Below, piece after piece: positions 1 to 64,000 of a stretch of DNA of 64,000 bases. The position numbers and the translations under genes are program-made. Source of the stretch: Candidatus Tectimicrobiota bacterium (lineage in GTDB: Bacteria > Tectomicrobia > Entotheonellia > Entotheonellales > Entotheonellaceae); the NCBI GenBank assembly GCA_026005175.1, contig BPKO01000006.1, forward strand, positions 62,001 through 126,000. Direction: 5' to 3'. Below the pieces are notes generated by a model. That model saw only the letters and a list, made by a program, of their open reading frames with translations, did not search any database and was not told the DNA's origin. How positions within the stretch are numbered: position 1 is the first letter of the stretch; each line of letters begins with the position of its first letter.

Positions 1-854
1 GCGATCTCTGCCCCTGCCGCGCGCAGCAGATCGAGGTTGTCCGGGTAAGTGAAGTTAAAAGCCTCGTCGCGAGCCACAGCCAGGCGGGGGCGCGGGCCGG
101 TGGCCGACCGCTGAAGGCCAGGGAGAGGCGCCGGCGAGGCAGCCACCGGAGGGGCTGCCTGCGCACAGCGCAGCAACCCTTCTAGGTTCACGTAGCGGGC
201 CACGCACTCGGCGGCAGCGGCGATGAACGCCTGCCAGCGGCCGGGCTCGACAGTGGGAATGAGCCCCAGGTGGCGCTCCGGGATCTCCAGCGCCGGGTCA
301 CGGGGTAGCGAACCGAAAACCGGCAGGCCGGTGACCCTCTCGATGGCCGTCGCCACACCGCGACCGTGACTTTCGCCAGCTATCCGGTTGGCGATGAAGC
401 CGGCCAGGAGCAAGTCAGGGTCGAAGTGGCAGTAGCCCAGGGCAAGGGCCCCGGCGCTGCGCGCCATCTGGCCGGCGTCCAGCACCAAGACCACGGGGGC
501 CCCCAGCAACTTTGCCAGCTGCGCCGTGCTCCCCGTCTCGTCTGCATACTCAAGGCCGTCATAGAGCCCCATCATCCCTTCGATAACGGCCACGTCGGCG
601 TCGCTGGCAGCACGGGCGAAAAGGGCACGCAGGCGCTGCAGGGGCACCATCCAGGTGTCCAGGTTACGGCAGGGGCGGCCGGCGGCCAGGGTGTGGTAAG
701 TGGGATCGATGTAATCCGGCCCTGCCTTAAAGGGCTGGACGGTAAGGCCACGGCGCCGCAGGGCAGCGATGAGCCCGACCGTCACCGTGGTCTTGCCCAC
801 GCCGCTGTGGGCACCGGCAACGACCAGGCGCGGCATCGGTCGGCGCCGCGGCAT
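1..854 (-). CDS. cobB: Cobyrinic acid a,c-diamide synthase (CobB/CbiA), N-terminal part
   Basis: ATP-dependent amidation of the a and c acetamide side chains of cobyrinic acid, using glutamine, in cobalamin synthesis. The frame is open from the start codon to the window edge, so the C-terminal glutaminase-like domain is missing here. Near the N-terminus is a P-loop-like GAHSGVGKTTV, followed by FKAGPDYIDPTYH and EGMMGLYDG, typical of the dethiobiotin-synthetase-like ATPase domain of CobB/CbiA. Two in-frame ATGs are possible (854 and 836); the first lies only 2 nt after the cobO stop, so translation is probably coupled. The adjacent cobO supports a cob operon. No frameshift is seen. Family assignment is firm; whether it uses cobyrinate (CbiA) or hydrogenobyrinate (CobB) cannot be told. 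Confidence 0.9.
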   Translation of the reverse strand, partial: MPRRRPMPRLVVAGAHSGVGKTTVTVGLIAALRRRGLTVQPFKAGPDYIDPTYHTLAAGRPCRNLDTWMVPLQRLRALFARAASDADVAVIEGMMGLYDGLEYADETGSTAQLAKLLGAPVVLVLDAGQMARSAGALALGYCHFDPDLLLAGFIANRIAGESHGRGVATAIERVTGLPVFGSLPRDPALEIPERHLGLIPTVEPGRWQAFIAAAAECVARYVNLEGLLRCAQAAPPVAASPAPLPGLQRSATGPRPRLAVARDEAFNFTYPDNLDLLRAAGAEI

Positions 855-856
855 TT

Positions 857-1415
857 TTAAAACTCGATCCCTGGCTGCGCGCCAATGCCCTGGTCAAAGG
901 GATGCTTGACCTTACGCATCTCGGTGACCAGATCCGCAAACGCGAGAAGTTCGGGAGGCGCATCGCGCCCGGTGATGATCAGGTGGAGGGCAGGGGGCTT
1001 GTGGGCGCGCAGCCAGGCAATCACTTCGTTTGTGTCCAGCCAGCCGTATTTGAGCGGATAGGTGAACTCGTCGAGGAGGATCAAATCGTACGCCCCGCTA
1101 ACGATCTTTTCCTGGGCCACCTGCCAGGCATGCAGCGCTTTGGCTACCGTCTCGTCCATGTCCTTGGAGAGCCAGGTGAAGCCATCGCCCATCTTGTACC
1201 ACTCGAGGCCAATTCGGCGTGCGGCTTTGACTTCGCCCCAATTTCCAGCCTCGTGTTTGATGAACTGGAGAACGCACACCCGCAGGGCCGCGCCCCCAAG
1301 CCCGCAATAGCGTCCCCAGGGCAGCGGTGGTTTTCCCCTTGCCGTGACCGGTGTTGACCAGGATGAGACCCTTGCGTCCCCGTTGCGGGGTGCGGTCGTG
1401 CTGGATGTCCGTCAT
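857..1415 (-). CDS. cobO: Corrinoid adenosyltransferase CobO/BtuR (one frameshift)
   Basis: Transfers the adenosyl group of ATP to cob(I)alamin or cobyrinate diamide, giving the coenzyme form needed by mutases such as the one at 31895-33559. The N-terminal piece carries the glycine-rich [14 protein letters not shown] motif; the remainder reads [28 protein letters not shown] and [11 protein letters not shown], all CobA/CobO family blocks. The two pieces lie in different frames. One extra C in the run at about 1290 accounts for the break, because removing it gives [11 protein letters not shown]. The start at 1415 is chosen because GAGG lies 6 nt upstream; ATGs at 1427 and 1442 are less well placed. 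Roughly 185 residues is normal for the family. The stop is 2 nt before cobB. Confidence 0.88.
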
Positions 1416-1457
1416 ATGACACCTCATCCTTTCCCGCCGCACAGCACCGGATCAACG

Positions 1458-1480
1458 AAAAAGTAGCCTGTCCCCATTTT
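1458..1480. repeat. Solo REP-like half element
   Basis: AAAAAGTAGCCTGTCCCC followed by ATTTT. It shares the GCCTGTCCCC core and A/T-tract edges with the paired inverted copy at 9525-9577. It overlaps the last codon of the cysteine-synthase-like gene on the minus strand. Two related copies in one window suggest a dispersed REP-type family; no transposase is nearby. Confidence 0.5.
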
Positions 1481-2572
1481 ACTCGATGACTTCCCAGCGG
1501 CCGGCATGGGCCGCAAGCGCCGCGGCGCTGTAAGCATCGAGGGAATGATCGCGGGCCGGCACCTCAATTTCTTTTGCTTCCCCGCACAACGCGGTGGTGA
1601 AGTAGCGCTGCCCGGTGTCGCTAAGCACGGTGACGATGCGGGCCAGTTCGGGGTGCGCCTTGGCCAGCTTGAGGGCAGCAGCGACGTTGCAGCCCGAAGA
1701 AATGCCGCAGAAAAGCCCTTCTTCGCGCGCCAGCCGCTGCGCCATAGCCACCGCCTCGGCGGTGGTGGTGGTCACCACACCGTCGAGCAGGGCCAAGTCG
1801 AGGGTGCGGGGCACGAAGCCGTCGCCGATGCCCTCGATGCCGTGCGGGGCCCCCAGCCGCGGCGGCTGAGCAGCGGGCACTCTGCCGGCTCCACGGCGTA
1901 AATGCGCACCGCCGGGAGCTGCTCGCGCAGGTACCGGCCTACGCCGCTGAGCCAGCCGCCGGTGCCCTGGGAGGCGATGACGGCGTCCACACGGCCGCCC
2001 AGCTGCTCCCAGATCTCGGGGCCGCTGCTCAAGTAGTGGGCCTCGGGGTTGTCAGGATTGGTGAACTGTCCCGGCACCCAGTACTGCTCGGGGTTGGCGG
2101 CGCGGATCTCTTCCAGGCGCGCCAGGGCCAAGTCGACGTCGCTCTCGCCCCCCGGGGTGAAGACGAGCTCGGCCCCGTAAGCGCGCAGCAGCTTCTTGCG
2201 CTCCTCGCTCATGCCTTCGGGCATCACCACCACGCAGCGGTAGCCCTTCACCGCCGCCACAAAGGCGCACGCAATGCCGGCGTTCCCCGTGGAGCACTCG
2301 AGAATGGTCATGCCCGGCCGCAGCGCGCCGCGCTCTTCCGCCGTGCGAATCATGTGGGCATAAATGCGGTCCTTGAGGCTGCCGGTGGGCGAGTACCACT
2401 CGACTTTGGCAAACAGGGTGGCCTTCACCCCGGCGCTCACCCGGGAAAGCTGCACCAGGGGCGTGCAGCCAATGGCGTCGAGCAGGCTGCTGCAGGGGCG
2501 GCGCAGGGCATCCCAGGCGGGCGCTGGCATGGTCGCAAAGCTCCTCGTTAAGCTTCGCTGGGGGTCTGGCAT
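1479..2572 (-). CDS. PLP-dependent cysteine synthase / cystathionine beta-synthase family enzyme (one frameshift)
   Basis: A fold-type II PLP enzyme that would make cysteine (or a beta-substituted alanine) from O-acetyl- or O-phosphoserine and a sulfur donor. Visible motifs are IGCTPLVQL near the N-terminus, the lysine block SPTGSLKDRIYAHM that would bind PLP, the substrate loop ECSTGNAGIACAFVAA, the phosphate-binding region ASQGTGGWLSGVG, and C-terminal GISSGCNVAAALKLA. The frame changes near 1860, between AVEPAECPLLS and GIEGIGDGF. Total length of about 364 codons is slightly longer than CysK/CysM (300-320). The start at 2572 has GAGGAG 5-6 nt upstream; an alternative ATG at 2530 also has GAGGAG. 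The exact substrate is not inferable. The 3' end overlaps a REP-like sequence. Confidence 0.82.
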
Positions 2573-2650
2573 GGGGGCTCCTCGTGAGCCCCGGCCGGCG
2601 CTTCAGCCTAGCGCATCGGGCCTTGCCTGTCCAGAGGGGGCCACAGCCCG

Positions 2651-3133
2651 CTACGGCCCGCCGCCGCCGCGCACCCTGGGGAAGGTCCAGACCACCGCGT
2701 GCACGCGCTGTAGCTGCCAGCCGCCGCTACCCTGCCGCAGGTGCCAGCGCAGGCGCAGGCGCTGGATGTCGTCGCGACGCTCGACGTCGAAGTACGTCTC
2801 GACTGTCGCTTCCTGCGGCGCCGGCTGCGCAAAGTTGACGAGTGCGGCGCGCGCGGCAGCGGCAAGCAGGGCCCGCGCTTCGGGCTGCTGCACCGCCAGG
2901 AACAAGGGCTCCTCGACTTCCGGGGCGCGCTCTACCGCGCGCACCAGCATGGCGTCGGGGGTGAGCAGGCCATCGAGGGCCGCCGGGCTACCGGCCGGCA
3001 GCGCTGCCCAGAACGCTTCCAGCGTCTGGCGCACTGCCCGCGCTTCAGGCACGCGCTGGGGAAGCGGCCGCACGCAGGCAGCCAGTAGCAGCCCGGCCAG
3101 GGCGGTAAGGATGAAACGTCCGGCATGAGGCAT
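2651..3133 (-). CDS. Predicted lipoprotein, NTF2/SnoaL-like size, unknown function
   Basis: A 160-residue protein with a short hydrophobic signal ending in LAGLLLAAC, a lipobox, so the mature N-terminal cysteine would be lipidated and the protein held in a membrane. The remainder (ARAVRQTLEAFWAALPAGSP, LLTPDAMLVRAVERAPEV, QEATVETYFDVERRDDIQRL) resembles lumenal proteins that measure an 'events per residue' alpha/beta barrel such as NTF2-like folds, but this is only inference. The start at 3133 is set by AGGAGG 7 nt upstream; the ATG at 3139 sits too close to it. It lies downstream of an LLM oxidoreductase on the same strand, separated by a possible terminator, so it probably has its own transcript. 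I do not recognise a named family. Confidence 0.6.
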   Translation of the reverse strand: MPHAGRFILTALAGLLLAACVRPLPQRVPEARAVRQTLEAFWAALPAGSPAALDGLLTPDAMLVRAVERAPEVEEPLFLAVQQPEARALLAAAARAALVNFAQPAPQEATVETYFDVERRDDIQRLRLRWHLRQGSGGWQLQRVHAVVWTFPRVRGGGGP

Positions 3134-3211
3134 CGCCATTCCTCCTGAAGGGAAAGGGAGTGCTGACACGTCTTGACAGGAGAACGCGCCGGCAAGGGGG
3201 AAAATTGCGGG

Positions 3212-3239
3212 AAAAACGCTTGCCGCCGGGGGCGCGGCA
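3212..3239 (-). terminator. Possible intrinsic terminator after LLM gene
   Basis: On the minus strand TGCCGC and GCGGCA form a 6-bp stem with a 7-nt loop, followed after 4 nt by five T. It begins just downstream of the stop codon at 3243. The stem is short, so confidence is moderate. Confidence 0.45.
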
Positions 3240-3242
3240 GGG

Positions 3243-4190
3243 TCAGGCCTGCAGGCGGGGGAGGATCTCCCGCGCGATGAGCTCCACCTGCCCTGGCTCG
3301 TAGCGGTAAGGGATGAAGACGAGGCGCTTGACGCCGGCGGCGATATGCGCTTGTAGCTGCGCCGCGCACTCTTCCACGGTGCCGTAAATGGCGCTGTCTC
3401 GCGTTGACTCACTCCACGCCGCCACGTCCCACTCGTGCTGCAGCCACGCCATGAGCGGCGCCTCCACCGCCGCCCGCGAGCGGCCCACGCAGATGGCCAG
3501 CTGGTTGCCGTTGTCGAGGATCTCGGGGTCCTTGCCCGCCTCGCGAGCAAACTGCTGCACCCGCGCCCAGCTGCGGGCAAAGGCATCCGGGGTGTAGAAG
3601 TAAGTCAGCCAGCCGTCGCCGAGCACTGCCGCCCGGCGCAGCGCCGCTTCCACGTAGCCGCCGATGAGGATGGGGGGCCGCGGCCGCTGCACCGGCTTGG
3701 GGAACTGCACGGCGCTGCGCAGCCGGTGCGGGGGGTAATCCCCTTCCACCACGTCCTCTTGCCACAGGCGGGTCAGGATTTCGAGGTTCTGCTCTAGCAG
3801 GCGGCCGCGGCGGCGGAAGGGCACGCCCACCGCCTCGAACTCGCGCGCGTACCACCCCACCGCCACGCCCAGGATGAGGCGGCCGCCGGAGAGCTGGTCG
3901 AGGCTGGCCAGCTGCTTGGCCAGCACCACCGGATTGCGCAGCGGCAGCACCAGCACCCCGGTGCCCAGCCGGATGCGGCGGGTGCGCGCTGCCACCGCCG
4001 CCAGCAGGGTGAGGGCTTCGAGGATGGGAAAATGAGGGTCGACGCCGAGCAGGATGTGGTCCCACACCCACAGCGACTCGTAGCCCAGCGCCTCGGCTCG
4101 CTCGGCGTAGCGCAGCAGGCCCTCGGGGTCGGGCAGGGCAGGGTAGGCGGTGAAGTTGGGCATGGCCAGGCCAAAGCGCACGGCACCCAT
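3243..4190 (-). CDS. LLM-class F420/flavin-dependent oxidoreductase
   Basis: A 315-residue luciferase-like TIM-barrel enzyme that would pass hydride between F420H2 or FMNH2 and an unknown substrate. Motifs include the N-terminal strand VRFGLAMPNF, LGYESLWVWDHIL, the RIRLGTGVLVLPLRNPVVLAKQ block typical of the TIGR03619-type subfamily, SGGRLILGVAVGWYAREFEAVG, and PPILIGGYVEAALRRAA. C-terminal GTVEECAAQLQAHIAAGVKRL is the usual helix-strand ending. The frame is intact and length is normal. It follows the CoA-transferase subunit genes by 11 nt on the same strand, which suggests the same operon and a role in acyl-CoA or aromatic-acid turnover; that link is inference. Cofactor choice (F420 versus FMN) cannot be read from sequence alone. 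Confidence 0.85.
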   Translation of the reverse strand: MGAVRFGLAMPNFTAYPALPDPEGLLRYAERAEALGYESLWVWDHILLGVDPHFPILEALTLLAAVAARTRRIRLGTGVLVLPLRNPVVLAKQLASLDQLSGGRLILGVAVGWYAREFEAVGVPFRRRGRLLEQNLEILTRLWQEDVVEGDYPPHRLRSAVQFPKPVQRPRPPILIGGYVEAALRRAAVLGDGWLTYFYTPDAFARSWARVQQFAREAGKDPEILDNGNQLAICVGRSRAAVEAPLMAWLQHEWDVAAWSESTRDSAIYGTVEECAAQLQAHIAAGVKRLVFIPYRYEPGQVELIAREILPRLQA

Positions 4191-4201
4191 GGCGGGTCTC
4201 C

Positions 4202-4967
4202 TTATGCCGTGTAGAGGCGCTCGGGGTCGAGGTGGCGCAGGGCGGCCAGCTCCTGCGGCCGCGGCGGCTCGGTAACCGCCACCTCGGGGGCAAAGAGGAG
4301 CTCGAAGCCTGTCTGCGCCTGCACCTGCTGGCGCGTCACCCCAGGATGGAGGGCTTCCACTTGCATGCGGCCCGTTTCGGGGTCAAAGCCCAAGATGGCC
4401 AGGTCAGTCACCACCCGGTACGTCCCTCCCGGGGGCAGGGCCGGCTTCCTGGCGGCTGTTGCCGCCGCGTAGGCGGCCGGGACTGGTGATACAGTCGACG
4501 TGGGGCACGAAGCGCCGCTTTTCGTGCCGCATGGCAACGATCACCTGCGCCAGGCTGGCGATGTCGTTGCCGCCGCCACTGCCCGGCAGGCGCACCGTGG
4601 GCCGCTCTGCCGGCCCGAGCCAGGAGCTGTTGAGGTTGCCGTACTGGTCGATCTGCGCCCCGCCCATGAACCCCACGTCGACAAAGCCCCGCTGCAAGAG
4701 CAAAAGCACATCGGTGATGCTCAGCAGCATGCTGGCGCGGCGCGTGCAGCGCTGCTCGTTGGTGCTCGGCGGCAGCTGCCCGGGGACGATGGTGGGGGCG
4801 ATGACCCCACCCTCAAACAGGATGGTGAGGCCAGGGGCGTGCAGGCGTTGCGCCAGGCTGGCCGCCAGCAAAGGGATGCCCACGCCGGCAAAAACCACCT
4901 GCCCGTCGGCCAGCAGGCGCGCGCTCATCACGCAGAGCAGTTCGGCTGCTGTGTACTTCTCAGTCAT
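4202..4967 (-). CDS. CoA-transferase family I, subunit B (GctB-like; one frameshift)
   Basis: Small/beta subunit of a heteromeric CoA-transferase that moves CoA between carboxylic acids. The N-terminal part reads YTAAELLCVMSARLLADGQ, VFAGVGIPLLAASLAQR, LFEGGVIAPTIVPGQLPPS, MLLSITDVLLLLQRGFVDVG, and FMGGAQIDQYGNLNSS, all typical of the GctB/glutaconate branch. After a frame change near 4460 it resumes with GTYRVVTDLAILGFDPETGRM and LHPGVTRQQVQAQTGFEL. The ATG at 4967 overlaps the stop of subunit A by 8 nt, indicating translational coupling. The usual glutamate nucleophile of family I enzymes lies in this subunit; the LFEGG glutamate is a candidate. Substrate unknown. The LLM gene follows directly. 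Confidence 0.85.
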
Positions 4968-5941
4968 CGTAAATGCTCCGGCCTCGGCGGGTGGCGTCGA
5001 GCAGCGCTTCCAGGCCGACGCGCTCCAGGTAGTCGAGCCAGGAAGCGGGCTGGTAGTAAAACGTCTCGAGGTAGGCCTGCACTCCGGCGTGCGGGTCCTC
5101 GCGCGTGCGCGCCGCGTAGGCGTCCAGGTGGGGGTAGAGCGGCTCGTACTGGCCGTAGCACTCGTGGGGGACGCAGCCATAGGGCACCTCGACCACCGCG
5201 TCGACGACGAAAAACGGGATCTTGGTGTGATCCGGGGCGCGGCGGATCTGGTCGCTCGAGACAAGGCGCTCGGTGGTAAGAATGACGCGGTGGGCGGCCA
5301 TGGCGATGTCCTGGTCCATGAAGGGCAGGCCGTCGATTTGCGCGTTGCCGTAAGGGTCGCAGCGCTGCACGTGGATGAGGGCCACGTCGGGGTGCAGGGC
5401 AGGCACCAGCAGCAGCAGCTCGCCGGTGAAAGGGCAGCGCAGCTGGGGCAGCTGTGGCAGGCGGGCGAGCAAGTCCGAGCCCTGCATGGAGCGCAGGGGG
5501 AGAAAGGGCACGCCCATGGCTGCGGCACGGTAGCGCAGCCCCAGGGCCAGGTGGCTCCACTCCTCAAAGTGCGCCCGTCCCGCTTCCACATACTGGCGCA
5601 TGACGCGCGACACGCCCCAGACGATGCCCTGGCTAAACCAGCTGGTAATCACGTGGCGGCTCACCCCGGCCGCCAGCAGCAAGTCGCCTTCGGTAGAGAC
5701 GATGCTGCGCGAGATGACCAGGTCCCGCTTGCGGGCGCGGATCAAGGGCCCAGAGCATGGCCATGGGGGTACGCGAGGCGGTACAGCCCCCCAGCGCCAC
5801 GTGGTCGCCGTCGCGCACCAGGGCGGCAGCTTCCTCCAGGCCCATCACTTTTTCGCGCTGGCGGCGGTCGCGGGCCTGGGTGCGCTGGCGCAGCTCCAGG
5901 TAAGAAAGGACGTGCGGCTGCTCTTGGGGAAAAAACGCCAC
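4960..5941 (-). CDS. CoA-transferase family I, subunit A (GctA-like; one frameshift)
   Basis: Large subunit partner of the gene at 4202-4967. The first part reads REKVMGLEEAAALVRDGDHVALGG and CTASRTPMAMLWAL, then after one surplus T near 5747 continues as IRARKRDLVISRSIVSTEGDLL. Later blocks include VSRVMRQYVEAGRAHFEEWSH, LHPDVALIHVQRCDPYGNAQI, and VVDAVVEVPYGCVPHECYGQY, all of the glutaconate/acyl CoA-transferase A family. The start is taken as GTG at 5941 because AGAGGAAG lies 7 nt upstream; ATG at 5845 would remove about 30 residues and the longer reading to 5998 has no ribosome site. A possible -10 (TATACT, minus strand, 5989-5994) lies upstream without a good -35. Length about 327 codons is normal. 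Confidence 0.85.
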
Positions 5942-6091
5942 GGCGATCTTCCTCTGCGGGCGCCCAGGGCCTCGGCGCCGGTGCAGGGAGTATAGCACGC
6001 CGGCCGGCGCGGCGAAAGCGCGGCGGCGACTGCGCCTGCCCCTGGAGCTCGATATGCCTTCGCAATTTCAATGTGGTTTTATTTTTGTTTA

Positions 6092-6111
6092 AACGAAAAA
6101 ATTTTTTCGTT
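6092..6111. promoter_or_regulatory. 20-bp perfect palindrome, candidate operator
   Basis: AACGAAAAAATTTTTTCGTT is perfectly self-complementary and its right end overlaps the -35 box at 6110. A dimeric repressor bound here would block the promoter. It lies in a strongly A/T-rich patch within an otherwise GC-rich genome. An 8-bp palindrome GTTTAAAC (6087-6094) abuts it. No cognate regulator gene is adjacent. Confidence 0.5.
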
Positions 6112-6138
6112 GACCTCAGGAATGACTTTGTGTATTAT
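6110..6138 (+). promoter_or_regulatory. Sigma-70-type promoter for the surface-protein gene
   Basis: TTGACC (6110-6115), 17-nt spacer, TATTAT (6133-6138): one mismatch in each hexamer with ideal spacing. Transcription would start near 6145, leaving a leader of about 190 nt before the ATG at 6334. In the leader I see short hairpins (GCGC/GCGC around 6159-6172) but no known riboswitch. Confidence 0.65.
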
Positions 6139-6333
6139 ACGGGCCACTCAGACATCGAAGCGCAGTAAGGCGCTCATATATCACGAAGTATACCAAGCTT
6201 GTCCGGCAATACGAAGCTTTGTAAGGAGTAGAAGGCGAGTTCGTTACGTCGCAACGGAGACGGTGGGCGAGGCAGACAGGCCGGACGAGCAGCACGACGT
6301 GTAAGGGGTGTGTGTAGTAAGGGAGGTACGAGC

Positions 6334-8557
6334 GATGAGACGGCATGGGTGGTATTTGGGATTGATCGGTCTGCTGGCGATCGGCCTTTTGGGGGTACCG
6401 ATGGGTCAGGCAGCGGTGATCGAAGTGAGCCAGGCGACCCAGCTCACCGACAGTCCTCGCCACGACCGCAATCCCAGTCTGCTCAAAGCGTCAGATGGCA
6501 CGTGGTGGCTCTTTTTTGCCCGCGGCGAAACGGTCCCGGCGCCTGCCAATCCCGACGCCGATAAATATGACATCTGTTGGCTGAAGTCTACGGACAACGG
6601 GAACACCTGGACGGATGACACCGACGCCAATTGCCTGGAGGTTCCCGACGCGCAGGGCATCGGGGGCTTCTCGCCAGCAGCCGTCGAAGTGGCGCCCGGG
6701 ACCCTCTGGCTTTTCTACAATTCAGGGGACAATTACTACTTCGAATCAACGGACAACGGTGCCACTTGGACGGGGCCCATCGCACTGCCTGCAGATCCCG
6801 AAAGTGCGCCCGTCAATAACCACCTGGACGTGCTGAAAGCCTCGGATGGCAAGATCTGGATCTTCTACTGGAGCGGATCGGTCGTACGCGCCCGGTTCTA
6901 CGATGGTACTTCGTGGTCGGCATCCCAGCAGATCAGTGACCCCAGCCTGGCCTGGATTTGTGTACCCAAGGCCCTGGAAGAGGCCGGCGTTCTCTATGTT
7001 GTTTATTGTGCCAACAACGGCATGTGGCTGGCCCGCTCCACCGACGGAGGCACTACCTGGACGAATACCTTCATCATTGCTCGGGGAGCCCCGGCGGACA
7101 TGGACTTTGATGGGGCTCTGATCCACTATGGAGGCGCCTGGTATTTCTTCTGGGCGCCGTACAACTCGAGCACGGATCACCAGTGGCTCGAGGTCATCTC
7201 CTCCACGGACTTGAGCAGCTGGACGCCGCCGCGGCGGGTAACGGCCGGCGAATATAGCAGCACCACCTGGTGGGACTTCTGGCCAGAGGTGACCACCGGC
7301 GCCAGCCTGGTGCTGTTCTACGCCTCGATGAAAGATGGTTCCGCGCGTGGAGATGTGAATATTTGGGCGTACCACCCCATCGACTGGGACCTCAGCCACG
7401 ATCACTTCGAAGCCATCCAGCCGGCAGTCGATGCAGCGAGCCCGGGAGACACCATCAAGGTTGGACCGGGAACGTATTATGAAAACGTAAGGATTGATAA
7501 AGACCACCTGACGCTACTTTCCAAAGAAGGCCGCGATACCACTTTCATCGTGGGCAGTGCCGATGGTCCCGGCCATGGGACAATCTTTCTGACCAACAAT
7601 ACTTCTGGCGTGCAAATTGGGGACCGGAACCATGGGTTTACCATCGTCGGCTTCGACTTTCCGAATCCAGGGCTCGAAAAGGCAGCTATTTACTTCCAAG
7701 GGCCACACAGCGATACGGTGATTCGCGGCAATGAAATTCAGGCCCAAGGGGAAGCTGGACTGCTCACCGAATTTAACGCCGCAACCACGGGCTTTCTTGT
7801 CGAGCAAAACATCTTTTCAGGGAAGACCTTTGTCGGTGATGAACCCGGAGGCTGCGGTTTTAGTCAGCAGTTCACCGAACCTAACGTGCCGCGGCAACTG
7901 GTGGTCCTTGGACAAGGAGCCAATGCCGCAAACATGACGTTTAAGGAAAACGAGATCACCGGTATTGCCGGCGGCAGCAAGCCAGGGTGCAACAACGATG
8001 AGCAGGGAAATACGCTTGTGACTATTGACGCTGCGGGATCGGTCGGTGAGCGATAACCTGTTTGCCGGGACCTCGACTCGCTTCGCTGCCAGCCTGCGCG
8101 TGCGACGGTCCAATACAATTGTGACGAGGAATACCTTTGCCAGCACGCCCATTGGCCTCCTAGTCGGTGACGCCACGGAGCCAGGTGTACTGCAACAACA
8201 TCACGAACCACCCGCTGGCCGGGTTGGCGTTTATCGGAAGCGGTACGCTGAACGCCGAAAACAACTGGTTGGGGCGATGCCTCTGGACCGTTCCATCCCA
8301 CCCTCAACCCCGGCGGTAGTGGCGATCCGGTCAGCGACAACGTCGACTTTGATCCCTGGCTGACCTCCCCGGCCCCTCCCGCGCCGACCTCGACGGCGAC
8401 TGCAACGCCGATTTCGACGATTTCCTGATTTTCCTCGCTGCGTTCGGAAAGCAGGAAAGGGGATCCGGGCTTCAATCCCGATGCCGACTACGACCACGAC
8501 GGGAAGATCACCTTCGTGGACTACCAGATCTGGTACGGGTTCTTCCTCGGAACCTAA
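6334..8557 (+). CDS. Secreted BNR/Asp-box and beta-helix protein with C-terminal dockerin-like module (several frameshifts)
   Basis: Starts at 6334, set by GGGAGG 8 nt upstream; a Sec signal ends near GQAA. Residues about 80-250 carry three Asp-box (BNR) motifs, STDNGNTWT, STDNGATWT and STDGGTTWT, typical of sialidase-type beta-propellers. From about residue 360 the protein becomes a right-handed beta-helix (AIQPAVDAASPGDTIKVGPG, then repeated small-residue turns), ending with ENNWWGDASGP, a classic parallel beta-helix block. After frame changes near 8035, 8185, 8265 and 8380 the end reads DLDGDCNADFDDFLIFLAAFG and DADYDHDGKITFVDYQIW: two EF-hand-type calcium loops arranged as in dockerin type I. 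A carbohydrate-binding or glycan-cleaving role is inferred; sialidase catalytic residues were not verified. The frameshifts may be consensus errors. Codon use and GC are lower than in the neighbours. Confidence 0.75.
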
Positions 8558-8567
8558 ATGGCCATCA

Positions 8568-8635
8568 GGGGGTGGGCCTTTGCTCACCCCCTTCTTGCAG
8601 CACAAAGGGCCTGCGGGTGTACGCCCGCAGGGCCC
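8568..8635 (+). terminator. Tandem hairpins after the dockerin-protein gene
   Basis: First hairpin: GGGGGTG (8568-8574) pairs with CACCCCC (8585-8591), starting 11 nt after the stop. Second: GGGCCTGCGGG (8607-8617) pairs with CCCGCAGGGCCC (8624-8635) with one bulge. Neither has a strong T tract, so these may be terminators or 3'-end stabilisers. Confidence 0.5.
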
Positions 8636-8793
8636 CGAAAAGGACGGCCAGGGCACTTGCTACTGCCTGCCGCAGGACATGCGAACGGCAAAATAACCGT
8701 CACTGTCTCACGGTTGAGGCAGGCATCCGACATTCGTAACGCTTCGTATGTATACAGGAAAAACTGCATTTCACCCTTCTCCTGTCTCTTCTG

Positions 8794-8811
8794 GTTCTCA
8801 AATCTGAGAAC
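8794..8811. promoter_or_regulatory. Inverted repeat, possible operator
   Basis: GTTCTCA and TGAGAAC separated by AATC form an 18-bp dyad in the A/T- and C/T-rich gap before the cohesin-like gene. The gap 8558-8953 otherwise holds the hairpins at 8568-8635 and no gene. A possible -10 (TACAAT, 8864-8869) lacks a clear -35. Confidence 0.35.
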
Positions 8812-8953
8812 ACCCTTGTCTTTTTCTTCGGCCCTCTAAACCCCTTTCATATCATTTTTCCCATACAATCCTCGTGCCAAAAGCCAATGGCATGCCTTTT
8901 GCTGAATTTTTCATACAGACACAGTGGTTGCCGTAAGTATAGGAGGATCTGTC

Positions 8954-9514
8954 ATGAAAAAAACTCTTAGGGCTCCTGCTGGTCTGCCTGCTTCCCGCCT
9001 TGGGCTGGGGCCGACCCTGTTACGGTTTTTTTCGAGCCGTCCACTTCGGTGGTGTTGCCCGGGGGACGTTTTCACCGTCGACATCAAAGCCAATATCCCA
9101 GACCCCGTGCTGGGCTGGGGGCTGGGATGTCACGTTTGATTCGAGCCTCCTTACCCTCGTGGGGGCGCCGGCCATTGGCCCATCCTGGGTTGCGGCTTTT
9201 GCTCCTGATGGCGATGGGCTGGCCGGACTGGCCTTTCCGCTGCCTGTCTCCGGCAACGATATCCTCCTGGCTACCCTCACCTTTGAGGCGACGGCCTTAG
9301 GGACTTCCTCGCTGATTGCCAGCGTGACCCCGCTTGACCTCACCGAAGGATTCCCCCTGGCGCCTCCTGCCTCGCCGGGAAGCTTTGCCGATGTGGTGTT
9401 CACGGCGGGCACGGTCCCACGTGGTGCCCGAACCCGGCACGGTGGTGGCTGCTGAGCAGCGGCCTTTTTGGCCTGCTCGGCTACAGCTGGCGGCGCCGGC
9501 AGCTGGCAGCATGA
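8954..9514 (+). CDS. Cohesin-like PEP-CTERM surface protein (several frameshifts)
   Basis: ATG at 8954 has a perfect AGGAGG 7 nt upstream. Reading across single-base indels near 8970, 9030, 9055, 9110 and 9420 gives: a signal peptide (MKKTL plus leucine-rich core), LPGDVFTVDIKANI, DVTFDSSLLTLVGAPAIG, SGNDILLATLTFEATALG, and a C-terminus VPEPGT, a hydrophobic stretch, then YSWRRRQLAA. The PGD-FTVDI, VTFDSSLL and ATLTFEA blocks match the cohesin fold. The PEP motif, membrane helix and arginine cluster form a PEP-CTERM signal, which is recognised by an exosortase that sorts proteins to the cell surface. About 185 residues. The gene follows one whose product ends in a dockerin-like module, so the two may bind each other. 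No exosortase gene is in the window. Confidence 0.7.
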
Positions 9515-9524
9515 GCCTATTGAG

Positions 9525-9577
9525 AAAGGGGACAGGCTCCTTTTTGTGGGGCGCCGAAAAAGGAGCCTGTCCCCTTT
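9525..9577. repeat. REP-like inverted repeat pair
   Basis: Two perfect 21-bp arms (9525-9545 and 9557-9577) flank an 11-nt spacer. Each arm carries AGGGGACAGGCTCC bounded by A/T tracts, related to the half element at 1458-1480. As RNA it would fold into a long stem and could end transcription of the preceding gene, since the right arm ends CCCCTTT. The rest of the 9515-9707 gap holds no recognisable gene. Confidence 0.65.
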
Positions 9578-9707
9578 AGGCGTCTTGTGCAACCGCTTCC
9601 GGAGCGAATGAAGCAAGCGGGGGATATACACGGGGGCAGGAACTGGTCTATAGTATGCAGCCGGCCCTGGACGCTCCCCGGGGGCGCCTTGCAGGAGGGA
9701 GGAGCCG

Positions 9708-10049
9708 ATGCATGCTGTGGTCAACGTCAAGCTGTGCGGCCTCCTGGCACGGCTTGCCGGACACTGTGCCACGCGGGTGGTAAAAGTCTCCGAGCAGACG
9801 ACCGTCTACGACGTGCTGGTGGCCCTGGCCGAACAGTACGGCCCGGCCCTTTGCCGCCGCTGTCTTCTGTTCGCCCGACACGCTACGGGCCCAGCTGCGC
9901 GTCTTCCTTGACGGGCAGGAGGTAGGGGCCAGCGACCGCCTGCTGCGCTATGGTGCGGTCCCCGGGCAGGTGGTGGTGCGTATCGTGCCCGCCGCACGCA
10001 AGGAGGCACCGGCGAGGTGCGGTTGCCAACCGAGCAGCGGGCATCCTGA
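9708..10049 (+). CDS. MoaD/ThiS-like ubiquitin-fold protein (frameshifted)
   Basis: Small beta-grasp protein. The N-terminal half reads VNVKLCGLLARLAG, VVKVSEQTTVYDVLVALAEQYG; after a frame change near 9868 it continues SPDTLRAQLRVFLDGQEVGASDRLL and VPGQVVVRIVPAARK. This is the MoaD/ThiS pattern of sulfur-carrier proteins for molybdopterin or thiamine synthesis. A second indel near 9995 would give AARKGGTGEVRLPTEQRAS then stop, so the Gly-Gly pair that normally ends these proteins would be followed by about 12 residues. That extension, if real, would need removal before sulfur loading. ATG 9708 is preceded by GGAGGGAGGAG. It sits 22 nt before a nitrilase gene rather than molybdenum-cofactor genes. 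Function in this context is unknown. Confidence 0.6.
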
Positions 10050-10071
10050 GGGTGCCTCTGGAGGAACCGTG

Positions 10072-11188
10072 ATGACCGCCTACCCCCACCTTCACCCTGG
10101 CCGTGGCGCAAGCCGCGCCAGTGTTCTTTGACCGCGAGGCCTCAACGGAAAAAGGCCTGCCGGCTCATCGCCGCGGCCGCCGAGCAGGGCGCCACCCTGG
10201 TGGCTTTTGGCGAGGCCTGGCTCCCCGGCTACCCCTTCTTTGCCTTTGCCAGCCCTTCCAAGCTGTGGTGGCAGGCGGCGGCAGAGTACTTGGCCAGTGC
10301 CGTGGAAATCCCCAGCCCTACCACGGAGCGGCTGTGCGCCGCGGCACGCCGTGCCGGCATCGACGTGGGTGATCGGCGTGGTGGAGCGCGACCGGCGCAC
10401 GCAGGGCACGGTGTACTGCACGCTGCTGTTCATCGGCCGCGAAAGGCACCATTCTCGGCCGCCACCGCAAGCTCAAGCCCACCCACGCCGAGCGCACCAT
10501 CTGGGGGGAAGGCGACGGCCAGGGCCTGCGCGTGTACGATCGCCCCTACGGCCGCTTGAGCGGCCCTCAATTGCTGGGAACACAACATGGTGCTCCCCGG
10601 CTACGCCCTCATGGCCCAGGGCACCCAGATCCACGTGGCTGCCTGGCCGGGGCCGCGAGCCCAAGGCAGCCCCCAGAGGCGCCCATCGCCGTGTGGCCGC
10701 GCCAGCTCCTGCTGTCGCGTGCCTTCGCTTCCCAGGCCGGCTGCTACGTCCTCGTTGCCAGCGGCCTGCGCCTGCCCCGAGGATACTCCGGAGCGCTACC
10801 GCGAGCTGGCCACGTTCTACCACACCGGCGACAGCTGCATCATCGACCCGCGCGGCGAGATCCTGGCCGGGCCGGTGCGTGGCGAGACCCTCCTCACGGC
10901 GCAGGGGTCGCTGGAAGCCGTCTATGCCGCCAAAGCCCGCCTGCGACGTGGGCGGCCACTACTCCCGCCCGGACGTGTTGCAGCTCTTGCTCCGCGCGCG
11001 GCCACCGCAGCGGCTGCTGGAAACGGTGCCTGCGGACAGCCTGGATGACGCTCCCGCTGGCTGCCGACCGCCAGGCTGCGGTGCTGCCGGAGCAAGCAGA
11101 AACGGCCAGCCGCGCCGGGCCAGCCGAGGTCCCAGGGCGCATAGCCCGGCCAGAAGGCGCTTGCCCTTGCCGACTTCGCTCGCGCTGA
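10072..11188 (+). CDS. Nitrilase (many single-base insertions)
   Basis: Hydrolyses a nitrile to carboxylic acid and ammonia. Removing single surplus bases restores the family: FTLAVAQAAPVFFDREAST, then the catalytic glutamate in VAFGEAWLPGYP, the catalytic lysine in GRHRKLKPTHAERTIWGEGD, the catalytic cysteine in GLNCWEHNMVLPGYALMAQG, and C-terminal CDVGGHYSRPD. All three active-site residues (Glu, Lys, Cys) are present. At least seven breaks (near 10085, 10155, 10370, 10445, 10568, 10650, 10785) are each fixed by deleting one base, mostly inside a short homopolymer. ATG 10072 has GGAGG 7 nt upstream. The C-terminal end is uncertain: candidate stops are 11048 and 11188. CaiB-type CoA-transferase genes follow, so the acid product may be activated to a CoA ester. 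Confidence 0.78.
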
Positions 11189-11215
11189 TGCATACCGCAG
11201 AGAGGACACCGCCCC

Positions 11216-12419
11216 ATGACCCAGACTGCTCTAGCAGATCTTCGCGTGCTGGAATGGTCCCACCGCGTTACCGGCCAGTACACGGGAAAACTCCTGGCCG
11301 ACCTGGGCGCCGAGGTGATCAAGCTCGAACCCCCTGAGGGCGATGCCACGCGCCGCGAAGGCCCCTTTCCCCAAGACAGGCCACATCCCGAGCGCAGCGG
11401 CCTTTTTGCGTACCTTAACACCAACAAGCGCGGCATCACCCTCGACGTCACCACCGCCACCGGCCGGGCGCTGTTCGTGCGGCTGGTGCAGCAGGTGGAC
11501 GTGCTCATTGAGGACCATCCCCCGCAGGAAGTGGAAGCCCTGGGTCTTACTTACCCGGCGCTGGCCCAGCACCACCCTCGCCTGGTGATGACCTCCATCA
11601 CCCCCTTTGGCCAGAGCGGCCCCCGCCGCAGCTGGCGCGGCAGCCACCTTACCTCTTTTCATGCCAGCGGCCAGGGCTACCTCTTGCCGCCCGGCACGCG
11701 GTTTCCAGAGCGGCCGCCGGTGGTGGCCGGGGTGCGGGCCGGCGACTACCAGTGCGCTTTTGGCGCTGCCATCGCCACCCTGGGCGCCTTGCTGTGGCGC
11801 GAAACTTCCGGCCAGGGGCAGCACGTCGACCTCTCCGAGCAGGAGTGGGGCCTCAACCTCAACGCCATCACCCTGGCGCGCTTTTTCCTCGACGGCTTTG
11901 TCGAGTCGCGCCAGAGCCAGCGGTACACCTTCCTGGGCAAGCTGCCGTGTAAAGACGGCTATGTGGTGATCCTCACCCCGGAGGAGCGCCACTGGTGGCA
12001 GCTGGTGGAGATGATGGGACGCCCCGGCCTGGGCCCTGGAGGAGAAGTACGCCGACGCCGCCAACCGCCGGCGCGACGGTCCCCTGCTGACGGCGCGCGT
12101 CGCCGAGTGGCTGCGCGACAAGAGCAAGCACGAGCTCCTTGAGCTGGGGCTGCGCTACGGCGTGCCGATTGGCTACGTGGCCACGCCGGCCGACCTCTAC
12201 GCCTCGCCGCAGCTGCAGGCCCGCGGCTTCTTCGAGCGGGTAGAGCACCCGGAACTCGGCACCCTGCTGCTGCCCACCGCGGCGTACCGCTTTTCGCAGA
12301 CGCCGTGGCGCTTGCAGCGGCCGGCGCCGCGGCTGGGGGAGCACAACGCCGAGGTCTACGGCGAGCTGGGCTATACCGCCGCCGACTTGGTGGCCTTGCG
12401 CCAGTGCGGCGTCATCTGA
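11216..12419 (+). CDS. CaiB/BaiF (type III) CoA-transferase, first copy (one frameshift)
   Basis: Moves CoA between acids through an aspartyl-CoA intermediate. Family blocks are LADLRVLEWSHRVTGQYTGKLLADLGAEVIKLEPPEGDATR, seen in shorter runs as VLEWSHRVTGQYTGKLLADL and GAEVIKLEPPEGD, then YLNTNKRGITLDVTTATGRALF, VMTSITPFGQSGP, and C-terminal LQARGFFERVEHPELGTLL with RLGEHNAEVYGELG. One indel near 12031 joins MGRP to ALEEKYADAANRRRDGP. Length about 400 residues is normal. The ATG at 11216 follows AGAGGAC. The usual catalytic aspartate lies in the region after the DVTTATGR block; VLIEDHPP is the local sequence but I could not confirm alignment. The next gene is a second CaiB paralogue 11 nt downstream, suggesting a heteromeric enzyme. 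Confidence 0.85.
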
Positions 12420-12430
12420 AAGGAGAAGGC

Positions 12431-13642
12431 ATGGAAGCCTTGCGCGGCATCCGCATCGTCGACTTTACCTGGGCGGCGGCCGGACCCTACATCACGCAGC
12501 TGCTGGCTTACCTGGGGGCCGAGGTCATCCGCATCGAAAGCACGCGCCGCCTCGACCTGCTGCGCGTGCTGCCCCAGGTCCTGGGCTGGACCGAAGCGAT
12601 CGATGTCAACCAGTCGCCGCCTTTCCACCAGATCAACGCCAACAAGCTCAGCGTCACCCTCAACCTGCACCACCCCAAAGGGGTGGCGCTGGTCAAGCGG
12701 CTGGTGGCCATCAGCCAGGCGGTGGTGGAGAACTTCAGCCCCGGGGTGATGGATCGCCTCGGCCTGGGCTACGAGGCGCTGCGCGCCGTGAAGCCGGACC
12801 TCGTCATGCTTTCTTCTTCGATTTCCGGCCGCCACGGCCCGGAAGCCGCCCTCAAGGGCTATGCGCCGATCATGGCGGCGCTGGGCGGTGTGTCGCACCT
12901 GACCGGTTACGCCGACGACGAGCCCAGCGAGATCCGCGGGCCGGCAGATCTCATCGCCGCCACGCAGGCGGCTTACGCCCTCATGGTGGCGCTGTACCAC
13001 CAGCGCAAGACCGGCCAGGGACAGTACATCGACTTTGCCTCGCGCGAAGCCCAGTGCGTGCTCATCCCCGAAGCCCTGCTAGAGTACGCCATGCACGGCC
13101 GTATTCTGTCTCGCCAGGGCAACGCCGCCCCCGGTCTGGCGCCGCACAACTGCTACCCTTGCCGCGGGGAGGACCGCTGGATCAGCATCGCCGTGTCCAG
13201 CGAGGAACAGTGGCAGGCGCTGTGCCGCCTCATGGGCAACCCGGCGTGGTGCCGCGCGCCGCAGTTTGCCGATGCCTACCAGCGCTGGTGCCACCGCGAG
13301 GCGCTGGACCAGCACCTGGCAGCCTGGACCCGCCAGCAGGAGGCCGAGGAACTGGCGGCGCGCCTGCAGGCGGCGGGCATTGCCGCTGCGCCGTCGATGG
13401 ACGCGCGGCAGCTGGTCAGCGATCCCCACCTGCAGGCACGCGGCGCCTTCTGCCAGCTGCCCCACCCCGAGTTGGGCACGGTCACCGTGCTGGGGCCGCC
13501 CTTTAAGATGTCGTGCACCCCGCCTGCCGTGGTCAGGGCGGCACCGGCGCTGGGCGAGCACAACGACTACGTCTTCGGTGAGCTGCTGGGCCTGTCGGCG
13601 GCAGAGCGCCGTGCTCTGGCCGCAGAAGGAGTCTTTGCGTGA
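12431..13642 (+). CDS. CaiB/BaiF (type III) CoA-transferase, second copy
   Basis: A 403-residue intact type III CoA-transferase. It opens with EALRGIRIVDFTWAAAGPY and LAYLGAEVIRIESTRRLDLL, continues with INANKLSVTLNLHHPKGVAL, VVENFSPGVMDRLGLGYEAL (the VxENFxPG block in which the family nucleophile region lies), VMLSSSISGRHGPEAALKGY, and ends with HPELGTVTVLGPPFKMS and LGEHNDYVFGELLGL. ATG 12431 follows AGGAGAAGG. It is close to and colinear with the first CaiB gene; pairs of CaiB subunits are known for benzylsuccinate- and related CoA-transferases. The acid product of the upstream nitrilase is a possible substrate, which is inference only. Confidence 0.88.
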   Translation: MEALRGIRIVDFTWAAAGPYITQLLAYLGAEVIRIESTRRLDLLRVLPQVLGWTEAIDVNQSPPFHQINANKLSVTLNLHHPKGVALVKRLVAISQAVVENFSPGVMDRLGLGYEALRAVKPDLVMLSSSISGRHGPEAALKGYAPIMAALGGVSHLTGYADDEPSEIRGPADLIAATQAAYALMVALYHQRKTGQGQYIDFASREAQCVLIPEALLEYAMHGRILSRQGNAAPGLAPHNCYPCRGEDRWISIAVSSEEQWQALCRLMGNPAWCRAPQFADAYQRWCHREALDQHLAAWTRQQEAEELAARLQAAGIAAAPSMDARQLVSDPHLQARGAFCQLPHPELGTVTVLGPPFKMSCTPPAVVRAAPALGEHNDYVFGELLGLSAAERRALAAEGVFA

Positions 13643-13652
13643 GAGCGCGCTT

Positions 13653-13679
13653 GCCCGCCGCGCGCCCTTACTTGCGGCA
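13653..13679. repeat. 27-bp direct repeat, left copy
   Basis: Identical over 27 bp to 14403-14429, exactly 750 bp away. On the minus strand it contains the last codons and stop of a methyltransferase-type C-terminus (CRK, stop). The bases just inside read GHYL before CRK, so this copy looks like a second methyltransferase 3' end next to vapC, although no other part of such a gene remains. Confidence 0.75.
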
Positions 13680-13699
13680 GAGGTAATGGCCCAGAGGCG

Positions 13700-14119
13700 T
13701 CACGGGCCACGTGGTAGAAAATCGATGGCCTCCAGCGTCACATGGGCGGCAAGAAGGCGGAAGTGTCGATCGTGATGGAGTAGTACATAGCCATGGCTCA
13801 TGGCCAGGAAGGCGATCAAGAGGTCCACGGTCGGCACGGTCACGCCGCGGCGGCGTAGCCCAAAGCCCATTCGATACAGCTGCTGCCAGTTGAGGTCATG
13901 CAGCGGGAGCTGCTCGAGACTGGCCAGGCGGGCTTCTAGCGCTTCGAATTCCTGCGGCGTCTTGCACCCTTGAAGCAGTTCAAGGACAACCAGTGGGGTG
14001 GTGGCGACCTGATCGCGGTCGAGCGCCTCGCGCAATAGCGCATGGAGTTCTGCCGGTCCATCACGGCGGAATCCGGCGATCCACGCCGAGGTGTCGACCA
14101 GAAGGCGCCTATTCTTCAC
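13700..14119 (-). CDS. vapC: PIN-domain ribonuclease toxin VapC
   Basis: A 139-residue PIN nuclease that would cut RNA when freed from its antitoxin. Four acidic positions of the Mg-binding site are visible: Asp in RRLLVDTSAWIAGF, Glu in PLVVLELLQGCK, Asp in TVPTVDLLIAFLAM, and Asp in LLHHDRHFRLLAAH. GTG at 14119 is chosen as the start because it gives the normal N-terminus VKNRRLLVDTS and an 11-nt overlap with vapB; the in-frame ATG at 14143 would overlap by 35 nt. Gene order antitoxin-toxin and overlap are typical of vapBC. The pair lies between two copies of a 27-bp repeat, suggesting it arrived as a unit. Confidence 0.9.
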   Translation of the reverse strand: MKNRRLLVDTSAWIAGFRRDGPAELHALLREALDRDQVATTPLVVLELLQGCKTPQEFEALEARLASLEQLPLHDLNWQQLYRMGFGLRRRGVTVPTVDLLIAFLAMSHGYVLLHHDRHFRLLAAHVTLEAIDFLPRGP

Positions 14120-14315
14120 TACGCATCTTCTCCAGGTCCTCAAACGTCAGCGCAAACGCGTCATAGGTGCCAATCATCTCGCGTAACTCTTGGCGCCGCT
14201 TGCTTCGGAGATACTCGGTGAGCGCGATGACAATGGCTTCTTTCTTCGTTTTTGCTCCTGCCACCCGCTGTACTTCCTGAAGCAACGCGGCATCGATGTC
14301 AAGCGTGGTGCGCAT
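14109..14315 (-). CDS. vapB: VapB-type antitoxin
   Basis: A 68-residue protein starting MRTTLDIDAALLQEVQRVAG, followed by AKTKKEAIVIALTEYLRSKR. This is the short ribbon-helix-helix DNA-binding pattern of VapB antitoxins (the type II DUF2191-like group): a beta strand, two helices, and an acidic C-terminus that would wrap the toxin (FALTFEDLEKMRSEE). It would neutralise VapC and repress its own operon. AGGAGGAAAAGG lies directly upstream of the start. The stop codon overlaps the vapC start. Confidence 0.88.
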   Translation of the reverse strand: MRTTLDIDAALLQEVQRVAGAKTKKEAIVIALTEYLRSKRRQELREMIGTYDAFALTFEDLEKMRSEE

Positions 14316-14402
14316 CCCTTTTCCTCCTGTGGAGACCTCCTACTGGCACGAGGACATCATAGCGCGGGATGGCGCGGCGGACCAGCTGGCAGGTCTGGTT
14401 TC

Positions 14403-14429
14403 GCCCGCCGCGCGCCCTTACTTGCGGCA
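14403..14429. repeat. 27-bp direct repeat, right copy
   Basis: Second copy of 13653-13679. It spans the end of the methyltransferase gene (stop codon at 14418-14420, minus strand) and 15 bp beyond it. The two copies bound the vapBC pair. Confidence 0.75.
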
Positions 14430-15480
14430 AATGTAAATGCTGTTTTGCGGCCCCCGGAGCGTCGACCACCTCGATGGAAGTGAAGCCGGCAGCGTGCAGC
14501 ATCTGCCGCGCCAGCTGCTCGCCCCAGGCAGTGCCCAGTCCGGCGCCGCCTTCGGCCAGCGACACGGTCATGCAGTGCAGCACGCTCATGCCGTACATGT
14601 ACGGGGCAAAGGGGTTGCCGAGGTTGTCTTCTAGGCGGCTCGACGCCTTGGGCTCGACCATCATATAGACGCCATCTGGCGCCAGGGCAGCGGCGATGCG
14701 CCGCAAGGTGGTGGCCGGGTCGCGCTGGTCGTGGATGGCATCAAAAGAGGTGATGAAGTCGAACTTGGGCTCTTCTGGCAGCTGCGTGGCATCGAGCACC
14801 TCGAAGCGGGCGTTGGTGAGCCCCATGCCCTGCGCTTCGGCGCGGGCGCGGGCGATGGCCTCGGCGCTCAGGTCGTAGCCGACAAACGTCGACTGCGGGT
14901 ACTCGCGGGCCATCACGTTGATGGCGTGCCCCGTGCCGCAGCCGATGTCGGCGACGCGAATGCCGGCCTTGAGGCGCTCGGGCAGGCCGGCCACTTTGGG
15001 CAGAAAGCCCCGGATGAGCAGGCCGTCGTAGAGCAGGCGCCAGGAGGCGTCCATGGCCTCGGTGAAGTCCGGCCGGTAGGCGTCGTAAGGCACGCCGCCA
15101 CCGCGGCGGAAGCACTCCGTCACCTGCGGCAGGCGCTTGGCCAGCATGGCCACCACCTGGCTGCTGGGGGCCAGGTTGCGGCTGGAGGTGCCGGTGAGGC
15201 AAACAGCGTGCTCGGGGGGCAAGGAAAAGACCCGCGTCGCCGCGTCGTACTCAATGAGGCCGCCGGTGGCCATGGCCGCCAGCCACTCGCGCACGTAGCG
15301 CTCGTGAAGCCCGGCGCGCGCTGCCAGCTCCTCGCTGGTGCCTGGGCCCTGGGCCAGGGTCTCGAACAGCCCCGTCTTGTGGCCGATCTCCACCAGCATG
15401 GCGAGGATACCGCTGGTGTAGAGGCCAAAGACCTTGCGGGCAAACTCCTGCACTTTCTTCTTGTCCAGGGGCTGGTTCAT
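14418..15480 (-). CDS. SAM-dependent class I methyltransferase with N-terminal winged-helix-like domain (frameshift at 3' end)
   Basis: About 354 residues. The N-terminal part (VFGLYTSGILAMLVEIGHKTGLF, GTSEELAARAGLHERYVREW, GLIEYDAATRVFSLPPEHA) is a helix-turn-helix-like domain of the Rv2258c-type family. The Rossmann domain follows with IRVADIGCGTGHAINVMA (motif I), FVGYDLSAEAIARARAEA, and FDFITSFDAIHDQRDPATTL. One indel near 14453 restores the end as PQNSIYICRK and stop, matching the common family ending. The ATG overlaps the hisC-like stop by 4 nt (ATGA), so both belong to one operon. Substrate unknown. Its 3' terminus is duplicated at 13653-13679. Confidence 0.82.
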
Positions 15481-16592
15481 CGCCCTTCTCCTTCTTCCAG
15501 CTCGGCCAGGACCTGCCGCAGCACCTCGGCAAAGAGGCGGCGCTCGGCCGGCGTGCCCACGGTGACGCGAAAGCAGCAGTCAAGCGGCGGCACGCTCGGC
15601 TTGCGCACGAAAACGCCGCGGGCCAGCAGCGCCTCGAGGATGGCCTGGGCACGCCGAGCGCTGCCGGCGTCGAAGCTGACAAAATTGGTCGCCGAGGGCA
15701 GGGTGGCCAGGCCCACTGCGCGAGCCAGGGCCTCGTAGTCGCGCCGGCCTTCGGCGACCGCCTGCACCACTCCCTGCACGAAGCCCGGATCCTGCAAGGA
15801 AGCCAGGGCGCCGGCCTGAGCCACGCGGTTGACCCCAAAGTGCAGCCGGATCTTGTCAAAAGCGGCCACCACCTCAGGGGCAGCCAGGGCGTAGCCCACG
15901 CGCGCCCCGGCCATGCCGTGCGCTTTGGAAAACGTGCGCATGCGGATGAGGCGCGGATCCTCTACGGTAAGGGGCAAGATGGCCTCAGGGGGCGCAAACT
16001 CGCAGTAGGCCTCGTCAAGCACGAGCATGCAGTGGCGCGGCAGCGCGGCAAGGAACGCCTGCAGCGCCGCGGCCGTATGCCAGGTGCCCGTGGGGTTGTC
16101 GGGGTTGGCCAGAAACACCAGAGGGGCGCCGGTGCGGGCCGCCGCTTCCGCCAGCCCTTCCAGGTCGTTGTGGTCGTTGCGGTAAGGGACAAAGTGCAGC
16201 CGGCCGCCGTAGCCCTCCACGTGGTAATTGAAGGTGGGATAGGCGCCCAGCGAGGTGACCACCGCCGTGCCAGGCGCCACAAAAGCACGCACCGCCAGCC
16301 CCAGCAAGTCGTCGATGCCGGCGCCTACGGTTATCCTGGCCATGGGCACCCCGCAGGTGGCGGCCAGCGCTTCGCGCAGCTCGTAATTTTCCGGGTCGTT
16401 GTACCAGGAAATGCGGGCCAGCGCCCGCTGCATCGCCTCTTGTGCCTTGGGCGAGACGCCAAAGGCGCTTTCGTTGGCTCCCAGGCGCAGCCGGAAAGGG
16501 CGCCCAAAGCGGCGCTCCAGCGCCTCCGGGCCCACAAAGGGCACCGTGGCGGGGAGCTGCTTCAGCAGCGAGGTAAACGGTAACTCTGCCAT
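15477..16592 (-). CDS. hisC: Histidinol-phosphate aminotransferase-like (HisC) PLP enzyme
   Basis: A 371-residue fold-type I aminotransferase of the HisC group. Motifs: RLRLGANESAFGVSPKA near residue 35, SWYNDPENYELREALA, the ITVGAGIDDLLGLAVRAF phosphate-binding loop, FLANPDNPTGTW (Asn for the PLP ring), LVLDEAYCEFA (Asp/Tyr), the Schiff-base lysine in RTFSKAHGMAGARVGYA, and the C-terminal RVTVGTPAERRLF arginine block. It would use histidinol phosphate, or a related aromatic or amino-acid substrate; no other his genes are adjacent, so a different physiological role is possible. The frame is intact, and the stop overlaps the start of a methyltransferase gene. Confidence 0.82.
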   Translation of the reverse strand: MAELPFTSLLKQLPATVPFVGPEALERRFGRPFRLRLGANESAFGVSPKAQEAMQRALARISWYNDPENYELREALAATCGVPMARITVGAGIDDLLGLAVRAFVAPGTAVVTSLGAYPTFNYHVEGYGGRLHFVPYRNDHNDLEGLAEAAARTGAPLVFLANPDNPTGTWHTAAALQAFLAALPRHCMLVLDEAYCEFAPPEAILPLTVEDPRLIRMRTFSKAHGMAGARVGYALAAPEVVAAFDKIRLHFGVNRVAQAGALASLQDPGFVQGVVQAVAEGRRDYEALARAVGLATLPSATNFVSFDAGSARRAQAILEALLARGVFVRKPSVPPLDCCFRVTVGTPAERRLFAEVLRQVLAELEEGEGR

Positions 16593-16697
16593 CGCCTCCT
16601 CTACCTACACCGGGGTATGCTGCCCTCTGCCGCCGGTGGCAGCGGGCAGCATAGCAAAGGCTGCAGCAGCCGTCTAGCCTGCCCGAACACCTCGGCA

Positions 16698-16727
16698 TTG
16701 CTTCCGGCGGAGGGTTCCCGGTACAAT
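16698..16727 (+). promoter_or_regulatory. Candidate sigma-70 promoter
   Basis: TTGCTT (16698-16703), 18-nt spacer, TACAAT (16722-16727). It lies 38 nt upstream of the GTG start at 16765, in the divergent gap between hisC and the epimerase gene. Confidence 0.5.
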
Positions 16728-16764
16728 GGCGGCCGGGTGACGCCAAACAGGGGAGGAAAAGGCC

Positions 16765-17784
16765 GTGCGTGTGCTTGTTTTGGGCGGCACCGGGGTGATC
16801 AGCCGCGCCATTGTCGAGCAGCTGCTCGCTGCCCACCACGAGGTGGTGCTGTTCAACCGCGGCACCCGGCGGCTGGCCTTTGCCGGCGAGGTGGCGCAGC
16901 TCACCGGCGACCGCCGCCACCGCGAGGCCTTTGAGCAGGAGATGCGCCGGCACCGCTTCGACGCCGTCATCGACATGATCTGCTACGACGCGGCCGATGC
17001 CCGCTCCACGCTGGCCGCCTTCCGCGACACCACCGGCCACTTGCTGGTCTGCTCCAGCGTGGCTGCCTACAAGCGCCCTTATAAAACCGTGCCCACGCTG
17101 GAAGACGCCGAGGTGCTGTGGGACGACCCCGCGTTTGGCTACGGCTTTCACAAGGCCGAAGCAGAGCGCGTCCTGTGGCACGCCATTGCCAGCGAGCAGC
17201 TGCCGGTGACCATCTTTCGCCCCTCTCTCACCTTTGGCCCCGGCGCCACCAACGTCGGGGTGCTGCGGCAAAACTACGGGATCGTGACCCGCATCCGCCA
17301 GGGCAAGCCCCTGGTGATGTTTGGCGACGGCAGCACGTATTTTAGCTTTACTTTCGCCCCGGATGTGGCGCGGGGGGTGGTTGGCCTCCTAGGCAAGCCA
17401 GAGACTTTTGGCCAGGCCTACCACATCTGCAGCGAAGCGCGCACCACCTGGGAGGACTTTTACTTGACCTGGGGTGCCATTCTGGGCAAGACGCCACATC
17501 TCGTGCACCTTCCCGCCGAGCTCCTCTACCGCGCCGCTCCCAACCTCTGCGCCCACCTTTACTTTGAAAAAACTTACGGCGGTCTCTTCGATAACAGCAA
17601 AATCAGAGGGGTGCTGCCGCACTTCCAGGCCACCATCTCCCTGCGTGCCGGCCTTGAGACGCTGCTGGCGTGGTTTGAGCGCGAGGCCAGTACTGTGGAC
17701 GCCGAAAAAGACGCCCTTGAAGACCGGCTGGTAGAGGCCTACCAGGCGCTGGCAGCCCAGCTTACCAACCTCTACCTCAAGTGA
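16765..17784 (+). CDS. NAD-dependent epimerase/dehydratase (extended SDR)
   Basis: A 339-residue Rossmann-fold protein with the nucleotide-binding loop VLVLGGTGVISRAIVEQLL at the N-terminus, LFNRGTRRLAF where the adenosine ribose would sit, VIDMICYDAADARSTL, and VTIFRPSLTFGPG. The usual YxxxK pair is degenerate: FGYGFHKAEAERVL supplies Y and K four residues apart (YGFHK), so a Y-x3-K is present. This is the isoflavone-reductase/CSP41-like branch of extended SDR proteins. Start is GTG 16765, with GGGAGG upstream. The downstream amidohydrolase begins 11 nt after the stop, so the two share an operon. Substrate not known. Confidence 0.78.
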   Translation: MRVLVLGGTGVISRAIVEQLLAAHHEVVLFNRGTRRLAFAGEVAQLTGDRRHREAFEQEMRRHRFDAVIDMICYDAADARSTLAAFRDTTGHLLVCSSVAAYKRPYKTVPTLEDAEVLWDDPAFGYGFHKAEAERVLWHAIASEQLPVTIFRPSLTFGPGATNVGVLRQNYGIVTRIRQGKPLVMFGDGSTYFSFTFAPDVARGVVGLLGKPETFGQAYHICSEARTTWEDFYLTWGAILGKTPHLVHLPAELLYRAAPNLCAHLYFEKTYGGLFDNSKIRGVLPHFQATISLRAGLETLLAWFEREASTVDAEKDALEDRLVEAYQALAAQLTNLYLK

Positions 17785-17795
17785 AGGAATTGACC

Positions 17796-18815
17796 ATGTA
17801 CAAGCTCGACATCTTCAACCACATTTTCCCCAGGGCCTTTTTCGATAAGATGCTGCAAGTGGCGCCGCACCACAAAGACATGGGCAAGCGTGTGCGTAAC
17901 ATCCCGGCGCTGGTGGACCTGGAGCAGCGCTTTCGCGTCATGGACCAGTTTGCCGACTACGCCCAGATCATCTGCCTGGCCTCGCCGCCCTTAGAAGCAC
18001 TGGCCGGCCCGGAGGTGACGCCCGAGCTGGCCAGGATCGCCAACGACGGCATGGCCGAGTACGTGGCCAAATACCCCGAGCGCTTCCCCGGCTTTGTGGC
18101 TTCCCTGCCCATGAACAACCCCGAGGCCGCTCTGGCTGAAATCGACCGCGCCGTCCTCGAGCTCGGGGCCGTAGGGGTACAGATGTTTACCAACGTCAAC
18201 GGCGCACCGCTCGACCGACCCGAGTACCGGCCCCTCTTTGCCCGCATGGCTAGCCTGGCGCGGCCTATCTGGCTGCACCCGGCCCGCGGCGCCGATTTTC
18301 CCGACTACCGCACGGAGGAAAAATCGCGGTACGAGATCTGGTTCGTCTTTGGCTGGCCTTACGAAACCAGTGCGGCCATGGCGCGGCTGGTCTTTGGCGG
18401 CTACTTTGACGCCTTTCCCAACCTGACGATCATTACCCACCACATGGGCGGCATGGTGCCTTACTTTGAGGGGCGGGTGAGCACCAGCTGGGCGCAGCTG
18501 GGTAGCCGCACCTCGGATGAGGACTACAGCGGCGTGCTGGCGCGGCTCAAGCGGCCGCACTTGGAGTACTTCAAGATGTTCTATGCCGACACCGCCCTCT
18601 TTGGCGCTGCCGCCGCCACCCGCTGCGGCCTGGAGTTTTTTGGCGTCGACCACGTGCTGTTCGCCTCCGACAGCCCCTTTGACCCGGAAAAAGGGCCAGG
18701 CTATATCCGGGAAACCATCCGCATCCTTGAGGCGCTGCCCCTGTCCGCGGCCGAACGCCAGCAGATCTTTGCCGGCAATGCGCAGCGGCTGCTGCGCCTG
18801 GGGGAACCCCGCTAG
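17796..18815 (+). CDS. Amidohydrolase-2 family (ACMSD-like metal-dependent hydrolase/decarboxylase)
   Basis: A 339-residue TIM-barrel protein of the aminocarboxymuconate-semialdehyde decarboxylase group. Metal and active-site positions: WLHPARGADFPDY (His), LTIITHHMGGMVPYFEGR (His-His), and LFASDSPFDPEKG (Asp). The N-terminal strand reads MYKLDIFNHIFP, where most ACMSD members have an HxH metal pair; only one histidine is present here, so metal coordination may differ. ATG 17796 is chosen because AAGGA lies 7 nt upstream; a GTG at 17781 overlapping the previous stop is a weaker alternative. C-terminal AERQQIFAGNAQRLLRL is typical. The role could be decarboxylation or hydrolysis of an aromatic or dicarboxylic intermediate. 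Confidence 0.78.
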   Translation: MYKLDIFNHIFPRAFFDKMLQVAPHHKDMGKRVRNIPALVDLEQRFRVMDQFADYAQIICLASPPLEALAGPEVTPELARIANDGMAEYVAKYPERFPGFVASLPMNNPEAALAEIDRAVLELGAVGVQMFTNVNGAPLDRPEYRPLFARMASLARPIWLHPARGADFPDYRTEEKSRYEIWFVFGWPYETSAAMARLVFGGYFDAFPNLTIITHHMGGMVPYFEGRVSTSWAQLGSRTSDEDYSGVLARLKRPHLEYFKMFYADTALFGAAAATRCGLEFFGVDHVLFASDSPFDPEKGPGYIRETIRILEALPLSAAERQQIFAGNAQRLLRLGEPR

Positions 18816-18904
18816 GGCTGCCGCGGCCGGCGGCTTTTCTTGCTCCCTTGCCCACACAGGAAAAAAGGCGTACGATGGCGCCACACACAGCAGGAACGCT
18901 AGCG

Positions 18905-20506
<1,602 letters not shown>

Positions 20507-20508
20507 CG

Positions 20509-22474
20509 ATGATCCGCAAGCTGCTCGATCGCCAACCGCGGCGAGATCGCCCGGCGCATCGCGCGCACCTGCCGCGCGCATGGGCATCGCCACGGTGGCG
20601 GTCTACTCGGAGGCCGACGCGCGCGCCCTACGTGCGCGAGGCCGACGAGGCGGTGCCCTGCGGCGGCACCGCCGCCGAGACCGTACCTGCGCGTCGAGCG
20701 ATTCTCGAGGCCGCCCGCGCTCGGGCGCCGACGCCGTCCATCCCGGCTACGGCTTCCTCGCCGAGAACGCCGACTTCGCCCGAGCCGTGCGAAGCCGCCG
20801 GGCCTGTCTTTGTCGGGCCCGCCGGCCGAGGCGATCGCCGCCATGGGCTCAAGCTCGAGGCCAAGCGCCGCTGGCGGCCGGGGGTGCCGGTGCTGCCCGG
20901 CTGGACGGTGGACGCGACGACCGGCGGCGCTGCGGCGCGCGCCGAAGGGCTGGGCTGCCCGCTCTGGTCAAGGCCGCGCCGGGGGCGGCGGCGCGGGATG
21001 CGCTGGTGCGCCGCCCGAGGCAGCTGGCGGCGGCCGTCCACGCCGCGGCGCGAGGCAGCGGCGGCCTTCGGCGACGGCACCGTCTTCCTCGAACGCTACC
21101 TCGAAGGGGCCGCCACGTCGAGGTGCAGGTCTTCGGCGACCGCACGGCGACGGTGGTCCACCTCTTCGAGCGCGAGTGCTCCATCCAGCGCCGCTACCAG
21201 AAGCTGCTCGAGGAAGCCCCCTCGGTCGCCGTCGACGAGCCCGCTGCGCGCCCGCTCTGGCGGCGCGGCGGTGGCGGCGGCCAAGCGCTCGGGCTACGTC
21301 GGCGCCGGCACGGTGGAGTTCCTGCTGGCGCCCGTGACGGCGCTTCTATTTCCTCGAGATGAACACCCGCCTCCAGGTCGAGCACCCGGTGACCGAGCTC
21401 GTACCGGCCTCGACCTCGTGCGCTTGCAGCTGCGGGTGGCCCGCGGGGAGCCGCTGCCTCCCGAAGCGCCAGGCGCCGCTCCTTCAGGGCCACGCCATCG
21501 AGGCGCGGCTCTACGCCGAAGACCCGCAGCGCGACTTCCTGCCCACCACCGGCACCCTCTATCGCTTCCGCGCCCCGACACTCCCGGGGGTGCGCGTGGA
21601 CAGCGGCGTGGAAGAGGGCACGGTGCTCAGCCCCTACTACGACGCGCTGCTGGCCAAAGTCATCGCCCACGCCCCCACCCGCCTGGAAGCGGCGGCCAAG
21701 CTGGCGCGGGCCCTGGTGGAAATGCGCCTCCACGGGGTTGTCACCAACCGTGACTTCCTCGTGCGCCTGCTGCGCCACCCGGCGTTTTTGGCCGGGAGCA
21801 CCGATACGGGTTTTTTGGAGCGCCACGCGCCCGAGCTGGCCGTCCCCCTGGCCGATGCCCAGGCCGAGCGCCTGCACGCCGCCGCTGCCGCGCTGGCCGC
21901 GCAGAGCGCGCGCCGGCAGCAGGCGCGGGTGCTGGCCACCCTGCCTTCGGGTTGGCGCAACAACCCCTCGCAGCTCCAAGAAACGGTGTTTCGCGGCCGC
22001 TACGGCGACGTGCGCGTGGGCTACCGCTTTACCCGCCACGGCCTGTACCTGCACCTCGACGGGGAAGAACAGCCGCGGGTGCGCCTGGGGCGCTGCACGC
22101 CAGACGTCGTGGAGCTGGAAGTGGATGGCGTGCGCCGCACGTACGAGGTGCACGCGGTGGCCGACACCTCCTTCGTCGATAGCCCCCTGGGGGCCAGTGT
22201 GCTGCGCGAGCACCCGCGCTTTCCGCCGCCCGCGCCGCCGGCAGAAGCGGGGACCCTGTGCGCTCCCCTGCCCGGGCAGGTGGTGCGGGTGGCGGTGCGA
22301 GAAGGGGAGGCGGTAAGCGCCGGGACGCTGCTGGTGGTCATCGAGTCGATGAAAATGCAGCACCTCATCACCGCCCCTCGCGCCGGACGGGTGCATGCCC
22401 TGCGCGTGCAGGAAGGACAGCAGGTAGAAGCGGGGACGGTGCTGGTGGTGCTTGATGAGGCAGCCGGCGCTTGA
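20509..22474 (+). CDS. Biotin carboxylase/BCCP fusion subunit of acyl-CoA carboxylase (5' half heavily frameshifted)
   Basis: ATP-dependent carboxylation of its own biotin, feeding the carboxyltransferase encoded just upstream. Joined pieces give ANRGEIARRIARTCRAMGI, DAVHPGYGFLAENADFAR, KAAAGGGGRGMR (ATP-grasp), VHLFERECSIQRRYQKL, and FLEMNTRLQVEHPVTELV (catalytic core). From 21555 the frame is intact, with GHAIEARLYAEDPQRDFLP, a linker, and a C-terminal biotinyl domain with ESMKMQHLITAPRAG, the lysine between two methionines being the biotin site. About 655 residues is normal for MccA/LiuD-type subunits. Breaks between about 20530 and 21480 occur every 50-120 bases. With the preceding carboxyltransferase and the following enoyl-CoA hydratase this resembles a liuBDC-type leucine/isovalerate unit. 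Confidence 0.82.
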
Positions 22475-22530
22475 GCGTGCGGCCCCTGGAGTCCTTGGCT
22501 GCTGTAAAACGCTTCACGGAGGAGAGCATC

Positions 22531-23341
22531 GTGGCGGAAAAGGTCCTCACTGCGCAGCAAGGGCGCGTCTTGCTGGTCACCCTCAACCGGCCCGAAGTGC
22601 GCAACTGCGTGGACGACGAGACGGCCGAGCTTCTCTACGCGGCGGTGGAGCGCTTCCGCACCGACCCCCGACCTCGACGTGCTGGTGCTCACCGGGGCGG
22701 GCGAGGCGGCATTCTGCGCCGGCTTTGACTTGAAGTACGCTCACGCCACCGACGTGCACATCACCCGGCGGGCCGGCGCCGACCGCTATGGCCCCATGGG
22801 CATCACCCGCATCACGGACGTGCCCAAGCCCACCATTGCCGCCATCAACGGCTACTGCGTGGCCGGGGGGCTGGAGCTGGCCTGCTGGTGCGACGTTCGC
22901 ATCTGCGATGTGGCAGCCCAGTTCGGGGTCCTCAACCGCCGCTGGGGGGTACCGCTGGTCGACGGCGGCACGCAGCGCCTGCCCCGCCTCGTGGGGCTGG
23001 GCAACGCCCTTTACCTCATCGAGACGGGCGTGCTCATCGGGGCGCAGCGAGCGTTGCAGATGGGCCTGGTGCAGGAAGTGGTGCCCAAAGGGCAAGCGGT
23101 GGCGCGCGCCTTGGAGGTGGCCCAGCACATGACTACCTATCCCCAGATCTCGCTACGCAACGACCGCCTGGCCGCCCTGTGGGGCCTCGCCCTGCCCCTG
23201 CCCGATGGCCTGGCGCTGGAGGCGCGCCTGCACCAGGAAAGCCTGCGGGCAGAAGAGATGCGGCAGGGGCTGCGCCACTACGTAGCGCGGCAGCGGCCGC
23301 AGCCCTTGCGCCCCGCGCCCCTGCCCTGGGAGGCGCCGTAA
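22531..23341 (+). CDS. Enoyl-CoA hydratase/isomerase (crotonase family; one frameshift)
   Basis: Hydrates an enoyl-CoA; next to the carboxylase it may act as 3-methylglutaconyl-CoA hydratase. The N-terminal part reads GRVLLVTLNRPEVRNCVDDE. After an indel near 22673 the frame continues as DVLVLTGAGEAAFCAGFDLK (oxyanion-hole block), VPKPTIAAINGYCVAGGLEL (second oxyanion-hole block), and RRWGVPLVDGGTQRLPRLVG. The glutamate often seen in the catalytic loop is replaced by VDGG in this subfamily. GTG 22531 is chosen because GGAGG lies 8 nt upstream; an upstream GTG near 22471 has no such site. About 270 residues. It overlaps no neighbour; the next gene begins 28 nt later. Confidence 0.8.
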
Positions 23342-23369
23342 CCTCCGGACACTGCTGGAGAGCATGCCC

Positions 23370-24435
23370 ATGCCCAAACGTGCTTTGTCTTCTGCCGTCT
23401 ACGAAGCCGCCGACGTCTTTGAAGTCAACGAGCTCTTCTTTCGCAACGGCTGGACCGACGGCTTGCCGGTGCTGCCGCCCACCGAGGAGCGGGTGGCCGA
23501 GGTCTTGGACGTCCTGGGCCTGGAGCCGGACGCCGTCATCGGCATCGAGCCCGTGCGCCGGCGGCGCCTTACCGCCGAAAAAGTGGCCATCAACGCCGTC
23601 ATGGCCGGCTGCCGGCCGGAGGACGTGCCGGTGGTCATCGCTGCCTTGCAGGCCATGTGCGAGCCTGCCTTCAACCTGCACGGCAGCTCGGCGAGCACGG
23701 GGGGCAGCGCCCCCCTTCTCATCGTCAACGGGCCTATCCGCCGCGCCCTTGGCATGAACGCCACCCACAACGTCTTTGCCAACGGCAGCCGCGCCAATGC
23801 CACCATCGGCCGCGCCGTGCGCCTGGTGATGATCAACGTGCTGGGGAGCATTCCCGGGCAGCTCGACCGCTCGACGCTGGGGCATCCGGGCAAGTTCACG
23901 TTCTGCATCGCCGAAGACGAAGAGGACAGCCCGTGGCTGCCGCTGGCCCAGGAGCGGGGCATTCCGGCTGGCACCTCGGCGGTGACGGTCTTTGCCTGCG
24001 AGTCGCCGCACCAAGTGATGAACGAGTGGACGCACGACCCGCGGGACCTTCTGGAGACGTACGTGGCGGCGATGTGCGCCAACATGCTCACGTACTCCAT
24101 CTGGCCCGGCAACTACGTCCTCGTCATCCCCAAGCAGCAGCGAGATCTGTTTGCCCGCGCCGGCTGGCAGAAGCGCCACATTCGCGAGTACCTCTACGAG
24201 CGCGCGCGCCTGAAGCGGCGTGCCTGGCGCACGGTTGGCAAGCAAACCCTGGTCCACGCCGGCAACGAAGACCAGGAGTTCACTGCCCTGCGCACTCCCG
24301 ACGACCTCCTGGTGGTGGCCGCCGGCGGGGCCGGCAGGCGGCTTTGGCGCCCTCATTCCCCCGTGGTACGGAGCAAAATCGCTGGCCGTCACCCGGCCCA
24401 TTGCTCCTTCCCCCCAAAGAGGAGAAAGCCCATGA
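23370..24435 (+). CDS. Conserved protein paired with the UGSC selenoprotein, unknown function (one frameshift)
   Basis: About 355 residues, soluble, no signal peptide. Distinct blocks: FEVNELFFRNGWTDGLPVLP, EKVAINAVMAGCRPEDVPVV, APLLIVNGPIRRALGMN, GRANATIGRAVRLVMINVLG written as RANATIGRAVRLVMINV, HPGKFTFCIAEDEEDSPW, and GNYVLVIPKQQRDLFARAGW. I recall this composition from uncultivated soil lineages but cannot name a reaction. An indel near 24344 joins AAGGAGG to FGALIPPWYGAKSLA and the stop at 24433, which overlaps the selenoprotein start by 4 nt (ATGA). The two genes are therefore translationally coupled and probably act together. Cysteines are few (AGCRPED, CEPAF, FACESP), so it is not obviously a thiol enzyme. 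ATG 23370 has GGAG 9 nt upstream; 23364 is an alternative. Confidence 0.65.
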
Positions 24436-24988
24436 GCCTGCGTGTCCTCGACCCCACTTCTTCAGACGAGATGGCCCAGGCGTGCCTGGCGCCCCGGCTG
24501 CCGCGCCTCGAAGGAGCGACCATTGGCTTGCTCGACAACGGCAAGCGCAACGTGGCCCGCTTTCTGGATCACCTCGAAGCCCTCCTGCGTGCCCGTTACC
24601 TGGTGCGCGGGGTGGTGCGCCGCCGCAAGCCGGACTTCAGCCGCCCCGCCCCCCCAGAAGTGATCGCCGACTTTCGCGGCTGCGACGCCCTTATTGCTGC
24701 GGTGGGTGACTGAGGCAGCTGCTCGTCGTGCAGTGTGCACGACGCCATTGCCGCCGAGAAGATGGGCCCCTGCCGGGAGTCGCTATCATTACCGACCGCT
24801 TTGTGGAGACGGCGCGAGCGATGGCCCGCCTGCAGGACCTGCCCGCCTACCCCGTGGCCGTCATCGCCCATCCCATCAGCGACAACACCGACGAGGAACT
24901 GCGCGCCAAGGCCGAGGCCGCAGTCGAGCAGTGCGTGGCCATCCTCTGCGGGCAGGAGACAGGAGAAGGGCAAGCTTGCTTGGGATGA
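24432..24988 (+). CDS. UGSC-family selenoprotein with in-frame TGA (Sec94)
   Basis: Starts at 24432 after GAGGAGAAAG; the stop of the preceding gene overlaps it. The N-terminal part reads LEGATIGLLDNGKRNVARFL and CDALIAAVGD, then TGA at 24711-24713, then GSCSSCSVHDAIAAEKMG. This is the UGSC motif of NCBI's UGSC (seleno)protein family, in which the first position is selenocysteine or cysteine. A stem-loop follows the TGA in the right place for a bacterial SECIS (next entry). After an indel near 24768 the frame continues PGVAIITDRFVETARAMARL and PVAVIAHPISDNTDEELRAKA to the stop at 24986. About 185 residues, soluble. The reaction is unknown; the U-G-S-C/S-S-C arrangement suggests a redox or metal-binding role. 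Selenocysteine insertion genes would have to be elsewhere in the genome. Confidence 0.78.
24711..24744 (+). promoter_or_regulatory. Selenocysteine codon and SECIS-like stem-loop
   Basis: TGA at 24711-24713 is followed 10 nt later by CGTCGTGCA (24724-24732), loop GTG (24733-24735) and TGCACGACG (24736-24744): a perfect 9-bp stem whose apical loop starts with G, 20 nt after the TGA. Bacterial SECIS elements lie within the coding region just after the UGA, with a G near the tip of the loop. Confidence 0.7.
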
Positions 24989-25095
24989 AGCCCGCTGCCG
25001 GCAAAAGGCGGCTTCAACCCTTGCTTTAGAGAGGGTCCTGAGATATATTAGGCCGCTGCTGCCGGCGGGCAGGCGATGCGGCAAGAGGGAAGGCG

Positions 25096-26059
25096 GTGAC
25101 GGCCACGCAGATCTTCTTGGAAAACTTCCTGCAGTCCCTGGTAGCCGGCTTCCAGGTAGGCAGCCTCTACGGCCTGATGTGCGTGGGGCTGGGGCTCATT
25201 TTTGGCGTCATGCGCGTCATCAACTTTGCCCAGGGCGACTTCCTCATGCTGGGGATGTACGTGGCCTACTACCTGGTGGTTGGCCTGGGGCTCCTGACCC
25301 TTCTGGGGGCCGGCTTTGGGCCCTTTGTGGGGGCTTGTCTGGCCGGGGCCGGTGGTGTTCGTGGTGGGCTACGCCTTGCACCGCGCCCTCCTCACGCGGG
25401 TCACCGGGATTCGCGTGGTGGCTGCCGAAGCCGAAGGCCACTACGCGCAGCTCATCCTCACCCTGGGCATCTCGCTGGTGATCCAAAACGGCGGCCTTAT
25501 CGTCTTTGGCTCCACGCCGCAGCTGGTACGCACGCCGCTGGCCTCGCGCGCCTGGGAAATCGGCCCATTCTTTGGCGACTACGGCTCGGTGTTCGTCAAC
25601 CAGGCACGCACATACAGCTGCCTGGTGGCGGTGGCCGTCCTGGTGGGGCTTTTCCTGTTCATGAACCGCACGCGCCTGGGCAAGGCGCTGCGCGCCGCCG
25701 CGGACGATCCCGAGGCGGCAACTTACATGGGCATCGACGTTGACCGCGCCCACCGCCTGGCCTTTGCCCTGGGGGTGGGCATCACCGCGGTGGCCGGCGG
25801 CCTGGTGGGAACGTATTACCCGTTCCAGCCTTATGTGGGCCTGGAGTTTGTCATCATCATGTACGCCGGGGTGGTGCTGGGAGGCATGGGCAGCACGCTG
25901 GGAGCATTCCTCGGCGGCCTTACCATTGGCTTTGTGCAGCAGCTGTCGGTGCTGGTGTTGCCCACACAGCTACAGAACACGGCGATTTTCGTCGTCTTTC
26001 TCCTCATCGTCATGCTGCGCCCCCAGGGACTGTTTGGCCGCAGCGCGGAGCGCACGTAA
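25096..26059 (+). CDS. livH: Branched-chain amino acid-type ABC permease LivH (one frameshift)
   Basis: Inner-membrane permease of a HAAT-family ABC importer. The N-terminal part reads GSLYGLMCVGLGLIFGVMRV and INFAQGDFLMLGMYVAYYL, the LivH signature. One surplus G near 25345 breaks the frame; it resumes VVFVVGYALHRALLTRV, RTRLGKALRAAADDPEAATY, MGIDVDRAHRLAFALGVGIT (cytoplasmic coupling loop), and ends VFLLIVMLRPQGLFGRSAER. Eight or so membrane segments are expected. GTG 25096 follows AGGGAAGG. It is the first gene of livH-livMG-livF-substrate-binding protein. Ligands of such systems range from amino acids to amides and aromatic acids, so the substrate is open. Confidence 0.88.
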
Positions 26060-27838
26060 ATGCAACAGGGCAGCGCGTGGCGGCAGGTGCTGATCATTTT
26101 CGCCTTTGCCGCCGTTTACCTCGCGGTGACCGTCGCCATTCGCAACGCCTACTACCAGCTGATCATGACCCTGGTGCTGATCTGGGCGGTCATGGGGCTG
26201 GCGTGGAACATGCTGAGTGGCTACGGCGGCCTGGTATCGTTTGGCCACGCGGCGTTCTTTGGCCTGGGGGCGTACACGGTGACCCTAGCGCTGGTGCATG
26301 GGGGCCTTACGCCGTGGCTGGGCATCCCGCTAGGGGCGCTGGTAGGGGCCCTGGCGGCGGTCCTCATCGGCCTGCCCACGTTTCGCCTCCGCGGCCATTA
26401 CTTTGCCTTGGCCATGCTGGCCTATCCTCTGGCTTTGCTTTACGTCTTTGAGTGGCTCGGCTATCAGGAAGTGCCGCTGCCCATGCAGCGCGAGCATCCC
26501 GCCCTTTACATGCAGTTTCACGACCAGCGCCTCTACGTGCTGCTCGCCCTGGTGTTGCTCGTTGCCGCCATGCTGGTGTCGCTGCGCATCGAACGCTCGC
26601 GCTTTGGCCTGTCGCTGCTGGCCATCAAGCAGAACGAGCCGGCGGCGGAAGCGGCGGGCATTGCCACGCTGCGCTGGAAAATGGCGGCCATCGTTCTGAG
26701 CGGCGCCACCCGCGGCCACCGCCGGCGGACTGTATGCCGTGGTGCTGCTGGTGGTGACACCGCAGACGGTCTTTGGCCTGCTGGCCTCGGCGCAGGCCCT
26801 GGTGGTTACCCTCTTTGGCGGCGTAGGGGACCCTGTGGGGGCCGGTGATTGGCGCCTGCGTGCTGATTCCGCTGGCCGAGATCCTGCATGCCGAGTTTGG
26901 CCACCTCATCCCGGGCATTCAAGGGGTGGTGTTTGGCCTGGGGATCATCGGTGTCATCTTGCTGGCGCCAGAGGGCCTCTACTGGAGTCTGCGCGACCGT
27001 CTGGGGCGGCGGGGCCGCCCCCGGGGAGGCCCAAGAGCTTGGCCAGCCGGCGCGGGTGGTGGCCGTGCCGGCCAGGACCAACGTAAGCGCGGCGGGCGAC
27101 GATCCGCCGCTTTTGCAGCTCGACGGCGTGAGCAAGGCCTTCGGGGGGTTGCAGGCGCTCGACGCGGTGAGCTTCTGCGTCGCAGAGAGGGAAATTCTCG
27201 GTATTATCGGCCCCAACGGTGCCGGCAAAACGACGCTGTTCAACGTGATCAACGGCTTCATACCGCCCGATCGCGGCCGCATTCGCCTGCGCGGCCACGA
27301 CCTGGTGGGGCTCAAGCCCCATGCCGTGTGTCGCCTCGGGGTAGGACGCACGTTTCAGGTGGTGCGTCCCTTTCCCCGCATGACGGTACTCCAGAACGTG
27401 GTGGTGGGGGCGTTTGCTGCCACGCGCGACGATGCCGAAGCGGTGGCCCTGGCGCACCAGGCCCTGGCGCGGGTCGGCCTGGCGGCGCTGGCGCAGCGGC
27501 GGGCGGACGGCCTCACCAACGTGCAGCTGCGCCTCATGGAACTGGCGCGGGCTCTGGCGTCGCAGCCGCAGCTGCTGCTTCTCGACGAGACCCTGGCCGG
27601 GCTGGGGCACCAGGAAATGGACCACCTGCTGCAGGTCATTTCCCAGCTGCGCCAGGAGGGCATCACCATCGTCATCATCGAACACACCATGCAGGCCATG
27701 GTTCGCCTCGTCGACCGCTTTGTGGTGCTCGACCATGGCCGCGTCATTGCCACCGGTGAGCCCGAGCAGGTGGTACAGGACCGGGCGGTGGTCGAGGCGT
27801 ACCTCGGACGCAAGTGGGCCGATCATGCTGGACATTGA
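26060..27838 (+). CDS. LivM permease fused to LivG ATPase (frameshifts)
   Basis: The N-terminal half is a LivM-type permease: MTLVLIWAVMGLAWNMLSGY, YGGLVSFGHAAFFGLGAYTV, and RLRGHYFALAMLAYPLALLY, then after indels near 26705 and 26830 GHLIPGIQGVVFGLGIIGVI and LLAPEGLYWSLRDR. No stop separates it from the LivG ATPase once an indel near 27010 is allowed: a 30-residue linker leads to LLQLDGVSKAFGGLQALDAV, Walker A GPNGAGKTTLFNVINGF, and Walker B LLLLDETLAGLGHQE. Permease-ATPase fusions of this kind are known. A separate livG starting at a GTG near 27055 cannot be excluded. The ABC signature is degenerate: LTNVQLRLMELARAL in place of LSxGQ. Its stop overlaps livF by 14 nt. Confidence 0.75.
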
Positions 27839-28535
27839 GGGGCTCTACGTCAGCTACGGCGGGTTGCAGGCCTTGCGCGGCGTCTCGCTGACGGTGCGGC
27901 AGGGGGAGTTTGTCACCCTGGTGGGGCCCAACGGGGCGGGCAAGACGACGCTATTTAAGGCCATCTCGGGCACTGTCCCCCTGGCAGGCGGGAAGATCCG
28001 CTACCAGGGGCAGGATTTGCAGCGCTTGCCGCCGGCGCAACGGGCGCAGCTGGGCATTGCCCACGTGCCTGAGGGGCGCAAGGTGTTTCGCAGCCTGACG
28101 GTGCTGGAAAACCTGGAAATGGGGGCGTTGTCGCCGCGGGGCCCCCGGGCGCGCTGGGCGGAGAATCGGCGGCGCATTGAGGAGCTCTTTCCCGTGCTCG
28201 TCGAGCGGCGCCACCAACTGGCCGGGACGCTGTCGGGCGGGGAGCAGCAGATGCTGGCCATTGCCCGCGGGCTGGCGGCCGCACCCGAGCTGCTCCTGCT
28301 TGACGAGCCCTCGATGGGACTGGCCCCGGCGCTGGTGGAAGCAATTTTTGCCTGCATTCGCGACATCCATCACCGCGACGGCGTCACCGTGCTGCTGGTC
28401 GAGCAGCGCGCTGCTGAGGCGCTGGAGCTGTGCGATCACGGGTATGTTCTCGACACCGGGCGTATCGTGCTGGAAGGCTCGAGGGAGACGTTGCTGGCCG
28501 ATGCACGCGTGCGCCAGGCGTACTTGGGCATGTGA
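27825..28535 (+). CDS. livF: Branched-chain amino acid-type ABC ATPase LivF
   Basis: A 236-residue ABC ATPase. Walker A VGPNGAGKTTLFKAISG, Q-loop in IRYQGQDL, the LivF-specific IAHVPEGRKVFRSLTVLENL, signature LSGGEQQMLAIARGL, Walker B LLLLDEPSMGLAPALV, and H-region VTVLLVEQRAAEAL, in which the switch position carries Q-R as in LivF. It would pair with the degenerate LivG domain, so the heterodimer may have one canonical and one weak ATP site. Overlaps the preceding gene by 14 nt. Confidence 0.92.
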   Translation: MLDIEGLYVSYGGLQALRGVSLTVRQGEFVTLVGPNGAGKTTLFKAISGTVPLAGGKIRYQGQDLQRLPPAQRAQLGIAHVPEGRKVFRSLTVLENLEMGALSPRGPRARWAENRRRIEELFPVLVERRHQLAGTLSGGEQQMLAIARGLAAAPELLLLDEPSMGLAPALVEAIFACIRDIHHRDGVTVLLVEQRAAEALELCDHGYVLDTGRIVLEGSRETLLADARVRQAYLGM

Positions 28536-28589
28536 TTGTCGACCTGCCCCGGCCGCCGTGCTCCGGGGCTTTGAGGGAGGAACGCCGCG

Positions 28590-29822
28590 ATGACGCATTC
28601 CCTGCTGCAACGCGCCCTTGCCTGGGGGTTGGCCGTGCTCGTCCTGCTTGGCTTGGCCGGCGCTGCACTGGCCCAGCCGGCTGAAGTGAAAATTGCCCTT
28701 ATTGGTCCGCTCTCTGGCCCCTGGGCTCGCCAGGGGGCCCTGATGCGCCTGGGTGCCGAGATGGCTGTGGACACCATCAATGCCCAAGGCGGTATTCAGT
28801 CCCTGGGTGGCGCCAGGCTGCGGCTGGTGATCCAGGACGCTGGGGACTCGGCAGAAAAAGCGAAAAACGCCGCCCAGCGCCTGGTGGCGCAAGAGCCAGA
28901 TCTGGTGGGCGGCATGGGGGCCTGGCTCAGCTCCTTTACCCTGGCGGTTACCGAAGTCACCGAGCGTGCCCGGCTGCCGTGGATCACCTTGTCGTACTCG
29001 GACCTGATCACCGAGCGGGGCTTTCGCTATGTGTTTCAGACCTCGCCCACAGGCGGCACGCAGGCGCGCAACGCCTTGCCTACCCTGCTTGACCTGGCGG
29101 AAAGCGCCACCGGCCGGCGTCCCCGCACCGCTGCGATCATTTCCGACAACACCGCGGCGCCCCTGAGCTTTGCCAAGCCCATGCGCGAAGGCGGCTTCGA
29201 GCGCCTGGGGGTCAAGCTGCTGGTGGACGAGATCTTTACGCCACCCCTGTCGGACGCCACGCCGCTGGTGCAAAAAGTGCGCTCTGCGAGGCCGGATTTT
29301 CTACTCCTGCTGGCCACCAGCGTTCCCGACGACACCCTGATTCTGCAGAAGCTCAACGAGTTTGGCCTTACGGCGCGGCGCCTGCCCCGCATTGGCAACG
29401 GCGCCCATCTGGGCGTGCCGGAGCTGCTGCAAACGGTTGGCCCCGAGCTGCTCGAGGGGCTGCTGAGCATCGTTGCCAACTGGCCGGGCAAAGGGCACGA
29501 GGCGCTGGTGGCGGCGTTTCGCGAGCGCACCGGCGAGCCGTGGATGACCCAGGACAGCCTGTCGCTTTACGGTGCGGTGTGGATCTTGAAGGAGGCGCTG
29601 GAGAGAGCCGGGGTCGCCGAGCGCGACGCGGTGGCGCAGGCCATTCGGGAAATGGACACCACCAGCGGCCCCGCGCACTACTTCCCTGGCGGCCGTGTCA
29701 AGTTTGAAGCCAACGGCCGCCGTGCCGGCGCCCCGGTGGTGGTCTTTCAGTGGCAAAACAGCGTGCCCGTGACCGTCTATCCGCCCGAGATGGCGGTGGC
29801 CAAGCCCTACTGGACCCAGTAA
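28590..29822 (+). CDS. Periplasmic substrate-binding protein of the Liv-type ABC importer
   Basis: A 410-residue type I periplasmic binding protein. A Sec signal peptide ends at GAALAQPAEVK. The mature protein begins VKIALIGPLSGPWARQGALM and has RLGAEMAVDTINAQGGIQ, which is the LivJ/LivK pattern, then ERARLPWITLSYSDLITERG and FRYVFQTSPTGGTQARNALP. The region DSLSLYGAVWILKEALERAG near the end is typical. It delivers a small ligand to LivH/M. Start 28590 follows GAGGGAGGAACG. It lies 54 nt after livF. Ligand unknown; the serine/tyrosine pair that binds the amino-acid backbone in LivJ could not be confirmed. Confidence 0.87.
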   Translation: MTHSLLQRALAWGLAVLVLLGLAGAALAQPAEVKIALIGPLSGPWARQGALMRLGAEMAVDTINAQGGIQSLGGARLRLVIQDAGDSAEKAKNAAQRLVAQEPDLVGGMGAWLSSFTLAVTEVTERARLPWITLSYSDLITERGFRYVFQTSPTGGTQARNALPTLLDLAESATGRRPRTAAIISDNTAAPLSFAKPMREGGFERLGVKLLVDEIFTPPLSDATPLVQKVRSARPDFLLLLATSVPDDTLILQKLNEFGLTARRLPRIGNGAHLGVPELLQTVGPELLEGLLSIVANWPGKGHEALVAAFRERTGEPWMTQDSLSLYGAVWILKEALERAGVAERDAVAQAIREMDTTSGPAHYFPGGRVKFEANGRRAGAPVVVFQWQNSVPVTVYPPEMAVAKPYWTQ

Positions 29823-29851
29823 GGGGCAAGGCATCTGGGAAAGGAACCGCG

Positions 29852-30673
29852 ATGCGCCTGGGCATTGCCCTTCCGACCCTGTGCCCCGATGGGAGTGAGC
29901 TGACGGGTGCGGCGCTGCTGGAAGCCGCACGGCAGATCGAAGCGGCGGGGTTTGACAGCCTGTGGTGCTTTGACGCCATTGGGCGCGGCTTCCTGCTGCC
30001 CGATCCCCTGCTGGCGGTGTCGGCCGCCGCGACGGTAACGCGCCACATTACTGTGGGGACCTGTGTCATACAGGTTCCGCTGCGGCGGCCGGTGGAACTG
30101 GCCCACCGTGTCCTTACCGCGCACCTCCTCTGTCAGGGACGCCTGCTGCTGGGCGTCGGTGCCGGCTCGACGCGTGCCGACTTCGATGCCGTTGGCGTGC
30201 CTTACGAGCAACGCATGCGCTTGTTTGAGGACGCCGTGGTGCTCATGCGCCGCTTGTGGCGAGGCGAACAGGTAGGAGCGGCCAACCTGACGCCTTGGTC
30301 CACGGTACGCGGCGGGCCGCCGGTGCTGATTGGCAGCTGGCGGGGTAAAACCTGGATTCCACGGGCAGCGCGAGAGTTTGACGGGTGGATTGCCTCGGCA
30401 GCGATGACCAGCTTTACTGCCCTCAAAGAAGGCATTGCCCGCTACCGTGCCGCGGGAGGCACACGCGCCGTGGTCACCAACCTTGCCGTCGACCTCAGTG
30501 CCCCTACCGAAGCGCTGGCCGACGACGCCCCCTTTCACCTGCGCTGTGCCCCCGCCGCAGCCCGAGAACGGTTGCAGCGTCTGGCCGACCTAGGCTTTGA
30601 CGACGCCATCTTGGTGGCACCCCGGCAGCCACCGGAGCTTCTACACCGGCTGCGGGCCCTGTGGCCAGGGTGA
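29852..30673 (+). CDS. LLM-class flavin/F420-dependent oxidoreductase
   Basis: A 273-residue luciferase-like protein: MRLGIALPTLCPDG, IEAAGFDSLWCFDAIGRGFL, HITVGTCVIQVPLRRPVELA, QGRLLLGVGAGSTRADFDAV, and PPVLIGSWRGKTWIPRAA. Shorter than the 300-340 usual for the family, lacking part of the insertion after the fifth barrel strand. ATG 29852 has AAAGGAA upstream. Thirty nt separate it from the substrate-binding protein gene, so it may be cotranscribed and act on the imported compound. Confidence 0.82.
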   Translation: MRLGIALPTLCPDGSELTGAALLEAARQIEAAGFDSLWCFDAIGRGFLLPDPLLAVSAAATVTRHITVGTCVIQVPLRRPVELAHRVLTAHLLCQGRLLLGVGAGSTRADFDAVGVPYEQRMRLFEDAVVLMRRLWRGEQVGAANLTPWSTVRGGPPVLIGSWRGKTWIPRAAREFDGWIASAAMTSFTALKEGIARYRAAGGTRAVVTNLAVDLSAPTEALADDAPFHLRCAPAAARERLQRLADLGFDDAILVAPRQPPELLHRLRALWPG

Positions 30674-30715
30674 TTCGCCGAGGAAAACGGCGGCGGTGCG
30701 CGCTAGCCTAGTGGC

Positions 30716-31876
30716 TTATCCCCACAGGCGCGCGCTGGCCAGATCGGCCCCCTGGCGCAAGGCCCACAGCTTGGCCCACACCACGCTCTCGGCCACCAGG
30801 GTAGAGCCGGCAAATGTGCTAAAACCGCAGTCGGTGCAGGCAATGACACGCTCGCGGTCGCCCACCGCCTCAACGATGCGGAGCAGACGCTCGGCCACCA
30901 CCTCGGGATGCTCGACGTAGTTCACCGTGGAATCGATCACCCCGGCAAGCAGCAGCATGTCGTCGGGCAGTGGGTATGTCTTGAAGAGGCGGTATTCGTG
31001 CTGGTGGCGGGGATTGGCCAGTGGGATGGACAGCGCGCCGACCCGCGCCTGGTACAGCAAAGGCAGGATGGCTTCCAAGGGCACGTCGTGCACGTGGGGT
31101 CCGTCGTAGTTGCCCCAGCAGACGTGCAACCGGATGCACGCGGGCGGAATGTTGGCCAGCGCGGTGTTGAGGGCGGCAATGTGCAGCTCGACGACGTCCA
31201 AAAACTCTCGCAGTGAGAGATGCTGGAAGAGGTAGGTGCGTTCCATGGCCAGGTCGGGGGCGTCGATTTGCAACAGCAGTCCCTTGGCATGGATTAGCTC
31301 GTATTCTTTTTGCATTTCGCGAGCCAGAGCAAAGACGTAGCGCTCGTGCGAGTCGTAGTAGGCATTGAGCAGCGTGGTAGCGATAATGCCCGGCGAGGCG
31401 GCGGTCATGAAGCCCTCGACGAAGGCTTGGGGCTGGGCGGCACAGCACTGAAGGAAGAGGTCGCATTCCGCGGTCGCGGCGCTCAAGTCGGTATAGACCA
31501 CCTCGGCAATGGCCTGCGGGGCATTGAAGATCTTGGCCGTGTGCCGCCGCCGTGCTTGCAGCAGGGCAGCGTAGTCGGGGAACGCCACCCAGTCGCGCGG
31601 TCGCGGGCGGGCACTCTCCCCGCCAAAGCCTTGCATGCGCTGCGCCACGTAGGTCTGGAAGCCCACCCGGGGCTGCTCACCGTCGTTACCGATGTCAATC
31701 CCCACCTCTAGCTGCTTCTGTACCACGTGTGCCACGGCAGCCGCCACCAGCCGGTCGCGCTCTTCGGTGGCGATGGCTTCTCCCTGCTCCTGGCGGATGA
31801 GGAGGTCGGCCAACGCCGGTGGACGGGGCAGGCTGCCCACGTGGGTGGTCAAGAGACGCCGCTCGCTGCGCTGCAT
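30716..31876 (-). CDS. MetE C-terminal-like (cobalamin-independent methionine synthase II / epoxyalkane:CoM transferase family)
   Basis: A 386-residue TIM-barrel protein corresponding to the catalytic half of MetE. N-terminal LLTTHVGSLPRPPALADLLI is the family start. Zinc-ligand positions are visible: His and Cys in IRLHVCWGNYDGPHVHDVPL and Cys in ERVIACTDCGFSTFAG. It would activate a thiol through zinc and transfer a methyl or alkyl group. Full MetE (about 750 residues) also has an N-terminal duplicated half, absent here, so homocysteine methylation with folate is not certain; relatives include epoxide-thiol transferases and uncharacterised paralogues. It lies 18 nt downstream of the mutase gene on the same strand, suggesting a shared transcript. 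The frame is intact. Confidence 0.8.
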   Translation of the reverse strand: MQRSERRLLTTHVGSLPRPPALADLLIRQEQGEAIATEERDRLVAAAVAHVVQKQLEVGIDIGNDGEQPRVGFQTYVAQRMQGFGGESARPRPRDWVAFPDYAALLQARRRHTAKIFNAPQAIAEVVYTDLSAATAECDLFLQCCAAQPQAFVEGFMTAASPGIIATTLLNAYYDSHERYVFALAREMQKEYELIHAKGLLLQIDAPDLAMERTYLFQHLSLREFLDVVELHIAALNTALANIPPACIRLHVCWGNYDGPHVHDVPLEAILPLLYQARVGALSIPLANPRHQHEYRLFKTYPLPDDMLLLAGVIDSTVNYVEHPEVVAERLLRIVEAVGDRERVIACTDCGFSTFAGSTLVAESVVWAKLWALRQGADLASARLWG

Positions 31877-31894
31877 GGGGGGCCTCCTGTGTCG

Positions 31895-33559
31895 CTAAAC
31901 CTGTGGCTGCGGCCGATACTCGCCAAAGACGCCGCGCAGCACGCCGCAGATCTCGCCGATGGTGGCGTAGGCACGCACCGCTTCCAGGATGGGGTACATG
32001 AGGTTGCCGCTGCCGCGGGCTTCCTGGGCCAGCGCCTTGAGCGCCCGCGCCACCCGGTCGTTGTCGCGTTCCTGGCGCAGCTTCTGCAAGCGCATGACTT
32101 GCTCCTGCACCACTTCTGGCCGCGGCCGGTGGAGGGCAACGCACACCGGCGTGGGGTCGGCAAAGCAGTTAACCCCCACCAGCGGCCGCTCCCCGCTGTC
32201 GAGCTGGCGCTGGTAGGCGTAGGCTGCCTGGGCGATGTCGTGCTGCACCCAGCCCTGCTCGATGCCGGTCAGCATGCCGCCGCGCGCCTCGATGTGAGAG
32301 AGCTGCCGCTGCACTTCTTCCTCGATCTGGTCGGTGAGGCGCTCGACGTAGTAAGAGCCGCCCAGGGGATCGATGACTTCGGCCACGCCGCTTTCGCAGG
32401 CCAGGATCTGCTGGGTGCGCAGGGCCAGCAAGGCGGAGTGCGCCGAAGGCAGGGCCAGGGCCTCGTCGTAGGCGGCGGTATGAAAAGACTGCACGCCACC
32501 CAAGATGGCGGCCAGAGCCTGCAAGGTGACGCGCACCACATTGTTTTCGGGCTGCTGCGCGGTAAGGGTGCTGCCGGCCGAGCCGGCGCCAACGCGCCAG
32601 GCCCAGGAAGCGGGCAGCCGGGCGCCGAAGCGCTCCCGCAAGAGGCGCGCCCACAGACGGCGTGCGGCACGGAACTTGGCCGCTTCCGGGAAAAGCTCGC
32701 AAGTGACGCTGAAATTGAAAGCCAGGCGCGGGGCAAAGGCGTCGATGTCGAGGCCGCGTGCCAGGCAAGCCTCGATGTAAGTGATGGCATTGGCCAGGGC
32801 AAAGGCCACCTCCTGCACCAGGGTGGCTCCGGCCTCGCGCAGGTGATAGCCGCAGATGTTGATGAAGTTCCAGCGCGGCAAGTGGCGCACGCAGTACTCG
32901 ATCAGGTCCACGGTCAGGCGCAGCGACGGCCGTGGCGGAAAAATGTATGTACCGCGGGCGATGAACTCTTTAAGAATGTCGTTCTGCGTGGTGCCGGTGA
33001 GGCGTGCCGGCTCTAAGCCCTCGCGCTCGGCCACCACCACGTACATGGCCAGGGCCACGGTGGCGGCGGCGTTCATGGTCAGCGAGGGACTGGCTTGCTC
33101 CAGGGGCAAGCCGCGGAAGATGGTCTCCATGTCGTACAGGGAATCGACGGCCACCCCCACCACCCCCACTTCTCCCTGGGCCCGCGGGTCGTCGGAGTCC
33201 AGCCCCAGCTGCGTCGGCAAGTCGAACGCCACCAGCAGCCCACGCTGCCCTTGTTGTAGCAGGTAGCGAAAGCGCGCGTGGGTCTCGGCCGGCGTGCCAA
33301 ACCCGGCATACTGCCGCATGGTCCAGAGCCGCCCCAGGTACATCGAGGGGTAAATGCCCCGCGTGTAGGGATACTCGCCGGGGAAGCCCAGCGCGCGCAG
33401 GTAGTCATGCCCTGCCGTATCCAGCGGCGTGTACAGCGGCTTCTGCGCCACGGCCGTGGGCAGGCGCTGGCGCTCGCCTTTGGCGAGTGCCGGCGCGAGC
33501 CGCTCCTGCTCCCAGCGCCGCTGCGCTGCGGCCAGTGCTTGCAGCCTCTCGTCGTCCAT
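31895..33559 (-). CDS. Methylmalonyl-CoA mutase, catalytic (alpha) subunit without B12 domain
   Basis: A 554-residue radical B12 mutase subunit that isomerises methylmalonyl-CoA and succinyl-CoA. The CoA-channel block is GEYPYTRGIYPSMYL. Substrate-determining residues match methylmalonyl-CoA mutase rather than isobutyryl-CoA mutase: Tyr84 in LWTMRQYAGFG and Arg202 in QNDILKEFIARGTYIF. Other blocks: GLLVAFDLPTQLGLDSDDPR, SLTMNAAATVALAMYVV, INICGYHLREAGATLVQEVA, and QSFHTAAYDEALALPS. The B12-binding domain (DxHxxG) is absent, as in two-subunit mutases, and no small subunit gene is in the window. With the carboxylase at 18905-22474 and cobO it fits propionate/branched-chain catabolism. ATG 33559 is preceded by GAGGAGAAGAGG. 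Confidence 0.9.
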   Translation of the reverse strand: MDDERLQALAAAQRRWEQERLAPALAKGERQRLPTAVAQKPLYTPLDTAGHDYLRALGFPGEYPYTRGIYPSMYLGRLWTMRQYAGFGTPAETHARFRYLLQQGQRGLLVAFDLPTQLGLDSDDPRAQGEVGVVGVAVDSLYDMETIFRGLPLEQASPSLTMNAAATVALAMYVVVAEREGLEPARLTGTTQNDILKEFIARGTYIFPPRPSLRLTVDLIEYCVRHLPRWNFINICGYHLREAGATLVQEVAFALANAITYIEACLARGLDIDAFAPRLAFNFSVTCELFPEAAKFRAARRLWARLLRERFGARLPASWAWRVGAGSAGSTLTAQQPENNVVRVTLQALAAILGGVQSFHTAAYDEALALPSAHSALLALRTQQILACESGVAEVIDPLGGSYYVERLTDQIEEEVQRQLSHIEARGGMLTGIEQGWVQHDIAQAAYAYQRQLDSGERPLVGVNCFADPTPVCVALHRPRPEVVQEQVMRLQKLRQERDNDRVARALKALAQEARGSGNLMYPILEAVRAYATIGEICGVLRGVFGEYRPQPQV

Positions 33560-33696
33560 GGCCTCTTCTCCTCATGCAGAGCGCCCGCACCACGGCCGCC
33601 AGCATAGTAGAGATCGGTGCGCCCGTCCAGCACAAAGCGCTTTGGCCAAAGACCAGGGCATCCCAGGGCAAGACGAACCTCATCGGAATTTTGGCG

Positions 33697-33725
33697 TTGC
33701 GCGCCGCCAAAGGCAACACTACAAT
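33697..33725 (+). promoter_or_regulatory. Candidate promoter for the coiled-coil gene
   Basis: TTGCGC (33697-33702), 17-nt spacer, TACAAT (33720-33725), in the divergent gap between the mutase and coiled-coil genes. The -10 is good; the -35 matches only TTG. Confidence 0.4.
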
Positions 33726-33834
33726 GCAGACTGTCTCTGCGAAGGCCTCCCTCTGCTTGCCCCTGTGGGGCCTGCGCCCAAGGAAGAGGGCAGGGAACTC
33801 GGGGCAGAGGGTCGCTATTTGGCGGGAGAAGACC

Positions 33835-34734
33835 ATGCCGCTGGCAGAACGAATGCCAGAAACCCCAGAAGAGCTCGCCCGCTTTATCCGTTCGGTAGTC
33901 GATGAGCGGATCCTGGAACAACAGCGAGAGCTGCTGGTGGAGGTACGCCGCCTTGGCGAGCAGCAAGCGCGGATCGAGGGCCGCCTCGACGGCCTCGAGC
34001 GCGCCGTCGAGATGTATCGCGAAGACATAAAAGACTTTCAGGCCGCAATTCGGGCTGAGTTCAACCAGTTCCGCCAGGAAATCAAAAGCGAAAATGAAAA
34101 ATTCCGCCAGGAAATCCGCGCCGAGCTCAGCCAGTTCCGCCAGGAAAACGAGGCCTTCCGCCAGGAAATCAAAAGCGAAAACGAGAAGTTCCGGCAGGAA
34201 ATCCGCGCTGAGCTCGGCCAGCTTCGCCAGGAAAACGAGGCCTTCCGCCAGGAAATCCGCGCCGAGTTCAGCCAGTTCCGCCAGGAAAACGAGGCCTTCC
34301 GCCAGGAAATCAAAAGCGAAAACGAGAAGTTCCGGCAGGAAATCCGCGCTGAGCTCGGCCAGCTTCGCCAGGAAAACGAGGCCTTCCGCCAGGAAATCAA
34401 AAGCGAAAACGAAAAATTCCGCCAGGAAATCCGCGCCGAGTTCAGCCAGTTCCGCCAAGAAAACGAGGCCTTCCGCCAGGAAATCAAAAGCGAAAACGAG
34501 AAGTTCCGCCAGGAAATCCGCGCCGAGCTCAGCCAGTTCCGCCAGGACGTCAACGCGCGTTTTGCGGCGATCGAAGGGCGCCTCGAGCGTCTAGAAGGGC
34601 GCTTCGAGCGAATGGAAGGGCGCCTCTTCGACATGCAGAAGTCGATGACCTCCCAGACGCGCTGGCTTCTTACGCTGTTGCTGGCGGCGCCGGTGATCTA
34701 CAGCCTCATGCAAAAGCTCTTGGGGTTGCTGTAG
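33835..34734 (+). CDS. Tail-anchored tandem-repeat coiled-coil protein
   Basis: A 299-residue protein, start at 33835 after GGGAGAAG. The N-terminal 80 residues (RIEGRLDGLERAVEMYREDI) form a heptad coiled coil. Residues about 80-240 consist of tandem modules: FRQEIKSENEK (11), FRQEIRAELSQ (11) and FRQENEA (7), a hendecad-hendecad-heptad pattern repeated with deletions of the first unit once. Leu, Phe and Ile would line a long parallel coil. A second heptad segment (RLERLEGRFERMEGRLFDMQ) leads to a C-terminal membrane helix WLLTLLLAAPVIYSLM, so the protein is probably anchored by its tail with the rod in the cytoplasm. There is no signal peptide. Family unrecognised; DUF1640-type and SNARE-like proteins have similar shape only. 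Confidence 0.75.
   Translation: MPLAERMPETPEELARFIRSVVDERILEQQRELLVEVRRLGEQQARIEGRLDGLERAVEMYREDIKDFQAAIRAEFNQFRQEIKSENEKFRQEIRAELSQFRQENEAFRQEIKSENEKFRQEIRAELGQLRQENEAFRQEIRAEFSQFRQENEAFRQEIKSENEKFRQEIRAELGQLRQENEAFRQEIKSENEKFRQEIRAEFSQFRQENEAFRQEIKSENEKFRQEIRAELSQFRQDVNARFAAIEGRLERLEGRFERMEGRLFDMQKSMTSQTRWLLTLLLAAPVIYSLMQKLLGLL
34069..34548 (+). repeat. In-frame tandem DNA repeats (33-bp and 54-bp units)
   Basis: The repeated coding units CGCCAGGAAATC... occur throughout, encoding 11- and 18-residue modules (29 residues together). Near-identical DNA, including synonymous positions, indicates recent duplication by slippage or recombination; copy number may vary between strains or be misassembled. 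Confidence 0.8.
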
Positions 34735-34794
34735 AGCCGAGGCGAGGACTTCTATCTGCCTGCGGCTTTTGCCACTTTCCCCTCCAACGGGAGC

Positions 34795-35853
34795 TCAGCC
34801 AAACACGTGATGCTCGATAGCGGCCAGCAGGCGGGCCAGCGTCGCGTCTGTGGCTGTTGGCGCCCGCAAGGCCACTTGCGTCTTGTCGCCAGCTCCCAGG
34901 CCCAAGGCCACGGCCCGCCGGATCTGCCGTTGCTCCCACACCCCTTTGCCGGCCACCGGCGGCCACTGCCCAAAGTGCTTGAGCAGCCCCAGCCCCACCA
35001 CGTCTACGGCAATGCGGTCGCCCCCTAGCAGCAGCAGGCCGGGGGCCACGGTAGGACCGTGCCAGGGGCCGCCAGCGACCATGACGCGGGTGGCATCCAC
35101 AATGGTGAGATGGGGGTGTACGGCCAGGTTGAGCTCGGCGATGACTTCCTCCCAGGCCGCGCGGTCCACCACCCAGGGGGTGTAGCGGGGGTGGACGAGG
35201 CCCACCAGGTTCTTGAGGCTGAGGGTGTAGCTGGCAGAGCGGTGCGTCTTGAGCACCGGCAGGTTGATCAGTACGTCGGCGTCGTAAGCTGCTTGCGCCA
35301 CGTAGTACTGGGGCACGTGTACCGCCTGTGGCGGCGCTACCCGCACCCACGCCGCCTCCTCAAAAGCTATCACTTCGGCCCCAGCCTCGCGAGCGGCGTG
35401 GGCCACGCCGGTGCGCTCCAGGTTGTCCCTGGTGGGCAAGGTGAGAATGGCCGAGCGCTCGCCCACTACCACCCTGGCCGCCCCTGCCGCGTAAAGCAGT
35501 TGCACCACCGCTGCCACCAGCTCGGGGCTGGTGGTGGTGGGGGGGGGATCGTCGGCCACGACGTTGGGCTTTACCAGCACCGTCTTGCCGGCCACCGGCA
35601 GGCGCTCCAGGCCGCCCAGAAGCGTCAGGCCCTCGCGCAGCAGCTGCGCTACCGGGGCGCCCCGCACGAGGGCTACCAGGCTTTTGCCCTCGGCGGTAAA
35701 GGGATTAGGAGGCAGTGGCTTGGGCGGACGGGTTTCGCCGCGGGGAGCAAAGAGCAGATGGCGCAGGAGAGGGCCAAGGGCAAGCGGGCGCACCGCCACC
35801 ATGGGAAGCAGCGTGACAGCCAGCCCCAGCAGGCGACGGCGGGAAAGCGGCAT
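34795..35853 (-). CDS. DUF362-domain protein with Tat-like signal
   Basis: A 352-residue protein. The N-terminus MPLSRRRLLGLAVTLL is a twin-arginine-type signal (SRRRLL) with hydrophobic core; export before folding of a cofactor is possible. The body matches DUF362: VLVKPNVVADDPPPTTTSPE, VVVGERSAILTLPTRDN, and VLINLPVLKTHRSASYTLSL, plus GGPWHGPTVAPGLLLLGGDR. Many DUF362 proteins carry iron-sulfur clusters, but no CxxC pattern is present. ATG 35853 is chosen, using GAGGA 7 nt upstream; a GTG at 35871 is in frame. The downstream kinase gene is on the same strand with about 50 nt between them. Function unknown. Confidence 0.78.
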   Translation of the reverse strand: MPLSRRRLLGLAVTLLPMVAVRPLALGPLLRHLLFAPRGETRPPKPLPPNPFTAEGKSLVALVRGAPVAQLLREGLTLLGGLERLPVAGKTVLVKPNVVADDPPPTTTSPELVAAVVQLLYAAGAARVVVGERSAILTLPTRDNLERTGVAHAAREAGAEVIAFEEAAWVRVAPPQAVHVPQYYVAQAAYDADVLINLPVLKTHRSASYTLSLKNLVGLVHPRYTPWVVDRAAWEEVIAELNLAVHPHLTIVDATRVMVAGGPWHGPTVAPGLLLLGGDRIAVDVVGLGLLKHFGQWPPVAGKGVWEQRQIRRAVALGLGAGDKTQVALRAPTATDATLARLLAAIEHHVFG

Positions 35854-35906
35854 GCCTCCTTCCTCGGGCACAGACGCAGAGGGCAGACCGGTGGTCTCTT
35901 GCCTGG

Positions 35907-37547
35907 CTAGACGCCGCCGGCGCGGCGCTGCAACACCTGCTGGACCACTTGCCCCAACTCCTGCCCCGTCAAAGGCTTATAGAGAAAAGCCGAGATACCG
36001 AGCTGCTGCGCCTGCGTGGCATCGACGATGTGGCTAAAGCCGGTACAGAGAATCACCGGGACATCGGGCCGCAGGCGACGCAGGGCCTCGATGAGCGCCA
36101 CGCCGGTCATCTCCGGCATGGTCTGATCGGTAATCACCAGGTCAAAGCGTTGCGGGGCGGCACGGAAGGCCGCCAGCGCTTCCGCGCCACTGGTGTAGGC
36201 TTCCACCGTATAGCCGAGCTGGGCCAGGAGGCGCTGGGCGATGTCGACGATGGCCGCTTCGTCGTCGACGAGCAGCACGCAGCCCTGGCCCGCTGGCGAG
36301 ACTTCTGGTGGGGTGGCCACCGCAGGCGGCGCGGCATGGCGCGGCAAGTAAACGGTGAACGTCGTGCCGGCGCCCGGCGCACTTTCCACGGTGATGGCGC
36401 CGCCGTGGCTGGTGACGATGCCGTGCACCACCGCCAGGCCCATGCCGGTGCCCTCTCCCGGCCCTTTGGTGGTGAAAAACGGCTCGAAAAGGCGTTCCTT
36501 CACCTCCGGCGGCATGCCGTGCCCGGTGTCGCGTACGCGTAGGCGCACGTACGAACCCGGCGGCAGCTCGGCCAGCTCCGGCGGCGGGCTGGCAGGCAAC
36601 GCCACGGCGTCCACTTCCACCTCCAGCACGCCGCCCCCCGGGCGCATGGCGTGCTCGGCATTGGTACAGAGGTTCAGCAGCACCTGGTGCAGCTGCGTAG
36701 GATCGGCGAGTACGGTGCCGGCATCCGGGGCCAGGTGCTGGCGAATGGCGACCGTCGCCGGCAGTGAGGCACGCAGCAGGGTGAGGACTTCTTGCACGAG
36801 GGTGGCGAGCGACACCGGTTCGCGCTTCTGCGAGCCCTGGCGGCTGAAAGTCAAGATCTGGCGGATCAGGTCGCGGGCCCGCTTGCCCGCAGCGAGCACT
36901 TCCTCCATGCTGCGCCGTGCCGGACTCGCCGAGGGCAAGTCGTAGAGGGCCAGCTCAGTGTAGCCGAGGATCGCCGCCAGGATGTTGTTAAAATCGTGGG
37001 CAATGCCACCGGCCAGGGTACCGATGGCTTGCAGTTTCTGCGCCTGGCGCAGCTGGGCCTCAAGCCGCCGGCGGGCGCGGATGTCCCGGTAGGTGCCGTG
37101 AATGCCCACCGGCCGGCCGCTGGCGTCGCGAACGAAGCCGGTGCGGCACTCAATGGGCACCACTTGCCCGTTCCGGCGCCGGATCTCGGACTCGAAAATG
37201 CGCGGCAAGCGCTCGCCGGCCAGGGCACGGCGGGTGCGCTCGTCCCACTGCCGCAGAGACGCCTCGGTGGCTACCAGCCCGTAGTGGCGCCCGATCAGGG
37301 CCTCCCGCGGCCAGCCCAGCATGTCGGCCATCGCCCGATTGACACGCAGAAAGATGCCGTCGAGCGACAGCATGAGCATAGGGTCGTTGGAGTGCTCAAA
37401 GAGGATCTCGTAAAGGGCCTTGTACTCTTGCAAGGCTTCCTGAGCATGGGCGTGCGCTGCCACCGCGGCCTCTAGCTCTTGCACCCGCCGGCGAAGTGCC
37501 GCCAGCTCTTCCATGAGCTGCCTCTCTCTCTCCGTGGCAGTCTCCAT
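35907..37547 (-). CDS. Hybrid sensor histidine kinase (PAS-HisKA-HATPase-REC)
   Basis: A 546-residue soluble sensor without membrane segments. Order: N-terminal coiled coil ([26 protein letters not shown]), one PAS domain at roughly 42-165 ([39 protein letters not shown]), HisKA with the phosphoacceptor His in [19 protein letters not shown], HATPase with N-box [11 protein letters not shown]-boxes [15 protein letters not shown] and [15 protein letters not shown], and a C-terminal receiver from about 425 with acidic pocket VLLVDDEA, phosphate-accepting Asp in [12 protein letters not shown], and Lys in [12 protein letters not shown] 37547 follows GGAGAGA. The cytosolic PAS may sense a ligand or redox state. 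Divergent from the CCG-domain gene, with promoters at 37576-37604 and 37622-37650. Confidence 0.92.
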
Positions 37548-37575
37548 GGTCTCTCTCCGGTTCCGTGCTGGGCAG

Positions 37576-37604
37576 AGTGTACAGCCGTGACACGGCCAGC
37601 ACAA
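37576..37604 (-). promoter_or_regulatory. Candidate promoter of the kinase gene
   Basis: On the minus strand TTGTGC (37604-37599), 17-nt spacer, TACACT (37581-37576). It starts the divergent pair with the promoter at 37622-37650, which has the same -35 hexamer. Confidence 0.5.
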
Positions 37605-37621
37605 GCCGCTTGTCATTGCCC

Positions 37622-37650
37622 TTGTGCTTCTGCGCCGGCAGTGCTATGCT
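37622..37650 (+). promoter_or_regulatory. Candidate promoter of the CCG-domain gene
   Basis: TTGTGC (37622-37627), 17-nt spacer, TATGCT (37645-37650); transcription would start near 37657, 20 nt before the ATG. Confidence 0.5.
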
Positions 37651-37676
37651 GGCAAGCAGCAAAGAGGAGGGCCGCG

Positions 37677-38642
37677 ATGGCAGAATCCCTGGCGCAGTAC
37701 TTCCGCGACATCCGGCTACTGGCCGCCTTGCAGTGTTTTCCCGGCGAGCAACCCTACGAGGCGCAGCCGCCGCAGCAGCCAGAGCGCAAGGCGCTGCTGC
37801 TTTACCTTGGCTGCAACGTGTTGCGCACCGCCCACCTGGCCAAGACCGCGGCGGCGGTGCTGCGGGCCATGGGCTTTGACTTCCACGCCGTGGGCGGTCC
37901 GGCTTACTGCTGCGGGATCGTCCACTACCTACAAGGCAAGCGCGAGGCGGCCCGCCACTACGCCGCCAGCAGCCTGCGCCACGTTGGCGCTTACGCCCCT
38001 GAGCACGTCCTCATCTGGTGCCCTTCCTGCCTTGAGCACTTCGACGAGGTGGTCAGTCAGGAGCAGACGATCGGCTTCCCCTACGAGCACTTCACCGCCT
38101 TTGTGGCCAGACATCTCGATCGCCTTTCCTTCGTGCGCCGGGTGGAGAAGAAAGTGGCCTTGCACTACCACTGCGGCCATCCCCAGCCCGAGCAGGACTG
38201 GGCCCACACGCGCGCCATCCTGCAGGCCATTCCCGGCCTGCAGTACGTCGAGATTGCCAACCCGCCGGCGCTGGGGCGCCACTGCAGCCCCAAGTACATC
38301 AGCCGTCTTGGCCAGCAGGCCTGGGCGCAGCACCTAGACGAGGTCTTTCGCCAGGCCGCCGCCGCCGGGGTGGAGGTGCTGGCCACGATTTACCACTCCT
38401 GCCACCGCGTTCTCTGCCACCAGGAGGCCGCCTACCCCTTTGCGGTGGTCAACTACATCAGCTTGCTGGGCGAAGCGCTGGGCCTTGACTACCCCGACGT
38501 CTACAAGCGCTACCGCCTGCTGGGTGACCCGGAGGCCATTCTGGCCGAGGTGCAGCCCTACGTGGCTGCCCACCACTTGCCGCCCGAGCAGGTGCGCGAC
38601 GTGCTTTACCGGACGTTTATGCCGCCATGTGCCAGGGGCTAG
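37677..38642 (+). CDS. HdrB-like CCG-domain iron-sulfur protein
   Basis: A 321-residue soluble protein of the heterodisulfide-reductase-B/GlpC type. Cysteine blocks: LLYLGCNVLRTAHLAK, GGPAYCCGIVHYLQGK (CCG), LIWCPSCLEHFDEVV, LHYHCGHPQPEQDW, and TIYHSCHRVLCHQEA. Two CCG-like halves are normally needed to bind the noncubane 4Fe-4S cluster; here the second half has SCHRVLC instead of CCG, so its cluster may differ. It lacks HdrA/HdrC partners nearby. A redox role is likely. ATG 37677 follows AGAGGAGGGC. It lies convergent to the acyl-CoA synthetase gene. Confidence 0.78.
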   Translation: MAESLAQYFRDIRLLAALQCFPGEQPYEAQPPQQPERKALLLYLGCNVLRTAHLAKTAAAVLRAMGFDFHAVGGPAYCCGIVHYLQGKREAARHYAASSLRHVGAYAPEHVLIWCPSCLEHFDEVVSQEQTIGFPYEHFTAFVARHLDRLSFVRRVEKKVALHYHCGHPQPEQDWAHTRAILQAIPGLQYVEIANPPALGRHCSPKYISRLGQQAWAQHLDEVFRQAAAAGVEVLATIYHSCHRVLCHQEAAYPFAVVNYISLLGEALGLDYPDVYKRYRLLGDPEAILAEVQPYVAAHHLPPEQVRDVLYRTFMPPCARG

Positions 38643-38657
38643 GCGGGCGCGGGGTTT

Positions 38658-40220
<1,563 letters not shown>

Positions 40221-40255
40221 CGCCTATCCTCCCCTCCACGCGACCGCCCTGCCGC

Positions 40256-41398
40256 TCAGGCGGGGGCAAAAATCCCCCCTTGCGGTGCCGCCTTGGCCGG
40301 GGCGTGGGCTGCTGTTCCTCCGGCAAAGGCCGGATCGCGCTGCAGCACCGGCAGGACGCGGTCGGCAAAAAGGCGCATGTTGAGCTCGGCTTCCTCGTGC
40401 GGCATGCCGCCGTAAGCAAACTCGGTAATCAGGTGGTCGGTGCCGGTGAGGCGCTGCAGCTCGGCAATCTGCTCGAGGCAGTCGGCGGGCGTGCCCACGA
40501 TCTGGATCTTCACGTAAAACTCGGTGGCCTTCTGGCGATAAGCCTCGTCTTTGAGCTTGGCGTACGTCTTGGCCATCTTGCCGTAAAACTCGTAGCCCTT
40601 CACCGTTGCCAGGTGGCCATCGGAAAAGTGATAGTGGTTGTCGATGGAATCCCACTTGCGGCTCAGGTACTTGAAAGCCCGCTCCTGGGCCTCGGCGCGG
40701 CTTTCGGCCACCGAGACGTTGGTGAGGATGATGGGCGGCCGCGGCGTGTGGCCAACGCTCAGGGCAATTTCGCGGTAGCGCTGGATGTCGGCGGCGGCCA
40801 CAGCCCACTCGTTTTGCATGATCATGAGCACACCAAAGCCGAGCTTGGCCATGATTTCGGCCGACTCCGGGCTCACCGAGGAGGCATAGAAACGCCGCTC
40901 GGGATGCGAGATAGGGCGCGGGCGAATGGAAATGGGCGGAATCTTGTAGAACTCCCCGTCCCAGTCGAAGACCTCCTGCGTCAGGGCCTTGATGACGATT
41001 TGCGCCGCCTCGACAAAGCGCGGCCGCGCTTCTTCCATGGGCACGCGAAAGCCGGCGTACTCGGCACTGGCGGCACCGCGGCCAAAGCCAAAGAGACAGC
41101 GGCCGCCACAGAGGACATCGAGCAGGGCAATTTCCTCGGCCACCCGCACCGGGTCGTGCCAGGGCAAGACAATCACCGCCGTCCCCAGGGTGAGGCGCTT
41201 GGTGCGGCCCGCAAAGTAGCTAAGCAGCTGCGTGGGCGAGGGCGACATGGCATAGCCGGTGAAGTGGTGCTCCAAGGCAAAGAGGGAGTCGAAGCCAAGC
41301 GGCTCGGCAAGGTCGCCCAGCGCCAGGTGATCGGCAAAGACCGCGGCGTCGGAGCGGCCTTCCTCGGCCAGCATGTTGAGGGCAATGCCCACCTTCAT
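40256..41398 (-). CDS. LLM-class flavin-dependent monooxygenase
   Basis: A 380-residue bacterial-luciferase-type protein: MKVGIALNMLAEEGRSDAAV, LFALEHHFTGYAMSPSPTQL, RLTLGTAVIVLPWHDPVRVA, and RCLFGFGRGAASAEYAGFRV, then FYASSVSPESAEIMAKLGFG. The EHHF motif and length match alkanal monooxygenase-like FMN enzymes. The C-terminal 30 residues (alanine/proline-rich) are an extension. ATG 41398 follows AAGGAGA. It shares its strand and a 35-nt gap with the acyl-CoA synthetase, which suggests oxidation followed by CoA activation of a substrate, an inference. Confidence 0.85.
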   Translation of the reverse strand: MKVGIALNMLAEEGRSDAAVFADHLALGDLAEPLGFDSLFALEHHFTGYAMSPSPTQLLSYFAGRTKRLTLGTAVIVLPWHDPVRVAEEIALLDVLCGGRCLFGFGRGAASAEYAGFRVPMEEARPRFVEAAQIVIKALTQEVFDWDGEFYKIPPISIRPRPISHPERRFYASSVSPESAEIMAKLGFGVLMIMQNEWAVAAADIQRYREIALSVGHTPRPPIILTNVSVAESRAEAQERAFKYLSRKWDSIDNHYHFSDGHLATVKGYEFYGKMAKTYAKLKDEAYRQKATEFYVKIQIVGTPADCLEQIAELQRLTGTDHLITEFAYGGMPHEEAELNMRLFADRVLPVLQRDPAFAGGTAAHAPAKAAPQGGIFAPA

Positions 41399-41454
41399 CC
41401 CGTGTCTCCTTCCAGCAAGGGAAGCTCGGCGCGCTCCGGCGCGCCACTGCCGCC

Positions 41455-41482
41455 AGTATACGCCGCCCGCCAGCAAAGTCAA
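41455..41482 (-). promoter_or_regulatory. Sigma-70 promoter for the LLM/acyl-CoA synthetase operon
   Basis: Minus strand TTGACT (41482-41477), 16-nt spacer, TATACT (41460-41455), about 50 nt upstream of ATG 41398. The divergent Mo-enzyme operon starts at 41628; no clear promoter on that side was found, only an A/T-rich GATATAGG at about 41590 and a GTCAAT repeat at 41478 and 41501. Confidence 0.6.
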
Positions 41483-41627
41483 TCGCCTACCAAACGGCTG
41501 GTCAATAGTGCAGGTGCACCAGTGTGAAATGAAGCGGCTGTCGCATGGGCAAGCGAGGAAGCGGCGCCCATACTTATCGTGTCAGAAGATATAGGCTTAC
41601 CCGTGCCATGCGGAGAAGGAGCCGCCC

Positions 41628-45112
<3,485 letters not shown>

Positions 45113-45128
45113 CAAAAAGGAGCAGCCC

Positions 45129-46256
45129 ATGGCAACCGTCTACAACTGGCAGCTCAAGCGCGACATGGCGTACCTCTACGAGGGGCAGCGCCCCAAGCGC
45201 CAGATCGCCTACGTCTTCGATACCAACAAGTGCATCGAGTGCCAGACTTGCACCGTGGCCTGCAAGACCACCTGGACCTCGGGCAAGGGACAGGAGGTCA
45301 TGTTCTGGAACAACGTCGAGACCAAGCCTTACGGCTGCTACCCGCTGCGCTGGGACCTCAAGACCCTGGAGCTGCTGGGCGAGCAGAGCTGGGAGGGCGA
45401 GACGTACACGGGCAAGACCGTCTTCGAGGCTGCCCCGCCCGGGGAGCGCGTGCTGGGCTACCGCCCGGAGGTAGAAGATTACGCCTCGCCCAACCTGGGC
45501 GAGGACGTCATCGCCGGCCTGGTGGAAAAAGGGGCCTTCTTCCAAGGCGTGCACCAGGTGTGGATGTTTTACCTGGCGCGCATCTGCAACCACTGCACTT
45601 ACCCCGCCTGCCTGGCCGCCTGCCCGCGCAAGGCCATCTACAAGCGCCAGGAAGACGGCATCGTGCTCATCGACCAGAGCCGCTGCCGCGGCTACCGCGA
45701 GTGCGTCAAAGCCTGCCCCTACAAGCGGGTTTTCTTCAACATGGTGACGCGCATCTCCGAAAAGTGCATCGGCTGCTATCCCCTGGTGGAGCAAGGCGAG
45801 CAGCCGCGCTGCGTGCAGACGTGCATCGGTAAGATCCGCCTGCAGGGCTGGCTCAGCGCTCCCGAAGCGCCGCGGCGCGACAACCCCATCGACTACCTGG
45901 TCTACGTCCGCAAGGTGGCCCTGCCGCTTTACCCGCAGTTTGGCCTCGAGCCCAACGTCTACTACATCCCGCCGGTGCACGTGCCGCGCGATTTCCTGGT
46001 GCAGATGTTCGGCCCCGGCGTCGATGCGGCAATCGCCGCCTACCGGGCGGCCAAGGACGACCCGGAGCTGCTGGGAGCCCTGCTGCTCTTTGGCAACACG
46101 CCGCGCATCGTGACGTCGTACAAAGTGCAGGACCAGCAGGCCATCGGTTACGACGAGGCGGGCCGCGAGGTGGTGCGCGTGCCCTTCCAGGAACCCGTGT
46201 ACATCCGCCCCTACTTCGATGCCGAGCGCGGCGTCTACCGGCACAACATCACCTAG
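45129..46256 (+). CDS. Iron-sulfur (beta) subunit of the type II Mo enzyme
   Basis: A 375-residue four-cluster ferredoxin-like subunit (NarH/DdhB/EbdB/PcrB). Cluster blocks: [60 protein letters not shown], and [19 protein letters not shown] with CVQTC. In the third block a tyrosine stands where a fourth cysteine would be (CRGYREC; NarH has Trp), so one cluster is predicted to be 3Fe-4S. It has no signal and would be co-exported with the Tat catalytic subunit. Passes electrons between the Mo site and the heme b subunit. Starts 16 nt after the catalytic subunit stop. Confidence 0.9.
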
Positions 46257-46267
46257 GAGGGTGCAGC

Positions 46268-47170
46268 ATGCGAAAGCTCCTTTTCCTTAGCCTCCTCAGC
46301 CTTGCGTCCCTGGCCCTGGCCCAAAGCGAGGTGCGGGTGCGCTACGTCAACGTCCCCGCCGATGCCTTTCCAGCCCAGGATCCGCTGGCCGCGCTGTGGC
46401 AGCGCGCGCCGGTGACGCGCGTGACGCTACTGCCGCAGACGGTGACCACCCCCAGCCTGACGGCGCCCTCGGTGCCCTGGCTGGAAGTGCAAGCCCTGCA
46501 CAACGGCACGCAGGTGGCCTTCCTGCTGCGCTGGCCAGATGCCACCCGCAACGCCAGCATCGACGTCGACCGCTTTACCGACGCCGTGGCCATCGAGCTG
46601 CCCCTTGACCACCAAGCACCCCCTTCGTTCATGATGGGCCACCCCGGCGGCCGCGTGCACATCATCCACTGGAAGGCCATCTGGCAGGAGGACCTCGACC
46701 AAGGCTTCCAGGACGTGGCCTCTCTTCACCCCAATTACTGGGTTGACCTCTACTTCTTTGCCGACACGCCGGTGCCGCTATACGCCGAGGGCGAGTTCCC
46801 TCACCACCCGGCGGCGCGCAGCTTCAAAACCCCGGAGGCGCTGGCGCAGCTCTCTGGCGCTTACGTGCGCAACCCGGTCTCCATTCTCGACCGCCGCGTG
46901 CCGGTAGAAGAGGCCATGGCCGAAGGCTTTGGCACCCTCACCAGCCAGCCCAAGCAGAACGCCACGGGCCGCGGCGTCTGGGCCGGCGGCCAGTGGCAGG
47001 TGGTAATCAGCCGCCCCCTGGTGACCGACGACGCCCTCGATGCCCAGCTTGGCCCTGGCCTGCGCAGCGTCATCGCCTTTGCCGTGTGGGACGGGGGACA
47101 GCAGAACGTGGGGGCGCGCAAGCACTACGCGCCGTGGGTGCCCCTGGTTTTCGAGGAGCTGCCGCAATGA
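46268..47170 (+). CDS. Heme b (gamma) subunit of the type II Mo enzyme
   Basis: A 300-residue periplasmic cytochrome b of the DdhC/EbdC/SerC/ClrC type. A Sec signal peptide (MRKLLFLSLLSLASLALAQS) precedes a beta-sandwich. Likely heme ligands are Met122 or Met123 in PPSFMMGHPGGRVHIIHWKA and Lys285 in NVGARKHYAPWVPLVFEE, matching the Met/Lys pair of this family. It accepts or donates electrons to a soluble or membrane carrier; no membrane helix beyond the signal. The stop overlaps the chaperone start by 4 nt. Loss of these residues would argue against the family, but both are present. Confidence 0.88.
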   Translation: MRKLLFLSLLSLASLALAQSEVRVRYVNVPADAFPAQDPLAALWQRAPVTRVTLLPQTVTTPSLTAPSVPWLEVQALHNGTQVAFLLRWPDATRNASIDVDRFTDAVAIELPLDHQAPPSFMMGHPGGRVHIIHWKAIWQEDLDQGFQDVASLHPNYWVDLYFFADTPVPLYAEGEFPHHPAARSFKTPEALAQLSGAYVRNPVSILDRRVPVEEAMAEGFGTLTSQPKQNATGRGVWAGGQWQVVISRPLVTDDALDAQLGPGLRSVIAFAVWDGGQQNVGARKHYAPWVPLVFEELPQ

Positions 47171-47850
47171 ACGCTGCTGAGCCGCTGTTGCGCGCCGATG
47201 TCTACCGCCTGCTGGCCCTGGGCTTTGCCCACCCTTCGCCAGAGCGCCTGCAAGCCCTGGCTGCCCTGCTCGAAGAACTCCTCGCGGCGGCGCTGCCTTC
47301 GCCCCTGCGGCTGCCCTTGCAGGCCTTGCAGGCCGCGTTGGCGGCAAGTTCCCAGCCCGAGGTAGAAGGCGCCTACCACCGCCTCTTTGCCACCACGGTG
47401 GCAGTGCCGCCCTGCGAGAGCTCTTATAGCCGCGAGGACAAGGGAGCGCTGCTGCTCGACGTCAGTGGCTTTTACCGCGCTTTTGGTCTCGCTGCCGGCC
47501 GCGCCCAGGAGCCGCCCGACTCCATCGGCCACGAGCTGGAGTTCATGGGCATCCTCGCCCTCAAAGAGGCGCTGGCCCGGCAGCAGGGCAGGGCGGAGGC
47601 CGTGGACGTGACGGTGGCGGCCCAGCGCGATTTCCTCCAGGAACACCTGGGACGCTGGTACGCCGCCCTCGCAGCACGCTTGCAGGCCGCCAGCCCGCTG
47701 CCTTTCTACCAGGCTCTGGCCGCCTTGCTGGCTGCCTGGGGACAAGCCGAGCTCGCCCGCTACGGCCTGCAGCCCCAGCCCCTCACCTCCGCCCTCCCGC
47801 TGGTTGAAACAGAGACGCTCTCTTGCCCGCTGGCCGCTCCCCAAAGCTGA
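47167..47850 (+). CDS. TorD/DmsD-type redox-enzyme maturation chaperone
   Basis: A 227-residue all-helical cytoplasmic chaperone that would hold the Tat signal of the catalytic subunit and aid molybdenum-cofactor loading. Typical lines: LRADVYRLLALGFAHPSPER, EVEGAYHRLFATTVAVPPCE, and the PDSIGHELEFMGILALKEAL motif, the conserved core of the TorD family (E-F-M-x-x-L). The ATG overlaps the gamma subunit stop (ATGA). No frameshift. Equivalent to EbdD, DdhD, SerD and ClrD. Confidence 0.85.
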   Translation: MNAAEPLLRADVYRLLALGFAHPSPERLQALAALLEELLAAALPSPLRLPLQALQAALAASSQPEVEGAYHRLFATTVAVPPCESSYSREDKGALLLDVSGFYRAFGLAAGRAQEPPDSIGHELEFMGILALKEALARQQGRAEAVDVTVAAQRDFLQEHLGRWYAALAARLQAASPLPFYQALAALLAAWGQAELARYGLQPQPLTSALPLVETETLSCPLAAPQS

Positions 47851-47882
47851 CAGGGTGTCCGCATCCTGGACACCCTGTCAGC
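47846..47882 (+). terminator. Perfect 15-bp hairpin at the end of the Mo-enzyme operon
   Basis: GCTGACAGGGTGTCC (47846-47860) pairs with GGACACCCTGTCAGC (47868-47882) around a 7-nt loop. The stop codon of the chaperone gene lies within the left arm. No T tract follows, so it may be a REP-type palindrome or Rho-assisted end rather than a strict intrinsic terminator. Confidence 0.55.
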
Positions 47883-47991
47883 CTGGCACCCCCACGGGGG
47901 CAGGGCAGGGGAAGGGTGGGGTGAAAGAACGGCCTGGTACTGTCCTTGCAGTGCCGTAGACGAGAGGAACGCCCAGGGTGGAGGACTCGCG

Positions 47992-48423
47992 ATGCTGGTC
48001 AAAGATTACATGCACACGCAACCCATTACCGTTTCCCCGCACGAGCGCCTGCACGTGGCGCACGAGCGGATGCGCCAACACCGCATCCGCCACCTGCCGG
48101 TCGTGGATGAGAACGGCAAGCTGGTGGGGGTGATCACCGACCGCGACGTGCGCCAGGCTGAACCTTCTGACGAGCCGCACCTGGCCGAGCACGAGCTAAC
48201 TTACCTGCTGGCCAAGGCAGAGGTGCAGGAGTTCATGACGCGGGAGGTGGTGACGGTGCGGGCCGAGACGCCGGTGGCCGAAGCGGCGCGGATCTTCCTC
48301 GAGCGCAAGTTTGGCTGCCTGCCGGTGGTGCGCGACGACCATACCCTGGAGGGCATCCTCACCGTCACCGACTTGCTGCGGGCGTATGTCGAGCAGCACG
48401 AAGCGGCCGCACGGCCAACTTAA
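47992..48423 (+). CDS. Two-CBS-domain protein
   Basis: A 143-residue cytoplasmic CBS pair: KDYMHTQPITVSPHERLHVA with IRHLPVVDENGKLVGVITDR, and VQEFMTREVVTVRAETPVAE with KFGCLPVVRDDHTLEGILTV. CBS pairs bind adenosyl ligands such as AMP or ATP and report energy state. It closely resembles the paralogue at 49615-50034 (IRHLPVV, VGxxTDRD, FMTREVVTV, KFGCLPVV), so the two arose by duplication. GGAGGAC lies 6-7 nt upstream of ATG 47992. A USP gene is convergent to it. Confidence 0.85.
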   Translation: MLVKDYMHTQPITVSPHERLHVAHERMRQHRIRHLPVVDENGKLVGVITDRDVRQAEPSDEPHLAEHELTYLLAKAEVQEFMTREVVTVRAETPVAEAARIFLERKFGCLPVVRDDHTLEGILTVTDLLRAYVEQHEAAARPT

Positions 48424-48463
48424 GAGCGGTGGCCGCGCCGGATGCCTTCCTGGCTCGGCTTTG

Positions 48464-48904
48464 CTACACCTGCGAGGCATGAGGCGTAGCAGCGCGAACC
48501 AACAGCACCGGCTGGGAGGTAGCGCGCACCACTTTTTCTGCCGTGCTGCCCAGCAGCCAGCGGCCCACGCCACTACGCCCGTGGGTGGCCATGACGATGA
48601 GGGAGATGCCCTCGGTGGCCGCATGGTCGAGGATCTCCTCGGCCGCCTTGCCGTAGCGCACCACGGTGCGCACCGGCACCCCCTGTGCGGCCAGCCGCTG
48701 CGCTGCCTCTGCGAGGTACTGCTCGCTTTCTTCGACCGCCGCCCGCTCGGCTTCAAGCGGGTCGCGGCCGGGGGAAAAGGGGGCATGGGCCACGCGCAGC
48801 AAGACCAGCTCGGCACCAAAGGTTCTGGCCAATGCCACAGCGTGGGGCAAGGCCACTTCTGCCACTTCAGAGCCATCGAGGGGAACGAGGATCTTTGTGT
48901 ACAT
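48464..48904 (-). CDS. Universal stress protein (UspA family)
   Basis: A 146-residue protein: MYTKILVPLDGSEVAEVALP, a strand-helix core, and the ATP-binding end ATHGRSGVGRWLLGSTAEKV, matching G-x2-G-x9-GS of ATP-binding UspA-like proteins. ATG 48904 follows GAGGAG. In many anaerobes and facultative bacteria such genes are induced under low oxygen and sit near Crp/Fnr-type genes, as here, but this is an association. Lies between two CBS genes. Confidence 0.88.
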   Translation of the reverse strand: MYTKILVPLDGSEVAEVALPHAVALARTFGAELVLLRVAHAPFSPGRDPLEAERAAVEESEQYLAEAAQRLAAQGVPVRTVVRYGKAAEEILDHAATEGISLIVMATHGRSGVGRWLLGSTAEKVVRATSQPVLLVRAATPHASQV

Positions 48905-49114
48905 GGAACCGCTCCTCTGCAACGTGCTCACCGCCAGGCGCGCCAGTGCGGCGCACTTTGCCCGCAAGGGGTGCAAAAGCGGTGCCAGTTTTCCGCCGCA
49001 GGGCGGTCTCTCTGTCGACAGATTGTCACGCCTGCGGACGGGTTGTCCGCGCTGCGGGGTTTGCCGGGAAGGGGATTGGCCGGCAAGCCCCTGGCGGCGC
49101 CAGGCATCCCTTTT

Positions 49115-49130
49115 TGGCACGCCGTATGCA
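49115..49130 (+). promoter_or_regulatory. Sigma-54-like promoter
   Basis: TGGCACG, 4 nt, ATGCA: GG and GC separated by 10 nt as required for -24/-12 elements; the -12 triplet is ATGC rather than TTGC. It lies 47 nt before the GTG at 49177. The divergent gap 48905-49176 shows no other clear promoter. Confidence 0.4.
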
Positions 49131-49176
49131 TGCGGCCAGGGGTCAGCTGAAGCGCTCAGGTGCGGAGGAACTCGCG

Positions 49177-49563
49177 GTGGATGCCCCGCCCTCCCTGCTC
49201 ATCGTCGAAGGCAACGCCCACATGCTGGCGCTGTTGCAGCGCTTCCTCGCTCGCCAGCAGCTCATGACTGCGGCGGCCACCAGCTTGCCAGAAGCGCGCA
49301 GCCTCATCGCGCAGCAGTACTACCCGGTGGTGCTCACCGACCTGTTCTGGCCCCAGGACAGCGGCCGCGAGCTGCTGCGGTACATCCGCCAGACCTCACC
49401 ACGCACGCGGGTGGTGGTGATGACTCCTTTTGGCTCGCCGGCCCTGCACCAGAGCCTGCAACAGGAAGGCGCCTATGCCTGCATTCCAAAGCCTTTCAGC
49501 CTGCACCGCTTGTGGCAGCTGCTGCAGCAGGCCTTGCAGGCCGAAGAGCGGGCGACCACGTAA
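49177..49563 (+). CDS. Stand-alone receiver-like domain with altered acidic pocket
   Basis: A 128-residue REC-fold protein: DAPPSLLIVEGNAHMLALLQ, where response regulators have two acidic residues (DD), shows E-G; the phosphate-accepting Asp is present in YYPVVLTDLFWPQDSGRELL; the Thr/Ser switch is in VVVMTPFGSPAL; and the Lys is in YACIPKPFSLHRLW. Phosphorylation may be weak or absent because one Mg-binding acid is missing. No output domain. GTG 49177 has GGAGGAA 8 nt upstream. It is followed by a CBS gene 51 nt later, so it may be part of an energy-sensing unit. Confidence 0.75.
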   Translation: MDAPPSLLIVEGNAHMLALLQRFLARQQLMTAAATSLPEARSLIAQQYYPVVLTDLFWPQDSGRELLRYIRQTSPRTRVVVMTPFGSPALHQSLQQEGAYACIPKPFSLHRLWQLLQQALQAEERATT

Positions 49564-49614
49564 GCGGCCCCAGCGCCGCCAAGAAGAAGACCCTCCCCGA
49601 GAAGGAGAAGCACC

Positions 49615-50034
49615 GTGCGCGTGGGCGACATGATGCAAACCAACGTCATCACCGCTACCCCCGACATGTCCCTGGCCCAGGCGTGGCGCCTGATGCGCGA
49701 CAAGCGCATCCGCCACTTGCCGGTGGTCTCCGGCAAGCGCCTGGTGGGGATCGTCACCGACCGCGACCTGCGCGAGGCCATGCCCTCGCCGGCTACCACG
49801 CTGACGCGGGGCGAAATCGCCTACCAGCTCGACACCACCCCGGTAAAAACCTGCATGACCCGCGAGGTGGTTACCGTTACCCCGGATACCGACGTGGTAC
49901 AGGCGGCGCGCTTGCTGCTCGACCGCAAGTTCGGCTGCCTGCCGGTAGTGGAGCATCACCGCCTGGTGGGCATTGTCACCGAGATGGACTTCCTGCGCGC
50001 TTTTCTCGCCATGGCCCAGGGCCCGCAAGCGTAG
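49615..50034 (+). CDS. Two-CBS-domain protein, second copy
   Basis: A 139-residue CBS pair: GDMMQTNVITATPDMSLAQA, IRHLPVVSGKRLVGIVTDRD, VKTCMTREVVTVTPDTDVVQ, KFGCLPVVEHHRLVGIVTEM. Paralogous to 47992-48423. GTG 49615 follows AAGGAGAAG. Would bind an adenine nucleotide; partner unknown. The 3' end overlaps a candidate promoter for the ABC operon. Confidence 0.85.
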   Translation: MRVGDMMQTNVITATPDMSLAQAWRLMRDKRIRHLPVVSGKRLVGIVTDRDLREAMPSPATTLTRGEIAYQLDTTPVKTCMTREVVTVTPDTDVVQAARLLLDRKFGCLPVVEHHRLVGIVTEMDFLRAFLAMAQGPQA

Positions 50035-50035
50035 C

Positions 50036-50065
50036 TTGCTTCTCACACGCCAGGTTGCGTATACT
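50036..50065 (+). promoter_or_regulatory. Candidate promoter of first peptide-type ABC operon
   Basis: TTGCTT (50036-50041), 18-nt spacer, TATACT (50060-50065), beginning just after the stop codon of the CBS gene and 75 nt before ATG 50140. The same TTGCTT hexamer is seen at 16698. Confidence 0.5.
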
Positions 50066-50139
50066 GTGTGCCACACCGACACCGATGTGGCCCCGTGGTG
50101 GGGCGAAGCGAAGTTTGCAAAAAGAGGGACGAGGGAACG

Positions 50140-51786
50140 ATGAACACGGCGGAAATTCGTACCCAGACACCCCTGTGGACCCGCCGGCAGCTGCTGCAGA
50201 CCGCCGTTGGCGGCAGCGTGGCCGTGGCCACCCTGTACCCCGTGCTCGCCAGCACGCAAGAGTCGCCCAAGTATGGTGGCATCCTCAACGCCACCCACCG
50301 CGGCGATCCCCCCAGCCTGAGCATCCACGAAGAGGCCACCATCTCCACCGTGTGGCCGGCCATGCCTTGCTACAACAACCTGGTGCTCTTTGATCCCCTT
50401 AAGCCGCAAGAAAGCGCCGACACCATCATCGGCGAGCTGGCCGAAAGTTGGGAGTGGCAGGACGAGGGCCGCAGCCTCGTCTTCCACCTGCGCCGCGGCG
50501 TCAAGTGGCACGACGGCAAGCCCTTTACTTCCCGTGATGTGCAGTACACTTTCGACCTGGTGCGGGAAGCACCAGGCATGACGGCACGCCTGCGCGTCAA
50601 CCCGCGCAAGCTGTGGTACGAGAACGTGGAACGCATCGACACGCCGGATGCCTGGACGGCGATTTTCCGCTTGCAGCGGCCACAGCCCTCGCTGCTGGTG
50701 CTGCTGGCTTCGGGCTACTCGCCCATCTACCCGGCGCACGTGCCGCCCTCGGTGCTGCGCACCCGCTGCGTGGGGACCGGCCCCTTCCGGTTCAAAGAAT
50801 ACCGCCGCGGTGAGGTGCTGGAGCTGGAGCGCAACCCGGATTACTTCATCGAGGGGCGACCTTACCTCGACGGCATCCGTTACCTCATGATCAAGGACCG
50901 CGCCACGCGCACCGCGGCACTGCAGGCGCGGCAAGTCGACATCGCCTTTCCCGGCGAAACCACCAAGACCATTGCCGAGACCCTGCGCCGCAGCAACCCG
51001 GAGCTGGTGATCATCGAGACCAGCCAGAACGTCAACGACAACATCCTCATCAACTTCACGCGCTCGCCTTTTGACAACCCCGAACTGCGCCTCGCCATCA
51101 ACCTGGCCATCGACCGCAAAGCATACGTGCAAGCGGTCCACCAGGGTGGCGCCTTGCCCGGGGCCGCCATGCTGCCCAGGCCTTACGGGGTGTGGGGCCT
51201 GCCGGAAGAAGAAGTGGCCAAGCTGCCGGGCTACGGCGACCCGCGGGCCCAAAAAGAGGAGGCGCGGCAGATCCTGGGCAAGCTGGGCTACGGGCCGCGC
51301 AACCCGCTGCGCGTTACCATGTCGACGCGCGCTATCGCCATTTACGTCGACTTTGCCAGCTTTGTTATCGACCAGCTCAAGCAAGTGGGCATCGAGGCCA
51401 CCCTGGAGCAAGTGGAAACCGGCGTCTGGCACCCCAAAGTGACGCGCAAGGAGTACGAGCTGGCCGCTAACTTGACCGGCATTGGCCCCGACGACCCTGA
51501 CGCCAACTTCTTCGAAAACTACAAGTGCGGCTCGCCGCGCAACTACCCCGGCTACTGCAATCCCGAAGTGGACGCCTTCATCCTGGAGCAGTCGCAGCTT
51601 TCCGACGTAAGCAAGCGGCGGCAGCTCGTCCACGCCATTGACAAGCGCCTGCAGGAAGAGAGCGCGCGGCCCATCATGGGCTGGCGCATCGACTACTTCA
51701 CCATGTGGCCGCAGGTGAAGAATCTGGTCCCCCACCAGAGCATTTACAACTACGGCCGCATGCAGGAAGTCTGGCTGGCCACGTAA
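50140..51786 (+). CDS. Substrate-binding protein of peptide/nickel-type ABC importer
   Basis: A 548-residue solute-binding protein family 5. The N-terminus TRRQLLQTAVGGSVAVATLY is a Tat-like signal with RRQ. Fold markers: GELAESWEWQDEGRSLVFHL, LRRGVKWHDGKPFTSRDVQY (a family hallmark), VGTGPFRFKEYRRGEVLELE, LRLAINLAIDRKAYVQAVHQ, and ADPxDPDANFFENYKCGS seen as IGPDDPDANFFENYKCGSPR. It would deliver a peptide, opine or other organic ligand to the permeases at 51838-53704. ATG 50140 follows GAGGGAACG. No ATPase genes are in the operon, so a shared ATPase is needed. Confidence 0.88.
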   Translation: MNTAEIRTQTPLWTRRQLLQTAVGGSVAVATLYPVLASTQESPKYGGILNATHRGDPPSLSIHEEATISTVWPAMPCYNNLVLFDPLKPQESADTIIGELAESWEWQDEGRSLVFHLRRGVKWHDGKPFTSRDVQYTFDLVREAPGMTARLRVNPRKLWYENVERIDTPDAWTAIFRLQRPQPSLLVLLASGYSPIYPAHVPPSVLRTRCVGTGPFRFKEYRRGEVLELERNPDYFIEGRPYLDGIRYLMIKDRATRTAALQARQVDIAFPGETTKTIAETLRRSNPELVIIETSQNVNDNILINFTRSPFDNPELRLAINLAIDRKAYVQAVHQGGALPGAAMLPRPYGVWGLPEEEVAKLPGYGDPRAQKEEARQILGKLGYGPRNPLRVTMSTRAIAIYVDFASFVIDQLKQVGIEATLEQVETGVWHPKVTRKEYELAANLTGIGPDDPDANFFENYKCGSPRNYPGYCNPEVDAFILEQSQLSDVSKRRQLVHAIDKRLQEESARPIMGWRIDYFTMWPQVKNLVPHQSIYNYGRMQEVWLAT

Positions 51787-51793
51787 GCGCCGC

Positions 51794-51817
51794 GCCGCAG
51801 GGCTTTTGCCCTGCGGC
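51794..51817 (+). promoter_or_regulatory. Intra-operon hairpin
   Basis: GCCGCAGGGC and GCCCTGCGGC form a perfect 10-bp stem around TTTT, between the binding-protein stop and the permease start. Such stems often stabilise the upstream message so that binding protein exceeds permease. Confidence 0.5.
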
Positions 51818-51837
51818 CAAGCAAGAAGGGAAAAGGC

Positions 51838-52788
51838 GTGCACGCATACTTGCTGCGACGGCTGGCAGGCAGCGTGCTGACCCTGCTGGGGATGTCGATG
51901 ATCATCTTTGCCCTTTTGCGCCTGGCGCCGGGCAACATCGTCGACATCCTCTTTGACTCGGCGGGCTACGTTGACCCTGCCGACAAGCAGCTGCTCATGC
52001 GCGACTTGGGGCTGGACAGGCCGCTGGTGGTGCAGTACGTGTCGTGGCTTGGCAACTTGCTGCGCGGCGACCTGGGCAAGTCGTACCACTACGACATCGC
52101 TGCCTGGGAAATCATCCGGCCGCGCATCCCGGTGACGGTGGAACTGGCGCTGCTGGCCATCGTGGTTACCGTGCTCATTGGCGTGCCAGCGGGGGTAATC
52201 AGCGCCATCCGCCAGGACACGTGGATCGACTACGCCTTTCGCGTCTTCAGCCTGGCCGGCCTGTCGATGCCCGCTTTCTGGCTGGGCATGCTCATCATCT
52301 TGCTGCTGGTGCAGGGCTTTGCCTGGATGCCCTCGCTGCTGTACGTGTCGCCTTTTGAGGACCTGCGCGCCCACCTGCTGCAGTTTCTGTTCCCGGCCCT
52401 GGCGGTGGGCTACCGCAGCTCGGCTCTCATCATGCGCATTACCCGCTCCTCGCTGCTGGAAGTGCTGCGCGAGGACTACATCCGCACCGCCTGGGCCAAG
52501 GGGCTGCCCGAGCGGGCGGTGGTGTTTCGCCACGCCCTCAAAAACGCCTTGCTGCCGGTGGTGACGGTAATCGGCATCGAGTTTGCTTTTCTCATCGGCG
52601 GGTTGGTGGTGACGGAAACCGTCTTCAACCTCCCCGGGGTGGCCCGCTTCCTGGTGGAGGCCATCTTGTGGCGCGACTACCCGGTGGTGCAAAACCTGGT
52701 GATGTTCATCGCCATCGTGGTGGTCACCACCAACCTGATCGTCGACGTGCTCTACGCCTGGCTTGATCCACGGGTGCGCTATGAGTGA
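51838..52788 (+). CDS. DppB-type ABC permease
   Basis: A 316-residue membrane permease of the DppB/OppB family. The start is GTG after AGGGAAAAGG. Motifs: N-terminal RLAGSVLTLLGMSMIIFALL, GLDRPLVVQYVSWLGNLLRG, DLGKSYHYDIAAWEIIRPRI, EDYIRTAWAKGLPERAVVFR (EAA loop that touches the ATPase), and YPVVQNLVMFIAIVVVTTNL. About six membrane helices. The stop overlaps DppC's start (ATGAGTGA). Confidence 0.9.
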   Translation: MHAYLLRRLAGSVLTLLGMSMIIFALLRLAPGNIVDILFDSAGYVDPADKQLLMRDLGLDRPLVVQYVSWLGNLLRGDLGKSYHYDIAAWEIIRPRIPVTVELALLAIVVTVLIGVPAGVISAIRQDTWIDYAFRVFSLAGLSMPAFWLGMLIILLLVQGFAWMPSLLYVSPFEDLRAHLLQFLFPALAVGYRSSALIMRITRSSLLEVLREDYIRTAWAKGLPERAVVFRHALKNALLPVVTVIGIEFAFLIGGLVVTETVFNLPGVARFLVEAILWRDYPVVQNLVMFIAIVVVTTNLIVDVLYAWLDPRVRYE

Positions 52789-53704
52789 CACTTCTTCCTT
52801 GACGCGTCCTTCGCGGTTGCCCACCGCAATCCCGCAAGCGGCTAAAGAAAGGCGCCGCCGCCGCTGGCTGCGGCAGCTCAAGCGTTTCTTCCAGCGCAAG
52901 CCGCTGGGCGCCACGGGGGGACTCATCGTCTTGCTGCTGGTGCTGACGGCGATAGGGGCCGAGTGGCTGGCTACCCATGACCCGACGCGCACCCATGCCA
53001 CCCAGACGCTGCGCCCCCCGGGGGCGGCTTTCTGGCTGGGCACCGACCACCTGGGCCGTGACATTTACAGCCGCATCGTCTACGGTGCCCGGGTGTCGCT
53101 GGCGGTGGGCCTGGGCTCGACGCTGCTGGGCGCCATCGTGGGCGGCATGGTGGGGCTGTGGAGCGGCTACCTGGGCGGCCGCACCGACCTTATCACGCAG
53201 CGCTTTCTTGACATGATGCAGGCCCTGCCCTTGCTCGTGCTGGCCCTGGTGATGTCGGCCGCACTGGGACCGGCCATCCACAACGCCATTCTCGCCATTT
53301 CCATCCCGCTCATCCCGCGCGCGGCGCGGGTGATCCGCTCCAGCACCCTGTCGATTCGCGAGATGGCTTACATCGAGGCGGCCCGCGCCATCGGCGTGCC
53401 GCAGCTGCGCATCGTCTTTCGCCACGTGTTGCCCAACACCCTGGGGCCGTTTATCGTGCTGGCCACCGCGCAGCTGGGCAGCGCCATTTTGGTCGAGGCG
53501 TCGCTGAGCTTTCTGGGCCTGGGCATCCCCGAGCCTTACCCCTCTTGGGGGCGCATGCTCTCCGTCTCGGCCGCCGAGTATGCCCAGAAAGCGCCCTGGC
53601 TGGTCATCTTTCCCGGAGTGGCCATCAGCCTGAGCGTCTTTGGCTTTAACCTCCTTGGTGACGCCCTGCGCGACGTGCTCGATCCCAAGCTGCGGCTGCA
53701 GTAA
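52781..53704 (+). CDS. DppC-type ABC permease
   Basis: A 307-residue membrane permease with the DppC N-terminal cytosolic stretch (RRRRWLRQLKRFFQRKPLGA) and helix GGLIVLLLVLTAIGAEWLAT. Core: FWLGTDHLGRDIYSRIVYGA (DppC hallmark), MQALPLLVLALVMSAALGP, and YIEAARAIGVPQLRIVFRHV (EAA loop). ATG 52781 overlaps the previous stop. A -35/-10 pair for the next operon begins 8 nt after the stop. Confidence 0.9.
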   Translation: MSDTSSLTRPSRLPTAIPQAAKERRRRRWLRQLKRFFQRKPLGATGGLIVLLLVLTAIGAEWLATHDPTRTHATQTLRPPGAAFWLGTDHLGRDIYSRIVYGARVSLAVGLGSTLLGAIVGGMVGLWSGYLGGRTDLITQRFLDMMQALPLLVLALVMSAALGPAIHNAILAISIPLIPRAARVIRSSTLSIREMAYIEAARAIGVPQLRIVFRHVLPNTLGPFIVLATAQLGSAILVEASLSFLGLGIPEPYPSWGRMLSVSAAEYAQKAPWLVIFPGVAISLSVFGFNLLGDALRDVLDPKLRLQ

Positions 53705-53712
53705 GTCGCGGC

Positions 53713-53741
53713 TTGACACCGCCTGCCGGAAGGCCTATAAG
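53713..53741 (+). promoter_or_regulatory. Strong sigma-70 promoter with long leader
   Basis: TTGACA (53713-53718), 17-nt spacer, TATAAG (53736-53741): perfect -35 and one mismatch in the -10. Transcription would start near 53749, so the leader to ATG 53971 is about 220 nt. It contains a GC hairpin, CCGCGGCGC (53924-53932) with GCGCCGCGG (53937-53945), 25 nt before the ATG. No known riboswitch was recognised. Confidence 0.65.
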
Positions 53742-53970
53742 CAGGAGTGACAGCACCACGGAGCGACTTCCCGGTGCGACAGACGACGCGTGATGAGCAG
53801 CGCAACGCAGGTGCAGGGTGCTGTCTTGCCTCCCAAGCCCAGTCCCGGCGCTGCCTGCGCTCTGCCTTTTAGCTTACACGCGTAACCGTGAGCTTGGTTG
53901 TTGCTAGCAAGGTGGCACGTGCGCCGCGGCGCAGGCGCGCCGCGGGCTTAGGCGCCAAGAGGAGACTGCC

Positions 53971-55677
53971 ATGATGCTTTCACGCCGGGCGTTGTTACAA
54001 AAAGCTGCCGCCGCTGGCTTCCTGCTGGCCGGCGGCGCGGGCCTGCGCTTTGCCTCGTCGGCGCGGGCCGCAGCGGGCAAAACCGTGCCTTTTGCGCAGT
54101 ACTTCTACGCCAATCCCCCGCAGGCCTGGAGCGAGGCGGAGGTGCGCCGCGGCGGCCAGGTCACGTTTGTTTTTTCCGGCGACCCGCCACACTTTGACCC
54201 GGCGCTTACCACCTCCTGGTACATGCTGGGGGCCGTGGGGCCGGTGTACGACCGCCTCATTCGCCCCAAGTGGGGGGACTACGCCAACCCCAACACCCCG
54301 GAGATCGTGCCCGATCTGGCCGAGCGCTGGGAGGTGTCGCCCGACGAACTCACCTATACGTTTTACTTGCGGCGCGGCGTGCGCTGGCACGACGTGCCGC
54401 CGGTCAACGGCCGCGAGTTCGTGGCCGACGACGTCAAGTTCACTTTCGAGCGCTACCGCGGCTCGGTGGTCGACTTCCTGGTGGCGCCCATCCGCAGCAT
54501 CGAGACGCCCGACAAGTACACGGTGCGCCTTACGCTCAAAGAGCGCAGCCCGGGCTTCTTCCCCAACCTGGCTTCCACGTACGCCGTTATCACCCCGCGC
54601 GAGGTGGTAGAGCGCGACGGCGACCTGAAAAAAACGCTCATCGGCACCGGTCCTTTCATTCTCAAAGAATACGTCCCCAAGACCCACCTTACTTACGTGC
54701 GCAACCCGCACTTTCGCGACCCGGGGCAGCCTTACCTCGACAGCTACCGTATCGTCATCATTCCCGACGAATCGGCGCGCGTCGCCGCCTTTCGCGCCGG
54801 GGAAATCGACTACTTGTGGACCAACGACGTCGAGATCATCAAGGCGGTACTCGCCTCGCACCCCAAGACGGTGGTGCACCGCTATCACATTCCGGCCGCC
54901 TCGTTCCATATTGCGTTTCGCCTCGACAAGGATCCTTACCGCGACGTGCGGGTGCGGCGGGCTATCTCCATGGCCATCAACCGCGAGGAGATGAACCAGC
55001 TCGTCTACGCCGGGCAGGGGCGCGCGTACGCCCTGGGCATTCCCTGGCCGGTGGCGTTTGACGACTGGCCCAACAAGGAAGCTTACGGCCCCTACTACCA
55101 GTACAATCCCCAGCGTGCCCGCGCCTTGCTGCGCGAGGCCGGCTACGGGCGCGGCTTCAAAGCCAAGCTGATTTACTACGCTTATGGCGACGACCGCGTG
55201 CTGCAAGCGGAGATGATCCAGAACTACTTGGGCGACATCGGCATCCAGGTGGAAGTGGCGCGGCTCGACTACGGGGTGTGGATCGACCAGTACCTCAAGG
55301 GCAAGTTCGAGGACATGGCGCTAGGCTTCACCGTGCCGGCCGGCGGCATGGAGCTGGGCCACGACTGGACGTACGAGCTCATGCGCTGCCAGGGGGTGAA
55401 GAATAGCTGGCACATCTGCGACCCCGAGCTCGACGCCCTCCTCGAGGCGCAGCGCGAGGAGACCGATCCGGCAAAGCGGCGCGCCATTTTTCGCCAGATC
55501 TGGGACAAGGAAGTCACCAACGTCTACCGCGCTTACATCGCCCAGGAAGTGCGCTTCAACATGTGGCACCCGTGGGTGCGCAACACCATGGGCTGGGGAG
55601 GCTACCGCTGGGATCTCCTCACCTATGGCAGCTCGCACATCCGCACCGTGTGGGTGGATGAGCGCCTGAAAGGCTAA
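53971..55677 (+). CDS. Substrate-binding protein of second peptide-type ABC importer
   Basis: A 568-residue solute-binding protein family 5 with Tat-like N-terminus MMLSRRALLQKAAAAGFLLA. Landmarks: FSGDPPHFDPALTTSWYMLG, LYTFYLRRGVRWHDVPPVNG read as TYTFYLRRGVRWHDV, LIGTGPFILKEYVPKTHLTY, VRRAISMAINREEMNQLVYA, and EVRFNMWHPWVRNTMGWGGY. Differs enough from the protein at 50140 to expect another ligand. AAGAGGAG lies 7 nt before the ATG. Followed by its own DppB/DppC pair. Confidence 0.88.
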   Translation: MMLSRRALLQKAAAAGFLLAGGAGLRFASSARAAAGKTVPFAQYFYANPPQAWSEAEVRRGGQVTFVFSGDPPHFDPALTTSWYMLGAVGPVYDRLIRPKWGDYANPNTPEIVPDLAERWEVSPDELTYTFYLRRGVRWHDVPPVNGREFVADDVKFTFERYRGSVVDFLVAPIRSIETPDKYTVRLTLKERSPGFFPNLASTYAVITPREVVERDGDLKKTLIGTGPFILKEYVPKTHLTYVRNPHFRDPGQPYLDSYRIVIIPDESARVAAFRAGEIDYLWTNDVEIIKAVLASHPKTVVHRYHIPAASFHIAFRLDKDPYRDVRVRRAISMAINREEMNQLVYAGQGRAYALGIPWPVAFDDWPNKEAYGPYYQYNPQRARALLREAGYGRGFKAKLIYYAYGDDRVLQAEMIQNYLGDIGIQVEVARLDYGVWIDQYLKGKFEDMALGFTVPAGGMELGHDWTYELMRCQGVKNSWHICDPELDALLEAQREETDPAKRRAIFRQIWDKEVTNVYRAYIAQEVRFNMWHPWVRNTMGWGGYRWDLLTYGSSHIRTVWVDERLKG

Positions 55678-55727
55678 CGCCAGGGGGCGGCGGCAGGCCG
55701 TGCCGCCGCCCTGAGGGAGGCTGCGCG

Positions 55728-56679
55728 GTGGGGACGTACATCGTCAAGCGGCTGCTGCTGAGCTTGCCCCTGCTGGTGCTGGTAAGCCTGCTGGCGTTTT
55801 CGATCATCCGCATCGTGCCAGGGGACGTGGTGATGCTTATGCTCGCCGAAGTGGGCAACCTGCGGCCCGAGCAGCTGGCGCAGCTGCGCGCCGAACTGGG
55901 CCTGGACCAGCCCTTCTTGGCGCAGTTCCTGCGCTGGCTGCAGGGCGTGGTGCAGGGAGACCTGGGAACGTCCATCTGGACCGGGCGGACGGTGGGCGGC
56001 GAGCTGCTGCGCACGTTGCCAGTCACTGCCGAGCTGGCGTTTTTTTCCCTCGTCATTGCCCTGCTGGTGGCCATTCCCATCGGCATTCTCTCGGCAGTGC
56101 GCCGCAACACCCTGCTTGACTACGCTGGCCGCTTTGTGGCCATCGTCGGCCTCTCGGTGCCGGAGTTTGCCCTGGCCACTATTGCCTTGCTGCTGCTGTC
56201 GCTTTACGTAGGCTGGATCCCGTCGCTGGTCTACGTGCCGCTGTGGGAAGACCCCTTGCGGAACCTGGGCACCATGGCCTTGCCCTCGCTCATTCTTGGT
56301 TTTTCCCTGGCGGCGGTGATCATGCGCATGACGCGCTCGGCCATGCTCGAAGTGCTGCGCGAGGATTACGTGCGCACGGCGCGGGCCCAAGGGCTTACCG
56401 GAGCGGGCGGTGGTGCTGCGGCATGCCTTGAAAAACGCCTTTATCCCCATCATTACCCTGATTGGCATCCAGGCTCGCCGCCTCATCGGCAGCACGGTGG
56501 TAATCGAGACCATTTTTGCCCTGCCCGGCCTCGGGCGCCTCACCATCGACGCCTTGCTCAACCGCGACTTCACGCAGCTGCAAGGCTGCATTCTCTTCAT
56601 TGCCTTGGTCGTCGTGCTGCTCAATCTTGTCGTGGACCTCTCTTATGCCTGGTTCGACCCGCGCATCCGCTACCGCTGA
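55728..56679 (+). CDS. DppB-type ABC permease, second operon (one frameshift)
   Basis: About 317 residues. Start GTG 55728 after GAGGGAGG. Blocks: TYIVKRLLLSLPLLVLVSLL, GLDQPFLAQFLRWLQGVVQG, DLGTSIWTGRTVGGELLRTL, EVLREDYVRTARAQGL, then an indel near 56400 and VVLRHALKNAFIPIITLIGI, ending LVVDLSYAWFDPRIRYR. The break lies inside the EAA loop (ARAQGL/VVLRHAL), which is otherwise typical. Confidence 0.86.
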
Positions 56680-56693
56680 GGCAAGATGACGCT

Positions 56694-57597
56694 ATGACCT
56701 CGCCTGCAACCACCACGGCGACGCCCCCGCTTTCCCAGCGCTCGCGCCGGCACTGGGGAGCGCAGGTGCTGCGGCTCCTGCGCCGCCACCCTGCCGGAGC
56801 GCTAAGTCTGGCCATCACGGTGGCTATTGTGCTGGTGGCGGTGTTTGCCGACGTGCTGGCGCCGTACGACCCGACACGCATTGCCGCCGGCCCCCCGCTT
56901 GGCCCCACCGAGCTGGCGCCATCCCTTTGGGACTGACCAGCTGGGCCGCGACCTGCTGAGCCGCGTCATTGCCGGAGCACGCACCGCGGTGTTTCTCAGC
57001 ACGGTTTCTATTCTCGCCGGCAGCCTGGTGGGAACGTGTATTGGCCTGGTTTCGGGCTGGCTGGAAGGCACGGTGGACCAGGTGTTGCAACGCTTCATCG
57101 ACGCCCTCATGGCCGTGCCCGGCCTGGTGCTGGCCCTGGCCCTGGTGGCCATGCTCGGCCCCGGGTTTAGCAAAATCGTCCTTGCCCTTTCCGTATTTAC
57201 CATTCCCACGGTCACCCGCACGGTGCGCGGCACGGTGCTGTCGGCCAAGCAAAACGTCTACGTAGAGGCAGCGCAAGCGCTGGGCGCTTCGCAGCTGCGC
57301 CTGCTCTGGCGCCATATTTTCCCCAACGTTACGGCGCCGCTGATCGTGGTGATGACCGTGCAGCTGGGCACGGTGATTCTGGGCGAAGCGGCGCTTAGCT
57401 TCCTCGGGCTTGGCGTGCAACCGCCGGCCGTGTCATGGGGGCAGATGCTGAGCGGGCAGGCGCGGCGCCTCATGGAGCAGGCCCCCTGGCTGGTGGTTTT
57501 CCCCACCCTGGCCCTCAGCCTGACGGTGCTGGCCATCAACTTCCTGGGCGACATGCTGCGCGACGTCTGGGATCCCAAGCTGCGCGGCAGCCAGTAG
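56694..57597 (+). CDS. DppC-type ABC permease, second operon (one frameshift)
   Basis: About 300 residues. N-terminal cytosolic stretch RRHWGAQVLRLLRRHPAGAL, one helix, then an indel near 56920 and HPFGTDQLGRDLLSRVIAGA (DppC hallmark), FIDALMAVPGLVLALALVAM, VYVEAAQALGASQLRLLWRH (EAA loop), LGEAALSFLGLGVQPPAVSW. ATG 56694 begins 14 nt after the previous stop. No ATPase gene follows; the next gene is a Crp/Fnr regulator. Confidence 0.86.
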
Positions 57598-57682
57598 ATT
57601 CCAGCGGGCCGGCGTTTGCACCCCCTGCCCCCGCCTGTTATGCTGGTGACGTACCCTGTCGCCAGGGCAAGGGGACGGAGCA

Positions 57683-58420
57683 ATGGACCCTGCCGAGTTG
57701 CCGGTGCCGCCCGACTTCCTGCAGCAGGTCCGTTTTTTCCAGGGCTTGAGCGAGGCCGAAGCTGCCGCCGTGCTTGACGCCGCGTGGCCGCGCCGCGTGG
57801 CGCGGGACGGCTTTTTCTTTCACCAGCACGACACGGCCACCACCCTCTACGTGCTGCGGCAGGGACAAGTCAAGCTCTCCCAGCTCACCCCCGAAGGCCA
57901 CCAGGTCCTCTTGCGCTACGTGGGACCAGGCGAGATGTTTGGCGGCATCGCCGTGCTGGCCCAGAGCGCCTACCCGGTGTCGGCGCAGGCTGTGGAGGAC
58001 TCCCTGGCCCTGGCCTGGGATGGCGAGCGCATGGCACGGCTCATGGAGCGGTATCCCCGCCTGGCCCTCAACGCCCTGCGCCTGGTCGCAGCGCGCTTTC
58101 GCGAGCTTCAGGACCGCTACCGCGAGCTGGCCACCGAGCGCGTCGAGCGCCGCGTGGCGCGGGCCCTCCTGCGCCTGGCACGCCACCGCGGCCGCAAGGT
58201 GCCCGCGGGGGTGCTCATCGACTTGCCGCTGTCGCGCCAGGACCTGGCCGAGCTCACCGGCACCACCCTTTACACCGTGAGCCGCCTTCTCAGCCGCTGG
58301 GACCAGCAGGGCCTGCTGCACGCCGGGCGCGAACGCGTGCTCATCCGCACCCCACACGAGCTGGAGCGCATCGCCGAAGACCTGCCGCCTTCTGCCCCCT
58401 TGCCTCCCGCCGGCGAATAG
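57683..58420 (+). CDS. Crp/Fnr-family transcription regulator
   Basis: A 245-residue regulator. The cNMP-like beta-barrel occupies about 20-130 (FFHQHDTATTLYVLRQGQVK, YVGPGEMFGGIAVLAQSAYP), then the dimerisation helix (ELQDRYRELATERVERRVAR) and a winged helix with LSRQDLAELTGTTLYTVSRL as recognition region and SRWDQQGLLHAGRERVLIR as wing. FNR-type N-terminal cysteines are absent, so oxygen is probably not sensed by a 4Fe-4S cluster; heme, NO or nucleotide sensing is possible as in DNR/NNR-like members. Position between an ABC operon and nosZ, and an FNR-type palindrome at 59741-59760, suggest it controls nos genes. ATG 57683, GGACGGAGC upstream. Confidence 0.88.
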   Translation: MDPAELPVPPDFLQQVRFFQGLSEAEAAAVLDAAWPRRVARDGFFFHQHDTATTLYVLRQGQVKLSQLTPEGHQVLLRYVGPGEMFGGIAVLAQSAYPVSAQAVEDSLALAWDGERMARLMERYPRLALNALRLVAARFRELQDRYRELATERVERRVARALLRLARHRGRKVPAGVLIDLPLSRQDLAELTGTTLYTVSRLLSRWDQQGLLHAGRERVLIRTPHELERIAEDLPPSAPLPPAGE

Positions 58421-58449
58421 GGGCAGCCCCATGGCGGCCCTCGACGTCC

Positions 58450-59667
58450 CTACGGCGCCCCGGGGGCCAGGAGGCTACTGAAGAGGCGGTAGCCGCCCAG
58501 CCAGGTGCCCAGCAGGCTGCCCAGGCTGGGGAGAAGAAAGGCGAGGAAAATGCGCAGCAGGCGGTTCTGCCACCAGCGCCGCAGCCGGCGCACGTCCTCG
58601 GTGACGCTGCGCAGCTCGCGCACCCGCGGGGGCCGCACGTAAGCCTGCACCAAGGCGGTGACGTAGCCGGCCCCGATGACCGGGGTGAGGCTGGTAAGGG
58701 GCGCTGCCACAAAGGCCGCCAGCACGGTCAGCGGGTGCGCCAGCGCTGCCAGTGCCCCCAAGGCGCTGGGGATGCCGTTGACCAGGGTCCAGTACAGAAG
58801 GTTCTCTCCAACCACCGCCGCCCCCCGACGCCAGCCAAGGGCAAGCAAGGCGCCGACGACGAGCCCCGGCACCGCCCAGCGCAGCCAGATCCCCAGCCGG
58901 GAAGGCGGCGGCACGGCGGTGAGCGCCGCGAGGTCAACGGGCTGCGGGTGCTGCAGGGCACGGCGAATGCCCTCCACGTGCCCGGCGCCTACCACCGCCA
59001 CCAGCCGCTGGCCTGCGGCATTGCGAATGCAATGGGCCAAGTAGGCGTCGCGCTCGTCGATGAGCACCCGCTTCATGGTGGGCAGCGCCGCGCCCAGCTC
59101 TTGCAGAAAGGCCGTGAGCACGTCCTGCTGCCGCAGCTGGTGCAGGGTGGCTTCGCCAAGCTCGGGGGCATCGAAGAGACTGCCGAGCAAAACGGCAAGC
59201 AGGCGCAGCTTGTGGCGAAACGGGGTCAGGCGCCAGGCGCGCTGAAGGGTCACCCGCAGGTCGCGGTCGCATAGCACCACCGGAATGCCCCGCTGCTGCG
59301 CCAGGGCAATGGCTTCGAGCTGCTCGCTGCCGGGCAGCACCCCGAGCTGCGCGCCCAGCCGGTGCTGGTAAGCGGCCAGCAGCAAATTGACCAGCAGCAC
59401 GCCAAGGCGGCGCTGGCGAATGACGGTCTTGAGGTCGAGGTCCTCCCAGCGCCGCTGCTGGGTGAGGGCCGCGTAGCGCTGGGCGTCGAGCTCCACGCAC
59501 ACCGCGTCGGGCGCGCTCTGCGCGATCACCGCGCGCACCAGCTCTGCCGAAGCGCGCGACACGTGCGCCGTACCCACCAGTACCACCTCGCGCCCGTCAC
59601 AAGTCACCACCTGCACCTCAGGCGCCAGGTGCTGAAGCTGCACGGAGAGGGGTTCGGGAAGAGAAAT
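58450..59667 (-). CDS. TraB/PrgY-type membrane protein
   Basis: About 405 residues. The N-terminal globular half has DGREVVLVGTAHVSRASAEL (GTAHVS signature), DAVCVELDAQRYAALTQQRR, GIPVVLCDRDLRVTLQRAWR, and LVAVVGAGHVEGIRRALQH (GxGHxxG block); the C-terminal half has about five membrane helices. The family resembles TIKI/erythromycin-esterase-like metalloproteases and PrgY, and its substrate is unknown. No ATG or GTG is well placed: an AAGGAG lies 6 nt upstream of ATT at 59667, giving ISLPEPLSVQLQHL. Either ATT is the start or one base is wrong. A -10-like TATACT (minus, 59704-59699) lies upstream. Convergent to the Crp/Fnr gene. Confidence 0.8.
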   Translation of the reverse strand: MSLPEPLSVQLQHLAPEVQVVTCDGREVVLVGTAHVSRASAELVRAVIAQSAPDAVCVELDAQRYAALTQQRRWEDLDLKTVIRQRRLGVLLVNLLLAAYQHRLGAQLGVLPGSEQLEAIALAQQRGIPVVLCDRDLRVTLQRAWRLTPFRHKLRLLAVLLGSLFDAPELGEATLHQLRQQDVLTAFLQELGAALPTMKRVLIDERDAYLAHCIRNAAGQRLVAVVGAGHVEGIRRALQHPQPVDLAALTAVPPPSRLGIWLRWAVPGLVVGALLALGWRRGAAVVGENLLYWTLVNGIPSALGALAALAHPLTVLAAFVAAPLTSLTPVIGAGYVTALVQAYVRPPRVRELRSVTEDVRRLRRWWQNRLLRIFLAFLLPSLGSLLGTWLGGYRLFSSLLAPGAP

Positions 59668-59740
59668 GGCGGTCTCCTTCGCGCTGGTCGTTGCTGAGAG
59701 TATACAATCGCCGCCGCCCGCCACGCCACGCCTTCTCCAC

Positions 59741-59760
59741 TCTTTGCGCCAGCGCAAAGA
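59741..59760. promoter_or_regulatory. FNR/Crp-type palindrome upstream of nosZ
   Basis: TCTTTGCGCCAGCGCAAAGA has 9-bp arms and a core TTGCG, 4 nt, CGCAA with the spacing of FNR/DNR boxes (TTGAT-N4-ATCAA). It is 229 nt before the nosZ ATG and 74 nt from the TraB start. Confidence 0.55.
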
Positions 59761-59830
59761 CAGTCCTGTCGTTTCGTGCTACGTCCCCCGCCGCGACTGA
59801 CAGCCTGTCAAGGGACCGCGACAGCCTGTC
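59759..59830. promoter_or_regulatory. Three phased GACAG/CTGTC palindromes
   Basis: GACAG-TC-CTGTC (59759-59770), GACAG-C-CTGTC (59799-59809, extended by one bp each side) and GACAG-C-CTGTC (59820-59830). The last two start 21 bp apart and the first 40 bp earlier, about 2 and 4 helical turns, so all lie on the same face of DNA. Confidence 0.5.
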
Positions 59831-59903
59831 TGGCAGCCACGGGGAGGCCTGCGAGAAGCTGACGCAAGACGAAGAAAAACAATCTCTTAGGCTCAAAACG
59901 CGA

Positions 59904-59919
59904 TGGTACGGGGCTTGCA
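59904..59919 (+). promoter_or_regulatory. Sigma-54-like promoter of nosZ
   Basis: TGGTACG, 4 nt, TTGCA: matches TGGCACG-N4-TTGCA with one difference, and GG and GC are 10 nt apart. Start would be near 59931, 58 nt before the ATG at 59989. The gap 59668-59988 also holds the palindromes described above and no gene. Confidence 0.45.
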
Positions 59920-59988
59920 CTTATTCCCCGGCGGGCACACGCCGTGCCCGCAACCCCGCAAGAGCCTTTAGCACGAGGAGATTACTTC

Positions 59989-62024
59989 ATGCGACAGGAC
60001 CACAAGAAGACCTGGCTGTGGGGCGCAGGCATTGCCCTGGCCGCCCTGCTTGCCCTGGTGGGCGGGCTGTGGTTTGGGTCGCCGGCCCAGGCCCCAGCGC
60101 CCGAGCCTGAGCGGCGAGGCGGCAGCGGTGGCGCAGGCGCGTGGCCTCACCCCCGACGACGTGGTGGCGGCGCTTAAGACTTACGTGCCCACCGGCAAGT
60201 ACGATGACTACGTGATGTTCGCCTCGGGCGGCCATGCCGGGCAGGTGCTCGTCATCGGCCTGCCCTCGATGCGCCTGCTCAAGGTGATCGGCGTCTTCAC
60301 CCCTGAGCCTTGGCAGGGCTACGGCTACGGCGACAGGCACCAGGCGGTGCTCGCCGCCGGCGAAGGTCAAGGCAAGCCGCTGCGCTGGGGCGACACCCAC
60401 CACCCGGCGCTCAGCGAGACCAACGGCGACTACGACGGCCAGTTCCTCTTCATCAACGACAAGGCCAACGCCCGCGTGGCGGTCATCGACCTGCGCGACT
60501 TCGAAACCAAGCAGATCGTCAAGAACCCCATTGCGCTCAACGACCACGGCGGCACGTTCGTCACCCCCAACACCGAGTGGGTGATCGAAGGCGGGCAGTA
60601 CGCCGCCCCGCTGGGCGTGGGCTACGCCGCCCTCCGCGACTACAGCACCGCGTACCGGGGCATGGTGACCTTCTGGAAGTTCGACCGCCAGCAGGGACGC
60701 ATCCTGCCGGCAGTCCTTCTGCCATCGAGCTGCCGCCCTACTGGCAAGACCTGTGCGATGCCGGCAAGCAGGTCAGCGAGGGCTGGGTGTTCTGCAACTC
60801 GCTTCAACACCGAGATGGCCACCGGCGGCATCGAGGAGGGCAAGCCGCCTTTCGAGGCCGGCGCCTCGCAGCGCGACATGGACTACCTGCACGTGATCAA
60901 TCTGCGCAAGGCGGCCGAGGTGGTCGGGCCGGAAGTGCGGCGAAGATCAAGGGCTTCAGGGTGATCCCGCTGGCTACGGCGGTGGCCGAGGGGCTGCTTT
61001 ACTTCGTGCCCGAGCCCAAGAGCCCGCACGGCGTCGACGTGGCGCCCGACGGCAACTACCTGGTCGTTTCCGGCAAGCTCGACCCGCACGTCACCGTCTA
61101 CAGCTTCGAGAAGATCCAGGCGCCATCGCCCGCGGCGCCACGCGACGGACGACTACGGCGTGCCCATTCTGGACTTCGACGCCGTGGTCGAAGCCCAGGT
61201 AGAGGTGGGCCTGGGCCCCCTGCACACGCAGTTTGACGACAAGGGCTACGCCTACACCAGCCTCTTCCTCGACAGCGCCGTGGCGCGCTGGACCCTGGGC
61301 GGCCCGTATGCCAAGCAGCACCCCGACCGGCCTGGACCCTGGTGCACAAGATCCCCGTCCACTACAACGTCGGCCACATCGCCGCGGCCGAAGGCGACAC
61401 CGTGAGTCCCGACGGCAAGTACCTGGTGTCGCTCAACAAGTGGTCGGTGGACCGCTTCCTCACCGTGGGGCCGCTGCTGCCGCAGAACTTCCAGCTCATT
61501 GACATCGCCAGCCCGGAGCGCGCATGCAGCTGCTCTACGACATGCCCATCGGCATCGGGGAGCCGCACTACGCGCAGATCATCAAAGCCGACAAGCTGCC
61601 AGCCTGGGAGGTCTACCCCGACATCGGCTGGGATCCGCAGCGCCAGGCCAAGGATCCCAACGCCGCCCTGCCGGGCAAAGAGCGCGTGGAGCGCCGCGGC
61701 AAGACGGTGGAGATCTGGATGACGGCCATCCGCAGCCACTTCACGCCCGAGCGCATCGAGGTGCAGAAAGGGCGATCACGTCATCTGGCACATCACCAAC
61801 ATCGAGCGGGCCAAGGACGCCACGCACGGCTTTGCCCTGCCCGGCTACGACATCAACCTGAGCATCGAGCCGGGGAGACGGCGACGTTCGAGTTCGATGC
61901 CGATCAGGACGGGGTCTTCTCCTTCTACTGCACCGAGTTCTGCTCGGCGCTGCACCTGGAGATGACCGGCTATTTGCTGGTGAAGCCGACAGACCAAAGC
62001 GCCCAGGTGCTGCCTAACCGGTAA
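59989..62024 (+). CDS. nosZ: Nitrous oxide reductase, clade II (Sec-type; several frameshifts)
   Basis: Periplasmic multicopper enzyme that reduces N2O to N2. The signal [20 protein letters not shown] has no twin-arginine, as in clade II. CuZ-region histidines lie in [76 protein letters not shown], and [20 protein letters not shown] with [20 protein letters not shown]. The C-terminal cupredoxin has [20 protein letters not shown] and [20 protein letters not shown], the C-x3-C-x3-H-x2-M CuA site. Breaks near 60115, 60710, 60800, 60945, 61130, 61330, 61520, 61770 and 61875 are single-base indels with every motif kept. ATG 59989 follows GAGGAG. nosB and nosD follow. Confidence 0.9.
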
Positions 62025-62084
62025 TCCCTGGGGTCCGCAGGGCGCACCCGTGCTCTGCGGCCCCCCCACGAGAAAGGAGAGACC

Positions 62085-62750
62085 ATGGCCGAGACGCTGG
62101 AAAAGCTGCTGGGGCCGCGCACCCCGGCCGAGCTGATGGCCCAGCACCGCTGGCGCTACCGGCTGCCCACGCTGTTTATGGGTCTGGCCGGCTTCTGCCT
62201 GCTGGTGTCGATTTTTTTGCCGTACTGGCGCATGACCCTGCTCGCCCCGCAGTACCCGGGCGGGCTGCACGTGCACGTCTACGTCAACCGCCTCAGCGGC
62301 GACGTGCGCGAGATCGACCTGCTCAACCACTACATCGGCATGCGGCCGCTGGGAGAAGCGGCGCAGCTGGAGCGCTCGCTAAGCATTTTTGCCATTGCCG
62401 TGCTGGCCCTGCTGCTGGTGGCCACCGTTTACGTGCACAACCAGTTCGCTGCCCTGCTGTCGCTGCCGGCGATGCTCTTTCCCGCTATCTTTCTTGCCGA
62501 TCTCGCTTTCTGGCTGCGCAACTACGGGCAGAACCTCGACCCGCGCGCGCCGCTAAGCAGCGCCATCAAGCCCTTCGTGCCACCCCTGCTGGGCGAGGGC
62601 AGGGTGGGGCAGTTCCGCACCGTGGCCGCTCTGGACACCGGCTTTTACCTGGCCGCCTTGGCGGCACTGCTTATTCTCGTTGGCCTCTACTGCCACCGCC
62701 GCGCCTACAAGCCGCTGGTGGAGGCGCAGCTGGCCCAGGAAAGGGAGTAA
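62085..62750 (+). CDS. nosB: NosB-like membrane protein of clade II nos cluster
   Basis: A 221-residue integral membrane protein. Helices: LPTLFMGLAGFCLLVSIFLP, LSIFAIAVLALLLVATVYVH, LLSLPAMLFPAIFLADLAFW, and FYLAALAALLILVGLYCHRR, with a periplasmic loop GGLHVHVYVNRLSGDVREID. Clade II nos operons encode an unrelated-to-clade-I membrane protein, NosB, directly after nosZ; position and topology fit, and the sequence is not otherwise recognised. Its role is thought to be in nitrous-oxide respiration or NosZ maturation, unproven. ATG 62085 follows AAAGGAGA. The stop is 1 nt before nosD's GTG. Confidence 0.7.
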   Translation: MAETLEKLLGPRTPAELMAQHRWRYRLPTLFMGLAGFCLLVSIFLPYWRMTLLAPQYPGGLHVHVYVNRLSGDVREIDLLNHYIGMRPLGEAAQLERSLSIFAIAVLALLLVATVYVHNQFAALLSLPAMLFPAIFLADLAFWLRNYGQNLDPRAPLSSAIKPFVPPLLGEGRVGQFRTVAALDTGFYLAALAALLILVGLYCHRRAYKPLVEAQLAQERE

Positions 62751-62751
62751 C

Positions 62752-64000
62752 GTGCGCCGCGCTCGCTGCTGGGCTGTGGTGCTGGGGCTGCTGGTGGGGC
62801 TGCGCGCTCCGGGGTGGGCGCGCACCCTGGTGGTGTCGCCGCAAGGGCCTTTCACTACCCCGGCGGCGGCTCTCGCTGCTGCCCAAGCCGGCGATACCAT
62901 CGAGGTGCAAGGGGGCACCTACGCCGGGCCGCTGGTGGTGGACAAGCGGGTGCGGCTCGTCGGCCGCGACTGGCCGGTGCTCGACGGCGGCGGCCGCGGC
63001 ACGGTGGTCAAGCTGACCGCTGCCGGCATCGTCTTCAGCGGCTTTGTCATCCGCGGCAGCGGGGCCTCGCTCGACCAGGAAAACTCCGGTATCGCCGTAG
63101 AAGCGCCCGACGTGGTAGTGGCACACAACCGGCTCGCAGACACCCTCTTTGGCATTTACCTGCGCCAGGCACCAGGGAGTGTCATCCGCGGCAACGTTAT
63201 TGACGGCAAGGCGCTGCCCGTGCCGCGGCGCGGTGACGCCATCCGCGTCTGGTACAGCAACGGCGTGCACATCACCGGCAACACGGTGCGCCGCGGCCGC
63301 GACGTGGTGCTCTGGTATTCGACGGCCCTCAGCGTGCGCGACAACGTGGTCCAAGACGGCCGCTACGGCCTGCACTTCATGTACTGCGACGATGCCCGCA
63401 TCGAGCACAACCTGCTCAGCGGCAACTCCGTAGGGGCCTTTCTCATGTACAGCCGCCGGCTGCACCTGCACCGCAACACCATCGCCCACAACCGCGGCCC
63501 CAGCGGCTACGGGGTGGGGCTCAAGGACATGGACGATGCCGTGCTCGCGGCCAATCTCTTTTTGGACAACCGCGTCGGCGCCTTTGTCGACAACTCGCCG
63601 CGCGAAGTGACCAGCACCACCCGCTTTCAGGACAACGTCTTTGCCTTCAACGACACCGGCGTCAGCCTGCTGCCTTCGGTGCGGCGCAACTTCTTCAGCA
63701 ACAACAGCTTCATCGACAACGGCGAGCACGTGCAGGTGGCCGGCGGTGGGCAGCTGCGCGGCAACGTCTGGCGCGGCAACTTCTGGAGCGACTACGCCGG
63801 CTTTGACGCCGACGGCGACGGCACGGGCGACCTGCCTTACCGTGCCGAGCGCCTCTTCGAAGACCTGCTCGACCGCTATCCCTCGCTGCGCCTCTTTCTG
63901 GGAAGCCCGGCCGCGCAGGCCATCGACTTTGCAGCGCGCGCCTTCCCTCTGGTAAGGCCGCAGCCCAAGCTGGTGGACCCGGCACCGCGGATGGCCCCGG
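62752..64000 (+). CDS. nosD: NosD-type periplasmic copper-site maturation protein (partial, runs off the edge)
   Basis: GTG 62752 follows AAGGGAG. A Sec signal (VVLGLLVGLRAPGWA) precedes RTLVVSPQGPFTTPAAALAA and a right-handed beta-helix of CASH-type repeats: GIAVEAPDVVVAHNRLADTL, FGIYLRQAPGSVIRGNVIDG, VHITGNTVRRGRDVVLWYST, YGLHFMYCDDARIEHNLLSG, and SVGAFLMYSRRLHLHRNTIA. The LHFMY and FMY blocks are typical NosD features. It helps assemble the CuZ site of NosZ. No stop is reached at the window edge; the last residues are DPAPRM. Other nos genes probably continue beyond. Confidence 0.9.
   Translation, partial: MRRARCWAVVLGLLVGLRAPGWARTLVVSPQGPFTTPAAALAAAQAGDTIEVQGGTYAGPLVVDKRVRLVGRDWPVLDGGGRGTVVKLTAAGIVFSGFVIRGSGASLDQENSGIAVEAPDVVVAHNRLADTLFGIYLRQAPGSVIRGNVIDGKALPVPRRGDAIRVWYSNGVHITGNTVRRGRDVVLWYSTALSVRDNVVQDGRYGLHFMYCDDARIEHNLLSGNSVGAFLMYSRRLHLHRNTIAHNRGPSGYGVGLKDMDDAVLAANLFLDNRVGAFVDNSPREVTSTTRFQDNVFAFNDTGVSLLPSVRRNFFSNNSFIDNGEHVQVAGGGQLRGNVWRGNFWSDYAGFDADGDGTGDLPYRAERLFEDLLDRYPSLRLFLGSPAAQAIDFAARAFPLVRPQPKLVDPAPRMAP

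Follow-up and report, generated by a model that had tools for sequence, protein, structure and literature searches.

Pairs of cohesin and dockerin modules are known from the cellulosomes of Clostridium, Acetivibrio and Bacteroides cellulosolvens, with which the locus reported here has its domain families in common (as found by profile, sequence or fold search) and, presumably, a calcium-dependent plug-and-socket mode of binding. Unlike cellulosomes, which are held by an SLH or Gram-positive sortase anchor, the cassettes considered below have an exosortase tail as anchor, one cohesin per protein, no scaffoldin and no cellulose-binding module that could be seen, and their effectors are BNR/beta-helix proteins, peptidases, nucleases, a lipase and an esterase. 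A Pfam search of the genome harbouring the locus did not yield the multi-cohesin scaffoldin with a cellulose-binding module by which a cellulosome is recognized, and the pair is classed with cohesin-dockerin docking, as a variant of it, and not with the cellulosomes.

Cohesin and dockerin modules outside cellulosomes have reportedly been treated by Peer et al. 2009. Such modules are described in ANME archaea (PMC5244752, PMC9012536), in the planctosome of Nemodlikiaceae (PMC6461901) and in Ca. Stygibacter (PMC8542988) and, as far as the accessible portions of these sources go, resemble the cassettes in occurring outside cellulose degradation and in having peptidase and reprolysin-like effectors. 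Within the same portions they appear as scaffolds, adaptors or unpaired modules, whose function is termed unknown or hypothetical, and no pairing of one dockerin gene with a single-cohesin PEP-CTERM gene is described. An exosortase occurs together with cohesins or dockerins in the ANME study PMC5244752, the available part of which treats them as separate features and states that what cohesins and dockerins do in noncellulosomal settings is unknown.

The PEP-CTERM/exosortase system with its PrsK-PrsR sigma-54 regulon (PMC1569441; RpoN-dependent pepA in PMC9850573), so far as the available sections of these papers describe it, shares the tail, the exosortase and the PrsR gene with our genome, and the second gene of the locus further resembles it in having a sigma-54 box, located 50 nt ahead of its start codon, and a large upstream gap. 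Unlike in that regulon, as presented in the same sections, the PEP-CTERM protein found here is a cohesin-like one; the anchored protein would therefore offer a socket to a different secreted protein. No paper that deals with PEP-CTERM together with cohesin or dockerin was found in the literature searched, outside which lay most subscription papers, and absence of such a pair from print is not shown.

The window, i.e. the whole stretch of 64,000 nucleotides that was analysed, contains two neighbouring genes that quite probably form a surface docking cassette, in which an exosortase-anchored cohesin docks a single dockerin-bearing secreted protein; binding is inferred, in the absence of any binding data. 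The features are as follows.

6335..8557, plus strand: gene 1, a secreted BNR/beta-helix protein with a C-terminal dockerin (ORF list, Pfam, direct reading)
6674..7066, plus strand: BNR_2 repeat region, residues 114-244 (Pfam 41.1 bits, cut-off 31.4)
7406..7876, plus strand: beta-helix-like region (DUF1565 / Beta_helix), below threshold (16.8 bits, cut-off 20.3)
8380..8554, plus strand: dockerin with two calcium-loop repeats and one frame break between them (PDB search, profile, comparison with G731)
8567..8592, plus strand: strong terminator-like hairpin after gene 1 (-23.6 kcal/mol, z -2.75; unlisted in a separate scan)
8888..8903, plus strand: sigma-54 box of the -24/-12 type (pattern scan)
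8954..9514, plus strand: gene 2, with a signal peptide, one cohesin-like domain, a PEP-CTERM tail and about six frame breaks (frame-joined reading, Pfam, TIGRFAM)
9013..9416, plus strand: cohesin-like domain of about 135 residues (profile and profile-profile comparison, alignment with G731)
9425..9511, plus strand: PEP-CTERM tail with PEP motif, hydrophobic stretch and basic end (TIGR02595, PF07589)

Gene 1 starts at the ATG at 6335, with a signal-peptide-like stretch that was read directly, and its frame stays open up to 8053; past about 8040 the reading has to follow several frame changes before reaching the terminal stop at 8555-8557. Its C-terminus consists of about 58 residues with two EF-hand calcium loops at dockerin spacing, which satisfies the definition of a type I dockerin. 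Among PDB sequences this segment is matched best by 2y3n_B, a dockerin chain from a cellulosome (E 4.3e-5), and a profile built from 19 PF00404 matches, taken from other loci only, scores it at 31.8 bits, whereas 1000 shuffles reach at most 11.5 bits. Pfam Dockerin_1 (PF00404) itself gave no match at E<=10 to the frame-joined reading of gene 1, which contains X residues; the counterpart dockerin in G731, a genome of another phylum, reaches 32.4 bits with this model (cut-off 22.9). Another weak dockerin match in the genome of the window (C1:64884) was rejected, as the dockerin is not terminal.

Gene 2 runs from the ATG at 8954 to the TGA at 9512-9514. Its tail scores 17.0 bits with TIGR02595 (cut-off 16) and 20.0 bits with PF07589, slightly below the cut-off of 20.7, and the gene satisfies the definition of a PEP-CTERM protein (C-terminal PEP motif, hydrophobic helix and basic tail, with an exosortase in the genome). 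The domain ahead of the tail had no match to Pfam Cohesin (PF00963) at E<=10, and a PDB sequence search with it found no cohesin. The domain nevertheless scores 15.1 bits with a profile made of 27 PF00963 domains, which were taken from other genomes, compared with a best of 8.2 bits in 600 shuffles; among the matches listed, shuffles of the window sequence itself reach at best 5.6 bits, and four PEP-CTERM controls devoid of cohesin are absent. When aligned with three relatives and compared with PF00963 cohesins at the profile-profile level, it is matched with a probability of 97.3 (E 2.1e-11). Relatives occupying the role of gene 2 score up to 39.4 and 56.6 bits with PF00963, others falling below the cut-off of 24.1 or remaining unmatched; the domain is called cohesin-like because of this mixed picture and the missing match in the window. 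An AlphaFold model of middling quality (pLDDT 65.5) of the closest relative allowed, from G001 (a sister genus in the same family), has cohesins as its best structural rows, with Z of at most 7.7, the level at which the tool warns of a merely common arrangement, and Foldseek gave an E of 0.018; a cohesin fold predicted in this way is suggestive only. As judged from the profile tests and the intact relatives, the assignment of the domain as a distant, putative cohesin is supported. A further match in the genome of the window, on C2, was rejected as another PEP-CTERM protein without cohesin.

The preliminary description had claimed that the first product ends in two dockerin-type EF-hand loops, which are indeed present, and that the second is a short cohesin-like protein with a signal peptide and a PEP-CTERM tail, which is confirmed by the TIGR02595 score and by homology to cohesins at the profile level. 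It had also named three Pfam models as the appropriate check, and the outcome is divided: in the window PF00963 and PF00404 failed and PF07589 was just missed, but TIGR02595 and the custom profiles were positive. The lack of any significant match after frame repair, which it had put forward as a refutation, holds for the Pfam models and not for the custom cohesin and dockerin profiles, both of which score above their shuffles.

The two genes are separated by about 400 bases that include the hairpin and the sigma-54 box, so that they are possibly not co-transcribed, and gene 2 may be expressed separately, within a PEP-CTERM regulon. Scanning the genome for the box pattern gave 37 places, as against one in the reversed control, and six boxes precede PEP-CTERM genes (four found by script; the one on C12 and that of the window by eye); the box alone is weak proof, because most of the other places do not lie before PEP-CTERM genes. 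In the accessible part of Haft 2006 (PMC1569441), sigma-54 boxes of PEP-CTERM genes in Proteobacteria lie on average 71 nt ahead (SD 38.5). Enhancer motif 1 of that study was not found in the window by eye. Just past the cohesin gene, at 9522-9578, a long inverted repeat with arms GGGGACAGGCTCC was seen by eye, which is either a terminator or a mobile repeat.

The genome possesses one exosortase, recognized by the XrtA-type model at 224 bits (cut-off 208), close to which lie a further PEP-CTERM gene and the gene for PrsR (TIGR02915 627 bits, cut-off 502.6). Exosortases score above cut-off in all 16 genomes checked (the 13 that hold cassettes, and in addition G787, G230 and G081), and the sister genomes G002 and G003 have no match to exosortase, cohesin or dockerin.

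How would such a cassette operate? Gene 2 would yield a cohesin of small size that is exported; the exosortase of the same genome may process its PEP-CTERM tail, and the protein would then be kept on the cell surface or within an exopolysaccharide layer. Gene 1 would yield the secreted BNR/beta-helix protein, whose calcium-loaded C-terminal dockerin is predicted to plug into this cohesin, and the gene 1 protein would in this way be retained on the producing cell. Binding, its one-to-one stoichiometry and its calcium dependence are inferred from the domain families, without binding data; tail cleavage, sorting and anchoring are inferred from the tail and the exosortase; and the BNR/beta-helix part is inferred to bind or cut a carbohydrate or matrix polymer. 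The one-to-one surface docking pair first suggested for these genes, for which an exosortase was to be looked for and was found, fits the gene order, the domain matches, the XrtA-type enzyme, the 16 further cassettes and the co-variation of partners described below, binding itself remaining an inference.

In total, 17 cassettes were collected from three groups of genomes, namely the family of the window and two other phyla: the window, four in G001, eight in the phylum of G286 and four in the phylum of G364. The four intact cassettes of G001 lie on C201 (SXND01000218.1), C281, C98 and C131; that on C98 passes three Pfam cut-offs (Dockerin_1 38.9, Cohesin 39.4 and PEP-CTERM 25.8 bits) and was reached via its dockerin, the adjoining gene being then identified as a cohesin with a PEP-CTERM tail. 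A PEP-CTERM cohesin profile run over 386 genomes led to G286 and G364. With a wider profile, 398 genomes of the phylum of G286 gave 15 places in 11 genomes, eight of them full length, all eight with a dockerin-ended neighbour on the same strand, and seven tail-only places without one nearby; the eight genomes of the phylum of G364 gave four cassettes. A scan of genome contigs gave four loci (the G001 contig, L089 and two tail-only matches), and the L089 cohesin has no PEP-CTERM and no dockerin seen alongside. It is part of a PKD-like repeat protein in a record labelled as a Klebsiella pneumoniae MAG, a species name that seems questionable, and is closest to the cohesin of G001.

The dockerin gene is the immediate neighbour in 15 of the 17 cassettes, the exceptions being G786, with a tail-less second cohesin in between, and G785, with three intervening ORFs. 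It comes first in 13 of them, the cohesin preceding it in the other four (G001:C131, G483, G785 and G234), and 14 tails are of the PEP-CTERM type and three are VPAPA or VPIPA variants. By automatic count, a dockerin gene on the same strand accompanies 11 of 12 PEP-CTERM cohesin genes within their locus, and 33 of 37 PEP-CTERM genes classed as cohesin-less lack one; the other four are in cassette loci, one being the L168 cassette, placed among the controls with a cohesin E of 0.1 that falls short of the threshold, and three being further controls inside such loci. The L167 dockerin spans a frame change and was counted by eye. Five cassettes stand outside the 12 automatic cases: L168, the three with VPAPA/VPIPA tails, and the window. 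Cohesin-only matches without a tail were excluded from the cassette count; inspection of three such loci (L169, L170, L171) revealed a dockerin-like neighbour at L169. Also left out of the 17 were G787:C148, which has a stop, and a degenerate cohesin/PEP-CTERM copy at G001:C131:16567, where no dockerin was seen. This second copy (L166) lies some 7 kb away from its intact counterpart, in a stretch that also holds two similar genes resembling phage tail collar proteins.

Is the pair a private one? Dockerins could instead bind cohesins encoded elsewhere, on a multi-cohesin scaffold or on the lipoprotein of contig C4, and the PEP-CTERM cohesin could serve other dockerins, as cross-binding within one species is common in cellulosomes. 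Such a network seems unlikely, and it draws some support from a second cohesin gene in the genome, the only place there with a Pfam cohesin: a lipoprotein with Ig/cadherin repeats and a C-terminal cohesin (39 bits) on C4 (L019 5964-11155), followed by a frame-broken dockerin protein. This cohesin, however, has its own adjacent dockerin gene, and the cassettes of G001 are partly of different types, with matches among the cassettes of other phyla, both of which speak against a network. Other arrangements were encountered as well. In G230, short lipoprotein-type single cohesins adjoin dockerin-ended proteins at L071, L072, L082 and L083, a lipid anchor replacing PEP-CTERM, which makes four of the seven cohesins of that type inspected in this genome paired, the others being L067, L070 and L076, of which two lie close to contig ends. 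In G081 (L087 4365-10418), a cohesin and a papain-like protein, of which the first has a sorting-like C-terminal tail of the PIPATGP type and the second a similar one, stand in a row with a dockerin-bearing subtilase, and in G004, of the class to which the genome of the window belongs, a cohesin and a C-terminal dockerin are combined in a single protein (L086 1146-2252).

A rather improbable explanation is that the genes are neighbours by joint inheritance only, without mutual binding of their products: the cohesin-like domain would be a generic surface domain of the Ig-like kind, and the EF-hand end a calcium-stabilized tail. Calcium-loop repeats are common as stabilizers, the structural matches are middling, no binding data exist, and the dockerin end and the cohesin gene are contiguous DNA, so that joint transfer as a block could yield co-variation without binding. 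The types of the two partners were compared across the 17 cassettes, using only similarities between the three groups and permuting partners within groups, which leaves group relations unchanged. Cohesin and dockerin co-vary with r=0.611 (null mean 0.023, sd 0.139), a value reached by none of 20000 permutations and staying between 0.56 and 0.70 when any one entry is left out. The effector is correlated neither with the cohesin (r=0.08, p=0.36) nor with the dockerin (r=0.17, p=0.25), and controlling for the effector leaves a partial correlation of 0.61 between cohesin and dockerin; effectors thus vary freely while partner types remain matched, contrary to what joint inheritance alone would suggest, and the reversed order in 4 of 17 cassettes likewise tells against it. 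This analysis is limited by 17 entries, short domains with hand-cut ends, and DNA that is contiguous and able to move as a block.

The variety of effectors is considerable: BNR/beta-helix in the window, propeller-like and M4 peptidase proteins in G001, and also GloVer repeats, a reprolysin-like peptidase, a glucuronyl-esterase-like protein with CBM9, nucleases with a lamin tail domain, a GDSL lipase, a collagenase M9, PKD proteins, an NHL propeller and TSP3 proteins. G731 is the nearest out-of-group relative of the window for cohesin (35% identical, E 5e-17) and dockerin (44%, E 4e-16) alike, with effectors unrelated by blastp at 1e-3. G286 (47-57% identical) and G507:C6 have nuclease effectors related to the one of G731, but dockerin and cohesin types other than its own: similarity to G286 is 0.15 for the dockerin and 0.08 for the cohesin, against 0.39 and 0.24 to the window. 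Cassettes with related effectors can differ in both partners, and cassettes with unrelated effectors can match in both, which argues for docking partners and against mere neighbours. Three dockerin proteins (L023, L167, L211), from three genomes in two groups and each beside a PEP-CTERM cohesin, end in PGPSGLVP or PGPSGVAP, an ending that may mark one docking subtype.

The readings of the two genes cross about ten frame breaks, which look like assembly errors, although no read data are at hand; they are taken as such because the assembly, in 14 contigs, is 77% complete and other genes are split too, for example a cysteine-synthase-like gene at 1479-2572. Those ten or so breaks could also denote a decayed pseudogene pair, the docking pair being made by relatives only, which is highly improbable given the state of the assembly, the splitting of other genes, and a break-joined reading that retains a motif and tail resembling those of G731.

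Beyond the docking cassette of the window, it is somewhat favoured that these loci represent a widespread class not yet described, with one exosortase-anchored cohesin per dockerin-bearing effector, co-evolving subtypes, effectors that are swapped, and parallel surface-display channels in one cell, as the four cassettes of G001 would provide. To our knowledge, the surface role of most PEP-CTERM proteins is largely open. A linked pair with matched subtypes predicts cognate partners, so that this question and that of the noncellulosomal modules both become directly testable; some PEP-CTERM proteins are suggested to be sockets for secreted enzymes, and the matched subtypes could provide new orthogonal docking pairs.

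Follow-up and report, generated by a model that had tools for sequence, protein, structure and literature searches.

A selenocysteine-encoding UGSC gene with a near-constant partner gene and a distant relationship to the selenocysteine domain of GrdB and PrdB

The TGA codon at 24711-24713 of the window (i.e., the whole stretch of 64,000 nucleotides analysed here) almost certainly encodes selenocysteine (Sec). The gene that contains it is an added member of UGSC, a selenoprotein family published in 2008 (NF041046, PF24696). Sequence comparison suggested that the Sec half of UGSC is a distant relative of the Sec domain of GrdB and PrdB, lying outside those families, and the evidence favours a reductase of the GrdB/PrdB kind, working with an upstream partner that is its sole constant neighbour. 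A preliminary description of the locus was correct in assigning the gene to UGSC, but the family was a published one and not new.

The features of the locus are listed in Table 1. The initial ATG opened 93 codons ahead of the TGA, which stood at the U of U-G-S-C, as had been described. Beyond it the frame read GSCSSCSVHDAIAAEKMG, the residues after the TGA being G-S-C-S-S-C-S-V-H-D. Profile searches matched both NF041046 and PF24696 on either side of the TGA. PF24696 scored 117.4 bits in the first frame and 54.8 bits in the second, above its curated cut-off of 25 bits; the two frame pieces scored 82 and 47.5 bits against NF041046, each below the curated cut-off of 125 bits because the gene is split in the window. 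Membership of the family was evident from the U-G-S-C motif, the Sec codon and the SECIS-like stem together. The family sequence had been described as continuing in one frame; this held for both sides of the TGA but not as far as 24988, since the frame broke near 24770.

Table 1. Features of the UGSC locus, in window coordinates
Feature	Position	Strand	Basis or remark
Amidohydrolase, acyl-CoA carboxylase subunits (broken carboxyltransferase; biotin carboxylase), enoyl-CoA hydratase	17781..23341	+	Pfam
Partner gene, uncharacterised family	23364..24435	+	Frame break near 24330; 67-68% identity to intact partners
UGSC selenoprotein gene	24432..24988	+	First frame from 24432 to ~24770, then another frame; stop at 24986-24988
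In-frame TGA, Sec94 of U-G-S-C	24711..24713	+	Shared by all seven UGSC genes of the genome
SECIS-like hairpin, 9-bp stem, loop GTG	24724..24744	+	Folding, pairing counts, covariation
Frame break within UGSC	24768..24785	+	G/C run; probable assembly indel
Branched-chain-type ABC transporter and periplasmic binding protein	25096..29822	+	Pfam

The arms of the hairpin (24724-24732 and 24736-24744) paired perfectly over 9 bp and the G of the loop sat 20 nt past the TGA, so that the stem reported from first inspection was borne out by both sequence and folding. When the 47 nt following the TGA were folded for each UGSC gene, most genes showed a G-starting loop at a single fixed distance from the TGA. 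Across 92 UGSC genes the fixed 9-bp stem averaged 7.7 of 9 pairs, while swapping synonymous codons over the same genes gave 5.1 pairs (sd 0.16, maximum 5.7 in 1000 trials); for the window hairpin by itself, 9 of 9 pairs had a probability of 0.02 under synonymous recoding. Four natural homologues with cysteine in place of Sec retained just 3-5 pairs. Covariation, computed over 38 distinct aligned rows, scored 0.237 as against 0.086 when shuffled; none of 500 shuffles reached 0.237, and the score dropped once the stem pairing was slid. The stem covaries across bacteria, has more pairs than synonymous recoding yields, and is lost in the four cysteine homologues.

The complete machinery for Sec insertion, whose absence had been named beforehand as an observation that would count against the reading, was found in the genome (G000): selA and selB adjoined on contig 3 with tRNA-Sec approximately 7 kb away, and selD was also present, itself with one in-frame TGA. 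The selD gene (L023, G000:C9:120631-121554) lay approximately 10 kb from a UGSC-partner fusion gene. Seven UGSC genes were identified in the genome, with exactly one in-frame TGA apiece, and nearly all UGSC genes from 12 other genomes with a match had one in-frame TGA too. These data bear on the alternative that a normal stop codon or an error of sequencing accounts for the TGA, and chance for the hairpin. TGA does terminate other genes normally within the window, and the assembly probably has errors; but the TGA occupied the same codon in every one of the six further UGSC genes in this genome and in almost all homologues outside it, while the SECIS-like stem covaried and was missing from the cysteine homologues, making this alternative scarcely credible. 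Sec insertion is regarded as settled, direct chemistry excepted. A recoded genetic code was rejected because neighbouring genes end normally at TGA.

The seven UGSC-partner modules of the genome (L073-L078 plus the window copy; contigs 1, 2, 6, 9 and 12) were all Sec-coding. Their UGSC proteins were mutually no more than approximately 45% identical, and several were nearer to proteins of other phyla. Cysteine forms of UGSC (L140, L151, L127 and L148) had the motif GDCGSCCSAC in mycobacteria and GDCAGCCSCS in Geodermatophilaceae and Nakamurella. Their genomes nevertheless contained selA, and the idea that cysteine homologues mark genomes free of Sec machinery was rejected, selA being present in all four. 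Mycobacterium gordonae has a natural cysteine version, and the culturable Sheuella amnicola NBD-18 has a partner-UGSC pair. At L123 (1102-2691), UGSC occurred in a divergent form, U-G-A-C, next to its own divergent partner and beside an ordinary UGSC pair.

Both genes of the window module were affected by frame breaks. PF24696 positions 1-111 matched in the first UGSC frame and positions 112-171, the C-terminal third, in the frame of the ORF at 24728-24988; compared with the intact Binatia protein of L093, the two sides of the break were 59% and 65% identical. The partner gene shifted frame near 24330, a break that was absent from the preliminary description. As assembled, the upstream ORF continued directly into UGSC; allowing for both breaks, the partner stop codon (TGA, 24433-24435) overlapped the UGSC start as ATGA, which upholds the earlier proposal of translational coupling to a large upstream protein. 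The carboxyltransferase was likewise split, with PF01039 positions 2-163, 165-196 and 310-389 falling in three ORFs. Split conserved genes (carboxyltransferase, 18848-20506; UGSC, ~24770; partners, ~24330 and L074 ~9160-9260) suggest an indel-rich assembly.

It could be argued that the window copy is decaying into a pseudogene, its module inactivated by genuine frameshifts in UGSC and partner, given that two adjacent genes each have a break. We consider this improbable: the carboxyltransferase next door was broken over several frames as well, another partner gene of the genome (L074) was split, the assembly is merely 77% complete, the flanks of each break were still 59-68% identical to intact homologues, and the Sec codon and SECIS-like stem were intact. 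Assembly indels fit better, and are most simply the cause of both breaks, because the neighbouring carboxyltransferase and a second partner gene are also broken in a genome assembly of this completeness.

The position of UGSC after a carboxylase and hydratase unit, from which a redox reaction of CoA or thiol substrates had been suggested, was real by Pfam but was not common to other UGSC loci, and because those loci differ, the carboxylase and hydratase context does not show what the substrate is. The neighbours of the six other modules in the genome varied. A search of 25 orthologous loci for a third conserved gene turned up nothing beyond the partner and UGSC except, as read by eye, a LysR-type regulator now and then, in a comparison where shadow ORFs of the GC-rich DNA interfered with the picking of ORFs. 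A catabolic role for the window copy is suggested by the genes near it for an acyl-CoA carboxylase, a hydratase, an amidohydrolase and ABC uptake.

The partner, by contrast with these variable neighbours, was near-constant. It was beside or fused to UGSC in 18 of 18 loci from this genome and its relatives, although in one of these (L086) the distance was approximately 3 kb. When the partner was used as bait in named genomes, the search returned 80 loci with 82 partner genes, 78 of which had UGSC within 1.2 kb, mostly downstream of the partner with a median gap of ~80 nt; two of the other four stood at contig ends. In the fusions that exist, UGSC is at the N terminus. The 2008 metagenome paper mentions UGSC fused to an unnamed domain, 'Unknown_1' (PMC2398784), which is possibly the same partner. 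The protein is approximately 345 aa long, and the window copy was 67-68% identical, across two frames, to the intact partners of L081 and L093. Sequence and profile searches found no Pfam, NCBIfam or PDB match to the partner family, and PDB sequence searches with UGSC and partner profiles gave nothing usable. Structures of UGSC and partner were predicted separately. The predicted partner fold (pLDDT 93) returned only weak and ambiguous matches from Foldseek and VIA-align (class I fumarase, cyclic amide hydrolases and chorismate mutase, with Z below 6), and for this reason no fold relative is claimed. The partner was also considered as a relative of GrdE/PrdA and rejected, profile comparison detecting no relation to GrdE.

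The link between UGSC and GrdB/PrdB emerged from family scans of 28 UGSC proteins. Thirteen matched TIGR01917, glycine reductase selenoprotein B (best E = 1.4e-7), and 11 matched TIGR01918, the broader GrdB/PrdB model (best E = 7.7e-6); others matched models for GrdF, GrdH and PrdB. Two UGSC-partner fusions scanned singly scored 11-15 bits against GrdB/PrdB-type models. These matches were significant but weak, and UGSC lay far below the cut-offs of TIGR01917 (602 bits), TIGR01918 (65 bits) or TIGR04483 (300 bits). GrdB and PrdB-like selenoproteins were then taken from related genomes for profile-profile comparison. UGSC matched GrdB (E = 1.5e-6) over ~85 columns, in the Sec half only, with Sec placed on Sec and HPLG on HPI, and matched PrdB-like proteins (E = 2.3e-5), again with Sec aligned to Sec; control profiles for GrdE and the partner gave E-values of 0.027 and 0.64. 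The Sec of a U-x-x-C motif thus aligned with homologous flanks in UGSC, with the negative controls in place.

GrdA was not detected in G000, G101 and G089, the last being 100% complete with six UGSC matches, and GrdE/PrdA (PF09338) was not found in G000 (77% complete) or G101. Given that GrdA was not detected in G000 and G089, nor GrdE/PrdA in G000, the module appears to work without the A protein of glycine reductase. Diverse bacteria (L061-L072), and G000 itself (L060, G000:C5:119379-119765), where GrdE/PrdA was not found, had a PrdB-like family whose Sec codon falls in U-x-x-C (PUPVC, PUPLC or GUAIC). Separately, some GrdB relatives (L056-L058) had UGTG instead of UGTC, and so had lost the second cysteine; GrdE-like genes were nearby in G002 and G003.

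In the literature searched, UGSC is called Trx-like and is given no function (PMC2398784). The profile matches and the predicted structure argue otherwise. The AlphaFold model of UGSC (pLDDT 92) consisted of five alternating strand-helix units in a Rossmann-like arrangement, with Sec 94 directly preceding the third helix, and did not show the arrangement of elements seen in thioredoxin, where a beta hairpin lies close to the end. Fold searches of the PDB returned generic Rossmann-like folds at best (TM ~0.4-0.5, Z up to 10.5); matches of this kind are to generic three-layer alpha/beta structures and by themselves exclude nothing. UGSC could still be a thiol-disulfide oxidoreductase of the thioredoxin-fold type, or a peroxidase-like redox protein, with the partner as its client or docking protein, and the U-x-x-C motif would suit such a role. 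This is unlikely, however, when the model shows five beta-alpha alternations, which thioredoxin does not, when the profile matches go to GrdB/PrdB and the family scan showed no thioredoxin family, and when there is a single near-constant partner.

A GrdB/PrdB-like reductase may instead be envisaged. UGSC and its partner have the architecture of PrdA/PrdB and of the GrdB/GrdE-type pairs: a short U-x-x-C subunit of that sequence type, a larger companion and several paralogues. Because this architecture matches, and because GrdA and GrdE/PrdA were not found, we propose a reductase that resembles PrdAB but binds its substrate through an unrelated subunit. In D-proline reductase, PrdA holds the substrate; the proposed mechanism is that the PrdB Sec attacks carbon, that a cysteine of PrdB resolves the selenoether, and that regeneration is by an electron-transfer protein (PMC3091704). 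The chances seem about even that UGSC and partner form a two-subunit enzyme on this model, in which Sec would attack a substrate held by the partner. The part of substrate holder could be given to the partner by analogy only, owing to its lack of sequence relation to GrdE and of a clear fold relative. On these terms the partner would hold an activated small substrate; the selenolate of Sec, positioned where helix 3 begins, would attack a carbon-heteroatom bond or a similar electrophile; the second cysteine of U-x-x-C would resolve the product as a selenenyl-sulfide; and a thioredoxin-type dithiol would reduce the selenenyl-sulfide. The seven divergent copies in G000 might differ in substrate, much as separate GrdB/GrdE paralogues act on glycine, sarcosine, betaine and fluoroacetate, and the window copy might act in a catabolic route with the acyl-CoA carboxylase, the hydratase and the uptake system.

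Selenium-dependent reductive cleavage is known mainly from anaerobic amino-acid fermenters. If the proposal is true, it extends to many environmental bacteria. We tentatively suggest, as a possibility that falls short of an even chance, that UGSC and its partner represent a hitherto undescribed, widespread class of enzymes that cleave bonds by selenium-dependent reduction, related to GrdB/PrdB through the Sec domain, having an unrelated, non-pyruvoyl substrate-binding subunit, and with paralogues specialised by substrate in Proteobacteria, Binatia, Rokubacteria, Chloroflexi, Actinomycetota and others. UGSC is among the most abundant selenoprotein families of aquatic metagenomes, with 255 Sec sequences in the GOS survey (PMC2398784). 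The literature searched named no function for it; the relationship to GrdB/PrdB, the near-constancy of the partner and the expansion into multiple copies all go beyond that literature. Together, the GrdB/PrdB placement and the partner turn an 'unknown Trx-like selenoprotein' into a testable, proposed two-subunit enzyme.

Compared with known systems, the window protein agrees with the UGSC family (NF041046/PF24696; PMC2398784) in family profile, UGSC motif, Sec codon and SECIS; there is no difference at family level, although the window copy is split by an assembly frame break. GrdB, GrdF and GrdH (TIGR01917, TIGR01918, PF07355) and FarB resemble UGSC in that UGTC...HPLG aligns to UGSC...HPI, and in having several paralogues per genome, which are substrate-specific in Grd and Far; the fluoroacetate system FarB/FarE, a precedent for the proposed chemistry alongside PrdA/PrdB, shows how GrdB/GrdE-type pairs diversified by substrate (PMC10838667). 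UGSC differs from GrdB in missing its long N-terminal part, and GrdA and GrdE were not found in this genome. PrdB (TIGR04483) is similar as a short U-x-x-C Sec subunit with profile-level similarity around Sec, and PrdB/PrdA also in having a separate, larger companion subunit with no need of GrdA. UGSC nevertheless lies far under the PrdB cut-off, and its companion belongs to another family, not PF09338 (GrdE/PrdA).
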